In this document: piece after piece, positions 1-64,000 of the stretch
How the letters are laid out: every line of letters starts with the position of its first letter
Numbering within the stretch: position 1 is the first letter of the stretch
Source of the DNA: Saprospiraceae bacterium
Lineage (GTDB): Bacteria > Bacteroidota > Bacteroidia > Chitinophagales > Saprospiraceae
Assembly (NCBI GenBank): GCA_020629315.1
Contig: JAHDDO010000007.1
Coordinates: 9,067-73,066, forward strand
Direction of reading: 5' to 3'
DNA: 64,000 bases
The notes under the pieces: model-generated
Database searches by the model: none
What the model was told of the DNA's origin: nothing
The model's input: the letters and a program-made list of their open reading frames with translations, nothing else
Made by a program: the position numbers and the translations under genes

Positions 1-35
1 GAACTACCGTTTCCATATTTCCTAAGATAATAAAT

Positions 36-86
36 ATGAGCAATTACTCATGTTTATTGTACTTGAAAAAATGAGCAATTGCTCAC
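36..86. repeat. Pair of operator-like palindromes
   Basis: Two copies of a 14-bp palindromic unit lie 35 bp apart. The copy at 72-85 is a perfect palindrome (TGAGCAATTGCTCA); the copy at 37-50 (TGAGCAATTACTCA) differs by one base. They sit just past the stop codon of the GH5 gene. There is no T-tract, so a terminator is less likely than a dimeric repressor site serving a gene to the left of the window. Function is inferred only. Confidence 0.5.
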
Positions 87-90
87 TATG

Positions 91-2823
91 CTATTCTATT
101 ACAATCTTATGATTTTCAATAGTACCATCTTCAAGCGAAATTTGAAGAATGTACAAACCACTAGCCAAAGACGATAAATCAATTTGTGTTTCCAATGATT
201 CTGTATATACAAATTCTTTAAAAACAACTTGGCGTCCACTGGCATCGAAAAGTCCAACACTTACTTGATGAGGGATCGTAAAACGAGCTATTACATTCAA
301 CACATCTGTGATAGGATTTGGATAGAACTGTATACCTAATCTAGGCGGTTCGTCAACGATTAAGGCATCGAATAGTATCCAATTGAGATTGAAAGGTGCA
401 GCAATAACCTCAAGAACTAAGGTATAAGATCCTTCCTCAATATAAGCGCTACTCGTAACTGTGTTCCATGTTTGCCACCCACCCGTAATAGGGAATGAAA
501 GTGTCTCTATCTCTGTTTCCAAGCCGCCTTGATCGACCAAGGTCATTTTCAACCGGCCTGCTGTTGACTCACTTGCGATCCGGTATTGAATATCATATTC
601 AGCTGTAGCTTCTACGTTTACTTCATAATAAATTTTATCTCCTGGATCTAAATATCCAATATTGAAGCCCCCGCCTAAATCATTGCAGGTTTCTAATTCG
701 ATCCCATTAGCTATAGCATAATCTTCTGCTTCAATCAATCCTGGAATGCTAAGCACCGGATCTAAGGTATTTTCTACAAAACGATTTTCATATGTTGTCA
801 ATACAGTATTATCAAAGCCTGAAATTACATTACCTGAATAACTGACTCGTATTTGTTGATCGCCTCGCAATTGGCTTGCAGTTATTAATTGCACTATCCT
901 ATCTGAATTAGGAGAAAGTAATACATCAACCAATGCTACATCATTACCATCAGCTGTTACCCTAAAGTCAGTTACATTGAATGTTGAATTTAGATGCAGA
1001 GGTTTATTGTGTTGCAACTCTATCATATTCTTATTCCTAGTAATGCCTTTAGTCATCTGACAGGCTAGTTCATCCGCAGATCCTTTGTAGATAAATTCAA
1101 AACTGTTGATATTGAATTCACCTGAGTGAATATGACAAATGATTTCTTGTTTTCCTTCACGAAGAATAATACTTGGAATGGTCATCGTGATCCATTCTTG
1201 ATAATCTCCAGTGACGGGCACAGGAAAGGGTTCTGTTACAGCAGCGCCATCTACTTCAAAGAAAAGACTGGATTCATCTATTGGTGTGGCAACTCTGATG
1301 TTAATATCATAAATACCTGAGTTCATAACCTGACAGCTATACTTCATCCATTCTCCTGGACTGGTCCAACCCACATTGTAGCCATTCGACTGAAAAGAAT
1401 CTTCACAAGGCTCTATATCCACCCCATCATTTCTATATGTCCATCCATTATTCCACGCCGTATAGTTTCCTGTTGATACGTGATAGGTAGCAGAATGGTC
1501 ATCATTGTACGCCAAGGACATTGGACCTAAATCATAATCTACTGCGTAAATCAGACCTGGAATTTCATTATCGGAAAAGGCTATGGTTTCGGTTTCATCT
1601 TGCTGACGGAACATCGCATCTACTACATCTTTTTGGAATCGACAATTCTCGAATTTTAAATTATCCGCCATTTCCATTAAAATATCAAAGGCTACATCCG
1701 AATCAGGTGCTGTAGCGCCACCTTTCCAATAGGAAAGCAGGTTTTCATATCCCTCTGTTTTTGTCACAGATAATGGACCAGCAATGGACTCTACTTTTTT
1801 CATAGGCCACCAAGCCCAACCTATATTATGCTGTTCAAATAATGCAATAGCGTCACGAAACCATACATTTGAATTTTCACCGGTCTCACCTAAGTATAAT
1901 GGGACATTATATTGGTTACGTAAATCTAACACCCACTGGATAGATGCTTGATCATTTGTAGACCAATATTTATGGGGAGAGTATACCATATTTTCATCCC
2001 ATGGCGGTGTCAAGCCCGTAAAATCGTTGGCAAACCAATTGCCTTCAATAAAAATTATATGATCTTGATCCACAGAACGAATAGCATCCGTTATTCTGCC
2101 GTATAGGTTACGCAGTGATTGTCCCCCGGGTAGATCCCAATTTACCTCATTAATAAGATCATAACCTGCTACCCAAGATTCTTCTTTATAACGTTCCGCT
2201 AATTGCCTCCACAGGGCAACCGTCTTATCTTGATTTTCTGTGCTTTCCCATAAAGAAGGAAGGTCCTCATCATAATCAGAAATACCTTGATCATACCCCT
2301 GGCCGCCTGGTGCCGCATGCAAATCCAAAATCACATACATCTCTGCTTCAGCGCACCATTGAATCAGACTATCCGTTAAGGTAAATCCTATGTCTAACCA
2401 AGTGTGTTGGCCGGGCATGGGCTCTTCTTGAATAGGTAGTGTAAACAAATTGTAGTGCATGGGTAGCCTCACTGAATTAAATCCCCAATCTTTGAGGGCC
2501 ATGATATCAGCTTTGGTCACATGGTTTGATAGCCACGCATCATAAAACGTTTGTGTTCGTTCCTCACCAATCAAGGTGCTGATCCGCTCTCTAATTTGGT
2601 GTTGTGCATTGGCAAATTCAGCAGTTTGGAGCATATAGCCTTCTTGCAACATCCAGCCCCCAAGGCCCATACCTTTTAAGATGAATGCCTCACCATTTTC
2701 ATCAACAATTTCTTTTCCTTCAGCCCTTAAAAATCCTTGAGCATATGATTTTTGGAAGCATACCAAAAGAGATGCAATTACAAAAAAAAGATGAATAACA
2801 GGTATGGCTATCCGAAACTTCAA
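91..2823 (-). CDS. Secreted GH5 glucanase with two CBM6-like domains and T9SS tail
   Basis: A 910-residue exported glycoside hydrolase. A signal peptide ends near residue 29 (SYAQ). Residues about 30-370 are a GH5 TIM barrel resembling exo-beta-1,3-glucanases: the acid/base is E226 in INEVNW and the nucleophile E313 in LGETGE, and both are present. Two carbohydrate-binding regions of CBM6 type follow (about 420-590 and 720-840), separated by a linker domain. The C-terminus (GIQFYPNP onward, about 850-910) is a type A T9SS sorting domain, so the enzyme is predicted to be released or cell-surface bound. It is the last gene of the SusC/SusD operon, 3 bp after the GH16 gene. Family assignment is firm; the exact GH5 subfamily and substrate (beta-1,3-glucan versus other glucan) are inferred from the GH16 partner. 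Confidence 0.9.
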   Translation of the reverse strand: MKFRIAIPVIHLFFVIASLLVCFQKSYAQGFLRAEGKEIVDENGEAFILKGMGLGGWMLQEGYMLQTAEFANAQHQIRERISTLIGEERTQTFYDAWLSNHVTKADIMALKDWGFNSVRLPMHYNLFTLPIQEEPMPGQHTWLDIGFTLTDSLIQWCAEAEMYVILDLHAAPGGQGYDQGISDYDEDLPSLWESTENQDKTVALWRQLAERYKEESWVAGYDLINEVNWDLPGGQSLRNLYGRITDAIRSVDQDHIIFIEGNWFANDFTGLTPPWDENMVYSPHKYWSTNDQASIQWVLDLRNQYNVPLYLGETGENSNVWFRDAIALFEQHNIGWAWWPMKKVESIAGPLSVTKTEGYENLLSYWKGGATAPDSDVAFDILMEMADNLKFENCRFQKDVVDAMFRQQDETETIAFSDNEIPGLIYAVDYDLGPMSLAYNDDHSATYHVSTGNYTAWNNGWTYRNDGVDIEPCEDSFQSNGYNVGWTSPGEWMKYSCQVMNSGIYDINIRVATPIDESSLFFEVDGAAVTEPFPVPVTGDYQEWITMTIPSIILREGKQEIICHIHSGEFNINSFEFIYKGSADELACQMTKGITRNKNMIELQHNKPLHLNSTFNVTDFRVTADGNDVALVDVLLSPNSDRIVQLITASQLRGDQQIRVSYSGNVISGFDNTVLTTYENRFVENTLDPVLSIPGLIEAEDYAIANGIELETCNDLGGGFNIGYLDPGDKIYYEVNVEATAEYDIQYRIASESTAGRLKMTLVDQGGLETEIETLSFPITGGWQTWNTVTSSAYIEEGSYTLVLEVIAAPFNLNWILFDALIVDEPPRLGIQFYPNPITDVLNVIARFTIPHQVSVGLFDASGRQVVFKEFVYTESLETQIDLSSLASGLYILQISLEDGTIENHKIVIE

Positions 2824-2826
2824 TGC

Positions 2827-4032
2827 TTATTTTTCTTGAAACACTCGAATGTAATCCACTATCATATGTTGTGGAAACAAGGTAGTAGCATCCGGAGATC
2901 CTGGCCAATTACCACCCACCGCTACATTAAAAATGAAGAAAAATGGATCATTGAAAGGATACGGATTTTGACTACCAATAACCGCAGGGGTGATCGTATA
3001 ATAGAGTTGGTCATTTACGAAAAACTCAATTTTATCTTCTACCCAGATTATAGAGTATACGTAGAATTCGTCTGTATATTTTTTACCTGCCGGGGCTGTA
3101 ATTGAAGACCCTTTAAATTGATGATTGCCGTTTGGTTGGGCAAAGTGTACTGTCCCATGTACTTTGTTTGGTTCATGGCCCAGTAATTCCATAATATCAA
3201 TTTCGCCACAACGAGGCCAGCTGACCTCTGAGATATTTTCCCCTAGCATCCAGAGGGCAGGCCATATACCTTGTCCTTCAGGTAAAACAGCTCGAATATC
3301 TACCCTACCATGTGTAAATTCAAATTTGTCTTTTGTTATCAGGCGTGAACTCGTATAATTAAAACCACCGAAAGGCTCTTCTCGTGCTTCAATAACCAAG
3401 TGTCCATCAATGAGTGATGTGTTTTCTCTTCTATAATATTCGAGCTCATTATTACCCCATCCCCAATCACCATTACCTATTTCGTAGGTCCAGAATGCTT
3501 CATTCAAGGCATCACCATCAAACTCATCAGCCCAACATAAATTTAAGCCTTCATAATTATCTGGTGTGCTGTATCCTGTCGAAGGGATAACTACGTTTCC
3601 AGATCCAATATCATCATCTTCAATAATTACGCTATATGCGCTATTACTTATTGTGGCACCATTGGCATTCGTGATTTTCAATAGAAATTCTTCATCCAAC
3701 TCGGATTCTTCGTCGCCTAAAATATCTAGTCTAACATTTTCTTGTACAGAACCTACAGCAAAGTCTAAACTTTGTGAAAGTGCAACATAATCAACACCTG
3801 CTTCTGCGGATACATCTTCTGTTTCTAAAAATATGGTAACGACTTCATCGCTTGCTTTCGATAAGCGTATACTGGCGAAAATCGATTTCTCGCCGTTGCC
3901 TTCAATCACTGATAATGGATCAATAAATACACTTGGTGGCGTGGTATCTCCAGGCATTGGATCTGGCTCATCACAAGCCATAAAACTTAAGCAGAGAAAT
4001 AATGCAAACATGATGAAGTTTCCAAGTTTCAT
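2827..4032 (-). CDS. GH16 beta-glucanase lipoprotein with Calx-beta domain
   Basis: A 401-residue endo-beta-glucanase of the laminarinase type. The signal peptide ends in a lipobox with C20 (SFMAC), so it is a lipoprotein, probably surface-exposed. Residues about 32-145 form a Calx-beta domain rich in acidic residues (calcium-binding fold). The GH16 domain spans about 165-400 and contains the signature GEIDIME, with nucleophile E277, D279 and acid/base E282. The methionine insertion between the acidic residues (ExDxxE) is the beta-bulge form typical of laminarinases and lichenases. It lies between the PKD lipoprotein gene and GH5 in the SusC/SusD operon and would cut glucan at the cell surface into oligosaccharides for import. 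Substrate beta-1,3-glucan is inferred from the family. Confidence 0.92.
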   Translation of the reverse strand: MKLGNFIMFALFLCLSFMACDEPDPMPGDTTPPSVFIDPLSVIEGNGEKSIFASIRLSKASDEVVTIFLETEDVSAEAGVDYVALSQSLDFAVGSVQENVRLDILGDEESELDEEFLLKITNANGATISNSAYSVIIEDDDIGSGNVVIPSTGYSTPDNYEGLNLCWADEFDGDALNEAFWTYEIGNGDWGWGNNELEYYRRENTSLIDGHLVIEAREEPFGGFNYTSSRLITKDKFEFTHGRVDIRAVLPEGQGIWPALWMLGENISEVSWPRCGEIDIMELLGHEPNKVHGTVHFAQPNGNHQFKGSSITAPAGKKYTDEFYVYSIIWVEDKIEFFVNDQLYYTITPAVIGSQNPYPFNDPFFFIFNVAVGGNWPGSPDATTLFPQHMIVDYIRVFQEK

Positions 4033-4123
4033 AAAAATGATTTTAATATAGAGAGCATCCGCTATTGCGAATGCTCTCCCTAATTTCTTAAAATATTAAC
4101 TAGCTATCTAGCTGATTTCGTAT

Positions 4124-5842
4124 TTATTTTAATGATTCGATCGTTATTGTCCAGAAACAACAACCATCTCCTACATAGTCAATAGCCATAACTACAACAT
4201 CTCTTTCTGCTGTTGATGTAAAGCCTATAACTTCATACGTAACTTCTGTAGCCGGTGTACCTAAGCCATCATCGGTTAGTTCTCCAGCATTAAATGGTTT
4301 GTTAAAACCAAGATATGCTCCTTCTCCGACTACTCGTATTTGTGAATCACCCAAGACTTCAAAAGAAAAGTCACCTCCACCATACACATCGAAAGGAGAC
4401 GCAAGATCACCTACTGCCATACAAGCATTTGAACCACCCATATAAGGTTCTGCCCATACTTCTTCTTTTACATCTATACGAAGGGACCCTCCATCTGAGA
4501 ATATAAACTCATCATCCATCTGACAAGCTCTTTCTTCTACAGCTACAGCATCTGGTCCTCCCCACCATTCACCACTATCGGGTGCAGGGCCTACCTTATA
4601 AGAACCTTCTCCAGCTAACTTCCAAATCTTGCCATCTGCATTTGACATTACATCAGCAGTAAAAGAAGCGTTACTTACTGAAACCGTTTTTGTTATCATA
4701 TCTCCAGCACCCATATCATCCATTACACTTAGGGTAACCTCATAATCACCCGCAGCACCATAGGTATGGACAGGATCTTTGTCAGCTGACATACCTCCAT
4801 CTCCAAATTCCCAAGAATACTGCGTAGAATTAGCTGATGTATTTGTAAATGTAGCTGTTAAACCATCTGAACTAACCACAAAATCAGCTCTTGGCTCAGA
4901 GGCAGGTAAGTCAGGTAGATCTGCTGGATCTTCATAGCTCACCATGTAGAAATTCCAAGAGAACCCATCACCTATTAAGGCCAAAGCCAAGGTATCTGCA
5001 ATATCTCCTTCGGCTAGATTGATTATAGTATAATTCTTAAAGTCTATAGCTGTAGAATTATCGCCTGCATTTGTTTTATTAGGTAGTCCAATGTAAGCGC
5101 CCGTTCCATTTAAATCAATGGTTCCTGCCGCATTATCAAAAGCATAGGTGTAATCACCACCATTTGCAAAACCAGAAGGGTCTGCGCCGATAGCATTATC
5201 CCAAACGGCCCCATCTGACTCATCCCAACAGCCTTCTTCAGCTTTCCATCCACCATTGGCTTCAGAGTCAATAAAAATGGTTCCTTCAGTATTTGCTTCA
5301 AAACGCCCATCTCTATAAAAAGTGTAACTATCGTCTAAAATACAAGGTCTATCACCTAATGGTGTAACACCACCAAATGACCACCATTGGTTATCGTTTG
5401 CAGTTGGACCAATTCCTAATGCAATACCTTCTCTTTGCAGGTACCAAGTCTTACTCTCTGTTCCTGCTAATAAAGCTAATTGCTGGTTAGGATCTGATAA
5501 AATTACTGTCTCAGTTTTTGTTGCTGATTCACCCGAGGCATCTGATGCAGTCAAAGTTACTGTATACGTTCCTCCTGCCGCATAGGTATATGTTGGGTTT
5601 TCTTCGCTAGACGTATTTTCATCACCAAAATCCCATGCGTACTCTGTCGCATTTTGAGAGAAGTTTGTAAACGTTACTGTAAGAAACTCAACCGGATCTA
5701 CTTCATACTGGAAACTAGCAATCGGTGCATCATTATCCATCGGTTCTGGTTCTTCCTCTCGACAACCAATAATGGCAAAAATGGCTAGTACAGGTATTAT
5801 GTACCGTGCCCAATTTTTCTGTTTTGAGAACTGTCTTTTCAT
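4124..5842 (-). CDS. Surface glycan-binding-type lipoprotein with duplicated PKD units
   Basis: A 572-residue lipoprotein (C27 in FAIIGC) in the usual SusE/SusF position. It is built from two copies of the same two-part unit: a PKD domain (about 38-115 and 315-392, each with the WEFGDG/WDFGDE type motif) followed by a roughly 170-residue beta-rich domain with shared landmarks (KxW, GP, WW, R-C-x-DD, GGxF). The second domain resembles no family I can name. PKD lipoproteins of this kind are common third genes in laminarin loci and are thought to bind glycan at the surface. Here that role is an inference from position and architecture. No catalytic motif is seen. Confidence 0.8.
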   Translation of the reverse strand: MKRQFSKQKNWARYIIPVLAIFAIIGCREEEPEPMDNDAPIASFQYEVDPVEFLTVTFTNFSQNATEYAWDFGDENTSSEENPTYTYAAGGTYTVTLTASDASGESATKTETVILSDPNQQLALLAGTESKTWYLQREGIALGIGPTANDNQWWSFGGVTPLGDRPCILDDSYTFYRDGRFEANTEGTIFIDSEANGGWKAEEGCWDESDGAVWDNAIGADPSGFANGGDYTYAFDNAAGTIDLNGTGAYIGLPNKTNAGDNSTAIDFKNYTIINLAEGDIADTLALALIGDGFSWNFYMVSYEDPADLPDLPASEPRADFVVSSDGLTATFTNTSANSTQYSWEFGDGGMSADKDPVHTYGAAGDYEVTLSVMDDMGAGDMITKTVSVSNASFTADVMSNADGKIWKLAGEGSYKVGPAPDSGEWWGGPDAVAVEERACQMDDEFIFSDGGSLRIDVKEEVWAEPYMGGSNACMAVGDLASPFDVYGGGDFSFEVLGDSQIRVVGEGAYLGFNKPFNAGELTDDGLGTPATEVTYEVIGFTSTAERDVVVMAIDYVGDGCCFWTITIESLK

Positions 5843-5869
5843 GATTATTATGTTATAAGTTTTATAAAT

Positions 5870-7492
5870 TTATTGAAACAGACTTGCGTCTGGATACTCC
5901 GTTAAATTGGTGGCTACCGTCGTTTCTTGTAAAGCTATCGGTAACCATAAGTGAATATTTTCATCAAAGTTTACACCGCGAATTGGATCTCCTGCAAATA
6001 AATCAGCAGTAGCTCGACCTGATCGTACTAGGTCAAACCATCGATCACCCTCCATGGCAAATTCCGCTCTTCTCTCATATCTGATGACTTCTAATAAATC
6101 CCAGCCTTGATCACTCATCAGTTGAGAAGCCGTTCTAAAGCTTCCTGTGTTATCGCCTGGTCCTGCTGCTCTTTCTCTAACTTCGTCTATGTAGCCCATA
6201 GCTTCACCATCGCTCCCTGACCCTCTATGTAGACATTCTGCTAACATTAACAATACATCCGCATATCTAATGGAGTAGATATTAGCATCTTTTGTCAAGT
6301 TAGGATCTCCACCATTTGTATTATTTCCTTCGTAGGCTTTATAATTGGAAAACTTCTCTTGCCAATATCCGGTAAAATCTATTGGATTAGACTGCGTAAC
6401 ATCGATAACCACATCACACGAACCACCTGCATCTTCGATTTCTTGCGCTAGTTCAGCTTCTGAAATAATCGCTGCATCCCTTCTGTATTCGTCATCGGAT
6501 AAAAAGTGGTCATACATACCTTGCGTTGGAAGCATAAAACCCCACCCTTCTATATAGTCTGGATGCGCGTTGCACAAACCCCGAACTCCACATAATTGTA
6601 CCATACCATTACCTTCAATCCCTTCAAACCAACCCCAATCGCTCGGCCATAAATTTGATTTTTGAATTTCAAAAACAGATTCAATTGGATTTTTTGCATT
6701 GTAGGCAAAAAGTTCATTAAAGTCATCTACTAAGGTATATGCCCCTGACTGAACTACCTCTCGCAACTGCGAAGCGGCTTTATCAAAAGTGGCTGAATCA
6801 TCATTGGCTAAGTCTGCCCAATACATATATACTTTACCAAGTAAGGCTTGTGCTGCTCCTTTTGTAGCTCTGCCCGCTTCAGATGAAGAAACAGAAATAG
6901 GCAAAATATTTATAGCCTCCAGAAGATCGGTCTCAATAGCTGTAAATACTTCACTCATTGTGTTTCTGGCTAGATCCACATCATCTGGTGCCAATAATTC
7001 TGTCACTACTGGAATAGGGCCAAAGTGCTTAAATAACTCAAAGTGATAATAGGCTCTTAAAAACTTAGCTTCTGCCTGATATCTATCGACTACAGGAGAG
7101 CTTATTTCCGGCTTAAGAATAACCAAGTTAGCTCTGAATATCCCAATGTAAAGTCTACGATACATAGGTAGGCCTACCGTATTCGTGTTTGTATTTCTAA
7201 AGTCATCAAATTCTTGCCAGCCTGGCTGATCGTTATCTGACGGATCCCCCCCCGCATTAGCGTTGTCTGACCTGATCTCATTAAACATCACCTCAGAAAC
7301 CCAATTACCAAAAGCCATGGTCCAACCTATAGGATCATATGCTGCGACTAGTGCGGCAAAAACTTGATCCTCTGTCTGATAAAAATTCTCTGAAAGGAAC
7401 TCATTTACCGGATCGACATCTAATCGCTCTTTTGAACAGTTTGTCAATAGAAGAATAAATAATACCGGTAATCCTAATTTATATATTTTCAT
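5870..7492 (-). CDS. SusD/RagB-family glycan-binding lipoprotein
   Basis: A 540-residue SusD homologue of usual length. Lipobox at C19 (LLLTNC) predicts an outer-membrane lipoprotein that caps the SusC barrel and binds the oligosaccharide. The N-terminal helical TPR-type region (LRAYYHFELFKHFGPIP) and C-terminal landmarks (IRYADVLLMLAE, VRERAAG, YERRAEFAMEGDRWFDLVR) are diagnostic for the family. It lies 19 bp downstream of the SusC gene and upstream of the PKD lipoprotein in the same operon. The sugar cannot be read from this protein; beta-glucan is inferred from GH16/GH5 in the operon. Confidence 0.95.
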   Translation of the reverse strand: MKIYKLGLPVLFILLLTNCSKERLDVDPVNEFLSENFYQTEDQVFAALVAAYDPIGWTMAFGNWVSEVMFNEIRSDNANAGGDPSDNDQPGWQEFDDFRNTNTNTVGLPMYRRLYIGIFRANLVILKPEISSPVVDRYQAEAKFLRAYYHFELFKHFGPIPVVTELLAPDDVDLARNTMSEVFTAIETDLLEAINILPISVSSSEAGRATKGAAQALLGKVYMYWADLANDDSATFDKAASQLREVVQSGAYTLVDDFNELFAYNAKNPIESVFEIQKSNLWPSDWGWFEGIEGNGMVQLCGVRGLCNAHPDYIEGWGFMLPTQGMYDHFLSDDEYRRDAAIISEAELAQEIEDAGGSCDVVIDVTQSNPIDFTGYWQEKFSNYKAYEGNNTNGGDPNLTKDANIYSIRYADVLLMLAECLHRGSGSDGEAMGYIDEVRERAAGPGDNTGSFRTASQLMSDQGWDLLEVIRYERRAEFAMEGDRWFDLVRSGRATADLFAGDPIRGVNFDENIHLWLPIALQETTVATNLTEYPDASLFQ

Positions 7493-7511
7493 AACGCTTG
7501 TTATCTAAGGT

Positions 7512-10500
7512 TTATAAAGTCACTTTAATACCACCACCAATGGTTTTATTCGCTGGATAGAATCCTTTGTCAATGCCTGTATCCAAAATCCATCCGGTAG
7601 TTCCGATTTCAGGATCGAATCCTCTATAATTAGTGATCGTTAAAAGGTTATTTGCTGAAGCATAAATTTTTATACCTCTGATCTTGGCTCTACTTAGCAG
7701 ACCTTCTGGTAAATTATATCCCAGTTGAATATTTCGTAATCGTAGGAATGACCCATCCTCTACATAAAAATCAGAAGGGCGTTGATTATTATTAGGGTCA
7801 TTGGAAACCAATCGAGGCATATCCAAACTTGGATTCTCTTCCGTCCACCTATCTAGCCAGAAATCTTGATAATTAGTAAAGGTGATATCTGATCGTTCAT
7901 ATGTTCTAAAGATATCATGACCAATTTGCGAACCTAACACAACATTGAAATCAAAACCTTTAAACTTAGCTCCTAATGTGGCACCAAAAATATGATCTGG
8001 CCATGGGCTACCTATATGTCCAATGTCATCCGTGTTAATAATACCATCCCCATTAACATCTACAAATCGTATATCTCCTGGAGATGCGTTCGGCTGTAAT
8101 AGGTCACCCGAACTATTTATGTGTGAGAAAACTTCTTCTTGAGTTTGGAAGATACCGTCTGTTTTATAGCCAATAAAATGACCTACCGGAAACCCTTCTG
8201 TCATTCTGGTAATCGGTTGATTTCTAACAGGCCAACCCCAACCATCAATAAAGCCTGATTCACCCGCCACGTCAATCACCACATTTGTAAATGTCGTGTA
8301 ATTTAATCCTGTGGTAAATTTCACACCGCCGGCATTGAACTTATAATTCAAGCTAGCTTCTATCCCTGAATTTTCTATCTCACCTAAATTACTGATCGGA
8401 TTATTGGTTGCTCCAATGTACCCTGGGATCACCTGATCCATTAATAGATCTTTGGTATTCTTCTTATAAAAATCAACTTCCCCCGTCAATTGATCATCCC
8501 AAAGCCCAAACTCCAATCCTATATCTAATTGCACACTCTCTTCCCACTTTATATTCGGGTTTGGCGGAGTCGCCAATGCAGAACCAGTATTTAGAGCCGG
8601 ATCTACCCCAAATGGATACGAAAATGCATTCTCCACCTTAGAAGCAAAGGTTAATGGTCGTATACGATCGTTACCATTTATCCCCCAACTAAACCGAACT
8701 TTCATAAAGTTTAATGGACCTAGATTAAAGAAATTTTCATCAGAGATTACCCATCCCGCCGAAAATGATGGAAATAAGCCGAACCGATTGGCTGATCCAA
8801 AGTTAGAAGAGCCATCTCTACGCAAGGTCGCTGAGAAAAGATACTTACTATCATAGTCATAAATGAGTCTACCATAGTATGAGATCAATGCATAGTCTAC
8901 ATCTATACTTCCATATGCCTGATCAATCGTGTCTTGACCCGCATCTAGAATCTGGAAATTTTCATCAAATTGAACTTCTGTAGGAATAAATGATGAACTT
9001 CCTCCTCCTCTCTCTTGCTCTGTAGTTCTGTAGGACGTTCCTACTATAACATCAAAATGATGATTATTTAAAGTATCCTTATAATTAATGTAATTTTCAA
9101 ATTGTGTGGATTGGAAGAATCCGAATCCTTGAACGATGTCGTTACCAATGTTAACTGCTGAAGGGTGGAATGCAAAGTCAGGTACAAAGTTCCTAAACTT
9201 AAACCACCAATACTCTATACCCACATCTGAATGGAATCGTAGCTTATTGATCGGCTCAAAATCAAGAAATATATTACCTAGTATTTGATCTCCATGTCCT
9301 TGTCCATTTGTTACGAATAATCGACTCAAAGGATTATAATGTTCTTTCTGCACCCATCTAGACTGAGCAAATCCATATTGGGCATTAGGATCATAAACAT
9401 CCGTTATTGGATCATAAGCAAATGCATCCGCGATTACAGTGCCAAATGCATCATTGATACCTATATTATTATTACTTACTCGGTTTACATATATATTCTC
9501 ACCAATCTTTAAATACGGATTGATCTGCTTTGATCCATTAATCCGCATGGCATATCTTTTATAATTTGATTTATCACCACCGACTACTCCTTTCTGATCC
9601 CAATATTCTAGTGAAAGGAACATGTTATTCGCTGAGGCTGATAAGCGATGAGATTGCGTATTTGCTGGATTGAAAATTACATCCATCCAATTCGTATTTA
9701 CCGTATTTTCACCTAATTGAGGAAAACCTAAGCTATTAATAGATACCGTTTGGCCCCCATTTTCAAATTTTTCTCTAGTTAAGGCGATATAATCATCCGC
9801 CCCAAGCATGGACGGTAAACGCCATGGCTCTGCTGTGCTAGTGAAGGACTCAAATATCATTTCACCCCCCTTCTTACCTTTCTTAGTGGTTACTATAACT
9901 ACCCCATTAGCCGCTCTCGCTCCATAAATAGCACATGATGCTGCATCTTTAAGTACATCTACACTTTCTACATCATTGGGGTTAATATTATCTAAATTCC
10001 CTACTTGCAAGCCATCGACAATAAATAATGGCGTATTATCTCCATTCGTACTAATCCCACGAATCAAAATAGCCTTTGAAGCACCTGGTTGACCAGAAGC
10101 CTCACTAACCAACAATCCAGATACTTGACCTTCCAATGCAGATTGTACGTTTTGAACTTGATAGCCATCTAAATTTTCTTCACCAATCTTCGAAATGGCA
10201 CCTGTTGCTACTTTTTTCTTTTGCACCCCATAACCAATGACTACCACTTCATCCAATAATTCACTAGCTGGACTCATGACTAGATCAATGGTCTCTCTAT
10301 CATTAATGGCTACATTGTAGGTTTCAAATCCTGTATAAGAAAATACTAGTGAATCCGCAGAAGCTGGCACTTCCAATGTATAATTTCCATCTACATCAGA
10401 AATTGTACCTCTATCAGAGTTACTTACTAATATGGACACACCTATTAATGGAAGATCGTCCTCGGCTGATATTATATTACCTTGAATCGTCCTGTTTTGG

Positions 10501-10556
10501 CCTATAACACTTACGCAAAACAGCAAACAGGTCGAAATAGTAAAGAGTAGTTTCAT
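7512..10556 (-). CDS. SusC/RagA-family TonB-dependent outer-membrane transporter
   Basis: A 1014-residue SusC-like importer and first gene of the glucan operon. Signal peptide about 1-20 (SVIGQ), carboxypeptidase-regulatory-like domain about 23-100, a TonB-box-like stretch (LDEVVVIGYG) near 105, plug domain with the family hallmark IRGISTNGDNTPLFIVDG and DVLKDAASCAIYGARAANGV, then a 22-strand-type barrel to the C-terminus. It imports oligosaccharides across the outer membrane with energy from TonB-ExbBD. No hybrid two-component or ECF/anti-sigma regulator gene is adjacent, so control is not obvious; a -7 box, a stem-loop and a palindrome lie in the 90 bp upstream. Confidence 0.96.
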   Translation of the reverse strand: MKLLFTISTCLLFCVSVIGQNRTIQGNIISAEDDLPLIGVSILVSNSDRGTISDVDGNYTLEVPASADSLVFSYTGFETYNVAINDRETIDLVMSPASELLDEVVVIGYGVQKKKVATGAISKIGEENLDGYQVQNVQSALEGQVSGLLVSEASGQPGASKAILIRGISTNGDNTPLFIVDGLQVGNLDNINPNDVESVDVLKDAASCAIYGARAANGVVIVTTKKGKKGGEMIFESFTSTAEPWRLPSMLGADDYIALTREKFENGGQTVSINSLGFPQLGENTVNTNWMDVIFNPANTQSHRLSASANNMFLSLEYWDQKGVVGGDKSNYKRYAMRINGSKQINPYLKIGENIYVNRVSNNNIGINDAFGTVIADAFAYDPITDVYDPNAQYGFAQSRWVQKEHYNPLSRLFVTNGQGHGDQILGNIFLDFEPINKLRFHSDVGIEYWWFKFRNFVPDFAFHPSAVNIGNDIVQGFGFFQSTQFENYINYKDTLNNHHFDVIVGTSYRTTEQERGGGSSSFIPTEVQFDENFQILDAGQDTIDQAYGSIDVDYALISYYGRLIYDYDSKYLFSATLRRDGSSNFGSANRFGLFPSFSAGWVISDENFFNLGPLNFMKVRFSWGINGNDRIRPLTFASKVENAFSYPFGVDPALNTGSALATPPNPNIKWEESVQLDIGLEFGLWDDQLTGEVDFYKKNTKDLLMDQVIPGYIGATNNPISNLGEIENSGIEASLNYKFNAGGVKFTTGLNYTTFTNVVIDVAGESGFIDGWGWPVRNQPITRMTEGFPVGHFIGYKTDGIFQTQEEVFSHINSSGDLLQPNASPGDIRFVDVNGDGIINTDDIGHIGSPWPDHIFGATLGAKFKGFDFNVVLGSQIGHDIFRTYERSDITFTNYQDFWLDRWTEENPSLDMPRLVSNDPNNNQRPSDFYVEDGSFLRLRNIQLGYNLPEGLLSRAKIRGIKIYASANNLLTITNYRGFDPEIGTTGWILDTGIDKGFYPANKTIGGGIKVTL

Positions 10557-10578
10557 AAAGTTTTAGTTTAGTATTATC

Positions 10579-10592
10579 ATCACAATTGTGAT
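10579..10592. promoter_or_regulatory. Perfect 14-bp palindrome before susC
   Basis: ATCACAATTGTGAT is a perfect palindrome about 22 bp upstream of the SusC start codon. If the -7 box at 10639-10646 is used, it lies in the untranslated leader, where a bound regulator could block transcription or a hairpin could mask the ribosome site. The half-sites are the reverse arrangement of a CRP-type TGTGA-N6-TCACA site, so CRP binding is not implied. Confidence 0.45.
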
Positions 10593-10595
10593 ATG

Positions 10596-10635
10596 GAATT
10601 CGGGTCGCATTTTTCCGTAAACCTTCCCGAATTCG
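10596..10635 (-). repeat. Stem-loop with 9-bp arms in susC leader
   Basis: GAATTCGGG (10596-10604) pairs perfectly with CCCGAATTC (10627-10635) around a 22-nt loop. Relative to the -7 box at 10639-10646, transcription would begin at about 10632, so the stem would be at or near the 5' end of the susC mRNA, a position that can stabilise transcripts. The structure is seen; its role is inferred. Confidence 0.45.
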
Positions 10636-10638
10636 AAC

Positions 10639-10646
10639 AAATATAA
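10639..10646 (-). promoter_or_regulatory. -7 box (TATATTTG) for the SusC operon
   Basis: On the minus strand this matches the Bacteroidota -7 consensus TAnnTTTG exactly. It is about 83 bp upstream of the SusC start codon. No TTG at the preferred -33 spacing is present (nearest has an 11-bp gap), so the promoter may need an activator. The rest of 10557-10974 (418 bp between the divergent susC and nitronate monooxygenase genes) is AT-rich non-coding DNA with no ORF I can support. Confidence 0.4.
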
Positions 10647-10974
10647 TTTTCTTTTGCAATCCTATCTGAAGATATTGTTACATCAACGGTACATCAAACA
10701 CAACAATATTATACATCAACATACTTTAAGCTAATTAATAGAATTATTGTTAAGACCTTAATTTCCAAGGGTTTAGTTGGCAAAAGTTACCTTTTTCACC
10801 ATTTCACATACTTTCTCAAGACAAATTTGGGGTTACACCAAACTGAAAATAATTCAGACATTTAATTTGCAATCTTTATAGCCTATTTTGGTTTCCATTT
10901 GTACGTATAATATGTAGCTATTTATAAGGGTCATAAAAATATCTTTTAGCTAGTTCTATACTTTTTCAAAACCA

Positions 10975-11967
10975 ATGTACTTTCACCATATGAATAGACA
11001 AGACCTTCTCACAAAATTTAATCTTGACCTTCCTGTGATCGCTTCACCCATGTTTATCGTTTCACAATTGGATCTGGTAAAAGCTTGCGTTGAAAATGGA
11101 ATCATTGGATCTTTTCCATCTCTTAATAATAGGAGCACCGAAGGTTTTGAAAAATGGGTGGTCGAACTAAATCAACACTTTGCTTCAGTAAGTGAAAAGA
11201 CTGGCAAAAAGCTACCTCCTTATGCTGTAAATCTAATCGTGCACCGCACAAACATAAGAGCAATGGTAGATTTAGAAATATGTGAGAAGCATAAAGTACC
11301 CATCATTATCACTTCTTTAGGTGCTGTATCGGAATTGGTTGACAGAGTGCATGCCTACGGAGGCCTGGTCTTTCATGATGTAACCAACCCGTACCATGCC
11401 CAAAAGGCTATTGATGCAGGTGTAGATGGGATTATTTGTGTATCCTCAGGAGCCGGCGGCCATGCAGGCACAACAAATCCTATACCGCTGGTTCACGAAA
11501 TACGAAAGATTTGGGATGGTTTGATTATCCTAGGCGGCTGTCTATCAACAGGGCAAGACGTAGCTACTGCACTCCAAATGGGTGCCGACATTGCTTATAT
11601 GGGAACTCGGTTTATAAATACGCAAGAAGCCATTGCCTCAGAAGGCTATAAACAGATGATCATAGATTCTGGAGCAAAGGATATTATCTACACAGCTGCC
11701 GTTTCCGGAATACCGGGTAATTATTTGGGAAAAAGCCTAATCGCAGCGGGAATCACGCCTGAACTATGGGAAAGTAAGACCAAGGTAGATTTTAACGAAA
11801 AGCTCAACACGGATGAGGCCAAGGCATGGAAAGATTTGTGGTCCGCAGGGCAAGGTGTGGCTAGTATACATGACAATCCCCCAGCTGCAGCATTGATCCA
11901 TTCCCTAAAATCGCAATTTAAAGAAGCGGTGCAAAGACAATCACGATTGTTAGAACAGTATAGCTAA
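10975..11967 (+). CDS. Nitronate monooxygenase-family FMN flavoprotein
   Basis: A 330-residue cytosolic TIM-barrel flavoprotein of the nitronate monooxygenase (formerly 2-nitropropane dioxygenase) family, which oxidises alkyl nitronates; some members are enoyl reductases or have other activities. Seen: N-terminal LPVIASPMF, the SSGAGGHAG segment with catalytic-type H163, the FMN phosphate loop GGCLSTG and MGADIAYMGTRF. Length is normal. An internal ATG at residue 6 (MNRQDLL, 10990) fits the family N-terminus slightly better than the annotated start. It is monocistronic or leads into the NTF2-like gene 117 bp downstream. Substrate is not readable. Confidence 0.85.
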   Translation: MYFHHMNRQDLLTKFNLDLPVIASPMFIVSQLDLVKACVENGIIGSFPSLNNRSTEGFEKWVVELNQHFASVSEKTGKKLPPYAVNLIVHRTNIRAMVDLEICEKHKVPIIITSLGAVSELVDRVHAYGGLVFHDVTNPYHAQKAIDAGVDGIICVSSGAGGHAGTTNPIPLVHEIRKIWDGLIILGGCLSTGQDVATALQMGADIAYMGTRFINTQEAIASEGYKQMIIDSGAKDIIYTAAVSGIPGNYLGKSLIAAGITPELWESKTKVDFNEKLNTDEAKAWKDLWSAGQGVASIHDNPPAAALIHSLKSQFKEAVQRQSRLLEQYS

Positions 11968-12084
11968 CTTTTAGGCGACAAATCTAAATTTGAAGCACGA
12001 TTTGATATAACACAAGCTTCGTTTCGTCGAAAATTGAAATTTGGTTCTATTTTCTTATGCTTCTTTGGACTATATATCATCGAA

Positions 12085-12594
12085 ATGAAAAATATAGCCA
12101 CACTCTTAGTCTTTTCCCTGCTAAGCCAATTTGGTTTTGCACAATCAGAATCGAACTATCTCAACTCTATAGAAGGAGTAACTAATAAAATGCTTGATAT
12201 TATCTCAGGTGATATTGATGAGGAACGCGATTGGGATAGCTACAGAAATTTATTCTTACCAACGGCTCAAAAGATTTCAATACAAATCCAAAAAGATGGA
12301 AATGTTAAGGTTCGCAGCATGAACCTAGAAGAATTCATTAGATATGTAGGGCCCTTATATTCTAGGGATGGTTTTGAAGAATATAGCACGGGTGTAACTA
12401 TTAATGAATTTAACGGTATTGCTAATGTGTTCCAGAGTTTTTACTGCAAAAACCTGTTGGGGACGTATGAGCAAACAGGCATAAATAGTTATCAAATGGT
12501 ATTCAAAGATGATCGATGGTGGATCGCTAGTACTTTATTTACCAACGCCACAAAAGAAAATCCGGTCCCTGATAAATATTTGAAATCAAAGTAA
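12085..12594 (+). CDS. Secreted NTF2-like (SnoaL-type) protein
   Basis: The ORF track begins at 12034, but the ATG at 12085 gives a clean signal peptide (MKNIATLLVFSLLSQFGFAQ), so I take that start (169 residues). The mature part has the order seen in NTF2-like proteins: an N-terminal helix, DWDSYRNLFLP, a central F-Y-F segment, and a closing FKDDRWWIASTLF strand pair. Proteins like this often bind small ligands, but no enzymatic residues can be assigned. The neighbour upstream is the nitronate monooxygenase-like gene. Fold assignment is by pattern and moderately sure. Confidence 0.65.
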   Translation: MKNIATLLVFSLLSQFGFAQSESNYLNSIEGVTNKMLDIISGDIDEERDWDSYRNLFLPTAQKISIQIQKDGNVKVRSMNLEEFIRYVGPLYSRDGFEEYSTGVTINEFNGIANVFQSFYCKNLLGTYEQTGINSYQMVFKDDRWWIASTLFTNATKENPVPDKYLKSK

Positions 12595-12616
12595 ATCCAT
12601 TATAAAAACAACAACC

Positions 12617-12805
12617 ATGAAGAACAACAATTATTATCTAGATCGAGTCCTTCTTATTTTAGGTACTATCACAATTTTAACGGGCGTATACGCTTTTGTG
12701 CAACTAAAACCCTTCTCGATATATCTGCCAGCACTATTATTTGGAAGTATACTATTCTGGGGAGGCTACATACAATGGCTGCAGAATAGTAATTCAAGAT
12801 TATAA
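12617..12805 (+). CDS. Small two-helix membrane protein
   Basis: A 62-residue ORF with two hydrophobic segments (about 10-30 and 35-55: LLILGTITILTGVYAFV, LPALLFGSILFWGGYI) and charged ends. It starts 22 bp after the NTF2-like gene, with an ATG following an A-rich leader, and looks co-transcribed. I do not recognise a family. It ends 8 bp from the convergent TetR gene. Confidence 0.55.
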   Translation: MKNNNYYLDRVLLILGTITILTGVYAFVQLKPFSIYLPALLFGSILFWGGYIQWLQNSNSRL

Positions 12806-12813
12806 GTCGAAAA

Positions 12814-13497
12814 TCAAGGACACTTAATCAGCATTCGTTCTACATAGAACCAAAGCAGGTTCACTACTTCATCATAGTTATCCTTAGCTACCTTAACATC
12901 TGTCAATCTAGGCAGATGTTCTGCAAAATAGATTTGATTATTGGCCATTTCGAAAAAACTGCTGGCCATTGAATGAGAATATGGAAATGCAGGATCCAAC
13001 TCTAATATTACATCAGCGATTTTTTGACACAGCTCCTTGTAACTAGTAAAGAAACCTTCCTTATTCTCTTCATCTACCTTTTTGGTATGATATGCCTTAG
13101 AACCCTCTGAGATAATGATTCTATGTAATACCTTCTCATTCACATATTCAGTAGATGGGTTTTCCTTGGTCGCATCTACAATCGTCTCCACGATAATTTT
13201 CATTTTTCGCTTTGGATCATCAATATTTCTCGTATTAATATCCAAAAGGTAGCTAACCCAATTCCAATACCATATTTCGAGATATAACAGTAGCATGTGC
13301 TTATTCTCAAAATATCGGTACAGTGAGGTTTCATTCGATCCCATCTTCTCAGCAAGCTTTCGAAAGGTGAAACACTCAAAACCAATATCGTCAATAAGCA
13401 ATATACTATGCTTAATAATGCTCCGCCCCAATGTGGTCATTTGTGGGTCTCGGAGGTACAATCCCTGAGGTATCGATATGCTTAAACCAACTGACAT
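12814..13497 (-). CDS. TetR/AcrR-family transcriptional regulator
   Basis: A one-component DNA-binding regulator. The helix-turn-helix is clear: FTFRKLAEKMGSNETSLYRYFENK, followed by a helical ligand/dimer domain of about 150 residues. The ORF track starts at 13536; I use ATG 13497 (MSVGLSI), though ATG 13440 (MTTLGRS) is equally possible because a TAAATTTG -7 box on the minus strand (13503-13510, with TTG at 13534-13536) would put the transcript start near 13496. It is divergent from the SulP-carbonic anhydrase pair and is the obvious candidate regulator of that operon, though this is inference from position. Confidence 0.85.
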   Translation of the reverse strand: MSVGLSISIPQGLYLRDPQMTTLGRSIIKHSILLIDDIGFECFTFRKLAEKMGSNETSLYRYFENKHMLLLYLEIWYWNWVSYLLDINTRNIDDPKRKMKIIVETIVDATKENPSTEYVNEKVLHRIIISEGSKAYHTKKVDEENKEGFFTSYKELCQKIADVILELDPAFPYSHSMASSFFEMANNQIYFAEHLPRLTDVKVAKDNYDEVVNLLWFYVERMLIKCP

Positions 13498-13585
13498 CTT
13501 GTCAAATTTAAAAATAGTTGCTAATTCCGTGAACAATATTAATCACAATTTTATTAGTAATACTTACATTTAAAAATTGTTTACT

Positions 13586-13593
13586 TAAATTTG
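13586..13593 (+). promoter_or_regulatory. -7 box (TAAATTTG) for SulP-carbonic anhydrase operon
   Basis: Exact match to TAnnTTTG, 20 bp upstream of the SulP start codon. A well-spaced -33 TTG is not visible, in keeping with a regulated promoter. The 116-bp region shared with the divergent TetR gene also holds a short inverted repeat GTAA-TAC-TTAC that could be an operator. Confidence 0.45.
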
Positions 13594-13613
13594 CGCAACG
13601 AAAACTAAAAACT

Positions 13614-15227
13614 ATGTCTAAGTATCTTTCAAATTTGAAAAGTGACATTCCTGCATCGATTGTGGTATTCCTTGTAGCTGTACCCCTATGTTTGGGTATC
13701 GCATTAGCATCAGGAGCCCCTCTATTTTCAGGTATTATTGCCGGAATTATAGGTGGAATCGTAGTGGGTGCCTTAAGTGGTTCACAGCTAGGTGTAAGTG
13801 GGCCTGCCGCTGGTCTTGCTGTTATTGTACTAACCGCTATTCAAGATTTAGGGTCTTTCCAAATCTTTCTATTAGCGGTGGTAATTGCAGGTATATTCCA
13901 AACAGTATTAGGGTTTCTTAAAGCCGGGATCATTGGGTATTATTTTCCATCTTCCGTAATTAAAGGTATGTTAGCCGGTATTGGTGTGATAATCTTCCTT
14001 AAGCAAATACCTCATGCCGTAGGCTATGACAAAGATTTCGAAGGGAGTCTATCGTTTGCGCAACCCGACGGACACAATACATTGAGTCAATTATATTATA
14101 TGATGGAGGGAATCTCTCCAGGCGCAGTTATAATTACGTTGGTTTCATTAGCAATACTCATCCTTTGGGAACAAGGTTTTATGAAAAAGATTGCCTTGTT
14201 TAAAATAGTCCAAGGTCCATTAGTGGTAGTAACCTTAGGTATTATTTTAGGTCTTGCTTTCCAAGGTACAGACTGGGCGCTTAAGACAGACCAAATCGTT
14301 TCAATTCCAGTTGCAGAAGGTATTTCAGGCTTCTTAAACCTGTTTACTTTCCCAGACTTCTCCGCTTGGAACAATCCTCAAGTATATACAGTCGCGATCA
14401 CGTTAGCTGTAGTAGCTTCATTAGAAACATTATTATGTCTGGAAGCAACTGACAAATTAGATCCGATGAAACGAGTGTCACCGGCAAATCAAGAATTAAA
14501 AGCGCAAGGGATTGGGAATTTGTTATCTGGCCTAATTGGCGGTCTTCCCGTTACACAAGTAATTGTTCGTAGTTCCACAAACATTTTATCAGGTGGTAAA
14601 ACTAAGATGGCTGCCATTCTTCACGGGTTTATTTTGTTGGGAACCGCAATGGTAATTCCTAATATTCTAAACTTGATTCCATTATCATGCTTAGCCGCTA
14701 TTTTATTCTTAGTTGGATATAAATTAGCTAAACCGGTTTTATTTAAAGAAATGTACGCAAAGGGATGGTCTTCATTCATTCCATTCATCGTGACCATCGT
14801 AGGTATTGTTCTTACAGATTTATTAATGGGTATTGGCATTGGAATGGCCGTAGCAATATTCTATGTGTTGTATAATAATTATAAAAAGCCATTTCATTTT
14901 GAAACTGAAAATCATTTAGGTGAAGAAGGTGATATCAGAATCGAATTATCTGAAGAAGTTACCTTCTTGAATAAAGCGAATATTCAACGTGCACTAAACA
15001 TTGTTCCAGAAAATAGAAAGGTGATCATTGATGCTTCTAAAGCTATTGATATTGATGTAGACGTAATCGAAATCATTGAAGAATTCGAAATAAATGCACG
15101 AGAGAAAAATATTGAAGTAGAAATTATTGAAAGAAGACGAAAACCGTCTGAGCAAAGAGCCGTCATGACACTGGAAGCGGCTATTGCCGATCACACTCCT
15201 ACAAAATCAAAAATGAAAACAGCATGA
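13614..15227 (+). CDS. SulP-family anion (probable bicarbonate) transporter
   Basis: A 537-residue inner-membrane transporter of the SulP/SLC26 family. The N-terminal signature is intact (DIPASIVVFLVAVPLCLGIALASGAPLF in shorter terms: VPLCLGIALASG), with 10-14 hydrophobic segments to about residue 420 and a C-terminal STAS-like cytoplasmic domain (about 430-520) that is shorter and divergent. Its stop overlaps the start of the beta-carbonic anhydrase gene (ATGA), which implies translational coupling and points to bicarbonate rather than sulfate as substrate, as in other SulP-carbonic anhydrase pairs. A TetR gene is divergent upstream. Substrate is inferred. Confidence 0.88.
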   Translation: MSKYLSNLKSDIPASIVVFLVAVPLCLGIALASGAPLFSGIIAGIIGGIVVGALSGSQLGVSGPAAGLAVIVLTAIQDLGSFQIFLLAVVIAGIFQTVLGFLKAGIIGYYFPSSVIKGMLAGIGVIIFLKQIPHAVGYDKDFEGSLSFAQPDGHNTLSQLYYMMEGISPGAVIITLVSLAILILWEQGFMKKIALFKIVQGPLVVVTLGIILGLAFQGTDWALKTDQIVSIPVAEGISGFLNLFTFPDFSAWNNPQVYTVAITLAVVASLETLLCLEATDKLDPMKRVSPANQELKAQGIGNLLSGLIGGLPVTQVIVRSSTNILSGGKTKMAAILHGFILLGTAMVIPNILNLIPLSCLAAILFLVGYKLAKPVLFKEMYAKGWSSFIPFIVTIVGIVLTDLLMGIGIGMAVAIFYVLYNNYKKPFHFETENHLGEEGDIRIELSEEVTFLNKANIQRALNIVPENRKVIIDASKAIDIDVDVIEIIEEFEINAREKNIEVEIIERRRKPSEQRAVMTLEAAIADHTPTKSKMKTA

Positions 15228-15865
15228 TAGAAACACTAGCTAATTATACACAAACCAAAGAAAGTCAATCTTCATTACAACCCGCAACTGTAAAAGATCT
15301 ATTGGTTGAAGGAAATAAAAGATTTACATCTAAAAATCCTATTAGTCGTAACTATGATGCACAGATTGAGCAAACCAGTACAGGACAATTTCCATTTGCC
15401 GCTGTTGTAAGTTGCATCGATTCAAGAATTCCTACAGAGATTATTTTTGATCAAGGTATCGGAGACATCTTTAATGCACGAATCGCAGGAAACTTTGTCA
15501 ATACTGATATTCTAGGAAGCCTGGAATTCGCTTGCAAACTAGCTGGATCCAAACTAATTGTGGTAATGGGTCACACATCTTGTGGAGCAGTAAAAGGTGC
15601 TTGTGATAATGCAAAATTAGGGAATTTAACCGCTATGCTTGATAAGATAATGCCTGCTGTAAACAACACAACTACAGCAGAAAACGAAGCAAGAGATTCT
15701 AGCAATTTGGATTTCGTTAATCGAGTGGCTGAAGAAAACGTAAATCTGACTATCGCAAAGATTAAATCAGATAGTGAGGTACTAAACACTATGTATACTG
15801 ACGGGGACATAGATATCCTCGGCGCAATATATGACGTGAAAACGGGCAATGTCCGTTTTCTATAG
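15224..15865 (+). CDS. Beta-class carbonic anhydrase
   Basis: A 213-residue zinc enzyme that interconverts CO2 and bicarbonate in the cytosol. The zinc site is complete: C64 (in SCIDSR), H117 and C120 (in GHTSCGAVKGA), with the catalytic dyad D66-R68. Length and the C-terminal ILGAIYDVKTGNV are standard. It overlaps the SulP gene by 4 bp, forming a two-gene module that likely supplies or retains bicarbonate for carboxylases. A strong terminator follows 43 bp downstream. Confidence 0.95.
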   Translation: MIETLANYTQTKESQSSLQPATVKDLLVEGNKRFTSKNPISRNYDAQIEQTSTGQFPFAAVVSCIDSRIPTEIIFDQGIGDIFNARIAGNFVNTDILGSLEFACKLAGSKLIVVMGHTSCGAVKGACDNAKLGNLTAMLDKIMPAVNNTTTAENEARDSSNLDFVNRVAEENVNLTIAKIKSDSEVLNTMYTDGDIDILGAIYDVKTGNVRFL

Positions 15866-15907
15866 AATGATGAACAGCTCACAACGGTGAGTAATCAAAA
15901 CCAAACC

Positions 15908-15939
15908 AGCCAGCCTTTAGTCAAAGGGCTGGCTTTTTT
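15908..15939 (+). terminator. Intrinsic terminator after carbonic anhydrase gene
   Basis: AGCCAGCC pairs with GGCTGGCT (extended by TTT/AAA with one bulged base) around a short loop, followed by six T residues. This closes the SulP-carbonic anhydrase transcript. Confidence 0.85.
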
Positions 15940-15962
15940 AATTTAGCAAATAATTTGCACTT

Positions 15963-16682
15963 ATGTGGCTATTTGCCGGTTTATCCGCTTTTTTTATTGG
16001 TATTTCTAAAGGAGGACTTAAAGGGATGGGTCCTATCGTAGTGCTATGTATGGCCTATGCTTTTGGTGCTAAAGCCTCGACTGGTATCCTGGTTCCTTTA
16101 CTATTAGTGGGGGATAGTATCGCATTAGTCACCTATAGAAAATTTATCAGTAAAAAACACATCATTCAATTTACACCGTGGGTGATCCTAGGCATACTAA
16201 TCGGCGTCTATATTGGCAAAGACTTGCCTGAAATTTGGTTTAAAAAAGGTCTTGCCATACTCATTTTAAGCAGTTTATTAATTCTATGGTATTGGGATTT
16301 CTACTTGAAAAAGAATGTAAAAAACAGCCCAAGCCTAACGGGTATTACTGGCTTAGGCGCCGGAATATTTACCATGCTCGGCAATTTAGCAGGGGCTTTC
16401 TCGAATATCTATTTCCTAATGACAGGGCTAGACAAAAAGCATATCATCGGAACATCCACCCTTATTTTCTTTTTGATCAATGCTTTCAAAATTCCCTTTC
16501 ACATTTTCAGCTGGCATACGATAACTTGGGAAACCTTACGCATTGATGTAATACTCATACCCGTACTAGCCCTAGGATTTTTGTGCGGATATGTATTAGT
16601 GAAACGAATTAGTGAAACGGGGTATAGAAAATTTTTATATGCTGCGACAATCTTGGGTGCTCTATTTCTGTCTATTCAATAA
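15963..16682 (+). CDS. TauE/SafE-family permease
   Basis: A 239-residue integral membrane protein with about eight hydrophobic segments and the family's repeated half-structure, including GISKGGLKGMG near the N-terminus and GLGAGIFTMLGNLAGAFSNIY in the second half. TauE/SafE proteins move sulfite, sulfonates or other small anions. No substrate clue is visible. Transcribed after the carbonic anhydrase terminator, so likely from its own promoter. Its 3' end overlaps the convergent membrane-protein gene by 21 bp. Confidence 0.82.
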   Translation: MWLFAGLSAFFIGISKGGLKGMGPIVVLCMAYAFGAKASTGILVPLLLVGDSIALVTYRKFISKKHIIQFTPWVILGILIGVYIGKDLPEIWFKKGLAILILSSLLILWYWDFYLKKNVKNSPSLTGITGLGAGIFTMLGNLAGAFSNIYFLMTGLDKKHIIGTSTLIFFLINAFKIPFHIFSWHTITWETLRIDVILIPVLALGFLCGYVLVKRISETGYRKFLYAATILGALFLSIQ

Positions 16683-17243
16683 TTTGTGATCAAATTCAAA
16701 TAATATCTCCTCAGCATCTCTCAATATCCACGAGCGCTCAAGCCAATGTTTTTCATAACGATCAAACATAAAAAAGAGAGTCGCAAAAAGACAACTCCAC
16801 ATGATGAAGTACGTAAAAATGTCAATATAAAATATTTCTGACTCGCCAAAATAAATGCCCAGTCCGCAAAATATCAGAAAGGCTAAACCAAAGACACAGA
16901 ATATAAACTTAGGTTTGACAAATACATCTCTAATTAAGAAAAGATTCTTGTGGCGTTGAGTAAAAAGATTATTTCTCCGTAAAGAAGCAATTAAAATGAT
17001 GAGCAATAAGTCAATTATGGTTAGATAATATATAAGCTCATTTTTAATAAAACCAAAACCAATCTTACGAAATAAAAAGTCTAATTTTTCTTGCCCTTGA
17101 GGCACAGATAAGGCCTCAATATATGGTGCGTAAAAGTATGCAAAAACAAAAAATATCAGCGTCCATAAAATGGAGCGAGCATAAAGGAATATAAAAGTGA
17201 AAAGAAAGTACGTCGTTACTTTTGCAATTTCTTTCCTATCCAT
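16662..17243 (-). CDS. Unknown four-helix membrane protein
   Basis: A 193-residue protein with about four transmembrane segments (near 10-40, 65-85, 105-125, 135-160) and a charged C-terminus (RYEKHWLERSWILRDAEE). I do not recognise the family. It starts 15 bp after the cytochrome c gene stop on the same strand, so the two are probably co-transcribed. The gene end overlaps the convergent TauE/SafE gene. Confidence 0.6.
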   Translation of the reverse strand: MDRKEIAKVTTYFLFTFIFLYARSILWTLIFFVFAYFYAPYIEALSVPQGQEKLDFLFRKIGFGFIKNELIYYLTIIDLLLIILIASLRRNNLFTQRHKNLFLIRDVFVKPKFIFCVFGLAFLIFCGLGIYFGESEIFYIDIFTYFIMWSCLFATLFFMFDRYEKHWLERSWILRDAEEILFEFDHKLLNRQK

Positions 17244-17258
17244 ACAGCTCCTTTGTTA

Positions 17259-17696
17259 TTAGCGAAACCCTTCGATATACTTCGCTACCGCCACAATTTC
17301 TGCATCACTCATTACTCCTTTAAAAGGCGTCATTAATCCTTTACCAAAGTAAACTTGTGCTACACTTTCTTCCAATGGCAATTTAGATATACTGAGGTCC
17401 TTGGATCCATTAATGACCATATTACCTTTAATGCCATGACAAGCAGCACAATGAATTTTAAATTTCTTTGCGGCATCCACGTCAGCCACATCTTTATCAG
17501 AAACCGACTTTAATAACTTGACCGCTTCTTTATAATGCTCATCCGAAACGGTTCGTTTTGGCGCACTCTTTTTAGTTGGCTTGGTTACTTGCTCTTTGGT
17601 TTCTACTTTATTTTTCTTTGGAGCTGGAGTACTGGGCTTCTCTGTGCAAGAAGCCAATAATAGTAGTGTGGCAACAATGATGATAACTTCCTTCAT
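17259..17696 (-). CDS. Monohaem cytochrome c lipoprotein
   Basis: A 145-residue class I c-type cytochrome anchored by a lipid (lipobox C17 in LLLASC). A Lys/Pro-rich linker (about 22-50) leads to the haem domain with CAACH at 83-87 and a probable axial methionine, M122, in GLMTPFKGVMSDAEI. It carries single electrons in the periplasm. The partner is not evident; a membrane protein of unknown role lies downstream. Confidence 0.88.
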   Translation of the reverse strand: MKEVIIIVATLLLLASCTEKPSTPAPKKNKVETKEQVTKPTKKSAPKRTVSDEHYKEAVKLLKSVSDKDVADVDAAKKFKIHCAACHGIKGNMVINGSKDLSISKLPLEESVAQVYFGKGLMTPFKGVMSDAEIVAVAKYIEGFR

Positions 17697-17758
17697 GCGA
17701 TCGTTTTCTTAACTATTAAATATAAGCGCATTCCCAAAATAGACATAAAAGTCACTTA

Positions 17759-19246
17759 TCATTTTTTCCTTCGCTTCTTTTTTCTTCTAGGAGCGCCCTG
17801 ACCATCACGGGCCGAACTTTGGTGCCGCTTTTGCCCTCTTGTTCCTCGCTTGTTCCAGTGCTTCTTACCTTTGCCACCTCTACCCCCTTTTTCTTTAGAT
17901 TTCTGCTCTTCGTAATTCAGGTTTCGATCCGAATCAATATGAAATTTCTCATATTCATTCATCAGCACTTTAGCTATCAACTCCTCCTTAGACAAATTAC
18001 CAAAAAGTGTGATAGCCTGATCCAATAATTCAGGATCGAGTTTCTTCTTAGTGGGCGTATTCAAGACATTTTTAGCCCAATTACGCACTCTGATGTTCAA
18101 TACATCTTTGGACTCAGGTACCAAAATTTTCTTAAACTCAATCTTTAAGGTCTTTTCTATTCGATTCAGCTTGTATCGCTCTCGTCCATTTGTAAAGCAA
18201 ATAGAAACCCCTTTTTTTCCAGCTCTTGCCGTCCGACCAGACCGGTGCGTGTAATATGCCACACTATCAGGTAAAGAAAAATGAAAAACATGGCTTAGGT
18301 CCTGAACATCTATACCTCTCGCAGCTACATCCGTCGCTACAAGTAATTGTAATTCATTTTTTCTAAATCGCTGCATTACGCGATCCCTTTGCGCCTGAGA
18401 TAGATCTCCATGCAAGGCATCCACCTTGTAATCTACTGAGATCAATCGCTCCGCTAACTCCTGGGTGTCTCGCTTCGTCCGACAAAAAACCACGCCTCGC
18501 ATATCGCCATGAATATCCAGAAATCGCTTCAGTGCCTCCGACTTATCCTGGGTTTTGACAACAACATATCGATGCTTGATATTTTTGTTTATCTCACTTT
18601 TTGGATTTATCCGTATCTCAAATGGATCGTGCATATACTCAGCCACAATCTTCTTGATAAAGTCTGGCATGGTTGCAGAAAAAAGCCACGTCAGTTTATC
18701 GTCAGGCGTATATTGAAGAATTTCATCCAACTCATCCTTAAATCCCATATTAAGCATTTCATCCGCTTCATCTAGGACCAAAAATTTAAGTTGATTTAAT
18801 TTTACAGCCTTACGCTTTATCAAGTCAATGAGTCGACCGGGCGTAGCAATAATTACGTGCTGTGTCTTTTTAAGAGCTCGTATTTGTACTCGGATCTCTT
18901 GACCACCATACACAGCCAGCATATTTATTTTTTCCTTGTACTTCCCAAATAAATGTAACTGCTCCGCAATCTGTTTTCCTAACTCTCGCGTAGGAGCCAA
19001 GATGAGCCCTTGAGTGTACTCCTCAGAAGCATTGACCGCTTCAATCAAAGGCAATCCAAACGCCGCTGTTTTCCCGGTACCTGTCTGTGCCAACCCGATC
19101 AGATCACGGGGCTCGTTCATTAATTTAGGGATAGCCGCCGCTTGGATTTCCGTTGGCTTTTTGAAACCCAATTCCTCGATTGCTTTTAGTACTTCTCCAG
19201 AAATACCTAACTGCTCAAAATTTTCCAATGTATGTTTTTTCTGCAC
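17759..19246 (-). CDS. DEAD-box RNA helicase
   Basis: A 495-residue ATP-dependent RNA helicase of the RhlE/DeaD group that remodels RNA duplexes, typically in ribosome assembly or RNA decay. Motifs: Q-motif GFKKPTEIQ, walker A AQTGTGKT, DEAD (VLDEADEML), SAT (FSATMP), and VI HRSGRTARAG. A 60-residue Lys/Arg/Gly-rich C-terminal tail gives non-specific RNA binding. The annotated start is GTG at 19246; an in-frame TTG at residue 7 (MENFEQLGIS) is a possible alternative. An unusual hairpin cluster lies 108-250 bp upstream. Confidence 0.93.
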   Translation of the reverse strand: MQKKHTLENFEQLGISGEVLKAIEELGFKKPTEIQAAAIPKLMNEPRDLIGLAQTGTGKTAAFGLPLIEAVNASEEYTQGLILAPTRELGKQIAEQLHLFGKYKEKINMLAVYGGQEIRVQIRALKKTQHVIIATPGRLIDLIKRKAVKLNQLKFLVLDEADEMLNMGFKDELDEILQYTPDDKLTWLFSATMPDFIKKIVAEYMHDPFEIRINPKSEINKNIKHRYVVVKTQDKSEALKRFLDIHGDMRGVVFCRTKRDTQELAERLISVDYKVDALHGDLSQAQRDRVMQRFRKNELQLLVATDVAARGIDVQDLSHVFHFSLPDSVAYYTHRSGRTARAGKKGVSICFTNGRERYKLNRIEKTLKIEFKKILVPESKDVLNIRVRNWAKNVLNTPTKKKLDPELLDQAITLFGNLSKEELIAKVLMNEYEKFHIDSDRNLNYEEQKSKEKGGRGGKGKKHWNKRGTRGQKRHQSSARDGQGAPRRKKKRRKK

Positions 19247-19353
19247 TAAAGGCCGTGCCCGGCTGTAATGAGGCGCAAAGTAACGACAATTGCAGGGAAA
19301 GAAGCGTCTTTGATCATAATTATCATGCGAGGTATTGTATTTCCTGGGGCGAC

Positions 19354-19496
19354 TCCTGATGAACGCTTCATCAGGACCGGGTGCCTACAGGCTACGTATT
19401 CACTCGGTCCTGAAATCTTTCAGGACTGCTGCATCTGACGAATGCAGCACCTTCCATCCCCCTATCGCGTAACAGCCTGGCCCTTGCCAGACTGTT
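19354..19496 (+). repeat. Cluster of five overlapping inverted repeats
   Basis: In 143 bp of GC-richer DNA between two minus-strand genes I count five stems: TCCTGATGAA/TTCATCAGGA (19354-19376, 3-nt loop); GGACCGGGTG/CACTCGGTCC (19374-19410); GTCCTGAAA/TTTCAGGAC (19407-19426); TGCTGCAT/ATGCAGCA (19427-19449); AACAGcCTGGC/GCCAGaCTGTT (19471-19496). Neighbouring stems share bases, so alternative folds are possible. Two near-misses (19380-19404 region and 406/427) are G-U pairs only if the plus strand is the RNA. There is no ORF. It may be a structured RNA or a REP-like palindromic element. Confidence 0.6.
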
Positions 19497-19513
19497 GGTC
19501 ATGGTATTATTCG

Positions 19514-20164
19514 CTAAAAACGTATTGAATATCCTATGCTCGCATTTATAAAAAATGGCGTGTTGGCAATACCAATCTCTCGAGCTACATGAATTATTTC
19601 TTGATCATCTCTATTGGTAGAAATGCTGAGTGAATCATTATCCAAACTAGATCCTACCTTAGGCCACCATCTAACATTAGGAACGATCATAATTCCCTTC
19701 AAAAAATTATTCGCATTCTTGAAAGGGCGCAAATTAGCATACGCACCTAGTCCTAGAGTAAATGTGGTATACTCACCCAAGATGTTTTCAGAAACCTGCA
19801 TAGCTCCACCATCATACAATTCAAACTTGTGCCATTTTGGCTCTGCTCTCACGTTTAACCAATTAGTAAAACGGTAGCCAAGCCCAAATCCAGTCGTCCA
19901 AGGGATATGTATGTCTAGCCCATTCGCTTTATCTGGCCCTTCTTCCAAAAATTCATTATTCATATTCAAGGATACACCGTGCGAATAATCAAAAATGAAT
20001 CGCTTGAACATTATATTTCCTTCTACATTATAGCCGCCAAGACTAAGTTGAGACAGTCCAAAAACTATATTTACCCGATTCTCTAGTGCTTGTGCATTGA
20101 GGCTTGAAAAAACAGCGCAAATTAGAAATCCCGCCAATAATGTGATCATGCTACATCTTTTCAT
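19514..20164 (-). CDS. Outer-membrane beta-barrel-like protein
   Basis: The ATG at 20164 gives a signal peptide (MKRCSMITLLAGFLICAVFSSLNAQ); the ORF track start at 20188 adds eight residues that precede it. The mature 190 or so residues alternate polar and aromatic residues (GLGYRFTNWLNVRAEPKWHKFELY, LGLGAYANLRPF) and end in an aromatic, SIGYSIRF, as outer-membrane barrels do. Function unknown. It lies between the AraC-type regulator gene (upstream, 72-96 bp) and the hairpin cluster. Confidence 0.65.
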   Translation of the reverse strand: MKRCSMITLLAGFLICAVFSSLNAQALENRVNIVFGLSQLSLGGYNVEGNIMFKRFIFDYSHGVSLNMNNEFLEEGPDKANGLDIHIPWTTGFGLGYRFTNWLNVRAEPKWHKFELYDGGAMQVSENILGEYTTFTLGLGAYANLRPFKNANNFLKGIMIVPNVRWWPKVGSSLDNDSLSISTNRDDQEIIHVAREIGIANTPFFINASIGYSIRF

Positions 20165-20259
20165 TGTATTAATTTTTTGTTGACTCAAAAATGAAAAGAA
20201 GCATAGCCTAAATCGCCCCAGAATGAAAGATGAGACCTTTTTATCCGAGTAAATACGGC

Positions 20260-21393
20260 TTATCCTGGAAGATGAGACTTTTGAAACTGAGAAGGCGTTT
20301 GGCCTGTTTGCTGCTTAAAATGCCTATGTAAACTAGCTTTTGAATTAAATCCACATTCATAGGCTAGTGATAAAATGGTGTACTGCTTATTATCGGGTAC
20401 CTTCAACTTTTCCTGTAACAATGCCACTCTTTTCTGAGCAATGTAATCGTAAAATGGTTTTCCATACACCGTATTAATAGCTTGAGATAAATTGTTAGGG
20501 TGTACGTCTAAACGAGCAGCAAGATCCGCTACTTTTAATTGCGCTTGACTAAATAATTGTTCTTCATCTACCATTTCATCCAGTGCTTCAAATAGTGATT
20601 TGGCACCTTGCTCATTTAACGAAGACTTCCGATACTTAATCGCGGGCTCTGTTATTGCATCCCCTTCAGAAAGTCCATGTGCTTTTCCCAATCCACCTGG
20701 GCTTTCAGCATTGTATTGTTTTATACCATGATAGCTTACATACAAGGTCCCGATATATACTACTACCGATATAATGATGTACACAAAATCTATATTTTGA
20801 ATCACATCTACATTGTACAACAAAAAGAAGACTAAGGATACAGAATAAACAGCGATAAGGAAATAGGTAAAATGACGTAACCAGTTTAGATCTATATGAT
20901 CGATAGCGCTGTAATTCTCTTTTAAGTTCTCTCGTCTTCTTTTTAGAACCCTAAGTATCCATATTCCTGCTAGTATACTGAAGCTAATATGACCTTTAAA
21001 GAAAAAATGATACAACCAATTAGGATCAGTAAACTTTTGCTGAATTACAGCTTCAAAAGGAGCACTTAACCACCAAATATCTAAAACTAAATAAACCGTA
21101 AACGGTATAGCAAAAACATATATCCACCAGAAACGAATATGCCAAGCTCCAAATAATAATTGTATAGCAAAAAGAAGAAAGGCAGATATTAACCAAAGGG
21201 GCAATGCATTATTAAAAAAGAAAATGGTGGGTGTAAGATTATGATTTAATTGGCTGTTCGTATAAATGAGAAATGCCAAGATTAGATTCATCACCAAAAG
21301 GCTATAGTCATATATCTTCTTCTGTCTTTTATTCAGTATAAACAGAATAAATAAACCAATAATGCTAATTGACGCTATACTTACCGGATCCAA
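20260..21393 (-). CDS. 7TM AraC-family transcriptional regulator
   Basis: A 377-residue membrane-tethered regulator. The first 230 residues contain about seven hydrophobic segments; the C-terminal 100 residues are an AraC/XylS double helix-turn-helix (VADLAARLDVHPNNLSQAIN and ILSLAYECGFNSKASLHRHFKQQTGQTPSQFQ). Such proteins probably sense an extracellular or membrane signal and bind DNA directly. Upstream on the same strand is the three-gene DJ-1/hydrolase/NTF2 operon, whose last gene ends 53 bp away; regulation of that operon or of the outer-membrane protein downstream is a guess. Confidence 0.85.
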   Translation of the reverse strand: MDPVSIASISIIGLFILFILNKRQKKIYDYSLLVMNLILAFLIYTNSQLNHNLTPTIFFFNNALPLWLISAFLLFAIQLLFGAWHIRFWWIYVFAIPFTVYLVLDIWWLSAPFEAVIQQKFTDPNWLYHFFFKGHISFSILAGIWILRVLKRRRENLKENYSAIDHIDLNWLRHFTYFLIAVYSVSLVFFLLYNVDVIQNIDFVYIIISVVVYIGTLYVSYHGIKQYNAESPGGLGKAHGLSEGDAITEPAIKYRKSSLNEQGAKSLFEALDEMVDEEQLFSQAQLKVADLAARLDVHPNNLSQAINTVYGKPFYDYIAQKRVALLQEKLKVPDNKQYTILSLAYECGFNSKASLHRHFKQQTGQTPSQFQKSHLPG

Positions 21394-21446
21394 TAGACAA
21401 CTTTAATTGGATATAAAGATAAGCATAGCGCCAAGCTATTAACAAG

Positions 21447-21884
21447 CTACTCAGGAATCTCTCTCGAAGTATAACTCTTGTGAACAATGCGCCACTGTCC
21501 TTCATACTTTAGTAGGAGGAAATAATCCGTAAATACTTTCCAACCAGGAATCAAGATTTCTACCTTGGCCATAGCTGCATCGTTTTCATGATCTATCGAA
21601 ATTATACGCCCTTGTCTGCTGTTCTTTTCACCAACTTTAATGCCTCCTATATAATCTTGACCTTTCCATATCCTGAGACTGTCAGATTCTGTTACACTAT
21701 ATAAATTAAAATCTGGATGAAAAGCCCGGTCTAATCGTTCAGGCTCACCATTAGCTGTTCCTTCAATATAGTCCATCAACGTTTGAGAAATCAATGCTAG
21801 TTCAGATGGCTTTTCTTGTCCTACCCCTATGATTGGGATTAGACATATCAAAGAAAAAATAAATACAATATTTCGTTTTATCAT
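21447..21884 (-). CDS. Secreted NTF2-like protein (lumazine-binding-like family)
   Basis: A 145-residue protein with a signal peptide (IVFIFSLICLIPIIGVGQ) and an NTF2-like body of the kind called putative lumazine-binding: helix with LMDYIEGTANGEPERLDRAFHPDF, then strands ending in YFLLLKYEGQWRIVHKSYTS. These proteins have a ligand pocket but often no known reaction. It overlaps the stop of the serine-hydrolase-like gene by 4 bp, so it is translationally coupled and last in the operon. Confidence 0.75.
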   Translation of the reverse strand: MIKRNIVFIFSLICLIPIIGVGQEKPSELALISQTLMDYIEGTANGEPERLDRAFHPDFNLYSVTESDSLRIWKGQDYIGGIKVGEKNSRQGRIISIDHENDAAMAKVEILIPGWKVFTDYFLLLKYEGQWRIVHKSYTSREIPE

Positions 21885-23581
21885 GACTTATTTATTTTTT
21901 GGTTTTCAACATATACTTTTTTAAATGCAACATCTTTTATGTGATAATTTGAAATATCCAATCTCACTATCTCTCCTTGCTCATCTTCAACAAAATGTAG
22001 TTTAGCAAAGTCTGGGTCATCCGAATAAAAGACGCCTTCAGTCAATGGTCGAAGCACTACTCTTTCTTTTTGATTTCTAAGGATTAATTGCTCATCTTCC
22101 AATAGCAATTGTAATTGATTCCCGAAAGTTGCATTGGCAAAGGACCCAACAAAACGTTTCAAATAACTTTTATCAAGTTTTGCGGCAACATACTTTTCGA
22201 AAACTACATCGTCTCTATTCGGGATATGAAGGGTCAGTCGACCGTCTTTGATACTGACATCGTATCCCTTTCTAAAATCTATAAAAAAGGTTTCACTGCT
22301 GGTAGGGTTTAAATCCACGTTCCAATTGTACCGTTCTTCGAAATACGTAAGCGTATCATTTCGCAAACGTACGCTAGCCTTTGATTCACTTACTGAATCC
22401 CAGTAATCACCGCACAAGGATTGTTTTTCAGTTAGGGCTAATGGCACATAATTGGGTGTATCGTTTGGCGTACTATCTTCAAAATATTCCGTCAAATAAA
22501 GCTCGGAACATATAGTGGCCAAGTGGCCATTATACCTACCAAAATTACCTAATACGACAATCGCCAAATCTTGGTCAGGATATCGAATCATTTTTGCAGC
22601 ATAATTTTCCGTAACTCCAATCTGATAATATTTATCCGTACCTCTATAATCCCAAAATCTATGCTGACCCACAAACATGGCTTGATTAGCTTCCATGACT
22701 GGGCTACCTTCATCTAACACATACTCATCCATTTTTTTCCAAATATCAGAACTCCCAATCTGTGGTCGCCAGAAATTATCCACCCATTTTAGCATATCAG
22801 CAGCACTGGTATACAATCGATCCGGAATCAGTTTATTTTCCTGTGTGCTATATAAGCTAAACGCATCTCCAGAAGGTATATAGCCCTGGGCTAGATTAGG
22901 AATGCTTTCGTTACCTTGTCGTATATAACTATGGTTCATATTGAGCGGTTCGAATATCTCTGTAGCTACGAATTCCTTCCATGGCATTCCACTTACCTCC
23001 GTAATCAAGTCTTGAAGCAAACGCATTCCCGTTCTATTGTGCTGATGGTCTCCTGACTCCATACCATTGTAAGCTTCATCATATGTTAATAAGCTTTGTT
23101 GTAAATCAGTATCAATAGAATATTCTGGCTCACCTCCCGAAAGGGTTAAAAGAGAAAACAAGTTCTGTAATCCACTGTTGTGATGCAGTAAGGTGCCCAC
23201 TGGAATTTCATGTAATGCTTTTGGAAGGACATCGATATATGCACCAATCTCTTGCTTTAATGATAGTTGTTCTCGCTTATCAAGGAGTAGAACAGAAAAG
23301 GCAATCAGTTGGTCATTCATTCCAGGAAAATGAAAAACCGTTTTATCACTAATGGGAATACCATGTTCTAGATTGGCTAGTCCATAACTTGTGTTGAAAG
23401 CCACTTCTCCATCGCTAAGAATACCGACAGCGATACCTGGTTGTTTATCATTTGTCCAATCAGCAAAGATGCTATCAACTTGGACAATAGTAGGTGTAGA
23501 CTTCTTTTGTCCAAAGAGTAATCCAGTTACCAGGATTTGAAGGGCGATTAGCCCGTATGTACACATTTTCATTGTTTTCAT
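21881..23581 (-). CDS. Catalytically degenerate class C beta-lactamase-fold protein
   Basis: A secreted serine-hydrolase relative. I use ATG 23581 (MKTMKMCTYG), which gives a signal peptide and avoids overlap with the DJ-1 gene. The fold is recognisable: GIAVGILSDGEVAF, LLHHNSGL, TEVSGMPWKEFVATEIFEPLNM, and RYPDQDLAIVVLGN. But the catalytic SxxK position reads GMND (G96 and D99 in ORF numbering), the YxN position reads HNR (190-192), and the HxG/KTG position reads QIG. All three catalytic motifs are therefore lost. The C-terminal 200 residues are an extra beta domain. Likely a binding or sensing protein, not an enzyme. Confidence 0.82.
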   Translation of the reverse strand: MKTMKMCTYGLIALQILVTGLLFGQKKSTPTIVQVDSIFADWTNDKQPGIAVGILSDGEVAFNTSYGLANLEHGIPISDKTVFHFPGMNDQLIAFSVLLLDKREQLSLKQEIGAYIDVLPKALHEIPVGTLLHHNSGLQNLFSLLTLSGGEPEYSIDTDLQQSLLTYDEAYNGMESGDHQHNRTGMRLLQDLITEVSGMPWKEFVATEIFEPLNMNHSYIRQGNESIPNLAQGYIPSGDAFSLYSTQENKLIPDRLYTSAADMLKWVDNFWRPQIGSSDIWKKMDEYVLDEGSPVMEANQAMFVGQHRFWDYRGTDKYYQIGVTENYAAKMIRYPDQDLAIVVLGNFGRYNGHLATICSELYLTEYFEDSTPNDTPNYVPLALTEKQSLCGDYWDSVSESKASVRLRNDTLTYFEERYNWNVDLNPTSSETFFIDFRKGYDVSIKDGRLTLHIPNRDDVVFEKYVAAKLDKSYLKRFVGSFANATFGNQLQLLLEDEQLILRNQKERVVLRPLTEGVFYSDDPDFAKLHFVEDEQGEIVRLDISNYHIKDVAFKKVYVENQKINKS

Positions 23582-23582
23582 T

Positions 23583-24350
23583 TTATTTTCTTTTTTGAAT
23601 TTGTTCAATAATTAATTCAGCCACCTTTGCAGCTGAGCTAGGATCTTGACCAGTAATAAGTCGACCATCCGCCATATAGTACCCATCCCAGCCTTCTTCC
23701 GAAAAGCTAAAAAGCGCCCCTCGCTTAGTTAAAGCACCTTGCACAGAATCTTCAAAAGAAGAAAAGTAGCTTGCTTCAGTATTCTCAAATAAATCAGGAA
23801 ATCCGTTTACTTTTTTGCCAGATACGAGATATTGACCATTCGATAAGAGGATATTGGATAATCCATAACTACCATGACAGACAGCCGATACGATGCCATT
23901 GTTCTTTTCATAAATATGGGTGGCTACATTGTTGATAGCCTCGTTATTTGCGACACCAAACATGGCCGAACCTCCACCGCCATAATAAATGGCAGCATAC
24001 TTTGAAGGGTCAATTTCTAAAGGAGTAGCCGTTGTGGCTAGTTTATTCATAAAATCACAATCATAGAGATAAGACTTAATCAATGGATCTGATGTGTCAA
24101 AGTACCCAAGTGGCACGGCACCGCCATCAGGACTGACGAAGTCAATCGTATACCCTTGTTTAATTAGAACATCATAAGGCAGTACCAATTCAGCAAAATG
24201 ATTAGATGCGGCTATCCCTGTCGATCCGTATTGATCCGCATTAGATACGACAAAAAGAATAGAAATGGTGTCGCTAGGCAACGAATCACATTGGCCCACC
24301 TCACCAAATAATAAAAAGGAAACTAATAGTAGATAAATAACTTTTAACAT
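23583..24350 (-). CDS. Exported DJ-1/PfpI (class I glutamine amidotransferase-like) protein
   Basis: A 255-residue protein of the Hsp31/DJ-1 branch with an N-terminal signal peptide (about 1-21), unusual for a family that is mostly cytosolic. The nucleophile elbow is present (SAVCHGSYG, C158-H159), as is an acidic residue E54 in the position of the helper glutamate and a YYGGGGSAMFG loop. Activities known for relatives include glyoxalase III/deglycase, protease or chaperone. It is first in a three-gene operon with the degenerate serine hydrolase and an NTF2-like protein. A promoter match is 20 bp upstream. Confidence 0.85.
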   Translation of the reverse strand: MLKVIYLLLVSFLLFGEVGQCDSLPSDTISILFVVSNADQYGSTGIAASNHFAELVLPYDVLIKQGYTIDFVSPDGGAVPLGYFDTSDPLIKSYLYDCDFMNKLATTATPLEIDPSKYAAIYYGGGGSAMFGVANNEAINNVATHIYEKNNGIVSAVCHGSYGLSNILLSNGQYLVSGKKVNGFPDLFENTEASYFSSFEDSVQGALTKRGALFSFSEEGWDGYYMADGRLITGQDPSSAAKVAELIIEQIQKRK

Positions 24351-24369
24351 TGGAAATAATATTTATTCC

Positions 24370-24395
24370 CAAATGTAAATTACCGTTAAGCACAA
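24370..24395 (-). promoter_or_regulatory. Promoter for the DJ-1 operon
   Basis: On the minus strand, TTG (24395-24393), a 15-bp gap, then TACATTTG (24377-24370), an exact TAnnTTTG -7 box. The gap is a little short for Bacteroidota promoters. The predicted transcript start lies about 12 nt before the DJ-1 ATG. Confidence 0.45.
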
Positions 24396-24450
24396 CCGGA
24401 TTTACTTTATAAATCAGGAGTTCGGATTTATAAATTTGGACTAAAACCCG

Positions 24451-25491
24451 CTATTTTCCTTGCTTTTGGAAGGCGGCAGGTGTAATGCCGGTTAGTTTCT
24501 TGAAGGTGCTATAAAAGGTAGATTTCGAGTTGAAGCCACAGTCGTATCCGATAGATTCAAGGGTCAGACCCGTATCAGACAATAACATCTTCTTTGCCGC
24601 TTCTATTCGTTGTTCATTTAAATATTGTGGAAAACTCTTACCCATATTATCATTTAAAACCTGTGATAAAGTATGAGGTAAAATATGCAAGGCTTTGGCT
24701 ACATCTGCCAATTTCAAACTCGGATCCCTAAACCAATCATCTTTTTGTAATTCCACACTGAGCTGCGAAATGATGGCATTTGCTTTTGAAGGGTCAATCT
24801 TTCTGTTCTTATACTTCTCCCTAGTCTTTGCACCAGAAAAATCAGCTCGCTTTCTAAAGATCAGTTGCAATATCAATAGATAAAACATAAAGGAAAAAAG
24901 TAGCGCTCCCAATATGTATGATGTATATCCGCAAAAATAAAAAGCAGCCCAGATAGCTACATTCCCAACATAGATACTCAAATCCCATAGGCCTTGGGAG
25001 CCCAATGAACCTTCGGCTGATCTATTCCTAAATAAACGAAGTATATAAGGAAGCGCCAGTAAGGTATAACCTATCCACACTAGATAAATACCTCGAATGA
25101 TATACGGCCTCCATAAATCAATGTTATGCTCAAAGGGGTATCGGATATTAATAAAGAGTATAATGGCTAATAATATAGCTGCATGAATTTTCCAGAGAGA
25201 TCGAATCTTATCATCGCCGGCGTATATCGATCGCAGATAGAAATAGAGAAAAGGACCGATAAAAAAACAAGCTGTCAAACCAAATTGCAGAAATGAAAAG
25301 GCCAAGTCCGGATTGAAATAGAAAATAACTGACTTGCCTATACGGATACTAAGGAACAATAAAAACCCTCCCAAAAAGAAATTGGAAATATGTTTAGGCC
25401 TTTTAAAAAAGCTATAAAAGATCCCTAACAAAAACCCATTAAAGGCACCTAAAGCGCTAAAGAAAAATAACAGCTCCCTACTTACTTCCAT
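24451..25491 (-). CDS. 7TM AraC-family transcriptional regulator
   Basis: A 346-residue protein with the same plan as the other AraC protein in the window: about seven membrane segments in residues 1-215, then a C-terminal AraC HTH pair (LADVAKALHILPHTLSQVLND, LESIGYDCGFNSKSTFYSTFKKLTGITPAAFQ). It is directly upstream of, and on the same strand as, the DJ-1 operon (100 bp gap), so it is a likely regulator of that operon. This is inference from adjacency. Confidence 0.87.
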   Translation of the reverse strand: MEVSRELLFFFSALGAFNGFLLGIFYSFFKRPKHISNFFLGGFLLFLSIRIGKSVIFYFNPDLAFSFLQFGLTACFFIGPFLYFYLRSIYAGDDKIRSLWKIHAAILLAIILFINIRYPFEHNIDLWRPYIIRGIYLVWIGYTLLALPYILRLFRNRSAEGSLGSQGLWDLSIYVGNVAIWAAFYFCGYTSYILGALLFSFMFYLLILQLIFRKRADFSGAKTREKYKNRKIDPSKANAIISQLSVELQKDDWFRDPSLKLADVAKALHILPHTLSQVLNDNMGKSFPQYLNEQRIEAAKKMLLSDTGLTLESIGYDCGFNSKSTFYSTFKKLTGITPAAFQKQGK

Positions 25492-25548
25492 TTTAAAAAT
25501 TTGGCTTCTCTATGGCGTAAACGAAAAATGTAGCATTTGATTTTATTG

Positions 25549-26250
25549 CTAGTCTTGATTCTGTTTTATAAATGGAATGGCCCTTACACTATCCGCATTC
25601 TCCAAGCGTAATATGTAATAGCCAGGAATCAAATTAGAAATGTCGATCGCGGCACTAAAAGGGGTCTTAGTATGACTATTAGAAGCACCTAAAGAATAAA
25701 TACTATAATCGGTATACTCAGAATTTCCATATACCTGTAATACATCCATGGCAGGGTTAGGTGCGATGGTAATGTCTGAAACATCACTTTGCTCAATTGT
25801 TGCCGATGACAAATCAATGATGACTTCTTCTGTCAAAAGCAACTCTTCACAATCTGGGTAAGCGACTAATTCAATAGTAATGAAGGGAGATACTGTAATA
25901 TCATCTACATCTAAATCATCATTCGCATAGAAAAAAACGTAGAACAGACTTACTTGATCTGGAATGAGGATATTGGGCAGGTCGAAATCGCAATTGGTAT
26001 AAATGCCTGGTAGATATTCAATGTTTTGATCAGCTGTAGAAATATCGAAATTAGATTCATACCATTCTGGTACCGAAATTTTCCAGTTAAAATATAGCGT
26101 GTCCTCAGATATATTTTGGACATCATATTCTACTCTATAAATTTCCCCCGGTTGAAAGTCAACAATGCATTCACTTACTTTACTAATCTCTAGCTGAGTA
26201 GAACCAACAAAAGGTATACTCAATAATACATACAGAATGGTGTTCTTCAT
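25549..26250 (-). CDS. Secreted protein with T9SS type A sorting domain
   Basis: A 233-residue exported protein. Signal peptide about 1-17, a central region of about 130 residues that looks like an Ig-like/CARDB domain (VEYDVQNISEDTLYFNWKISVP), and a C-terminal type A sorting domain (ITIAPNPAMDVLQVYGN ... ISNLIPGYYILRLEN). It is predicted to be exported by the T9SS. No catalytic motif. The next gene upstream, 36 bp away, is a lipoprotein on the same strand. Confidence 0.7.
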   Translation of the reverse strand: MKNTILYVLLSIPFVGSTQLEISKVSECIVDFQPGEIYRVEYDVQNISEDTLYFNWKISVPEWYESNFDISTADQNIEYLPGIYTNCDFDLPNILIPDQVSLFYVFFYANDDLDVDDITVSPFITIELVAYPDCEELLLTEEVIIDLSSATIEQSDVSDITIAPNPAMDVLQVYGNSEYTDYSIYSLGASNSHTKTPFSAAIDISNLIPGYYILRLENADSVRAIPFIKQNQD

Positions 26251-26286
26251 GATCTCTTGTTTACCAAAAGATACAAGAATTCTGCT

Positions 26287-26991
26287 TTACTCGGCTAGCG
26301 TAATTACTCTATAATTATCGTGATGAATGTCGGTGTTGTTTTTAAATGTCAATGTATATCTGTCGTCAGAAATAACGAATCGATCAGAACCACATCCATC
26401 TACTATATTAATCCCCGGAAAATGAGACAAGTTATGCTCACAATACAAAGTGTGTTGGAAACCAAATTCTGTATTAGTTCTTCCTAAATGATCCCTTTTC
26501 GCTACCCCTGCTCTCATAATAATGCCAAGTATGGGGTCCTTAAATTGAATGCGACCAGATACACTAATCTGACCTTCGCACCCTAAATAATCTGAAACAT
26601 CAAAATCGGCATCATAGCTTGCATTATCATAATGCAAATAATATGAATTAACCAAGGTCCCTGCTTTCAGTTTTTGTGGATGTAGTGTAGCCCAAGTTCT
26701 ATCAGCTTCATCAACAGAGTCATCAAAATAATTGCCTGGCGTCGCTATATCCAAATGTATATCTGTGCTCAAGACATGTTCCGTCTTTTCTACAAATAAA
26801 AATATACAATCATCATCTGTAAGATCATGCAGATCTACCGAAACAGGAGGATAATTTAAATAACAAATATCTCCATCCAAGAGTAAAATCCGATCATCGT
26901 TAATTAAATAGTCAGGCCTATCAATCGCATCAATGCATGCATTCAGTAAGGCCATTGAACTAAGCCAAAAAAAGACAATTCCATATTTCAT
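26287..26991 (-). CDS. Lipoprotein of unknown function
   Basis: A 234-residue protein with a lipobox (C19 in ALLNAC). The mature part is beta-rich and has several cysteines (CYLNYPPV, GCEGQI, YCEHN, DGCGS). I do not recognise the family. It precedes the T9SS-tailed secreted protein on the same strand and is divergent from moaC, 56 bp away. Confidence 0.6.
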   Translation of the reverse strand: MKYGIVFFWLSSMALLNACIDAIDRPDYLINDDRILLLDGDICYLNYPPVSVDLHDLTDDDCIFLFVEKTEHVLSTDIHLDIATPGNYFDDSVDEADRTWATLHPQKLKAGTLVNSYYLHYDNASYDADFDVSDYLGCEGQISVSGRIQFKDPILGIIMRAGVAKRDHLGRTNTEFGFQHTLYCEHNLSHFPGINIVDGCGSDRFVISDDRYTLTFKNNTDIHHDNYRVITLAE

Positions 26992-27047
26992 AGATAGGTA
27001 TTTAACCAGTATACACCAAACTTTTAAGTTTCCCTATCTTTAATTCT

Positions 27048-27524
27048 ATGAGTTCGTTCTCCCATATCAATGATAATAATCAACCAAACATGGTTGATGT
27101 ATCCGAAAAGGCCATTACTGCAAGAAAAGCAAGTGCCTCATGTATTGTCCATCTAGGAAAGGAAATTATAAACCTATTAGCCAAAAATGATAATCGAGCT
27201 AAAAAAGGGCCAGTATTTCAGACCGCAATCCTAGCTGGTATTATGGCAACGAAAAATACACCTCAAGCCATTCCTTTATGTCACCCTTTGCCTTTACAGA
27301 AATGCACGGTTGACATTGAACAAGTTTCTGATTCACAACTTAAAGTTGTGTGTCATGTTAAAACAGAAGGAAAAACAGGTGTTGAAATGGAGGCTTTACA
27401 TGGGGCCAGTGTGGCTGCTTTAACGATATATGATATGTGTAAGGCCTATTCGCATGACATCGTAATTAGTGATTTGCAATTAGAACAAAAAACGGGAGGA
27501 AAACGTGATTTCAAACGGAATTAA
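27048..27524 (+). CDS. moaC: MoaC, cyclic pyranopterin monophosphate synthase
   Basis: A 158-residue cytosolic enzyme that, with MoaA, converts GTP to cyclic pyranopterin monophosphate, the first step of molybdenum cofactor synthesis. Family signatures are intact: NMVDVSEKAITARKASA, IPLCHPLPLQKC, KTGVEMEALHGASVAALTIYDMCKA and the C-terminal EQKTGGK. Length is standard. Its 3' end overlaps mobA by 20 bp. The partner moaA is on the other strand in the same island. Confidence 0.96.
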   Translation: MSSFSHINDNNQPNMVDVSEKAITARKASASCIVHLGKEIINLLAKNDNRAKKGPVFQTAILAGIMATKNTPQAIPLCHPLPLQKCTVDIEQVSDSQLKVVCHVKTEGKTGVEMEALHGASVAALTIYDMCKAYSHDIVISDLQLEQKTGGKRDFKRN

Positions 27525-28653
27525 ACATACAAAACACGCGGCTTTAGAAAAACCTATAGGTGGCGATTTTCATAGAAATGAGATAGCATGTATTGGCGCC
27601 CCTTGTGAGATCATTGATGATTTTTGCAAGAACATTAACGAAGCCCTACAGGCTGTATTAAAGTTGGGTTATCTCAGTGAAGATCACAAAGCGAGCCGAA
27701 AATCAACAGGATTTCATACCACCTATACCAATAAGATCAAATATCAAAGAATTGATTTTAAGGCAAGGCCCGAACAGAAGCAATGGCGTAAATACTTTAA
27801 TGATCTCGATCTCCTTCTAGTCAATGGGAATCACTTTACAGCGGCTACACAAATCGTTTTCATTCATGACAAGAAAAAAGAATCCTTAAGTCGTAAACTA
27901 GATAGACTGACAAATATTAAAATGATCATCCTCGAAAACTCGAATGATGAGATTTATGACTTTGTACTAGCTAAGCTTACTAACGAGGAAGAACTCGGGG
28001 TATTCAGGCGAGATCAGTTGGATAAAATTGCGGCCTTTTTATTAAAAGATTTTCAAAAAAACATAGCTCCTCTTTATGGTCTTATTTTGGCTGGAGGTAA
28101 AAGTAGTCGTATGGGGCATGACAAAGGAGCTATTGATTATCATGGCAAGGCGCAGCGTGAATATGAAGCTGAATTAGCGGCTGCCTTTTGTAATCAAACG
28201 TTTATTTCTTGCAGAAAGAACCAAGACGAACTCATTGAAACAAGGTTTAAAAAAGTGTATGATACTTTTGAAGGTTTAGGTCCATTTGGTGGGCTTTTAT
28301 CGGCATTTAGAGCCCATCCGAATGCTGCATGGCTTAGTCTTGCGTGCGACCTCCCGTATTTAGATAAGGCCGTAGTATCCAATCTAGTAAAACACCGTAA
28401 TCCTACAAAACTAGCTACTTGCTTTTATAATCCAGAGACTGAATTTCCAGAACCCTTAATCACTATTTGGGAACCAAAAGCCTACCCTGTATTACTTGAG
28501 TTTTTAAGCCAAGGGTATTCCTGTCCACGAAAAGTATTGATCAATACAGACATTGAAATGATACAAATGAAAGATCCAACTAAAATGACGAATGCTAATA
28601 CAGATGAAGAACGGAAAATAGCATTCGAAGCTATAAAAGCTAGCCAAAAATAA
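27505..28653 (+). CDS. mobA: MobA-type nucleotidyltransferase with MobB-like N-terminal domain
   Basis: A 382-residue two-domain protein. Residues about 190-380 are the MobA domain that attaches GMP to molybdopterin: LAGGKSSRMGHDKG (195-208) and the metal-site segment LACDLPYLD. The LAGG form favours GTP over CTP. Residues 1-185 resemble the core of MobB (KHTKH, DLLLVNGNHF) but the P-loop GxxGxGKT is missing, so it should not bind GTP as MobB does. The start is GTG, with a good Shine-Dalgarno (GGGAGG, 5-7 nt upstream) inside moaC. Overlap with moaC implies coupling. Confidence 0.88.
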   Translation: MISNGIKHTKHAALEKPIGGDFHRNEIACIGAPCEIIDDFCKNINEALQAVLKLGYLSEDHKASRKSTGFHTTYTNKIKYQRIDFKARPEQKQWRKYFNDLDLLLVNGNHFTAATQIVFIHDKKKESLSRKLDRLTNIKMIILENSNDEIYDFVLAKLTNEEELGVFRRDQLDKIAAFLLKDFQKNIAPLYGLILAGGKSSRMGHDKGAIDYHGKAQREYEAELAAAFCNQTFISCRKNQDELIETRFKKVYDTFEGLGPFGGLLSAFRAHPNAAWLSLACDLPYLDKAVVSNLVKHRNPTKLATCFYNPETEFPEPLITIWEPKAYPVLLEFLSQGYSCPRKVLINTDIEMIQMKDPTKMTNANTDEERKIAFEAIKASQK

Positions 28654-29833
28654 AGCACGCTAGTACAGATCCTTTCGGAAAAAAATCACGCCCACGAGGC
28701 AGTTCGACAAAGGCATTGCCTCTTGATAAGGAGGCTAGATCACCAGAGCCATTATACGATACGGGTCGCGCTACTCGCTGTCCTTTGCTATTAAAATATG
28801 TTTTGCAAACCTTGTACATTACGAGATCAGGGCTAAAATGTACATCTTGCTCCAATACCGCATATTGTTCCTGAATATCCTCTTCTATCATTTGTCTATG
28901 CAACCATGGCAAAACATATCTTACCGTACACATAAAACTCGATACCGGATTGCCGGGTAGTGCAAATACAACGACTTGTTTATTTACACCAAACCAAAAT
29001 GGCTTACCTGGTCTTTGTGCAACTCTGTGAAACTGTTTTTCAATACCTAAGCTTTCTAATGCTTCGGGCACAAAATCATATTTTCCTTTTGATACAGCAC
29101 CACTTAAAATTAATACATCATATTTTTCAATCGCCAAGGATAAGGCTTGAATTACTTTTTCCTTATCATCCTCAATATGTAATTCATCTGCCTGAAATGC
29201 TTTCGCTCGTAACAAAGACTGGATACTATATACATTGGATCGGCGTATTTGGTGGGCTGCCGGGGTTTCAGTTATGGCCACTAATTCGTCTCCCGTAGAG
29301 ACAACTAAAATGCGAGGCACTTTGCGAACTTGCACATTAGCTTTACCCACAGTTGCTAGTGTACCTATCGTTGCTGCATCTATGGTTTTTCCTTTCGATA
29401 CCAAAAGAGAACCTTGCCTTGTATCTTTTCCTTGAGTATGGACATTTTGCCCTTGACGTACATGCACATCTTTAAGCCTAGCTATCCCATCCACAATTTC
29501 CAAATCTTCATACCGAATAACCGTATCTGTATTTTGTGGTAAGACAGCCCCGGTCATTACCTCTATACATTGGCTACCATTTTCCAATACTTGTTGAGGG
29601 CTACCCGCTGGGGCTATTTTTTCTATGGTCCAATGTCCATTTGAAACCGCAATGCTATTATGAAGAACAGCAATGCCATCCATGGAAACTCTATCAAAAG
29701 GCGGTAAATCTCGGTCTGCTAAAATATCTTCTGCCAAAATGCGACCCACACTTTTTTCAATAGAAACCCACTCATCCCCATAGTTTCGTTTGATCGCATT
29801 TATTTGTTTAATAGCCTCTTCTACTGTGATCAT
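28640..29833 (-). CDS. moeA: MoeA, molybdopterin molybdotransferase
   Basis: A 397-residue enzyme that inserts molybdate into adenylylated molybdopterin. Seen: DLPPFDRVSMDGIAV (the usual SAMDGYA reads VSMDGIA), MTGAVLPQNTDTVIRYED, the MoCF-binding core ILVVSTGDEL and ILSGAVSKGKYDFVPEAL, and GNPVSSFM. Its start shares one base with the moaA stop, so it is last in the eight-gene operon. The 3' end overlaps the convergent mobA by 14 bp. Confidence 0.95.
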   Translation of the reverse strand: MITVEEAIKQINAIKRNYGDEWVSIEKSVGRILAEDILADRDLPPFDRVSMDGIAVLHNSIAVSNGHWTIEKIAPAGSPQQVLENGSQCIEVMTGAVLPQNTDTVIRYEDLEIVDGIARLKDVHVRQGQNVHTQGKDTRQGSLLVSKGKTIDAATIGTLATVGKANVQVRKVPRILVVSTGDELVAITETPAAHQIRRSNVYSIQSLLRAKAFQADELHIEDDKEKVIQALSLAIEKYDVLILSGAVSKGKYDFVPEALESLGIEKQFHRVAQRPGKPFWFGVNKQVVVFALPGNPVSSFMCTVRYVLPWLHRQMIEEDIQEQYAVLEQDVHFSPDLVMYKVCKTYFNSKGQRVARPVSYNGSGDLASLSRGNAFVELPRGRDFFPKGSVLACFIFG

Positions 29834-30813
29834 TATCCCCCTATAGTAGCCATTGATTCTGAAATAGTACTTCGCTTGGCTGCCGCTTCAAAGCCATCTT
29901 TCGCTTTGCTATTTACGGCTTCTAAAATGGCATCCATTATCTGATTATCCGAAGCGCCGGCCCGCAATAAATCCCTGAGACTAAAAACACCCTGGTCATA
30001 CAAACAGGATTTCAAAACACCTTCAGGCGTTAAACGAATACGATTGCAGGTGCCGCAAAAGGTGCGAGAGTAGGCCGGAATTACACCAAAGCTACCTTTG
30101 GCATTTGGCAGCTGATAATTTTGACTCGTGCTATTGGGTGCATCTTTACGTTTTTCATACATGCCAAAATGCCTTTCAATTTCTTGCAAAATATCTAAGT
30201 AACTCCAATAGGAAACTTCATCTCGTTTACCAGTCCCATTAAATGGCATTTCTTCAATAAATCGCACAGCTACAGGTTGTTCTTTTGTGAAAGCGACCAT
30301 TGGAACAATGTCCTCCGTGTTCTCACCACTCATAACTACACAATTTAATTTCACATCAAAACCCATTTCGATCATGCGGGTAAGTGTATCCCAAACCTTA
30401 GAAAAATGATCTCGGCGGGTAATTTTCCTAAAGCGGTCTGGATTAAAAGAATCTAAACTCAAGTTTATTTTGTGAATGCCTAGGTCATACAATTCTGCTA
30501 AATGGTCTTTAGTTTCTGTTCCATTTGTAGTTAACGCAATCGATTCTAAACCATCTATCGTAGCTAGCGATCTAAAAAGAGACATCACATTTTTACGTAG
30601 AAAAGGCTCACCACCCGTAATCCTTACTTTGCGAACCCCTTGTTTAGACAATAACGAAACGATGCGAAGTATTTCCTCATAACTAAGCAACTGCCGTTTT
30701 GGAACAAACGAAATCCCATCTTCAGGCATACAATAATGACACCTCAAATTGCACTTGTCAGTGATCGCTATTCGTACATAATCTATTACCCTATTGTGCC
30801 TATCTATAATCAC
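29833..30813 (-). CDS. moaA: MoaA, GTP 3',8-cyclase
   Basis: A 326-residue radical SAM enzyme. The SAM cluster cysteines are C21, C25, C28 (CNLRCHYCMP), the SAM-binding TGGEPFLRK follows, and the C-terminal substrate cluster is present in FCGTCNRIRLTPEGVLKSCL. The functional C-terminal Gly-Gly tail (MATIGG) is intact. It overlaps its neighbours by one base on both sides. It catalyses the first step of Moco synthesis, with MoaC. Confidence 0.97.
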   Translation of the reverse strand: MIIDRHNRVIDYVRIAITDKCNLRCHYCMPEDGISFVPKRQLLSYEEILRIVSLLSKQGVRKVRITGGEPFLRKNVMSLFRSLATIDGLESIALTTNGTETKDHLAELYDLGIHKINLSLDSFNPDRFRKITRRDHFSKVWDTLTRMIEMGFDVKLNCVVMSGENTEDIVPMVAFTKEQPVAVRFIEEMPFNGTGKRDEVSYWSYLDILQEIERHFGMYEKRKDAPNSTSQNYQLPNAKGSFGVIPAYSRTFCGTCNRIRLTPEGVLKSCLYDQGVFSLRDLLRAGASDNQIMDAILEAVNSKAKDGFEAAAKRSTISESMATIGG

Positions 30814-31781
30814 TACTTTCCTTTTATATACGAATCAGCTTGTAGCAATACATTCTCTCCATTCTGATACAATGCATACGAAAAACCGGGTCTAATGGCA
30901 TACGCACCTACATTGCCTTGTTTATCCAATGCCAAATATCCTACTTGCATGTCTTCATAATCCTGAGTTTCCACAATACGCTGAATAGCCGCTTCACAAG
31001 CCGCTTGAGCAGACTTTCCTTGGCGCATAAATTCAACTACTAAAAAAGCCCCTAAGGTTTTCATCATCAACTCACCCATCCCCGTTGCCGTAGCAGCACC
31101 TACTTCATTGTCTACAAACAGTCCGGCTCCAATAATGGGGCTGTCGCCTACCCTACCATGCATCTTAAATGCCAAGCCGCTAGTGGTACATGCACCCGAT
31201 AGTTTTCGGCTTTGATCCATAGCAAGCATGCCAATGGTATCATGGTTTTCTATATTGATTATAGGCTTGTATTCGGATGTGAGAGTCCATGCCTCCCAGG
31301 CTTTTCTTGCTTTATCCGTTAATAAATTAGTCTTCCTAAACCCTTGTTCCAAGGCAAATTGTAGGGCGCCTTGTCCAGATAGCATCACATGTGGTGTTTC
31401 TTCCATTACTTTACGCGCCACTGATATAGGATTCTCTATATGTTGCAAATAAGAAACGGATCCGGCATTTCCTTTATCATCCATGATGCATGCGTCAAGT
31501 GTAACGTGTCCATCTCTATCTGGTAATCCGCCTATACCGACACTGGTTTCTTCAGGATCTGATTCTATAATACGCACTCCATTTTCAACCGCATCTAATG
31601 CACTTCCGCCCTCAGACAAAACATCCCATGCTGCTTCATTTGCTTCTATTCCAAAATTCCAAGTAGATACTACGATAGGTGCTTCATATATTTGATTGCT
31701 TTTTGCTTTGACTCGTTTCGTAAGCCAAGGTATTAGAGAAAGTACACCCGTTGTTTTTATAAATGTCCTTCTTGAATTCAT
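30813..31781 (-). CDS. Asparaginase-2-like Ntn hydrolase (glycosylasparaginase type)
   Basis: A 322-residue N-terminal nucleophile hydrolase of the isoaspartyl peptidase/glycosylasparaginase family. The autocleavage site and nucleophile are conserved: NHDTIGML, with T182 as the predicted nucleophile, plus GRVGDSPIIGAG and ATATGMGE in the small subunit. An N-terminal RRTFIKTTG followed by a hydrophobic stretch suggests a Tat-type signal, so it is exported. It cleaves N-acetylglucosaminyl-asparagine or related beta-aspartyl amides. Its place between xdhC and moaA in a Moco operon is odd; the link may be transcriptional only. Confidence 0.88.
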   Translation of the reverse strand: MNSRRTFIKTTGVLSLIPWLTKRVKAKSNQIYEAPIVVSTWNFGIEANEAAWDVLSEGGSALDAVENGVRIIESDPEETSVGIGGLPDRDGHVTLDACIMDDKGNAGSVSYLQHIENPISVARKVMEETPHVMLSGQGALQFALEQGFRKTNLLTDKARKAWEAWTLTSEYKPIINIENHDTIGMLAMDQSRKLSGACTTSGLAFKMHGRVGDSPIIGAGLFVDNEVGAATATGMGELMMKTLGAFLVVEFMRQGKSAQAACEAAIQRIVETQDYEDMQVGYLALDKQGNVGAYAIRPGFSYALYQNGENVLLQADSYIKGK

Positions 31782-31804
31782 TTACTGATGCTTAGAGGAT
31801 TAAG

Positions 31805-32905
31805 TTAATCAATTTCACGTTCGTGTATCGTCCCCGTTCTGAATTTTAAGGGTCGTCCATCTCGATTTCTGAAACAAGCCACGATCTCACTTAGAATAGA
31901 TAATGCAATTTCCTCTGGTGTTTCTGCTCCGATGTCCAAGCCAATGGGACTATGAAAAAAAGGCACTTTATCTAGATTGATCCCAGTTTCGATCTTCATT
32001 TTTTCCATTCGTTTTTTCGGCCCTAACATCCCCAAATAGACGGGCTTTTTTGCTACTAAACCGGGTAACAATTTCTTATCCCAATTAAAATCATGCGTCA
32101 TTAAAATTACGGCAGTATGTTCGTCTATAGGCGCCTTTTCAATCTCTTCATATTCATAGCACTGCCTGGCTGAAGCTAGTAAGGGTTTAGTCATTTTCTT
32201 CTTTCGTCCGACAATATGCATTTGCCATCCAAGACTTCGGACAAGCTCCGTCATAGCTAGTACATCATAATTATCCCCAATAATGACTAATCGATATTCA
32301 GGTCGAAGGTACTCAACAAGTAACTTCACAGGCCCATAATTAGCATGGTTCAATGTCACAAACTGAGGTCTTCGGCGTATGCGCGTTTCTTCTATTTTGC
32401 TACGCAACTCATCTATGGAAAAGGCAAGGCTCGGGTGCAATGTATTAGAATCTAAAACCAAGCTCATTTTTCCCAATATATCTGTAGATGAATTCGCTTC
32501 TATAACATGAATTATAATGTTGACTTCATTAGCGTCAACAGCTTGAGTTAATAATTCGATTGGATTAGAAGGATCGTCATAATCAATAGGAACAAAGAGT
32601 ACATCAATCTTACCATTACACCCTAATCCTATACCTATGTTTTGCTCTGCCTCATCGAGCGTATCATAACTGACAATGGAAGGTTGTTTACTGAAGATGG
32701 CTTTTTGAGAACGGCGTAATGCATCCCCTTCTAAACAGCCACCACTAATTCCTCCTGTCCAAGTTCCGTTGCTGCTAACCAACATACGAGCGCCTATTCT
32801 TCTGTAAGAAGACTCTTCAATAGATACTACTGTTGCTAAAGCTAGCTTTTCTTTTGTCCGATCAGTAGTTCTGTATTTTGCTATTATTTTACGTACCTCT
32901 TTCAA
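31805..32905 (-). CDS. XdhC/CoxI-family Moco-insertion factor
   Basis: A 366-residue protein that binds Moco and helps deliver and sulfurate it for xanthine-dehydrogenase-family enzymes. N-terminal XdhC_CoxI domain (RRIGARMLVSSNGTWTGGISGGCLEGD; GIGLGCNGKIDV) and C-terminal Rossmann XdhC_C domain (RLVIIGDNYDVLAMTELVRSLGW; IPLFHSPIGLDIGAETPEEIALSILSEIVA). It overlaps the DinB-like gene start region by 4 bp and lies in the Mo hydroxylase operon. Confidence 0.92.
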   Translation of the reverse strand: MKEVRKIIAKYRTTDRTKEKLALATVVSIEESSYRRIGARMLVSSNGTWTGGISGGCLEGDALRRSQKAIFSKQPSIVSYDTLDEAEQNIGIGLGCNGKIDVLFVPIDYDDPSNPIELLTQAVDANEVNIIIHVIEANSSTDILGKMSLVLDSNTLHPSLAFSIDELRSKIEETRIRRRPQFVTLNHANYGPVKLLVEYLRPEYRLVIIGDNYDVLAMTELVRSLGWQMHIVGRKKKMTKPLLASARQCYEYEEIEKAPIDEHTAVILMTHDFNWDKKLLPGLVAKKPVYLGMLGPKKRMEKMKIETGINLDKVPFFHSPIGLDIGAETPEEIALSILSEIVACFRNRDGRPLKFRTGTIHEREID

Positions 32906-33414
32906 TCATTCAAATTATAGAGTCCTGCCTCGGCAAGAAATTTAACCACTAAACTAAGTTGCCCCAGATGGTATACACTGTGTTGTAATAATCCATTGAT
33001 CGCAAACCTAAGTGAAAAATGGTCCTGAAAATCAATATCAAAATAAACTTGATCGAGTAGGCTATCATCTTGCTTTTCTAACAAATCAATAATAGCTGAA
33101 AGGCTTTCTTCATAATCCTTTCTAATGGCAGCCCATCCTTTTTCAGATAATTGCACGAGCGGTAACCAATTTGCAGGATCTTCATCTTTGAGACCACTAC
33201 GTTTCGTATTTATTTTTACCACAGCTTCCTTTTGCCATGCCGAAATGTGAGCGATTAATTCAGCCACACTCTTCAATTGTGGGTGTGGACGAATAAATGC
33301 ATTGTCATCATTTATTCCTGTCAACCTAGATGAAAAATTAGCGCCAAGCCAAACCCGTGAATCCTGAATCGCAGATAACTGCTTACAAATATTTTGGATA
33401 ATAGTACTTGCCAT
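32902..33414 (-). CDS. DinB/YfiT-like four-helix protein
   Basis: The ORF track start at 33492 overlaps the Mo-subunit gene by 77 bp. The ATG at 33414 (MASTIIQNICKQL) is one base past that gene's stop and gives about 170 residues, typical of the DinB-like four-helix bundle. Possible metal-site histidines are in ELIAHISAW and LLQHSVYHLGQL. Many members bind divalent metal and act as thiol transferases; the reaction here is unknown. It sits between the Mo subunit and XdhC genes. Confidence 0.72.
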   Translation of the reverse strand: MASTIIQNICKQLSAIQDSRVWLGANFSSRLTGINDDNAFIRPHPQLKSVAELIAHISAWQKEAVVKINTKRSGLKDEDPANWLPLVQLSEKGWAAIRKDYEESLSAIIDLLEKQDDSLLDQVYFDIDFQDHFSLRFAINGLLQHSVYHLGQLSLVVKFLAEAGLYNLND

Positions 33415-33415
33415 G

Positions 33416-35590
33416 TTAGCTGATCTCCAATGGCATACGGGTGATTCGTTGTCCAGTGATTCTTCTAACCGCATTAGCGATAGCAGCGCCAATTGGCCCT
33501 AGAGGCGGCTCTCCCACCGGACCAGGCTCAGCCATACCTTCTATAAGAATAGTATCTATTTCTTTAGGACTATGTTTCATCATAGCCATTCTGTAGGCCC
33601 CGTAATTTATGGGCTGCAACTCATTGTTCACTATATCCATTTTTTCAAACATGGCTGCGCTAATTCCCATATTAATGCAACCCTCTACCTGCGCTTTTAC
33701 CTGATCAGGATTTATTGCAAATCCACAATCAAAAGCACAAGTCACTTTATGAACCATAATCTGATTATTCTCAATGGACACTTCTGCAACCTGAGCACAT
33801 GGTGAACCAGCATCAATACTAGCAGCTAAGCCCATGGCTCGCCCATTTACAACTTCGTTTGTGTATCCAGCTTTTTGAGCTACGGTCTTTATAACTTCCA
33901 TAATTCGCTTTTGGTGACTATCTGAGCTATCCAGCATTTCCAAGCGCATAGTGACCGGATCCCCATTTACTGACAGGGCTAACTCATCAATAAAACTCTC
34001 AATAGCAAATGTATTAGCTAACAAACCAAGACTCCGCCAAAAGCTGGTGGCAAAGGGTAATTTATTGTGATAATAAGCCGTATGATAATTAGCAAGCTTC
34101 TGATACATAATGCTACCACCACGAATCGATCCAATGTCTGCTCGCAAGAAGCCTTCCATAAAGCCATGCGCAAATGGTGGAATCAAGGCTGATTCGAACA
34201 TCACATTCCCACTTGCAAAAATATGCTCTAACCCAAGGATTTTTCCTTCTTGACTTACCTTAGCTTTCATAACATGATGCGTAGGAGGACGGAATGTATC
34301 ATTTTGAAACTCTTGTTTGCGATCCATAAAACATTTTACTGGCTTTCCGATTTCCTGTGAAAGCAAGGCTGCATGCACAGCTAGTGGTGTATGCAATCTA
34401 CGACCAAATCCACCCCCTAAAAAGGTGGGGATAATATTCACATCCTTCTTAGAAAAACCTAATGCCTTAGCCACTTCGTCGCGTGTTATGCTAACCACTT
34501 GTGTCGACAATATAACCGTTGCCTTTCCGTCTTTTACCGAGGCTACCGCCCCGTTTGGTTCCATTTGAGCATGGGCACCAATGGGGCTATGAAATTCAAT
34601 TTCTACCACTTTGCCAGACTCCGATATATCCTCTATTCGTTTACCTTCTTTTTGCACCACTTGCTTGGTACCCTTACCCACTTTTATATGCTCCTCAAGT
34701 GTTTTTGTATCCCAAGCTTTATTTATCTCCACTTCATAACGAATCATACGACGGGCTTGGGTAGCTTCAATATACGAGGAAGCAACAACCGCTATGTATT
34801 CATCTCTAATGATGACTTGTTCGACACCAGCCATAGTATCTGCTCCATTTAGGTCTATATTTTTTATGCTAGCATCAATAGCGGCTGGTTTCAATAAGGA
34901 GGCATATACCATACCTTCCATTTCAGCATCAATCCCAAATATGGGAGCCCCGTTTACTTTTTCTACTAGATCTACTCTAGGAATATCTTTACCTATGTAT
35001 TTAAAATCTTTCCGTTCTTTTATACTTGGACGCTTAGGTACTTTCCAATCGTTTACATCAATCACTACCTCACCATATGTCAAGCTTTTATTTGGTCCAA
35101 TGGCATTCCCGTTTTCCATTTTTACATCACCTACAGGCACACCCAATTTTTCAGCTGCTTTGGCTTGAAGCATTTCTCTCATGGCAGCACCCATCTCTCT
35201 AAGCGGATTGTATAAACCCGCTATTGACAAACTGCCTCCTGTGGCAAAGGCATCTATATTACCAGTATCAGTCTGAGCATGCACCACCTCTACATCCTCC
35301 ACATTTACCCCTAGTTCTTCAGCTGCAATTTGGGCTAAACCCGTAAAGGTGCCCTGGCCCATCTCCACCTTAGAGCTGTGTAGTATATATTTATTATCGG
35401 GCGTTATTTGAAACCATAACATAGGCTCCGTTTTACCAATGTATGGCGGAATCGTTTTTTCAGCTCTAGTGAAAATCGTTCTACGAATAGGATTACATCC
35501 AACGATAAGTCCCCCTACCAGTACACCAGCACCCACTCCACTTACTTTCAAAAACCGGCGTCTTCCTTTTTTATCTTTTGCCTTACTCAT
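33416..35590 (-). CDS. Xanthine dehydrogenase-family molybdopterin-binding subunit
   Basis: A 724-residue catalytic subunit of the IorB type (isoquinoline 1-oxidoreductase beta/aldehyde oxidoreductase). An N-terminal GRRRFLKVSG Tat motif and hydrophobic stretch ending in a lipobox-like cysteine (VGC) predict export through Tat, possibly as a lipoprotein. Landmarks: SSKVEMGQGTFTGLAQIAAEELG, FLGGGFGRR, FDCGFAINPDQVKAQVEG and the catalytic glutamate E694 in PVGEPPLGP. Its partner 2Fe-2S subunit is 3 bp upstream. It hydroxylates an N-heterocycle or aldehyde; substrate unknown. No FAD subunit gene is present. Confidence 0.93.
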   Translation of the reverse strand: MSKAKDKKGRRRFLKVSGVGAGVLVGGLIVGCNPIRRTIFTRAEKTIPPYIGKTEPMLWFQITPDNKYILHSSKVEMGQGTFTGLAQIAAEELGVNVEDVEVVHAQTDTGNIDAFATGGSLSIAGLYNPLREMGAAMREMLQAKAAEKLGVPVGDVKMENGNAIGPNKSLTYGEVVIDVNDWKVPKRPSIKERKDFKYIGKDIPRVDLVEKVNGAPIFGIDAEMEGMVYASLLKPAAIDASIKNIDLNGADTMAGVEQVIIRDEYIAVVASSYIEATQARRMIRYEVEINKAWDTKTLEEHIKVGKGTKQVVQKEGKRIEDISESGKVVEIEFHSPIGAHAQMEPNGAVASVKDGKATVILSTQVVSITRDEVAKALGFSKKDVNIIPTFLGGGFGRRLHTPLAVHAALLSQEIGKPVKCFMDRKQEFQNDTFRPPTHHVMKAKVSQEGKILGLEHIFASGNVMFESALIPPFAHGFMEGFLRADIGSIRGGSIMYQKLANYHTAYYHNKLPFATSFWRSLGLLANTFAIESFIDELALSVNGDPVTMRLEMLDSSDSHQKRIMEVIKTVAQKAGYTNEVVNGRAMGLAASIDAGSPCAQVAEVSIENNQIMVHKVTCAFDCGFAINPDQVKAQVEGCINMGISAAMFEKMDIVNNELQPINYGAYRMAMMKHSPKEIDTILIEGMAEPGPVGEPPLGPIGAAIANAVRRITGQRITRMPLEIS

Positions 35591-35593
35591 AGC

Positions 35594-36061
35594 TTAGGAG
35601 TTTTGGTTTTTTAGATCAGCGGCACGATGAATAGCCTTTCTCATTCTGTAGTACGTTCCACATCTACAAATATTTATGATATTATCATCTATTTCTTGAT
35701 CCGTTGGATTTGGAATTTCAGTTAGCATGGCTGCAGTTGCCATAATAAATCCTGGTTGACAATAGCCACACTGTGGTACAATCTCATCTTCCCATGCTTG
35801 CTTCACCGGATGCTTCTGTCCACCGGAAGATAATCCTTCAATGGTTGTAATCTCAGTTCCCTCTGCATACTTGGTAGCAAAGGAGCACGATCGAACAGCT
35901 TTTCCATCCACATGGATGGTACATGCACCACAAGCTGCTTTTCCACAACCAAATTTGGTGCCTTTCAAATTAAGGGTATCACGAATGACCCAAAGCAAAG
36001 GAGCCTCACCATTCGTATCTACACTTACTTGTTTTCCGTTGATTGAAAATGTGATCTTCAT
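35594..36061 (-). CDS. 2Fe-2S subunit of Mo hydroxylase
   Basis: A 155-residue protein of the CoxS/IorA family. The N-terminal plant-type ferredoxin cluster uses C39, C44, C47, C59 (GCGKAACGACTIHVDG) and the second cluster uses C98, C101, C132, C134 (CGYC, CRC). It passes electrons from Moco. It lacks a signal of its own, so it should be exported piggyback on the Tat signal of the large subunit. Gap to its neighbours: 2 and 3 bp. Confidence 0.95.
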   Translation of the reverse strand: MKITFSINGKQVSVDTNGEAPLLWVIRDTLNLKGTKFGCGKAACGACTIHVDGKAVRSCSFATKYAEGTEITTIEGLSSGGQKHPVKQAWEDEIVPQCGYCQPGFIMATAAMLTEIPNPTDQEIDDNIINICRCGTYYRMRKAIHRAADLKNQNS

Positions 36062-36063
36062 AA

Positions 36064-36675
36064 TTATTGATTTGGGATTTTCGCACCATCAGCAGCCCAT
36101 GCCTTGACAGCTTCAATGAACGCATCTTTAGAAACAGGTGGTTTCTCTCTAGGTGTACCCTCAGCATCAACACCTGGTTCAAAAGCCCACAACACTAAAG
36201 CATCCTCTGTTAAATGTTTTACTATATCTTCTACGCTACGTCCACCATTTTTTTCAGTATCTAATATCGACCTTGCAATCTCATTTTTTGATAAGCCTTC
36301 CCACGCCATGCTTTTAGGGGCCAAGTGCCAATGCGGGGCGCCCGGCACGCCAGAAAAATCATTATTGCTATCCTGATGACAGCTTCCACAAGTATATCCT
36401 GCAAGTCCATGACCATCTTCACCTCGTTGTACATCAAAGTAATGCAAATGACTATCCTCACCTTGTTTTGGCTGATCTCCTGAAGGGTGACAATTCATAC
36501 ATCGCTTATGCATTATAACCGCCATCATAGTATCGAATGGGTTATCAGATAGCAGCAGCCTCTTGTCTTCTTTTTCGCTGAATGCAGACTCTTCTATAGA
36601 ATATTCCTTGGTATTAAAACTCATCCCTAAGATGAATGCAGCTATAAGTGACGCTACCAAATACTGTTTATTCAT
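36064..36675 (-). CDS. Dihaem cytochrome c, probable electron acceptor
   Basis: A 203-residue exported protein with a signal peptide (LVASLIAAFILGMSF) and two haem motifs, CMNCH (59-63) and CGSCH (96-100). It is first in the operon, 2 bp upstream of the 2Fe-2S gene. Because the locus lacks an FAD subunit, this cytochrome is the likely electron acceptor, as for periplasmic aldehyde and isoquinoline oxidoreductases. Role is inferred from position. Confidence 0.82.
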   Translation of the reverse strand: MNKQYLVASLIAAFILGMSFNTKEYSIEESAFSEKEDKRLLLSDNPFDTMMAVIMHKRCMNCHPSGDQPKQGEDSHLHYFDVQRGEDGHGLAGYTCGSCHQDSNNDFSGVPGAPHWHLAPKSMAWEGLSKNEIARSILDTEKNGGRSVEDIVKHLTEDALVLWAFEPGVDAEGTPREKPPVSKDAFIEAVKAWAADGAKIPNQ

Positions 36676-36777
36676 TCCGTCTTTATTATCTACCTAATTT
36701 ACAGATAGCATTCAACAATATGAAATAAAGAAATCGTTAGACCATGGGTATTCCTTGACTTTAGCTTTCTTTGTTCA

Positions 36778-37524
36778 GTGGAGTTGTCAATTCTTATTCT
36801 ACCTTTTATATTCTTCTTCATTGCCCTAGTGTATTCTTCGGCTGGATTTGGAGGCGGCTCTAGCTATCTAGCTTTGCTTAGTTTGAGTGCCCTACCATAT
36901 ACAGAATTTAGATTCATTGCTTTAGCATGCAATATTGTTGTTGTTGCTACTACAAGCTATTTATTTTATCGGTCTAAAATGATTTCATTTCGTAAAATCT
37001 GGCCATTACTTTTTTGTAGTGTTCCAATGGCCTTTTTAGGAGGTACTATTTTACTTCAAGAACGTTTATTTTTTTTACTATTAGCCACTTTTTTGGGTGT
37101 TAGTTCAATGGCCATGATAGTTAGAAAACCTAACGAGACTGTGTATCAAAGTTCTGCAAAAGCAAATGGTCTTATAGGTGGGGGGATCGGTTTCCTTTCA
37201 GGCTTGATAGGAATAGGTGGGGGGATCATTTTGTCTCCTATCCTTCATTTAACAAATTGGGATACAGCTAAAAGAATAAGCGGAGCCACTGCCTTTTTTA
37301 TTTTGGTTAATTCCATAGCAGGTTTGGCAGGGCAATTTTCGAAAGAAATTAGTTTTTCAAATGGAACAACCTTGGTTTTTCTCGTACTAGCTGTCGGTTT
37401 GGGTGGTCAGCTGGGTGGAAGACTAAACCTCCATTTCTTGAAGCCTAAAATGATTAGGCGTTTAAGTGCCTTTATTATATTAGTCGTTGCTTTACGGATA
37501 TTCTACAAATATCTTATCATCTGA
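36778..37524 (+). CDS. TauE/SafE-family permease
   Basis: A 248-residue membrane protein with about eight helices and the paired family motifs SSAGFGGGSSYLALLS and GFLSGLIGIGGGIILSPIL. It probably exports sulfite or another small sulfur anion. The start is GTG at 36778 with little leader and no Shine-Dalgarno. It is 2 bp upstream of moaD, so the permease, moaD and moaE form one transcript; a link to sulfur handling in Moco synthesis is possible but not shown. Confidence 0.83.
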   Translation: MELSILILPFIFFFIALVYSSAGFGGGSSYLALLSLSALPYTEFRFIALACNIVVVATTSYLFYRSKMISFRKIWPLLFCSVPMAFLGGTILLQERLFFLLLATFLGVSSMAMIVRKPNETVYQSSAKANGLIGGGIGFLSGLIGIGGGIILSPILHLTNWDTAKRISGATAFFILVNSIAGLAGQFSKEISFSNGTTLVFLVLAVGLGGQLGGRLNLHFLKPKMIRRLSAFIILVVALRIFYKYLII

Positions 37525-37526
37525 TT

Positions 37527-37763
37527 ATGGAATTGATATTATTTGGAATCATAAAGGAGTGGGTCACCGAGACGGACATTGACCTACAAGAAAATAATAT
37601 TCAGACGGTTAAGGATCTGAAATTATACTTACTTAATAAGTATCCACAATTGAATAGCCTTAGTTCATACATGATCGCGGTGAATCAAACATATGCTGAA
37701 GATAATATGGTTTTAAGTACAGATGCAGAAGTAGCTATTTTACCACCTGTTAGTGGCGGATGA
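37527..37763 (+). CDS. moaD: MoaD, molybdopterin synthase sulfur carrier
   Basis: A 78-residue ubiquitin-fold protein ending in the required Gly-Gly (VSGG), whose thiocarboxylate donates sulfur to molybdopterin. Typical AVNQTYAEDN and EVAILPPVSGG. It is adenylylated by MoeB (38175-39221). Its stop overlaps the moaE start (ATGA). Confidence 0.93.
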   Translation: MELILFGIIKEWVTETDIDLQENNIQTVKDLKLYLLNKYPQLNSLSSYMIAVNQTYAEDNMVLSTDAEVAILPPVSGG

Positions 37764-38185
37764 AACAATTGATTGACATACAAGTAAAAACTACCCACTT
37801 ACAAATTGACGAATGTTACGATTTCGTCACAGACCCTTCATGTGGTGGCTTAGCCTTATTTGTAGGTACTGTTCGCAATAAGAACAAAGGTGAGTCTATC
37901 ACAAAATTAACGTTCGAAGCCTACACAGCCATGGCACTAAAGGAAATGAAGAAGATTGCCGAAACTTGTATAAATGAAAAAGGCGCCAATAAGATCAGTC
38001 TACATCATAGGATAGGTGATGTACTTATTTCAGAAAAGGCCGTTATAATTGCGGTCTCATCTACACATCGAGCTGCTGCTTTTGAAGCTTGTCAATATGC
38101 GATTGATACATTGAAAGAGACGGTCCCTATCTGGAAAAAAGAATTTTTGGTGGATGGTTCTTATTGGGTTAATGCTACGCCTTGA
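37760..38185 (+). CDS. moaE: MoaE, molybdopterin synthase catalytic subunit
   Basis: A 141-residue subunit that makes the dithiolene of molybdopterin together with MoaD. Signatures: GGLALFVGTVRNKNKG, LTFEAYTAMALKEM, HHRIGDVLISEKAVIIAVSSTHRAAAFEACQYAID and the active-site lysine segment PIWKKEF. Translationally coupled to moaD. The 3' end overlaps the convergent moeB-like gene by 11 bp. Confidence 0.95.
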   Translation: MKQLIDIQVKTTHLQIDECYDFVTDPSCGGLALFVGTVRNKNKGESITKLTFEAYTAMALKEMKKIAETCINEKGANKISLHHRIGDVLISEKAVIIAVSSTHRAAAFEACQYAIDTLKETVPIWKKEFLVDGSYWVNATP

Positions 38186-39221
38186 TCTTTTTATACGCTT
38201 GGATTCCACCTGCTAAGGAGTATACTTCTGTGATATTTTCTTCTTGAAGCTGCGTTACTAATGCGCTCGATCGTTTTCCTGATGCACAATAAAATAGTAT
38301 TGGTTTTTTTAAGGAAGACAATACCTCTTTATCAAAGCAGGACATTGGATTACGCAAGACAGCTGAATCAATATTCTCATGCTCATCATCCTCTAAGATG
38401 GAAACTAGGGTGTAGTCTTCCTTATTAGCTAGCCAGTCCTCCATAGAAATATCTAACTCGGCATAGCAAGGTTGCGCCTTAAAGTCTTCCTTCTGATATA
38501 TTTCTTGAAGATCTTTTCTGTATTGCTTTTTCAAGCGTAAGATAAGTTGCCGATTGGAGAGTGCATCGTAGCTTAACCACCTTCCTTCTAAGCTCGTCCC
38601 AATTCCGAGAATGAATTTCAATACTTCATTTGCTTGAAATAAGCCAATTATACCTGCTATGGTATTTAATACCCCTACCTGTGCACAAGTAGGAATGGAA
38701 TCATCTGGTTCTGGAAAAACATCTCGTAAGTGAATAGAATCAGCATTCTTGTTCAGAAAAAAACTAGCATGCCCTTCGAATTTATGGATGGCACCATAGA
38801 CTAGAGGAATGGAATGAATATGACAATAATCATTTACCAAGTACTTACACCAAATATCATCACTACACTCTATAACCACATCGGCACCTTCTAACTGTTC
38901 CTTGATATTTTCTTTTTGTAAATAGTGTGTATAATAGCTCACTGTAATTTCAGGATTCAAATCCTGCAATCTTTGCGCTAAGACAACTGCTTTGGCTTGA
39001 TCTTCATGACCCGTATAAAAAACCTGTCTATGCACATTGCTGATATCTGTCTCATCTCCATCGATTAAATGAATAGTACCAACGCCAGCGCCGGCCAAGT
39101 AAGGTGCGACTATACTGCCTAAACCGCCACAACCCACTATCACCACTGAACTTGCTGATAAGGAGGCTTGGCCTTGAGTACCAATTTCTGATAAGAGTAT
39201 TTGTCTACTATACCGTTCCAC
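38175..39221 (-). CDS. moeB: MoeB-like adenylyltransferase fused to rhodanese domain
   Basis: A 348-residue fusion. The E1-like domain (about 1-240) contains RYSRQILL, GCGGLGSIVAPYLAGAG, and DISNVHRQVFY and would adenylylate the MoaD C-terminus. The C-terminal rhodanese domain (about 255-345) has the active-site FYCASGKRS and could supply sulfur. The zinc CxxC positions of E. coli MoeB appear to be lost: the expected CYRC reads HLRD and no second CxxC is seen. The start is GTG, 4 bp from an almost perfect promoter, suggesting a leaderless or nearly leaderless mRNA. Confidence 0.88.
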   Translation of the reverse strand: MERYSRQILLSEIGTQGQASLSASSVVIVGCGGLGSIVAPYLAGAGVGTIHLIDGDETDISNVHRQVFYTGHEDQAKAVVLAQRLQDLNPEITVSYYTHYLQKENIKEQLEGADVVIECSDDIWCKYLVNDYCHIHSIPLVYGAIHKFEGHASFFLNKNADSIHLRDVFPEPDDSIPTCAQVGVLNTIAGIIGLFQANEVLKFILGIGTSLEGRWLSYDALSNRQLILRLKKQYRKDLQEIYQKEDFKAQPCYAELDISMEDWLANKEDYTLVSILEDDEHENIDSAVLRNPMSCFDKEVLSSLKKPILFYCASGKRSSALVTQLQEENITEVYSLAGGIQAYKKIKA

Positions 39222-39225
39222 AATA

Positions 39226-39255
39226 CAAATGTAGGATAAAGACTAATGATGCAAA
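39226..39255 (-). promoter_or_regulatory. Promoter for moeB (TTTG-N18-TACATTTG)
   Basis: On the minus strand TTTG (39255-39252), an 18-bp gap and TACATTTG (39233-39226), a full match to the Bacteroidota consensus. The predicted transcript start falls at about 39219-39221, on the GTG start codon. Confidence 0.55.
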
Positions 39256-39279
39256 AGGTCCAATCAATCCATATATTCT

Positions 39280-40446
39280 TTACAGCTTGCGCAATGAGGC
39301 GATATCTGGACAAGCTAACTGCACCATATTATTATGCAGGTCTTCTTTCAGTATTTCCGCTACATGATAGGCGCCCAAAGGGCCTAAGGCAGCCACTCCA
39401 TACATAAAAGCCCTACCCAATAAGACAAAAGAAGCCCCCGAATGAATAGCTCGGATAATATCTAAACCCGAACGAATACCGCTGTCAAAAATCAAAGGCA
39501 CCCTATCTCCTATTTCTGAGTATATGTTTTTTAGCGCGCTGAGACTACTAATAGCACCATCAAATTGTCGACCACCATGGTTAGAAACAACGATAGCATC
39601 AAATCCGATTTTGATTGCTTTTTTCGCATCTTTTGGGTGCAATATTCCTTTAATAATCATGGGACCTTCCCATTCGGAACGCAAGGCTTTACAATAGTCC
39701 CAATCTAAAGCCCCTCGCCAATGCTCGTCCACAAATTGACTTACGAGGTCCAATCGTTTTGCCTTTGTATATGGAGCCACAGTAGCTAGCTTAGGCATAC
39801 CATGAAGCAGTGTTTGGTAACTCCAGCTAGGTCTTACCACACCCTGACCTATCAATCGAAAATCTAAAATTGGGGGTGCTTTTAATCCCGCTTTTTTCGT
39901 TCGTTCCCTACGCGAAGGGATCGGTACATCCGCGGTTACTACTAGGGTGGAAAACCCATTTTCTTGTGCTCGCTGTAAAAGGTCTTTACGAATGGCTGCT
40001 TTCTTTGGTGGATATAATTGGAACCAAGGTTTTTCGCCAGCTATCGGTCCAATTTTTTCGGGTGTACTACAAGATACGGTGCTAAGGCAAAAAGGTATAT
40101 CCATAGCTGCGGCTGAAGTAGCCATTATTTTTTCCGCCCCAGGCCACATGAATCCAGCCATACCTATCGGCGCGATCCCAAATGGTAATCGATAAGAAAC
40201 ATCTAGCAGAGTACAATCTAATGACGGTTCGACTAAACCCTTGCAAAATCTAGGTATAAAAGATACATCTTGGATATCTGAAATGTTTCTATCCAATAAT
40301 TTTTCGGAGCCTGTCCCTGTCTCTAAATACGCCCAAGCCGAAACGGGTATTCGCTTCTTTGCCTTTTGGGCAAGATCTGCTACCGAAGGGTATCGGTTTA
40401 ATAGCTTTTCTCGCTTGGAACGATATGTATGAATAGCAGGGTCCAT
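39280..40446 (-). CDS. FMN-dependent alpha-hydroxy-acid oxidizing protein (LldD-like)
   Basis: A 388-residue enzyme of the L-lactate dehydrogenase/glycolate oxidase family. Signature VVSNHGGRQFDGA holds the catalytic histidine; APIGMAGFMWPGAE, RAFMYGVAALG and DSGIRSGLDIIRAIHSGA mark the FMN site. N-terminal tyrosine in AYLETGTGSE is in place. It oxidises a 2-hydroxy acid, most likely L-lactate. It is 59 bp from moeB on the same strand and may be upstream in its transcript, although moeB has its own promoter. Confidence 0.88.
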   Translation of the reverse strand: MDPAIHTYRSKREKLLNRYPSVADLAQKAKKRIPVSAWAYLETGTGSEKLLDRNISDIQDVSFIPRFCKGLVEPSLDCTLLDVSYRLPFGIAPIGMAGFMWPGAEKIMATSAAAMDIPFCLSTVSCSTPEKIGPIAGEKPWFQLYPPKKAAIRKDLLQRAQENGFSTLVVTADVPIPSRRERTKKAGLKAPPILDFRLIGQGVVRPSWSYQTLLHGMPKLATVAPYTKAKRLDLVSQFVDEHWRGALDWDYCKALRSEWEGPMIIKGILHPKDAKKAIKIGFDAIVVSNHGGRQFDGAISSLSALKNIYSEIGDRVPLIFDSGIRSGLDIIRAIHSGASFVLLGRAFMYGVAALGPLGAYHVAEILKEDLHNNMVQLACPDIASLRKL

Positions 40447-40519
40447 TTTTTACAAGGACAATCTGATAACTAGTACAGCATTTTCTGTACCATCTTATAG
40501 GTGGAAATAGTAAATGCTT

Positions 40520-42100
40520 CTAAAACTCACTAGAATCGTGAAACGAAATCTCAGGATGATTTTCCATAACAGTGTTTAATGACCAGGCCGAATCCGCTAA
40601 AAACACGGCATTGCCATCCTTATCTTTGGCCATATTATTTCTCCTGCGCTTCGCAAATTCTTTAAAGGCTACTTCGTCTTCCCAGCTTAACCACAACGCT
40701 TTATGAATATTGATGGGCTCATAACTACACGATGCACCATATTCATGCTCTAGTCGGTATTGAATGACATCAAATTGGAGTGCACCCACCGTACCAATGA
40801 TTTTTCTGGCTGAATCTTCTTTCACAAATAACTGGGCAACACCTTCATCCATCAGCTGATCGATACCCTTTTGCAGCTGTTTAGATTTCATTGGATTTGC
40901 ATTATTAACAAATCTAAATTGCTCGGGAGAGAAACTAGGTATCCCTTTAAAGTGCAAGACTTCTCCTTCGGTTAGCGCATCACCGATTTTAAAATTACCC
41001 GAATCATATAGGCCGATGATATCCCCCGGGTATGCGTGGTCAATAACAGACTTCTTAGCCGCCATAAATGCAGTGGGGTTTGAAAATTTCATTTTCTTCT
41101 CTTGCCGTACATGCAGGTAATTGGTGTTCCGTTCAAACGTGCCGGAGGTGATTCTCAAAAACGCAATTCTGTCTCTATGTTTAGGATCCATGTTCGCATG
41201 GATCTTAAATACAAAGCCCGTAAATTTTTCTTCTGTAGGAGCCACCATGCGTTGTTCCGTTTCTCGAGGCAAGGGATTTGGAGCAATATCTACAAAACAA
41301 TCTAGCAGTTCTTTAACCCCAAAATTATTAATGGCACTCCCGAAGAAAACCGGATTTAATAAACCTTCTTCATACATCTCTTGATCAAACTCAGGATATA
41401 CATCTTTTATGAGTTTCACTTCTTCTCGCAATGTATCTGCTAATGATTGGCCTACTTTTTCGTCTAGTATCCCATCATTCAAATCTTCTATGACTAAGGT
41501 GTCCTCTTCTGATTGTTTTCCATGAGCACTAAATAAGATAAGTTTATTATCATATAGGCTATATACCCCTCTAAAGCGTTGACCCATCCCTACTGGCCAA
41601 CTTAAGGGACATACACTCATATCAAGCTTTGCTTCTACTTCATCTAATAAGTCAAAGCCATCCTTCCCCTCACGATCTAATTTATTTATGAAAACAATCA
41701 TGGGCGTATTCCTACGCTTGCACACACCCACTAGGTTTTCTGTCTGCTCCTCGACTCCTTTAGCTACATCGATAACCACAATAGCACTGTCTACAGCCGT
41801 CAAGGTTCGATAGGTATCTTCGGCAAAATCCTTGTGGCCTGGCGTATCCAGAATATTAATCTTTTTATCTCTATAATTAAAAGCCATCACTGATGTGGCA
41901 ACGGATATTCCCCTTTGCCGTTCAATGTCCATAAAATCCGATGTTGCCGCTTTTTTGATTTTATTAGATTTTACAGCTCCAGCCACTTGGATAGCGCCAC
42001 CAAAAAGTAACAGCTTTTCAGTAAGTGTCGTCTTACCCGCATCTGGGTGACTGACTATACCAAAGGTTTTTCTCAACTTTATTTCGTCTATTAGACTCAT
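40520..42100 (-). CDS. prfC: Peptide chain release factor 3 (RF3)
   Basis: A 526-residue translational GTPase that recycles RF1/RF2 after termination. G motifs: [39 protein letters not shown]. The RF3 C-terminal domain is present ([16 protein letters not shown]). Length matches bacterial RF3 (about 525-530). A -7 box is 18 bp upstream. It is a housekeeping gene not linked to its neighbours. Confidence 0.97.
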
Positions 42101-42118
42101 CTTCTAGATAATGTGCCG

Positions 42119-42126
42119 CAAAGGTA
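42119..42126 (-). promoter_or_regulatory. -7 box (TACCTTTG) for prfC
   Basis: Exact TAnnTTTG on the minus strand, 18 bp before the prfC ATG, inside the 48-bp gap to the M36 protease gene. No -33 TTG at good spacing. Confidence 0.4.
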
Positions 42127-42148
42127 ATTGACTCGATTAAATAAAAAG

Positions 42149-45100
42149 TTAGTGGGTCGATTTTTCAGAAGGACTATTTTGCAGATTCGCTTCTATGCAA
42201 GACTCTATGAACGCATCGAACTCTATTCCTGTAGGAATCTCAAAGCCCGCATCCAAACTAATGGTATCACCGGCTAAGAATAAAAGGTTTGTCATATTTT
42301 GTGACCCATCACTTCGCAAGGATTGTATCGCCGCATTTATAATTTCTGGTGCTATTTCAAAATCCAAGTCTAATTCATCACATAAGTAGTTACCTGGACA
42401 ATCTTCATCGACAATACCATCACAATCATTATCAATACCATCACAAATTTCGACAGCGAAAGGATGAACTAGATGATCAGAATCATCGCAGTCATCTCGA
42501 TTAGCAACATAGTTAGCTAGATTATTCTGACAGTGATAAAGACTATCGGTACTTCCTCCAAAACCATCGCCATCTTCATCAAAATATAGCGTATAGATGG
42601 TATCACAATCTGGCAGAAGGTAGGTATTTATTGTGTCGCAATAACTGCTCGCATTTGATGCATTCGCACAAGCAATATTTAGGACCTTGTCTAATTGTAA
42701 TAAGGCTATGTCATCTATATACCACCCTTCTTCTACTGTATTATTATCAGAGCCAAAGACAAAGCGAAACGAAATACTTTGTCCCTCATACGAACTTACA
42801 TCCACTATGGACTGAATGTACCCTTCACTATTTCCCGTAAACGCCGGCGTGTTAGCAATGCCATCATTGCTACTATCTCCCAAGGTACCATTGTAGGGGT
42901 TTAAAATAAATGCGTCTTCTACTAGTGTCCAAGTGGATCCCGCATCTTCACTTAGCTCTACATATCCACCATCCCAGGCCAACTCCGTATTATATGAGTG
43001 CCAAAAACTGAAGGCTTGATTTGGTCCAATGTCCATTTCTGGTCCTTCAAGATATTGGGTGTTATCAGCTGGCGCATTTTCAACAAACCAACATTGGGCA
43101 CCGCTTCTTGATCCAATGGTATTTATTTGAAATGCATCAGTCCCTAATCCACTTTCACTCAACCATTCGGTCACAGATGACTCTATATTATCAAAATAGA
43201 AAACACTGTCAAGCTGGACATTGGACAACACACTAAAATCACACATCGTATCGGCTCCTGGCAATAATTGTGGAACTTGTAAATCAATAGTGCTTTCAGA
43301 AATACTCCCCCAACTTAGAGTACCACTCACATAGTCAACATTTGATGACAGCGTATCTAACGCTTGGATAATCGTAACTGTATCTTCTAGATTATTAAAT
43401 AAATGAATATTGTACGCTAACGTATCTGTATAAACTATACTCTTAGCTGCCATTTTCTGTACCCCAAAAATGCTTTGACATACAGGCGGGAGATCGAAGG
43501 CTTCGGTCCCATCTGACCTAGAGTCTGGGCTACCTTGATCGGCCCCAAAACCAAGGCCTCTATCAGCAAAAGCTTCCCAAATGAGGCACGTATTATCACC
43601 ATTATACAGTAACTGATCAGCCATGATGATAGCATCTCTACCATCTATAAACCCAGGCGAACAAGGCTGGATTTTCAGGGCCTCCAAGACTAAATGTAAG
43701 GCAATGTTATTACCCCCTACGCCATTATATATATCCGTATCAAAGCCATGGCTATCGATTAACTTCCATGTCATATCCCAGAGCATAGAACACCAAACCG
43801 AACCAACTCCGTGAGGTACAGAAAGTACTTTTATAGAATCATAGGTAACTGGATTTATCGCCAAATCAGTAGAGTATGGATAGGGCCTGATACCCACCCC
43901 TCCTATACTGTCATTTTCGAGATAATTGCCAATCCCCCGAGCATCAGAGCCGAGGTCATCAGTATCCATGGTAATTAAAACAGCCAAATAATCACTCCAG
44001 CCCTCACCCATCTGCTCTTCATTATATAGACAAGACGTAGTACTAGGGCCACCGGTCAATCGATTGGAAACCCCATGACCATATTCGTGTAAAATAACCC
44101 CATTGTCCAGATCACTATCCCTGTAATGAGGCCCAAATAATTCTATACTCAACTCAACGGGAAAATTAGCTTTTAAGGTGTCACAATCTTCTTTTGACAA
44201 CATGACCGATGGAATCGTAATGGTGCTGTCTAGCCCACCCATATTGAAAATCGGATTGTTGTTACTGTTACAAATTATAGCGGCTATAGCCCCAGCTTCT
44301 TGCGCATGTTTGACTTTCATTACAAACGGACAACTACCTCTATCTATTAAAGCGATCTTGCCATCTAGATCATTACTTATAGGATCGCAAGCAAGGATTG
44401 GTTCCGCCTCCAATAATTCTCCTTCAAAAAATCCTGCAGCCGTGCCAAAGTTTGCAACTTTTGATGCATATGGGCCTTCGATAGAGACTGGGGAAGAAAC
44501 ATCAACGATTGGGTCGTCGATCTCAATCTGCCAATTGAACATTTGCATTCTTGGATTTTCCCCATCTGGAGGTGTAGAAAAATTAGCATTATTTAATCCA
44601 GAGCCATCTTGACATTCTGCCAGCACATGATCATTTTCAATACCTAGATTATCATAATTATTGCTTTGAAAATTTCCAGCAGCTTCAGTAAATGAGTATT
44701 GATAAAGGATATCATGCGCCAGATTGTTCCAGTAAAATAAGTTCGTTATGGCTGCATCCAGGTAATAAATAGGTTGTTGGGTATCCAGTTGCATTGGAAA
44801 GTCAAAGCATAATTCTGTACCCCCATCAGGCGAATGACCTGGCATATTTTCATCTGCTAAATCCTCATAGGCAAACACATTGTTTCCTCGTGTGATGCTA
44901 TACTCTTCACCGGCAATGCCATCCGTATCATGCCATCCGAACGGAGATGCATTTAATGCAGCATCCCAAGGGGCTGTCTCAATGCTGCGGTCTCCATAAA
45001 GTGGGCTTTCTATCGGAAATGCGAAGACATTATATGATTCTGAAGTAGCATCCATGGCATATTTACTGGCTGCTTTTTCATTACACTTTTTAGTATGCAC

Positions 45101-45727
45101 ATTATTATGGTCATGGTTATGTCCAAAAGAACATACATCTGTCCAATCAGACTTTTGGACCAAACTAAAATCATCGATTGATAAAAATAGATCCCACCAT
45201 ATATCGGTTTCATTTTGGTAGATACTAACTTCCCAACAAGGAAGTATAGCTTTTCCTTTTTGAATATACATTTGTTGAACTCGGATGTTCTCAGAACTGC
45301 CTTCCTGTATTCGAAACACCTTTCTGTTATTGACGTCACCGATTGAGCGAAGATGTATATTACTTCTTTCTATATCCAAAATCTCTAGTGCGGCCTCTAT
45401 AGCTTGCTTATGAGATTGACGATCCTCCATTAGAGCAATAGGCTCAGAATACGTAACTCTTTTGTTTTCAAAAAGCAAGGTACCATCTGCGCGTAATACA
45501 ATTGTTGAGACTTTATTCAGGATATCAAATCCATCGTATTGTTGATTAAAATATAAATAATGTATGTCTTTATCAGGGTGTGAATATTGGTCACTTAATC
45601 TAAATTCAGAGGAGCTATTCGTATTAGCTAGTAATATACTTTTACCTATATCAACCAGTTGAGATTGAGTGAATGAAAATATAGGAACGCTGAAAAGCAA
45701 GAATAGAATGAACACATTCCGGTTCAT
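42149..45727 (-). CDS. Secreted M36 (fungalysin-type) metalloprotease, multidomain
   Basis: A 1192-residue exported protease. Order: signal peptide (about 1-20), N-terminal propeptide, M36 catalytic domain interrupted by a PA domain, with zinc motif HEYGHGVSNRL near residue 545 and downstream EGWSDYLA. Then a beta-domain, a MAM/jelly-roll-like domain (about 835-965), a calcium/metal-binding segment of MopE type (DEDGDGFGGSTD; EICDGIDNDCDG) and a short C-terminal beta module. No standard T9SS type A/B tail is seen, but the last 50 residues (SLDAGFEIPTGIEFDAFIE) are common on secreted Bacteroidota proteins. It has a good promoter. Confidence 0.88.
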   Translation of the reverse strand: MNRNVFILFLLFSVPIFSFTQSQLVDIGKSILLANTNSSSEFRLSDQYSHPDKDIHYLYFNQQYDGFDILNKVSTIVLRADGTLLFENKRVTYSEPIALMEDRQSHKQAIEAALEILDIERSNIHLRSIGDVNNRKVFRIQEGSSENIRVQQMYIQKGKAILPCWEVSIYQNETDIWWDLFLSIDDFSLVQKSDWTDVCSFGHNHDHNNVHTKKCNEKAASKYAMDATSESYNVFAFPIESPLYGDRSIETAPWDAALNASPFGWHDTDGIAGEEYSITRGNNVFAYEDLADENMPGHSPDGGTELCFDFPMQLDTQQPIYYLDAAITNLFYWNNLAHDILYQYSFTEAAGNFQSNNYDNLGIENDHVLAECQDGSGLNNANFSTPPDGENPRMQMFNWQIEIDDPIVDVSSPVSIEGPYASKVANFGTAAGFFEGELLEAEPILACDPISNDLDGKIALIDRGSCPFVMKVKHAQEAGAIAAIICNSNNNPIFNMGGLDSTITIPSVMLSKEDCDTLKANFPVELSIELFGPHYRDSDLDNGVILHEYGHGVSNRLTGGPSTTSCLYNEEQMGEGWSDYLAVLITMDTDDLGSDARGIGNYLENDSIGGVGIRPYPYSTDLAINPVTYDSIKVLSVPHGVGSVWCSMLWDMTWKLIDSHGFDTDIYNGVGGNNIALHLVLEALKIQPCSPGFIDGRDAIIMADQLLYNGDNTCLIWEAFADRGLGFGADQGSPDSRSDGTEAFDLPPVCQSIFGVQKMAAKSIVYTDTLAYNIHLFNNLEDTVTIIQALDTLSSNVDYVSGTLSWGSISESTIDLQVPQLLPGADTMCDFSVLSNVQLDSVFYFDNIESSVTEWLSESGLGTDAFQINTIGSRSGAQCWFVENAPADNTQYLEGPEMDIGPNQAFSFWHSYNTELAWDGGYVELSEDAGSTWTLVEDAFILNPYNGTLGDSSNDGIANTPAFTGNSEGYIQSIVDVSSYEGQSISFRFVFGSDNNTVEEGWYIDDIALLQLDKVLNIACANASNASSYCDTINTYLLPDCDTIYTLYFDEDGDGFGGSTDSLYHCQNNLANYVANRDDCDDSDHLVHPFAVEICDGIDNDCDGIVDEDCPGNYLCDELDLDFEIAPEIINAAIQSLRSDGSQNMTNLLFLAGDTISLDAGFEIPTGIEFDAFIESCIEANLQNSPSEKSTH

Positions 45728-45755
45728 AAAGTGGTTTCGATTTTGAGAATTCGAC

Positions 45756-45784
45756 CAAATATACTTAAAAACAGCTAGTTCAAA
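45756..45784 (-). promoter_or_regulatory. Promoter for M36 protease (TTTG-N17-TATATTTG)
   Basis: On the minus strand TTTG (45784-45781), a 17-bp gap, then TATATTTG (45763-45756), an exact consensus pair. The predicted start is about 22-25 nt before the protease ATG. Confidence 0.55.
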
Positions 45785-45824
45785 GCTTTGTGTTAAGTGA
45801 AGGGGTGTTATATTCCAGTTGAGT

Positions 45825-45832
45825 TATATTTG
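45825..45832 (+). promoter_or_regulatory. -7 box (TATATTTG) for the antiporter
   Basis: Exact TAnnTTTG on the plus strand. It lies inside the ORF-track version of the antiporter gene (which starts at 45819), so transcription would begin at about 45838, showing that translation starts at 45852. Confidence 0.5.
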
Positions 45833-45851
45833 TACAAACCAATCACGGACC

Positions 45852-47681
45852 ATGTTAGAATACGCGAGCATAATTGTACTAGGAATTTTAGCCCAATGGA
45901 TAGCTTGGAGAACTAAAGTACCTGCGATATTACCCCTCATTATTATTGGTTTATTAGTGGGCCCTATTTCTACTTTGTTTATGGAGGGAGGTGAAAAATT
46001 CATTGAACCGATATGGAATCCTGAAACGAATCATGGTCTATTTCCAGGTGAGAGTTTATTCTATTTTGTTTCACTTTCCATTGGAATCATTTTATTTGAA
46101 GGAGGTTTAACACTAAAACGAAGCGAGATAAAAGATGTAGGTCCGTCTATTTTAAAATTGATCACGTTAGGTAGTTTAATCACTTTCATTTTGTCTGGAT
46201 TAGCTGCATGGGGAATTTTAGGTATAAGTCCAACCATTGCATTCCTTTTTGGTGCTTTGATTATAGTTACAGGTCCCACTGTAATTGCTCCTATTTTACG
46301 AAATGTACCCCTCAATAAAAATGTTTCTACTGTATTAAAGTGGGAAGGCATTCTTATTGATCCGATTGGCGCATTGACCGCTGTTTTAGTCTTCGAGTTT
46401 ATTAATGCGGGAGGGGATCATTTTACTGCCCACGCCTTAAAACAATTTGGTCTAATCGTTGCAGTTGGGGCAGGCCTAGGTTCATTGAGTGCTTATGGCT
46501 TGTATCTGCTACTAAAAAACCACTTAATTCCTCACTACCTAATCAATGTCTTTACCTTGGCATTGGTATTGATGGTATTTGTGGTTTCTGACGAACTAGT
46601 GCACGAGTCAGGACTTTTAACCGTGGTTCTTATGGGCCTTATATTGGGAAATCTAGATCTACCCAACTTTAAAGAAATACTTTACTTTAAAGAGTCACTG
46701 AGTATATTACTGATATCCATATTATTCATTTTGCTGTCCGCTAATATCGAGTTAGTGGATCTTCAACAATTACTTCACGTAAAGTATCTATTGCTTTTCC
46801 TAGCTGTAATTTTAGTGATACGACCATTAGCCGTTTTTGCAAGTACTATTAATTCTAATCTCAACTTAAATGAAAAGCTATTTATTAGTTGGATGGGACC
46901 AAGAGGTATTGTGGCAGCAGGTATTGCATCTTTGTTTGGATTAAAGCTTACACTCAACGGCGTTGAATATGCTTCTCTGGTCGCTCCATTAGTATTCATG
47001 ATTGTATTAGGTACAGTTCTTTTAAATGCAACGACTGCAAATCTTGTAGCAAGAATGTTGAAAGTTATCCAAGAAGCAGCCAATGGAATTCTAATTATTG
47101 GTGCTCACAAAGCCTCACGATTAATAGCTAAGTATCTTGATGACAATGGAAGACAAGTTGTTGTAGTTGATAATAATGCTTCCAATATTGATAGGATAGT
47201 GAAAGAAGGATTGAATGGACAACAATATGATATTTACTCTGATGGCTTATCAGATAATTATGAACTCAATGACATAGGTTATATAATGGCGATGACTGGG
47301 AGCAATGAAGTAAATAAATTTGCTATAAATAAGTACGGAGAAGAACTAGGAAGTCAAGGAGCCTATAGATTAATATCTGCGAAAGAAATGAAGGATACCA
47401 GCCTAAATCCTACGGATGGGCTTTTCTCTCAAACGGATGATTATATAAATCTGAGTGAAGTAGCAAGAGACTACCCTAGCATTCATGAGCTTCCAGTCAA
47501 CAATTCTGAAGAACTCAAGTCAGCATTAGAGGCTGTATATGAAACTACAAGTGCTATTCCTTTATTTGTTAAGCAATCTAATGGCAAGATTGATATCATC
47601 ACTTCCAATGTACCAAACTATGAGGTGCAAGAAAGTAGTCATTTTGTCTATTTAGGCAAAAACATAGATAAAACATCATAA
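45852..47681 (+). CDS. CPA-type cation/proton antiporter with Rossmann domain
   Basis: A 609-residue inner-membrane antiporter (NhaP-like). I start at ATG 45852 (MLEYASI), because the -7 box at 45825-45832 excludes the track start. Twelve or so membrane segments run to about residue 400, with the ion-binding regions LFEGGLTLKRSEI, GALIIVTGPTVIAPILRN, and GPRGIVAAGIASLFG. A cytosolic TrkA-N-like domain follows (LIIGAHKASRLIAKYL), but the GxGxxG dinucleotide motif reads GAHKAS, so NAD binding is doubtful. It exports Na+ or K+ for protons to control pH and salt. Confidence 0.9.
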   Translation: MLEYASIIVLGILAQWIAWRTKVPAILPLIIIGLLVGPISTLFMEGGEKFIEPIWNPETNHGLFPGESLFYFVSLSIGIILFEGGLTLKRSEIKDVGPSILKLITLGSLITFILSGLAAWGILGISPTIAFLFGALIIVTGPTVIAPILRNVPLNKNVSTVLKWEGILIDPIGALTAVLVFEFINAGGDHFTAHALKQFGLIVAVGAGLGSLSAYGLYLLLKNHLIPHYLINVFTLALVLMVFVVSDELVHESGLLTVVLMGLILGNLDLPNFKEILYFKESLSILLISILFILLSANIELVDLQQLLHVKYLLLFLAVILVIRPLAVFASTINSNLNLNEKLFISWMGPRGIVAAGIASLFGLKLTLNGVEYASLVAPLVFMIVLGTVLLNATTANLVARMLKVIQEAANGILIIGAHKASRLIAKYLDDNGRQVVVVDNNASNIDRIVKEGLNGQQYDIYSDGLSDNYELNDIGYIMAMTGSNEVNKFAINKYGEELGSQGAYRLISAKEMKDTSLNPTDGLFSQTDDYINLSEVARDYPSIHELPVNNSEELKSALEAVYETTSAIPLFVKQSNGKIDIITSNVPNYEVQESSHFVYLGKNIDKTS

Positions 47682-47746
47682 TATATAGTGAAATGATTAA
47701 GTGTTGATTATCTATGTTTTTCGCTTTCACCTACACCAATTGAGGG

Positions 47747-47770
47747 TTTTCACCTATTTTTTAGTGAAAA
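47747..47770. repeat. TTTTCAC/GTGAAAA inverted repeat
   Basis: TTTTCAC (47747-47753) pairs with GTGAAAA (47764-47770) around 10 nt. Two more GTGAAA/TTTCAC copies occur at about 47687 and 47724, so four copies fall in 85 bp just after the antiporter gene. The region is non-coding; it could be an mRNA 3' structure or a set of binding sites. Confidence 0.35.
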
Positions 47771-47839
47771 TACTTGCTTAGGCTTAAATGTTAACATATC
47801 TTTATAATGCTTACCTCAAAAAAGGTAGTGTTGGAATTC

Positions 47840-47868
47840 TTGGTCAGTATGACCTGACCTTACATTTG
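47840..47868 (+). promoter_or_regulatory. Orphan promoter with palindrome in the spacer
   Basis: TTG (47840-47842), an 18-bp gap and TACATTTG (47861-47868) make a full Bacteroidota consensus promoter on the plus strand. The gap is filled by an inverted repeat, GGTCAG-N6-CTGACC (47842-47859), which is operator-like: a protein bound there would block the promoter. No gene start follows within reach. Confidence 0.55.
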
Positions 47869-47874
47869 TAATTG

Positions 47875-47940
47875 CGACCTAAGCTTTTACAAGTTTTGCT
47901 GATAAAAATTAAGCACCTCATCTTGACGGTGCTTTTTTTT
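47875..47940 (+). ncRNA. Candidate small RNA, about 65 nt
   Basis: Between the orphan promoter (47840-47868) and the strong terminator (47911-47940) lies a short region with no ATG and no supportable ORF. The predicted transcript is about 65 nt, with a 5' single-stranded AU-rich half and the terminator hairpin at the 3' end, the layout of a typical bacterial sRNA. It might instead be only a remote terminator for the antiporter. The promoter and terminator are seen; the RNA is inferred. Confidence 0.4.
47911..47940 (+). terminator. Strong intrinsic terminator
   Basis: AAGCACC (47911-47917) pairs with GGTGCTT (47928-47934) around a 10-nt loop and is followed by a run of T residues (eight with the end of the stem). 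It would end the antiporter transcript or the candidate sRNA. It overlaps by two bases the stop of the convergent YdeI-family gene. Confidence 0.85.
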
Positions 47941-48451
47941 ATATATCCTTGAAATCTTTAAAAAATTGGTTCAACTCCTTAAAGTCTAGTGCCCCATTAC
48001 TCATCTTTAAGTATTCGGAAATGGCTAGCGCCTTTTTAAGTCTAGTTGCAGATTGTTTAGGCTTTGCCACCATAAAAATAAGATTACGTTGTTTCCCTGG
48101 GGTGAGAGCATGAAAATGTTTATCAGTGACTGGTTCTTGTTTAAGGAGCTCTCCGAATTCCTCCGGCATTTCCATTCCATATTTACTAGTATCTTTTTCG
48201 ATCTTCACAGAAATCTCATCTCCTTGCCAGAGACTTAGTTTCTTTCGAATTTCTTTATTCAGATTGATAAAATAACCCCCTTCACCGTCCGGCATAAATG
48301 CACAGTGAATTTTTATGTCATCATTAAAAATGCAAATAAATCTCCGGTCTTTTAAAGGTTGAAAATGTGACACCACATGTCCAGGTACTTTCATATGGTA
48401 GGCCCACAAGTTGGACTCGAACTTATCTAGTTTAGTAGTAAATTCTATCAC
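47939..48451 (-). CDS. YdeI/OmdA-family protein with DUF1905
   Basis: A 170-residue protein. The N-terminal DUF1905 domain (about 1-95, WAYHMKVP, FNDDIKIHCAFMPDGEGGYFINLNKEIRKKL) precedes a YdeI/OmdA-type bacteriocin-protection tail (about 105-160, HALTPGKQRNLIFMVAKPKQ). Salmonella YdeI/OmdA contributes to survival of cationic antimicrobial peptides, but that role may not carry over. Its start overlaps the previous gene's stop by 4 bp, so the two paralogous proteins are coupled. Confidence 0.8.
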   Translation of the reverse strand: MIEFTTKLDKFESNLWAYHMKVPGHVVSHFQPLKDRRFICIFNDDIKIHCAFMPDGEGGYFINLNKEIRKKLSLWQGDEISVKIEKDTSKYGMEMPEEFGELLKQEPVTDKHFHALTPGKQRNLIFMVAKPKQSATRLKKALAISEYLKMSNGALDFKELNQFFKDFKDI

Positions 48452-49044
48452 TTTGATCTATATTTATCGTTTAGTCCAATGCCATCAATGATCAACGATT
48501 TTATTTTCTTCAATCTACTTTCCTTTGTGGCCGCTCTCTTTGCATTACGAATGTATTCTTTGAATTCATTTTGTTTGCTTACAGAAAAGTTATTATACTG
48601 CTGCGCTAGTTCTTTATCATTATTTAAAGCTACTTGCAAAAGTTCAGGCATTTCTACTGGTCCCTTTTTTTCCGGTTTTATTTCTAAACCATCATCACTA
48701 TTTCTCTTTGCCTCTTCTATATAAGCAACTATCATTTTTTCATTTATATCTTCCAAAGAAGTGAAGCGCCAATGACGTAGGCCAACTGTTTTACCTTCCT
48801 GCACATTAATAAGGACTTGCAAAGGATCTGAAAGAAATACACCTTGATGAAACCAAATAGTAATAAAATCCTTGAAAGCGCCAATGCTTAGTACATTTTT
48901 ACCATTCCACATATATATGGGTTGTAACCACTTTATCCCTTCTTCTAAATCACAAGAAATTGCCATTTCACGCAAAGCGAGTAAAATTTCCTTTCTTGGA
49001 TGATCTCCTTCAAAGTAATCATTAGCTGTTTTATACTTCTTCAT
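48448..49044 (-). CDS. DUF1801 plus YdeI/OmdA-tail protein
   Basis: A 198-residue protein with an N-terminal DUF1801 domain (about 15-115, with IKWLQPIYMWNGKNVLSIGAFKDFITIWFHQG) and a C-terminal YdeI/OmdA tail (about 140-195, FSVSKQNEFKEYIRNAKRAATKESRLKKI). It is the upstream member of a two-gene operon with the DUF1905/OmdA gene, sharing the same C-terminal module. The 5' end abuts the divergent SET-domain gene. Molecular role unknown. Confidence 0.8.
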   Translation of the reverse strand: MKKYKTANDYFEGDHPRKEILLALREMAISCDLEEGIKWLQPIYMWNGKNVLSIGAFKDFITIWFHQGVFLSDPLQVLINVQEGKTVGLRHWRFTSLEDINEKMIVAYIEEAKRNSDDGLEIKPEKKGPVEMPELLQVALNNDKELAQQYNNFSVSKQNEFKEYIRNAKRAATKESRLKKIKSLIIDGIGLNDKYRSK

Positions 49045-49106
49045 TGATCTCAGAATATTTCTTCAAAATAAAGGGAAATAGTATTTTGACAAAATCTAAA
49101 ACTTAT

Positions 49107-49499
49107 ATGTTGAAACAAATCCCTGGATTATATATAGCCCATATTGATGAAGAAAAAGGAAGAGGTGTTTTTGCAGGTTTATCCATTTCCAAAGGAGATA
49201 TCATTGAAGCTTGTCCAGTTATTCATATTCCTAAAAAGGATCTACAAACGATTCATTCTACAGCCCTTCATGATTACTATTTTTTATGGGGAAAAGATCA
49301 AGATGAAGCTGTTATTGCTTTAGGTTATGGGAGTCTATATAATCACTCTTCAGATCCCAATGCTCAAATTATTTTAGATTACCTAGCCGACGAAATAATC
49401 ATAGAATGTGTTCGTAAAATTGATGCTGGAGAAGAAATTACCATTCAGTATAATGAAGGAGATATAAACGCAGATAGTTTATGGTTTGACCCTAAATGA
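49107..49499 (+). CDS. SET-domain protein
   Basis: A compact SET protein of about 130 residues. The ORF track begins at 49044, but ATG 49107 (MLKQIPGLYIAHID) is the family-like start. SET motifs: GRGVFAGLSISKGDIIE, LYNHSSDPNA (SAM and pseudoknot site) and AGEEITIQYNEG. Bacterial single-domain SET proteins are protein-lysine methyltransferases by homology, often horizontally exchanged with eukaryotes, but few targets are known. The gene is divergent from the YdeI-family pair. Confidence 0.85.
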   Translation: MLKQIPGLYIAHIDEEKGRGVFAGLSISKGDIIEACPVIHIPKKDLQTIHSTALHDYYFLWGKDQDEAVIALGYGSLYNHSSDPNAQIILDYLADEIIIECVRKIDAGEEITIQYNEGDINADSLWFDPK

Positions 49500-49500
49500 T

Positions 49501-49532
49501 AAAAAGGCCTTCGCGTAAGCAAAGACCTTTTT
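49501..49532. terminator. Bidirectional terminator
   Basis: AAAAAGG (49501-49507) pairs with CCTTTTT (49526-49532), with CTT/AAG and GC/GC inner pairs broken by two mismatches and a GTAA loop. With A/T runs on both sides it can end both the SET gene (plus) and the 29-residue ORF (minus). Confidence 0.7.
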
Positions 49533-49563
49533 AATTCAAATTCTCCATAATACACAATTTCTA

Positions 49564-49653
49564 CTAATCAGGTAGCATGCCTGCTTTATCAAGTGCAAAA
49601 GCAAGAACACCAGCTACTGCAAAAAAGGATAGGGCTAAAATTAAAACAGTCAT
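49564..49653 (-). CDS. 29-residue membrane miniprotein
   Basis: Too short for the ORF track. ATG at 49653 to TAG at 49564 reads a 29-residue protein beginning MTVLILALSFFAVAGVLAF and ending DKAGMLPD: one uninterrupted hydrophobic helix and a short charged tail. A good Shine-Dalgarno (AGGAAGGA) lies 14-20 nt upstream of the ATG, a perfect inverted repeat (49694-49717) lies 41-64 bp upstream and a terminator follows. Function unknown; single-helix miniproteins commonly regulate membrane complexes. Confidence 0.55.
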   Translation of the reverse strand: MTVLILALSFFAVAGVLAFALDKAGMLPD

Positions 49654-49693
49654 AACAGGAATTTTTTGGTTCCTTCCTAATTTAAATAGTTAT

Positions 49694-49717
49694 TTGTTAA
49701 AATTCAAGTTTTAACAA
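49694..49717. promoter_or_regulatory. Perfect inverted repeat upstream of the miniprotein
   Basis: TTGTTAAAA-N6-TTTTAACAA: two 9-bp arms with no mismatch around a 6-bp spacer, a shape expected for a dimeric regulator. It is placed 41-64 bp before the miniprotein ATG. No clear TAnnTTTG box is seen in this stretch. Confidence 0.5.
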
Positions 49718-49771
49718 CATTTATTTGCATTTTCAGGGTTTTCCTGTAGGGGTATTCGGCTTTTTTGTTGT

Positions 49772-50812
49772 CTAACGAAATTTTCTTACGAATTCAGCTA
49801 CTTCTGTGCTGAAAGCTGTTTTTTCATTAATCATAGGGCTATGGCCAGAACCATTAAAAATGCGGAAGAATTTATCTTCGCTACTGGCTAATGTCACCAA
49901 TTCCTCAGCATAATGAACAGGCGTGACAAAATCGAATTTACCAACATAGACAGCTAAAGGTATTTCTATTGCTGAAAGTTGTGGACTAATGTCCATAGTA
50001 ATTAGCTCATCAAGCAAACCTTGATTAGCTGAAATAGTATTTACACTAGAAGCGAATATATCATAGTTAGAGAAAAGATTATAATCTAAAAAATCAATGG
50101 CATCAATACCTTCCAAGGTCAATGAATCCATGACTAAGGTTTCCAATTGATTGGCAATTCTATTAGCTTCAGCAACATCTTCTATCGTACCTTGATCCAG
50201 ACTTTGCAAACTAGCTATATGCTTTTCCCAATCTTCGACGTTTTTCCCTGCTGCTATTTGCGCGGAACCAATGCGATCAACCATTTCTCGAAGTACTGAA
50301 ATATATGTTGTGAAATCATGAATACCATCTACTACAATAGCGCCTTTTAAGTTTGAGGCGCGAGTGTTATCTACAATATAATTAGCCGTAAGAGCGCCGC
50401 CCCAGCTATGCCCCATCAAAAAGAAACCAACATCTTCTCCGTATTGTGAAGAAAGCAAGTTAATCAAATGATCTACATCTGACACATAATCTGAAATTTG
50501 CAAATCCGCAATGTCACAATTCCCTAAAGAAGATCCAGAACATCGTTGATCCCAATATACCATTGCGAACTCTTCCTCTAAGATTTCGAACAAAGCAAGC
50601 TCTTCATAGATTGAGGCATGACCACCAGGACCTCCATGAAGCATAATAATTAGTGTTTTGGATTGGGTATTACCTTTTACGACAACTGGCATAATCGCAT
50701 CATCTATCTCTACGTAAAAGCGATCTCTAACATCAACGCCAACACTAATTTTCTCCTGACAGGAAGAAAGAACCATTAGAAATAAAAACCCAAAAAAGAT
50801 CTTACTTTTCAT
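49772..50812 (-). CDS. Alpha/beta-hydrolase lipoprotein
   Basis: A secreted hydrolase of the proline iminopeptidase-like group. ATG 50812 gives a lipobox (LMVLSSC); the ORF track start at 50845 precedes the signal. The alpha/beta hydrolase site is complete: HGGPGGH oxyanion loop, nucleophile in MGHSWGG (S147 in ORF numbering), an aspartate in YVGKFDFVTP and histidine in GSGHSPM. A helical cap domain (about 185-265) is present. It overlaps the upstream outer-membrane gene by 11 bp. Substrate unknown (peptide, ester or lactone). Confidence 0.85.
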   Translation of the reverse strand: MKSKIFFGFLFLMVLSSCQEKISVGVDVRDRFYVEIDDAIMPVVVKGNTQSKTLIIMLHGGPGGHASIYEELALFEILEEEFAMVYWDQRCSGSSLGNCDIADLQISDYVSDVDHLINLLSSQYGEDVGFFLMGHSWGGALTANYIVDNTRASNLKGAIVVDGIHDFTTYISVLREMVDRIGSAQIAAGKNVEDWEKHIASLQSLDQGTIEDVAEANRIANQLETLVMDSLTLEGIDAIDFLDYNLFSNYDIFASSVNTISANQGLLDELITMDISPQLSAIEIPLAVYVGKFDFVTPVHYAEELVTLASSEDKFFRIFNGSGHSPMINEKTAFSTEVAEFVRKFR

Positions 50813-51395
50813 GCTTTGCAATTTTCTTATACGCACCAAAACCAATATAAACTGCCGGAAGTATCGCAGAGTTAAATGGGCCTCTTATACTTCCTCCCAT
50901 TTCAAAATAGTACCCTGTTTTCTTTTTACGAATCGTAGGATTGGTCCCTACGCCTACAGTAGCTGTTACGATAATATTATTTTGACCATTGATTTTCTTA
51001 GTTTCAAAACTACCGTCAGGTTGAAGCACATAGCTTACAGCATCTGTAAAGCTTCTGTGATAACCCATACCTGGACCAAAATAAAGTTGATAGCCTTTAG
51101 CATTTGTTATTCTAAAAATCCATTGTGGGATCAGAGCCAGACCAAGGTAATTTTCGGCATTATAATAAGCCATAAATTGGGTACGTATCGAATTTTCACT
51201 GATCTGCTTTAGCTGCTTATTTTTCTTTTTTCCTTGGTAAATCGTCTCCGTTTTCAAGGGAATTTCATAATACCCTTGAATACCTGGATTAATAGGGAAA
51301 GAACTAAAGTAACCGGCTCCCCATGAATGTTGGGCTTTACCTTGGACCGCACAAAAAACGGTGATAAAAATTATAAGTAAGCTATACCACTTCAT
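50802..51395 (-). CDS. Outer-membrane or periplasmic protein, unknown
   Basis: A 197-residue protein with a signal peptide (LLIIFITVFCAVQGKAQ). The mature chain has beta-barrel-like alternation (GLALIPQWIFRITNAKGYQLYFGPGMGYHRS; GGSIRGPF; PAVYIGFGAYKKI). No family recognised. It is coupled to the alpha/beta-hydrolase gene (11-bp overlap). Confidence 0.6.
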   Translation of the reverse strand: MKWYSLLIIFITVFCAVQGKAQHSWGAGYFSSFPINPGIQGYYEIPLKTETIYQGKKKNKQLKQISENSIRTQFMAYYNAENYLGLALIPQWIFRITNAKGYQLYFGPGMGYHRSFTDAVSYVLQPDGSFETKKINGQNNIIVTATVGVGTNPTIRKKKTGYYFEMGGSIRGPFNSAILPAVYIGFGAYKKIAKHEK

Positions 51396-51449
51396 ATGTT
51401 AATCAACTGATTTAAATAGAAGTTAGTATATAGTCGAGCTAACTTATAA

Positions 51450-53090
51450 TCAGTTTTGACCAAGAATAAATTTACCAGACATTATTTTACTAGCACTTCT
51501 AATTCTATACACAATAGGAATAGGCACTAATCCTACATGCCCATTGTTAAATTGGGCACTATGAGATCCAGAAACATGATACCCTTCCGCAGCAACACCC
51601 AACTTCTGCCCTGTCATTGTAAATATTTCAACAACTGTATTGGCGGGACGGTTTAAAGAAAAATCGATAATTATTCCCCCGTTTCCATCAGGCCGCGCTC
51701 TATGTGATATTTCTTGTTCAATCGGTAAATAGTCATTGTTCCCTGATGAAATACAATTTATTCCTAAGTCTAATCTTTCATAGGAATCACCTAATATAGA
51801 ATCCACCCCAATTGGATCCAAGCATAACCAATTTTCTAAGACGGTAGCATAGATCGATCTAAAATCAATGGAATGTTCCAAATTGCCATTAGTATCAAGG
51901 TTTTGTAAATCTGGTAAATCACCCACAAATCCATTTCCTTGTAATCCAGATCCAAAAAACATCATAGGAGCAGCTGTTCCATGATCTGTTCCCTGATTTC
52001 CATTTGCATTAACTCTTCTACCAAACTCCGAGACTGTCATGGTCAAAACATCTCCGTCTTTATTATCTTGTGAAAGATCATTGTAAAACGATGCTACTGA
52101 CTCAGATAGTGAGTTCAACAAATTAAGATGATAGGTTTTTTGATTTTCATGGGTATCAAATCCATTTAATGTCACCATGAACAATTTTGTTCCTAAACCA
52201 CCTCGTATAAGTCTAGCTATTATAGCAAGAGAATTTGCCAATTCGCCTCCTTGATATTGAACTAAGTTTTCTGCTTTTTCATAAGCTTCATTTATCAAAG
52301 GAGCATATTCATATGTAATGTTCAACACGTTTCTTATATACCCAATTTGTTCGCCATAATAGCAATCATCTGGCAGGTTCTCTGTGTCGTATATTATCCC
52401 ACTTTCAGCTATAGATTGTAAGGTGTTCAAACTATTGAAATTTACGGCAAGATCAAGTTGGTTTTGATTGAAATATGTTTTACTCGAGCCACTATTTATC
52501 TTAATTGCCGCCGGTATAGATGGTAAATTCTCCAAAAAATCAGGCGCTTTATCTAATATATATTTCCCTAACCAACCTGATTTATCAACTGAAGTATCAA
52601 AAGAAGGATTTGCTGTATCAAATATTTCTGATCCCTTAAAGTGAGAAAGATTATGATTTTCGTAGCCCACAGTGTGTGCTACTTTCATATGCCCGTTGTT
52701 CCAAAGATTAGCTAAAGCATTCATTTCATTTGGAAGAGCATTTGCATTATCAAGAGTAAAATAATTAGCTTCACTAATTGCTAAATTCCCTCTATTTGAA
52801 AGATATCTACTATAATCATGTAATGGAATTATGGTATTCAGTCCATCATTTCCTCCAGCCAATCGTATGATTACTAAAATACGGTCTTCAACACCGCCAT
52901 TTAAAACCAAAGGTAGACTAGCATTAGCTGCTAATGCCGTCAAATTAAGCCCACCAAAGGCCATTGTTGCTCCGCCTGTTACGCCTAAGGTTCTTAAGAA
53001 ACTTCTTCGAGTCCAACTTTCATGATCTTCAGAATGCTTATGGCCATCAGATAAAGCAATGCCTCTATTTTTATTGTCATGTGTACACAT
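51450..53090 (-). CDS. DUF1501 protein with Tat signal and T9SS-like tail
   Basis: A 546-residue DUF1501 protein, an alkaline-phosphatase-superfamily-like fold of unknown activity. N-terminus has a Tat motif (WTRRSFLRTLGVTGGATMAFGG). DUF1501 landmarks: ILVIIRLAGGNDGLNTIIPL, GYENHNLSHFKGSEI, MVTLNGFDTHENQ, SEFGRRVNANGNQGTDHGTAAPMMFFG. The last 90 residues (IIIDFSLNRPANTVVEIFTMTGQKLG onward) resemble a T9SS sorting domain. It follows the DUF1800 gene by 8 bp; the two are a frequent pair in Bacteroidota and Planctomycetota. Confidence 0.9.
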   Translation of the reverse strand: MCTHDNKNRGIALSDGHKHSEDHESWTRRSFLRTLGVTGGATMAFGGLNLTALAANASLPLVLNGGVEDRILVIIRLAGGNDGLNTIIPLHDYSRYLSNRGNLAISEANYFTLDNANALPNEMNALANLWNNGHMKVAHTVGYENHNLSHFKGSEIFDTANPSFDTSVDKSGWLGKYILDKAPDFLENLPSIPAAIKINSGSSKTYFNQNQLDLAVNFNSLNTLQSIAESGIIYDTENLPDDCYYGEQIGYIRNVLNITYEYAPLINEAYEKAENLVQYQGGELANSLAIIARLIRGGLGTKLFMVTLNGFDTHENQKTYHLNLLNSLSESVASFYNDLSQDNKDGDVLTMTVSEFGRRVNANGNQGTDHGTAAPMMFFGSGLQGNGFVGDLPDLQNLDTNGNLEHSIDFRSIYATVLENWLCLDPIGVDSILGDSYERLDLGINCISSGNNDYLPIEQEISHRARPDGNGGIIIDFSLNRPANTVVEIFTMTGQKLGVAAEGYHVSGSHSAQFNNGHVGLVPIPIVYRIRSASKIMSGKFILGQN

Positions 53091-53097
53091 AGTTTCT

Positions 53098-54579
53098 TTA
53101 TTTTAATTGAAATTCAGGAGATAATGAAAGATGAACCAAAAGATTAAAAATTTGTTGGGGAACAGTTTCATAATTAAGCGTCCAAGTTCCATTTAAATAG
53201 TATGAAGGATCAATAACATCTTCCATTCTAAAAACCTTCCTAGCTTCTTGGTATTCGTTTTCAAATTGAAATTTCTTTGGAAATAAAAATTCAATAACCT
53301 GATCAGTAATACTGTCTGGATCAGTTTCTTGTTCACCTACTACAGCAGTCAACCACGATCTTAAAAAACCTCCGTTCCCATCATTTAATGAGGCAACATA
53401 TAATAATACATTATCTGTATTGCCTGATCTAAAACTAAATGAGCCAGAATTAATCCACGATCGATTTCCTGGCCATCCAGCAACATTAACTGGACTGAAA
53501 ATCGCTTGACCATATTCACCACTTGCAACAGCTATACTATACAGAAGCTCATCTGTTTTAGTAAGTTCAAGCTCATTTAAAAACATAAGAAAATGCTCTA
53601 CATGACCTGGAATTATAGTACTGTAATTAGCTGGATGAAAAAAGTGTTGACTACAAAATAACGCTTTCATTATTGGAACAAGCTCCCAATTATTTTCTCG
53701 TAAAATCACAGCCAAGTCGGCAATGATTTGCTCGTCTTCTTTAGGGTTTACGAAATGACGGTACAGCTTTCCACAGATATGAGTTGATATCTCTTCGGCG
53801 CGCTCTTCGAATAAAATATCAATCACATCATTATACCCCCAATTACCTGTGCGCCCAAAAATAGTTTTTTGGCCTGGATCAAAAAGCGCAGCATTAAAAC
53901 TAAATGGTCCACCAAGATCATTATAGTCCGTCGTATTCCAACCTGTTATGGCTCGTGCAGTTTCAGTAATATCTTGCTGTGTATATCCATTATCTACACC
54001 TAAAGTGAAAAGTTCATAAAGCTCTCTTGCATAATTTTCATTGGGTTCAAAACGAGTATTAACATAACCATCTAAATAAATAAGCATGGCAGGCGTCAAT
54101 CCTATTTCCCTTACAAACTCTTTGAAATTTCCTAATGCGTGTTTTTGAAGCAGGAAGTGGTATTGGTACATCCAAGAAGAATAGCCATAAGTATTAATAT
54201 CCGTCACAAAGTGGTTGTGCCAAAAGAAGGACATTCTATCCCGTAAACCGTTATTCTTAATTGACCGCACCCATTCAACTGTCCAGTCAATGCGCTGTTG
54301 AACTATAGCTTCAACAAAAGCATCATTTCCAATAGGGTAATCACTTCGTTGCCAAAAAGCCCATTCAGGTTCTTGAGCAAACGGTAAATTTATAGCATTT
54401 TCTACCAAGGTATTTACTACCTCCACCGGATTTTGATTCAATAAAAAATCTATGGTGTTGACACTGGCACCCATCTGCATGCGTCGCATTAAATGAGTAG
54501 CTGATGATCGATTCCAAGGGATATCCGTTGTAGGTGTAAACGGCGAAAGTGTCCCAATGGCACAGTTTACAAATGGCAT
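53098..54579 (-). CDS. DUF1800 protein
   Basis: A 493-residue DUF1800 protein. Landmarks: RSSATHLMRRMQMGASVNTIDFLL near the N-terminus, RMSFFWHNHFVTDINTY, NENYARELYELFTLGVDNGYTQQDITETARAITGW, and SPVNVAGWPGNRSWI. No signal peptide is obvious. It is upstream of, and presumably co-transcribed with, the Tat-exported DUF1501 gene. The pair has no established function; export as a complex is possible. A TATTTTTG -7 box lies at 54615-54622. Confidence 0.9.
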   Translation of the reverse strand: MPFVNCAIGTLSPFTPTTDIPWNRSSATHLMRRMQMGASVNTIDFLLNQNPVEVVNTLVENAINLPFAQEPEWAFWQRSDYPIGNDAFVEAIVQQRIDWTVEWVRSIKNNGLRDRMSFFWHNHFVTDINTYGYSSWMYQYHFLLQKHALGNFKEFVREIGLTPAMLIYLDGYVNTRFEPNENYARELYELFTLGVDNGYTQQDITETARAITGWNTTDYNDLGGPFSFNAALFDPGQKTIFGRTGNWGYNDVIDILFEERAEEISTHICGKLYRHFVNPKEDEQIIADLAVILRENNWELVPIMKALFCSQHFFHPANYSTIIPGHVEHFLMFLNELELTKTDELLYSIAVASGEYGQAIFSPVNVAGWPGNRSWINSGSFSFRSGNTDNVLLYVASLNDGNGGFLRSWLTAVVGEQETDPDSITDQVIEFLFPKKFQFENEYQEARKVFRMEDVIDPSYYLNGTWTLNYETVPQQIFNLLVHLSLSPEFQLK

Positions 54580-54614
54580 TTAGATCTGTTTTATAAAGTG
54601 AATACACGATAAAC

Positions 54615-54622
54615 CAAAAATA
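54615..54622 (-). promoter_or_regulatory. -7 box (TATTTTTG) for the DUF1800-DUF1501 operon
   Basis: Exact TAnnTTTG on the minus strand, 35 bp before the DUF1800 ATG. No TTG at -33 spacing. Confidence 0.35.
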
Positions 54623-54667
54623 CCCTAATGCATTTTTGACTATTCTTTAAGATAAGCGTTTAATCCC

Positions 54668-55834
54668 CTATTTATAAATTTCGGCTTTCAAGAATTCTGA
54701 AAAATTCTTTTCTACTGCCAAGGCGGCAGCATCTCCAGAAATATAGCTGCCTCCATCCGTAACAGGAGTCATAATTTTTCCCCCATTTACCTTTAGCTCA
54801 TAAGACCTCTCCAAACCTCGTAACAAAACAACAAAGCGCTCCGTTCCTTGCTTAAATCGAATCTCTGAATTACCCGCGCTTGGAAAGCCTTGCAGTTGCT
54901 GTAAGAATCTGCGGATCGCTCGCTCTTCTGTGATCTTTGTTCGCTTAGACAAACTTTCGTCTGTCATATCGTAATAGGCATGAATAATAATTTGCTTTAC
55001 ATCCATATTAAGATAGTCTAATAAGTCAGGTGTTTCTTGGTCTACAAAACGAATATCAGACATTCGCATCTCATGCAACCAAGTCCCCTTGTCTTTATCT
55101 TGTTTAGATGTAATCCGTTGTGGAAATAAAATCCCATTCTTTTCTATCAGGTCATTGAACAACACCATACCTTTTGCAAAACCCGCTTGCTCTCGAATCG
55201 TAAACTCTACTAACCTCACTTGTTTACTTTCAGGATGAATCCAAAGTAAATACTGATCAATGTCTTTTTGTGGAGCCACACTGTTCCAACTAGCCAAAAC
55301 TAGCTCATAATCTTCTCCTTCAAAGGGAGCAGTACCCGCATAGGTAACGGTATTTGCTTCTTGAATTTTAAAAGGAAATTCAATAAAATACTGATACGTC
55401 GGAATCCAAAACTTTGCCTTCTTTTGCTGCTTGGAAACAGACTCTCCAGACGCATTTATCACACTCGCTTTTCCATTCTCATATATCCAAGAAGCATATT
55501 TCTTTATTGGTTCTGCAAAGTCCATCTTCCCATCTGTATTCCTAGCATTGAAAGACAAGGTCATTTTTTGTGGATTGGAATTATATGGATTAACCATCTT
55601 CCCCATTAGGCCTTTAAACTCATCTTCAAAATCTAGTTCGTACCGATTTACATATTGCCACATGTGGAACCCATACGCATTCGCAACATCTGAAAGCAAC
55701 GCTCGGCCTTTACGTTCAAGAAAGATAGAATCATTAGATGGATCCTTTACAAAAGCAGGTCTAATGTCAGCCAGACAGCCGGAAACTAACAAGGAAGCAA
55801 TAAGAATGAGCGATAATAGGAATCCACTTTTCAT
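54668..55834 (-). CDS. Lipoprotein of unknown function
   Basis: A 388-residue lipoprotein (C20 in LLVSGC). Two parts: about 20-260, a beta-rich fold with WIHPESKQVRLVEFTIRE and NDLIEKNGILFPQRI (similar in layout to LolA/outer-membrane lipid carriers), and about 265-385, a second domain ending in GGKIMTPVTDGGSYIS. No catalytic site. It lies 4 bp after gpmI and may be co-transcribed with it, though no functional link is evident. Confidence 0.6.
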   Translation of the reverse strand: MKSGFLLSLILIASLLVSGCLADIRPAFVKDPSNDSIFLERKGRALLSDVANAYGFHMWQYVNRYELDFEDEFKGLMGKMVNPYNSNPQKMTLSFNARNTDGKMDFAEPIKKYASWIYENGKASVINASGESVSKQQKKAKFWIPTYQYFIEFPFKIQEANTVTYAGTAPFEGEDYELVLASWNSVAPQKDIDQYLLWIHPESKQVRLVEFTIREQAGFAKGMVLFNDLIEKNGILFPQRITSKQDKDKGTWLHEMRMSDIRFVDQETPDLLDYLNMDVKQIIIHAYYDMTDESLSKRTKITEERAIRRFLQQLQGFPSAGNSEIRFKQGTERFVVLLRGLERSYELKVNGGKIMTPVTDGGSYISGDAAALAVEKNFSEFLKAEIYK

Positions 55835-55838
55835 AACA

Positions 55839-57350
55839 TTAATTTATAAGGACATCACCTGTCATTTCTTTAGGGATTTCCAATCCCATCAATGTAAGTA
55901 TAGTCGGCGCAACATCCGCTAATTTACCTGAGCTAATAGTATCAAATTTGTTGCCACCTTCAAGCAGAATAATTGGGACTAGATTTGTTGTATGCGCAGT
56001 ATGGACTGACCCGTCCGGATTTTTCATTATATCCGCATTACCATGGTCCGCTATAATTACTATTGAATATCCGTTTTCTAGCAGTTTTGTTGACAGTTGT
56101 TTTGCGCATGTATCTACACATTCTACTGCCTGTACCGCTGCCTCAAAACTTCCTGTATGACCCACCATATCCGCATTAGCATAGTTGACACAGACAAAGT
56201 TAGCTTGGCGTTTTTCTATTTCTTCGATGACTGATTGTGTGAGTTCATGAGCAGACATTTCTGGTTTTTGGTCATAGGTAGCTACCTTCGGCGAATTAAC
56301 CATAACTCGAACTTCACCTTCAAAAGGGGCTTCAATGCCACCTGAAAAGAAGAAGGTCACATGAGGGTATTTTTCGGTTTCTGCCGCTCTTAATTGAGAC
56401 ATACCTTTTTGCGCTAAATAGTCTCCTAGCGAATTTTGTATTGTCTCCTTTTCGAATAACACTGCTACATCTTTAAAATTCTCATCATAGCGAGTCATAC
56501 ACACAAAATGCAAGGGAAGGGGCTTCATATCATAGTCTGGAAATGACTCTTGCGTTAGGGCTTTGGTTATTTGACGTGGTCTATCGGTTCTAAAATTGAA
56601 AAAAAGAACTACGTCTCCGGGTTCTATTAATCCAGCTTTATCACAACAGATAGCAGGCATAAATTCATCTGTGATTTCCGTCTCATATTGCCTTTCCACC
56701 TCTTCCAGTATACTTTCTGTTTGTATTCCAATGCCCTTCGTTAGTAAATCATAAGAATCCTTGATCCGTTCCCATCTATTATCTCTATCCATTGCATAAT
56801 ATCGTCCAATGACCGTAGATAAACTGAAATCTGTATTCTCCGTCTCTAAAATTTCTTTAAGATATTTAGAGCCTCCATTAGGGTCCGTATCTCTTCCATC
56901 TAGAAAAGCATGCAAGTAAACATTTGAGACGTCCGCCTTATATAGAAGTTGCAATATTGATTGCGCATGCGATATATGGGAATGAACACCTCCATCACTC
57001 AATAAGCCCATAAGGTGAAATTTCACATGCTCGGTCTTAGCTTTAGTAATAGCCGCTTGAAATACCTCATTTTCAGCAAAAGCCCCATCTTTAAAACTGT
57101 TATTAATGCGAGCCAGTTCTTGAAAAACCACTCGTCCAGCACCGATATTGAGGTGTCCAACTTCCGAATTACCCATTTGACCGGCTGGTAAGCCTACTTC
57201 TTCACCAAAAGTAATGAGCTCAGCACTCGGGTTTTCTTTGCGAATTTGATCAATGAATGGGGTATTTGCCTTATCTATAGCACTTCTTTCAGCATCTTTT
57301 GCTATGCCCCAGCCATCGAGAATAATCAGGGCTGCTTTGGAATTCTCCAC
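55839..57350 (-). CDS. gpmI: 2,3-bisphosphoglycerate-independent phosphoglycerate mutase
   Basis: A 503-residue Mn-dependent glycolytic enzyme that interconverts 3- and 2-phosphoglycerate. Nucleophile S62 in GNSEVGHLNIGAGR; metal ligands in IILDGWG, YANADMVGHTG, IADHGNADIM and HTAHTTNLVP; substrate site HAFLDGRDTDP. Length is typical of the iPGM family. Housekeeping; neighbours are unrelated. Confidence 0.97.
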   Translation of the reverse strand: MENSKAALIILDGWGIAKDAERSAIDKANTPFIDQIRKENPSAELITFGEEVGLPAGQMGNSEVGHLNIGAGRVVFQELARINNSFKDGAFAENEVFQAAITKAKTEHVKFHLMGLLSDGGVHSHISHAQSILQLLYKADVSNVYLHAFLDGRDTDPNGGSKYLKEILETENTDFSLSTVIGRYYAMDRDNRWERIKDSYDLLTKGIGIQTESILEEVERQYETEITDEFMPAICCDKAGLIEPGDVVLFFNFRTDRPRQITKALTQESFPDYDMKPLPLHFVCMTRYDENFKDVAVLFEKETIQNSLGDYLAQKGMSQLRAAETEKYPHVTFFFSGGIEAPFEGEVRVMVNSPKVATYDQKPEMSAHELTQSVIEEIEKRQANFVCVNYANADMVGHTGSFEAAVQAVECVDTCAKQLSTKLLENGYSIVIIADHGNADIMKNPDGSVHTAHTTNLVPIILLEGGNKFDTISSGKLADVAPTILTLMGLEIPKEMTGDVLIN

Positions 57351-57432
57351 GTAATGTTAATTTTTTTAATACTAATTATAAAACTATTTAGATATCCCCA
57401 GACGTTTTAGGAATAGTTTTAATTTCAAAACT

Positions 57433-57798
57433 ATGAAAAACACGATTTTGATATTGCTATTTTCCTTTATTTCCTTGAGTGCAAGCGCTCAAATCGAAAA
57501 AAGGATCATGAATGAGCTTCAATCTAATGAATATGCGGCTTTAACGGAGCAAATGGACAAGCGATTAGACCTTTGCATTCTAGAGGACCAAGAATTTATG
57601 CCAAAAGAAGAAGCGCTAAAACGGATAAAAGCATTTAATGCAGAAAATCCCATTTCTACATGGAAACTTATGCACGGTGGAAACTCTAAGGCTAATACAT
57701 CGAGATATTCAGTGATTGATGTCCAAACCGAAAAAACACCTTATAGATTAATGATCTACTATACTGATGGTATGATCACAGAAATTCGATTCGAATAA
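57433..57798 (+). CDS. Small secreted protein, DUF4783-like
   Basis: A 121-residue protein with a signal peptide (ILILLFSFISLSASAQ) and a cystatin/NTF2-like alpha+beta body: helix NELQSNEYAALTEQMD, then strands ending in RLMIYYTDGMITEIRFE. It resembles the DUF4783 family of Bacteroidota. Function unknown. It is divergent from gpmI and ends 2 bp from the convergent giant T9SS gene. Confidence 0.65.
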   Translation: MKNTILILLFSFISLSASAQIEKRIMNELQSNEYAALTEQMDKRLDLCILEDQEFMPKEEALKRIKAFNAENPISTWKLMHGGNSKANTSRYSVIDVQTEKTPYRLMIYYTDGMITEIRFE

Positions 57799-57800
57799 GT

Positions 57801-60800
57801 CTAGCGTAGAAGAGTTACATCTCCGTAAAAACGATCTGTCCTTCCATTTATCATAAGGACTTCAATAATATAGACGTACACTCCTTGTATAAGTTCGTCT
57901 CCATTGAGCGTACCATCCCATGAAATGTCTCCATCATTAGGTTCTACATTCTCTTGTGAATGGACCATATTGCCCCATCTGTCATACACTTTGAAATAAT
58001 TGACACGCTCGACAAAACCATTTGTACCTATCGTGAAATTACCATTATCATCCCCAGAGCCCGGTGTAAAAACATTTGGAAAGAATATGCGATTAGGCTC
58101 TAATGAAAGATCTCTACAAAGTACTTCTTCACAGATATCATTAAACAAAACATAAACGCATAGTTCAGTATAGGATTCAATTTGGATACCTACTGGATTT
58201 CCAAAAGCAACCGTATCGGCAAATTCCCAGCGAATTTCATTAACAATGTCTGGGTCTGAAATATCGACACTAAATGAGCTGCTTTCTCCGTGAGGCAACA
58301 AATCAATACCTTCAATCTCCAAGTCAATCGAAGGTGCTGAGTTTATCGCAAATATTTCTGAACGCTCACACACGCCTTTACGGATGATGGTTAATTCACT
58401 TGCACCTACATCTACATTATAAATCTGGCTTGGATCGATTAACTGGCCATCTAAATAATAGGCATTGTCAGGATCAGAGGTATTGCCCAATATTCGTAAT
58501 TCGCCTAATAAATCTCCAGGACACTCAGGTTGAGTGACATTATAAACTGGATCTTCAGGAAGTACTATTTCAATATCAACTTGGGCACTGTACTCACATA
58601 AATTTTCACTGTAACTGACTTCATAGGTGTAAATACCTTCTACAAAAGAATCGTCTACCTGCAAAAATCCATTGTTATCAATACCGTCACCTGACCACAT
58701 TATGTTTTGGCTTATTACAGCACCATTTAAAGTGGCTATAAGGTTAATACCTGAGGTCAAGGCTTCTAAGCAATATACTTCATCGACACCAGTAATCGCC
58801 AAGTTATAATCTGGACAAGGTGATGTACTACATTCAATATTCACTGTTTTGCTAGCACACAGACAACTACTATTATTCGTAATGCTAATGGCAAGATCTG
58901 AATCTGGGGCCGCTTCAATGGTAATAGTATTTTCAGTGGTTTCAATGGGGTTTGTAAATAAATCCGAATCCACTGTATAACTTCCATTACAATCAGAATC
59001 GGCAACTGTCCATGTAACCACTATAGAATCTACATAGCTAATACAGCTTACCTGAGGTGTAGATACTGAATCCAAAACCATAACAGATAAACTAATTTCT
59101 TCTGCTTCACAGGCCTCAGAATTTGCCGCCATGGTTAACGTAAATAACCCAGCTTGATCAAATGGAATAAGTAATGACTCTATATCCAAATTGGACATTG
59201 GACCATCATCAGACATAAAGGTATAATCATAACCAGCAAGGTCATCTCCGATATATGCAATTTGCCAATCATCTTCAATACAAATGGTATCTGGCCCTGA
59301 CAAGGCTAGCGTCGGTATCTGTTCAACGCTAATAATTGTAGACGCAGTAAAGACACAAGGACCATCACTAAATTCAACGTCAAGGGTATAGTCACCCGGT
59401 CCTACCATATTTGGATCAAAGACGCCAGACAAAGGATCTATAGCTTGACCTATCCAATTAGCACTCGCAAAATCACTAAATAAGGTTTCATCATATAAAA
59501 TCTCCAATTCAATTAAGTCAAAATTGTCAGTAGCGCAAATGGTTGTATCTGGTACGTTTATCTCGATATTCGTATTTGGACAAGCTAGTGTAGTGCAATC
59601 GAGAATGGTAATTTTCTCTGGACAAATACAATCCTCATTTTCATTAATAATTTCAATAGAAACCGTTGATTCAGGGTCTAGATCCGTTACATTATATCGC
59701 ATTGAATCCTGGACAGAAACTAGATTACCATCAATATACACTGAGAAAAGACCATTACAATCAGAATCATCTACTGTCCAATTTAATTCTATTATATCAA
59801 CACCCGGATTACATTGTACGATAGGTGTCCGAGTAGAGTCGACTACTTCTATCAAGAACTCAGCGCGGTCCGCAGGACAAATAGAAGAACTGGCTTCCAG
59901 ACCAATTGTATATAAGCCAGGGGTATCAAAATTCAAATTTTGATTATCCAAAATATTGGGATCCCCAGAGGCAGGTAGCCCATCCCAATTAAATGTATAA
60001 CCGGTCAAATCATCACCTGTATAACTGAGTTGCAAGTTATCATCTATACACATCACCATCTTATCACCCATTAAATCAAGTGCTGGAACTAACTCAAAAT
60101 AGAAAGGTATATCTATTGAATATTCACAATTCTCTTTACGTATCCCGAACGTAACAAGGTAGTCCCCTGGTCCTGCATTCGGATCAAATACACCATTCTG
60201 ATCAATAGCGCCTGGCATAACAGTCCAATTGACATCTTCTTCAAAATCCAAAAGGCTGGCATCATAGTTTGCGCCTAAATCAATAGGATCAAAGGATGCT
60301 CCAAGTACACAAATCGAGGTGCTGTCCCCAGGGATCATGACATCAATAGGCACTTGTGGGCATATAATAGTGCTACAATTAATCGAATAACTTTCTGCAA
60401 TGCAGCTATTATTAGAAACGGGTACAATTTCAATATTTATTTCTTGGCCATCGTCAAGGTCTTCCTGTAAAAAACTACCCGCACTTACTGTATCAACGAC
60501 CATGTTATTGATTAGTATTTCGTATTCATCATATTCAATTTCATCATTCCATGTGATGGATATGCTTGCGTTCGTTTCATCACAACTAATTTGCAAGGGC
60601 GTCAGATCTTCAACTAAAATTTGAGTAGACACTGGATAATCTCCGCACCCTGGAATATTCACATTAGTATTAATTGATTTGAGCCCAGGGCTATTCCAAG
60701 ACAACTCGTAATTTTCAGGGTCGGCATTGCTAATAATTTCCATATCTCCGTCAGCCACAATAGCGGGTGCTGTACCTCCATAATAGCCTGCAATCTGCAA

Positions 60801-63329
60801 GGACATTATATCTCCTACACATAAAGTATCAACCGACTTCAATAATTCATAATTAGCTTCTTCTACGAGTGTAATAGAGGTGTCAATTTGTGCGGCACAA
60901 AGACCTTGTTGATAGCTAAATGTATACGTTATTGTATGGGTTCCTGGACCCGCCACATTAGGGTCAAATGTACCCGTAGTAGCATCTACTCCTGGTCCTC
61001 CGTATGTCCCATTGCCAATAGCTCCAGTAATTTCAGCACCTAAAAAACTACCCGCACTAAATGAGCCATCTAGGCAAAGAGTATCTGGAATATCTTGTCC
61101 TAGACTTAGTTCTACAACATCACAAGAAGGTACTATACAAGAAGTATCGGCGACAATTAAACCGCAATCCCCTTCTACCGTAATTTCAATAGCCACTTCA
61201 TCTCCTGCTTCTAAGTCTTCAAAAATGTATTGAGAGCCATCCAACATACCACCTGTACCCATAGTGACATTGATCATATAATCATCAAAGCCAGGTAAAT
61301 CATCCCAATCAATAGCTAAATTACCTCCACTACCTAAACAAGCTAAGCCCGTAATTTCAGGGTCTTCAATAACCACTACTTCAATGCTTGTTGAAACAGG
61401 TGTCTCACATCCGTAATCTGCAATTACTGTTACTTGCTTTACACCTATCGTATCATAATAAATAGTAAATTCAGCAGGACTTGCAATAGATATAATATTT
61501 GCCCCAAGATCAAAGTCCCAATTAATGGTTCCTTCAGGTAAAATAGGCGTAGCAATCAGGGTAAGCTCTTCTCCAACGCAGACTGTGTCAACAGGCATTA
61601 TTTCTGGGACTGGATTTTCTGTAAAGACTATAGTTTCACAGATATCACAAATCTTACCACATGAGTTTGCAACAGAGTAGCAGACCTCAGCCGTTGTACT
61701 CATGCCAAAATCAACAGATATGGCTTCCGTTCCTTGACCATCTAAGATATCGCCACCCGTAACTACCCATGTAAATACTAAATCCTCAGGATATGGGTAA
61801 TCTTCAATATCCAAGATATATGTTGATACCCCTTCTTCTCCAATACAAACAGGGTTATCATAGGAATCTGGTAAAATTAATGGCGCATAATTTTCAGGGT
61901 TTATGGTCACGGGTAAGCTTGTAGATGGACAGCTCACCCCTAGCATCTCTCTAACAAAGTCTACTGTGTAGGTCCCTATAAAACTAGGGTCTGCATAAAT
62001 GGTCAATTCATTTTCTGAGCCTTCAACTACTTCGTTATTTAGAATCCAGGCCCAGGAATTCATCTCCATATCAGTACCTGACTCCTCCGCATCAATGACC
62101 AAGGTCATCTCAATTCCATTAGGTGTACATTCCCCGATGATAATATCCAATTCATATTCAATCTCATACACAGTCAAATTTATTACGGAATCACAACCAT
62201 TAGCAGCCGCTGTTAATGCTACGAATTCATCATTGCCATCTGCATTAAAAGTATATCCACCAATTGAAACAGATCCACCTGGGATACATATAGCAGTATC
62301 AATAAAATTTATAGGAGGAAGTGGTAATTCTATGACGGTTACTTCCTGTAAATATTCACATCCAATACTGGTTTCAGCAGTAAACATAACTGGGTCACCT
62401 GGAGCCGTAATATCCGGTCCTTGCCAGCCAATAGTACCATCACCATTAGGGTCCAAAGGTGTATCAGGGATTACGCCTTCTTCTAGAATATTTGCGCAGA
62501 TCTCTAATGGTTCGAAAAGCTCATCTGGGTATGGTACTACCTCTATAGTTACACAATAAACCTCAGTGTAGTCACACCCATTATATGCTTGAGAACATAA
62601 TGTAAAAATCCCTTCATCCAAAAAATCATAACTAATATCATTATCACCATCTACAACGTCTTGCGATACCTGTGCTCCTGTTCCGTCATTAGTCATGGTC
62701 CATGTATACTCAACCGTCAAATCAAATCCATCAACTTCAAAGTCAACATTCTCTGCCCCAACACAGACTTCATATACATCAGTCGCAATCTCAGTGCAAT
62801 TATCAGTACAGATTACGCCTGAAGGCTCATCAAGTTCCATAAATTGACCTCCTATTACAGCTTCCACTTCATAATCACAAATACTTCCGGCACAACCATC
62901 TAGAAAAATGAAATAATCATCACCGATAGTTAGATCCGTCATCTCTATATCAAAATTTGCATCATTACAACCAGGATCACACACCACCCATTCATCAAAT
63001 GAGCAATCTGTGTAGACACCATACTGAATTCCCGGCATGGTTCCATTACAGTTAAAAGCATTGATAGTGATGGTAACATCTGTAGATCCCGCAATAAATG
63101 CAAACCATGATAGGTTATGTGGAGTCCCATCAAACCCAGGCGCACCAGGACATAGGGGATTAGGGTCTGTAACGTTATTATCAGGCATAGTTGACGTGAA
63201 TGCAATCAAATCATCTAAGCTGCATAATACAACAGCATCCTCACACTCTAATGCTTGAGAAAAAATAGTCTGTGAGGTCAAGGCTGATAATAAGAATAGG
63301 ACAAAGCCTACTCTGTTTAAGTGTTGCAT
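57801..63329 (-). CDS. Giant T9SS type B surface protein with ~255-residue repeats
   Basis: An 1842-residue exported protein. Signal peptide about 1-25, an N-terminal domain (about 28-170) of the kind found in Bacteroidota adhesins, then many Ig-like/beta domains with cysteine-rich linkers. From about residue 735 the same unit recurs at 735, 990, 1249 and 1503 (period about 255; the last is incomplete), each with a C-[PD]-x start, GxFDPNxxGPGxY, and TCxxD segments. The C-terminus (about 1755-1842, IFFPNVFTPG; YDRWGNMVHSQE; GVYVYIIEV) is a gliding-motility/T9SS type B sorting domain. No enzyme motif; likely a cell-surface adhesin or structural protein. Confidence 0.88.
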   Translation of the reverse strand: MQHLNRVGFVLFLLSALTSQTIFSQALECEDAVVLCSLDDLIAFTSTMPDNNVTDPNPLCPGAPGFDGTPHNLSWFAFIAGSTDVTITINAFNCNGTMPGIQYGVYTDCSFDEWVVCDPGCNDANFDIEMTDLTIGDDYFIFLDGCAGSICDYEVEAVIGGQFMELDEPSGVICTDNCTEIATDVYEVCVGAENVDFEVDGFDLTVEYTWTMTNDGTGAQVSQDVVDGDNDISYDFLDEGIFTLCSQAYNGCDYTEVYCVTIEVVPYPDELFEPLEICANILEEGVIPDTPLDPNGDGTIGWQGPDITAPGDPVMFTAETSIGCEYLQEVTVIELPLPPINFIDTAICIPGGSVSIGGYTFNADGNDEFVALTAAANGCDSVINLTVYEIEYELDIIIGECTPNGIEMTLVIDAEESGTDMEMNSWAWILNNEVVEGSENELTIYADPSFIGTYTVDFVREMLGVSCPSTSLPVTINPENYAPLILPDSYDNPVCIGEEGVSTYILDIEDYPYPEDLVFTWVVTGGDILDGQGTEAISVDFGMSTTAEVCYSVANSCGKICDICETIVFTENPVPEIMPVDTVCVGEELTLIATPILPEGTINWDFDLGANIISIASPAEFTIYYDTIGVKQVTVIADYGCETPVSTSIEVVVIEDPEITGLACLGSGGNLAIDWDDLPGFDDYMINVTMGTGGMLDGSQYIFEDLEAGDEVAIEITVEGDCGLIVADTSCIVPSCDVVELSLGQDIPDTLCLDGSFSAGSFLGAEITGAIGNGTYGGPGVDATTGTFDPNVAGPGTHTITYTFSYQQGLCAAQIDTSITLVEEANYELLKSVDTLCVGDIMSLQIAGYYGGTAPAIVADGDMEIISNADPENYELSWNSPGLKSINTNVNIPGCGDYPVSTQILVEDLTPLQISCDETNASISITWNDEIEYDEYEILINNMVVDTVSAGSFLQEDLDDGQEINIEIVPVSNNSCIAESYSINCSTIICPQVPIDVMIPGDSTSICVLGASFDPIDLGANYDASLLDFEEDVNWTVMPGAIDQNGVFDPNAGPGDYLVTFGIRKENCEYSIDIPFYFELVPALDLMGDKMVMCIDDNLQLSYTGDDLTGYTFNWDGLPASGDPNILDNQNLNFDTPGLYTIGLEASSSICPADRAEFLIEVVDSTRTPIVQCNPGVDIIELNWTVDDSDCNGLFSVYIDGNLVSVQDSMRYNVTDLDPESTVSIEIINENEDCICPEKITILDCTTLACPNTNIEINVPDTTICATDNFDLIELEILYDETLFSDFASANWIGQAIDPLSGVFDPNMVGPGDYTLDVEFSDGPCVFTASTIISVEQIPTLALSGPDTICIEDDWQIAYIGDDLAGYDYTFMSDDGPMSNLDIESLLIPFDQAGLFTLTMAANSEACEAEEISLSVMVLDSVSTPQVSCISYVDSIVVTWTVADSDCNGSYTVDSDLFTNPIETTENTITIEAAPDSDLAISITNNSSCLCASKTVNIECSTSPCPDYNLAITGVDEVYCLEALTSGINLIATLNGAVISQNIMWSGDGIDNNGFLQVDDSFVEGIYTYEVSYSENLCEYSAQVDIEIVLPEDPVYNVTQPECPGDLLGELRILGNTSDPDNAYYLDGQLIDPSQIYNVDVGASELTIIRKGVCERSEIFAINSAPSIDLEIEGIDLLPHGESSSFSVDISDPDIVNEIRWEFADTVAFGNPVGIQIESYTELCVYVLFNDICEEVLCRDLSLEPNRIFFPNVFTPGSGDDNGNFTIGTNGFVERVNYFKVYDRWGNMVHSQENVEPNDGDISWDGTLNGDELIQGVYVYIIEVLMINGRTDRFYGDVTLLR

Positions 63330-63393
63330 GTAAAATAAGTCTTATTGGAATTAGAGGAGTACCTGCCATTAATTCACAAGTACTCTTGTATCA

Positions 63394-64000
63394 CTAGCGA
63401 ACCAGAGTTATATCTCCAGTATACACACGTGTTTGATCACCTATCATAGCTAATTCTATGACATATACATACACGCCTTGAACCAAATCTTGGCCATTAA
63501 AATCTCCATACCAAATAAGATCCGGATCGCCAGGCGGTAAATCCTCTTTGTTAAATACCATATTACCCCACCTATCGTAAATTTTGATATAATTTACGTT
63601 CTCAATTACATTATTGGAAAATATCTCAAATCCTCCATTGCTATCATTACTACCAGGATTGAAAATATTAGGAATATATACTTTCTTAGCTTCAACACTT
63701 AGTTCTCTACATAACTCATCAGAACAGCCTCCATTAAAATAAACTGTGGCGCATAGTGTAACGGGTGTTGCCGAACTAAATTCAAAATCATTGCTTATGG
63801 CGCTTGTATCCGGTGTGCTCCATACTATCGAATCAATAGTTATATTCTGGTCTGAACCCAACTGATACAATCCAGTATCATTAAAAGGCACCTCATCGTC
63901 TCCTTCTATTGAAAAAGTGATTGGATCAACAGCCATAATTTCAAAAGAATCATCATCCGAACATACACCACCCGTCTCCACGATTAAATCATATGATCCT
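63394..64000 (-). CDS. T9SS type B surface protein, 5' part beyond window
   Basis: The ORF track gives a GTG start at 63981, but the reading frame stays open to the window edge (GSYDLIVETGG reads upstream without stop), so this is the C-terminal part of a larger gene. The end is a type B sorting domain (VYIPNIFNPG; YDRWGNMVF; VQGVYVYVIELAMI) preceded by an Ig-like domain. It is on the same strand as the giant protein, 64 bp upstream, and closely alike in its last 90 residues: a likely paralogous pair. Confidence 0.85.
   Translation of the reverse strand, partial: GSYDLIVETGGVCSDDDSFEIMAVDPITFSIEGDDEVPFNDTGLYQLGSDQNITIDSIVWSTPDTSAISNDFEFSSATPVTLCATVYFNGGCSDELCRELSVEAKKVYIPNIFNPGSNDSNGGFEIFSNNVIENVNYIKIYDRWGNMVFNKEDLPPGDPDLIWYGDFNGQDLVQGVYVYVIELAMIGDQTRVYTGDITLVR

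Follow-up and report, generated by a model that had tools for sequence, protein, structure and literature searches.

The spacer at 47682–47938 of the window (the 64,000-nt stretch analysed here, positions 9067–73066 of its contig in a 3.9-Mb genome) is, on balance, best explained as a free-standing, non-coding small RNA (sRNA) gene on the + strand, found in one genus as far as seen, whose RNA would in the relatives probably start at an upstream promoter, matched in the window by P1, and would act by base-pairing. The comparison is between the window and two genomes of the same genus, G001 and G002, three species in all. What is observed is a conserved 3' block followed by a terminator, the lack of an antiporter gene alongside them in G001, and the absence from both relatives of the promoter (P2) proposed in an earlier note. 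Transcription, the start site and the function of the sRNA are what we infer. The spacer probably contains the end of an sRNA gene shared by two sister species.

Two genes converge on the spacer. On the + strand is a Na+/H+ antiporter with a TrkA-N domain (45819–47681; PF00999, 1.4e-40; PF02254, 8.2e-8; start codon not settled), the nearest named relatives of which are Saprospiraceae MAGs, and on the - strand is a YdeI/OmdA-domain protein gene (47939–48451; PF13376, 4.2e-12; PF08922, 1.1e-9), whose stop codon touches the T-run of the terminator. The earlier note had described an orphan promoter, palindromic operator and terminator enclosing no ORF, and the letters of all three elements are indeed present in the window where it placed them. 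The spacer contains no ORF of at least 50 aa, and at this level no conserved ORF was found; shorter frames in the spacers of the window, G001 and G002 were compared by eye only. Two adjacent OmdA-domain genes, with DUF1905 and DUF1801, respectively, occupy 47939–49044 (- strand) and overlap by a few bases. In another convergent spacer of the window, a 29-codon frame (49564–49653, - strand; MTVLILALSFFAVAGVLAFALDKAGMLPD) has the same stop in G001 and G002, is preceded in all three species by TTG-N20-TAnnTTAG and is followed by a terminator-like hairpin; it has no Pfam match and probably encodes a small membrane protein missed in the annotation.

Among promoter, palindrome and terminator, only the terminator is clearly above chance. 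This intrinsic terminator (47911–47940, + strand) has the stem AAGCACC/GGTGCTT at 47911–47934 followed by T8, with a folding z of −5.1. Across the three species the stems read AAGCACC/GGTGCTT, AACAC/GTGTT and AAACATTC/GAATGTTT, the bases having changed and the pairing having been kept, with z = −5 to −7. The hairpin of the window is usable in both directions. In G002 the stem reaches −15.1 kcal/mol on the + strand against −8.0 on the YdeI strand; the difference comes from G-U pairs, which form in the + strand reading and are lost in the other. The pairing retained through base changes in three species and the strand bias in G002 indicate that an intrinsic terminator on the sRNA strand has been kept by selection.

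G002 has the same convergent antiporter/YdeI pair. A search of the whole G001 genome gave no match to the antiporter; YdeI is present and the flanking gene order is otherwise kept. Despite this absence, G001 retains the 3' block, the terminator and a T9 tail. The M36 peptidase gene next to its spacer faces away, as do the two genes beyond, and the nearest gene on the terminator's strand is ~6 kb off. With the antiporter gone and the next gene facing away, the terminator therefore has no mRNA to end there, and the conservation is independent of a neighbouring gene on the same strand.

The conserved 3' block (CTTTTACAAGT..GCTGA.AAA, 47884–47906, + strand) aligns with p < 0.0002 against each relative, and is a possible pairing or binding segment. 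The similarity of the 5' block of the window gives p = 0.025 for G002 and 0.018 for G001; these region-by-region p values come from composition shuffles, several regions having been tested without multiple-test correction. Outside the 3' block the window copy is only weakly similar to its relatives, and a 9-pair covariance model made from G001 and G002 did not find it in the 64 kb (8.4 bits in a 701-bp stretch). Identity between G001 and G002 in the sRNA spacer is not above that in other spacers of the neighbourhood, which may hold promoters, so similarity alone does not single out this spacer.

The alternative to be taken most seriously, unlikely as we consider it, is that this is an ordinary terminator between the convergent antiporter and YdeI genes, that the promoter-like string is chance and that there is no sRNA. 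The convergent layout fits this account, as do the lack of any other terminator seen after the antiporter and the chance-level frequency of promoter-like strings, and the candidate resembles a bidirectional terminator between convergent genes both in position and, in the window, in being usable on both strands. However, it differs from such a terminator in persisting without the antiporter in G001, in following a conserved block and in favouring one strand through its stability in G002, all of which an ordinary terminator leaves unexplained.

An sRNA gene is also what the earlier note had suggested, and that part of its proposal is upheld by the terminator and the block upstream of it, kept in three species including the antiporter-less G001; the exact promoter and operator are not. 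Its model, in which P2 drives a 65-nt RNA under a repressor bound to the palindrome, we regard as doubtful in that form. P2 is TTG-N18-TACATTTG (47840–47868, + strand; TTG at 47840–47842, 18 nt, then TACATTTG at 47861–47868) and is found in this species only. Transcription from it would be expected to start near 47873 and to give an RNA of ~65 nt that includes the conserved 3' block, which speaks for the model. The palindrome GGTCAG-N6-CTGACC (47842–47859, + strand; arms 47842–47847 and 47854–47859) fills the P2 spacer and shares one base with its TTG. Also in favour of P2, the −7 box TAnnTTTG is enriched about fourfold upstream of genes in the genus (31 against 7.1 expected), and P2 carries the sole perfect copy within the spacer, so either promoter may serve in this species. 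The distance from the −7 box to TTG has no preferred value in the genus and a −33 spacing is uninformative, in agreement with Flavobacterium johnsoniae, in which no −33 motif was identified (PMC7366714).

Against the model, both elements are of a kind readily produced by chance. TTG-N17-20-TAnnTTTG occurs 7 times on the two strands of the window, compared with 6.2 ± 2.2 in Markov shuffles, and is present in ~4% of shuffles of the spacer; of the shuffled spacers ~49% contain an inverted repeat with 6-bp arms, and a given 30-nt stretch does so in ~4% of cases. Only once in the window is such a promoter followed by a strict terminator within 30–120 nt, and 60 single-strand shuffles gave no such case; the combination is rare mainly because the terminator is real. 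The stretch 47846–47882, which includes most of P2 and the palindrome, is without similarity to either relative (p = 0.44 for G002 and 0.80 for G001), and the promoter-like site that the relatives share lies further upstream. The palindrome has no second copy with up to 3 mismatches in the whole genome, and it is rejected as a repeated operator; there is thus no sign of a shared repressor. Loss of the promoter in close relatives with the terminator kept, which the earlier note had named as evidence against itself, is what is seen in G001 and G002, which retain the terminator and the 3' block but lack P2 and the palindrome. The precise P2 and "operator" strings, confined to this species, could have arisen by chance or could belong to folds of the RNA itself; P2 may still be used in this species alone.

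Of the two candidates in the window for a promoter inside the spacer, P1 has counterparts in both relatives and P2 has none. P1 is TTG-N20-TATCTTTA (47774–47804, + strand), with a start expected near 47809; the aligned counterparts are TTG-N20-TAATTTTG in G002 and TTG-N20-TAATTTTA in G001. The two relatives have in common TTG-N20-TAATTTT[GA] with identical spacing, and this shared upstream promoter, matched in the window by P1, is probably where their RNA would start. The pattern ACTTG-N20-TAnnTTTR is present in 0.2% of shuffled spacers; the window's P1 has A instead of G as the last base of its −7 box. Upstream, 35 bp are unchanged between G001 and G002 (GACAAGCC...AAATAGG; GACAAGCCTAAACAAAAGGGTATTTGAAAAATAGG). 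The box CACCTAT-N14-ACTTG (47751–47776, + strand) is common to both relatives, with N15 there, and is possibly an activator or repressor site as read from the alignment. As a family-wide regulatory site the box was rejected, being not recurrent in 199 family genomes. The forward similarity of the promoter region of the window gives p = 0.0006 to G002 and 0.11 to G001.

That the sRNA lacks a promoter and is cut from a long 3' UTR of the antiporter mRNA is very unlikely: the antiporter stop is ~230 nt upstream of the terminator and the interval holds no other clear terminator, but the element stays in G001, where the antiporter is gone. A cis role on YdeI, whose mRNA end is touched, is less likely than base-pairing with mRNAs elsewhere, as is a role as a UTR fragment of the antiporter.

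The window segment 47751–47832 resembles the G002 promoter segment (L003, 1650–1750) reversed as well as forward. For 47762–47818 the reversed alignment to G002 gives p = 0.0005 and the forward one p = 0.23; when the left flank is added, the forward alignment gives p = 0.0006 and the reversed one p = 0.69. The ends of the G002 segment, CACCTATTTT / AAAATAGGTG, form a 10-bp inverted repeat that is decayed in G001 and the window. The reversed similarity would be produced equally by a double motif facing in opposite directions or by an old small inversion. There is a slight chance that the sRNA is genus-specific with its promoter motif doubled in this way or flipped, in which case the sister species would differ in the length and start of the RNA. 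An active switch is not supported, because intact inverted repeats are absent from G001 and the window. An invertible promoter bounded by such repeats and flipped between species is most improbable, since the better reversed alignment and the repeats at the G002 ends are offset by the forward alignment with the left flank, by the shortness of the repeats, which are not intact in each genome, and by the fact that two oppositely oriented copies of a binding motif would produce an identical pattern.

Taking the sRNA gene as the preferred reading, the RNA predicted from P1 spans 47809–47938 (+ strand), ~130 nt, with ~141 nt in G002 and ~129 nt in G001. It would fold into three hairpins, leaving the short segment GCTGA.AAA open ahead of the terminator hairpin, with transcription ending at 47911–47940; a start at P2 would shorten it to 65 nt, with the conserved 3' portion still included. 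The folding z of the P1 RNA is −3.1 (window), −2.5 (G002) and −4.1 (G001), mostly from the terminator, and without it the values are −2.1, −0.2 and −1.8, respectively, not clearly better than shuffles. The minimum-energy fold in the window contains HP1, HP2 (the palindrome), HP3 and the terminator. HP3 (47864–47894, + strand; arms 47864–47871 and 47887–47894) is weak alone (p 0.004 to 0.10); its 5' arm overlaps the −7 box of P2 and its 3' arm lies within the conserved block. At about the place of HP2, alternative hairpins can form from AGGTGTTG/CAATGCCT in G002 and GGCTT/AAGCC in G001, and a like arrangement of hairpins is possible within 1.9 (G002) and 2.5 (G001) kcal/mol of the optimum. That the palindrome and the −7 box of P2 are hairpin parts is a suggestion from the modelled folds and not a result, because the terminator-less folds do not stand out clearly from shuffles.

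Searches of family-genome samples (298, 199 and 398 genomes) by DNA similarity, pattern and covariance model gave no copy of the element outside the genus. The weak match in one of these (G177, E 0.004) was rejected, as it holds a hairpin of its own and shows no block of the candidate sRNA by eye. No antiporter/YdeI layout was seen in other genera among the loci fetched. The earlier note knew of no matching RNA family, and this agrees with Rfam, where none is above threshold in the window; GcvB (RF00022), at 20.6 bits against a gathering threshold of 42, is taken as chance, and 6S RNA (RF00013) was rejected, having no match in the three genomes of the genus with control genomes positive. A Pfam search of the same three genomes gave no match to Hfq, again with positive controls.

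The RNA would most likely base-pair with mRNAs elsewhere, through its conserved 3' block or else its exposed 5' region, and would do so without Hfq, which is absent from the genus by the Pfam search. This mechanism is argued from the kind of gene, as represented by GibS (PMC7366714) and Rfp18 (PMC9723704), likened by features and not by sequence. Like GibS and other intergenic sRNAs of Bacteroides thetaiotaomicron (PMC7366714), the candidate would be free-standing, with a candidate promoter of Bacteroidota type and an intrinsic terminator, a predicted length of ~130–145 nt, AT-rich sequence and conservation among close relatives; it differs from them in being predicted from sequence. With Rfp18 and other independent transcripts of Flavobacterium psychrophilum, where promoters are of the TAnnTTTG kind (PMC9723704), it has in common genus-level conservation, stem-loops and no known family, but Rfp18 was found by transcriptomics and the candidate here is predicted.

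Small RNAs of the Saprospiraceae appear unstudied, no paper on them having come up in one search of an open library. The candidate would add to a known kind of gene and matches no known RNA family, and it illustrates that a promoter and operator of textbook appearance can be missing from sister species while the 3' end of the RNA stays. If expressed, it would be a well-delimited sRNA candidate in a lineage without recognisable Hfq, for which a relative without the neighbouring gene provides a natural test.
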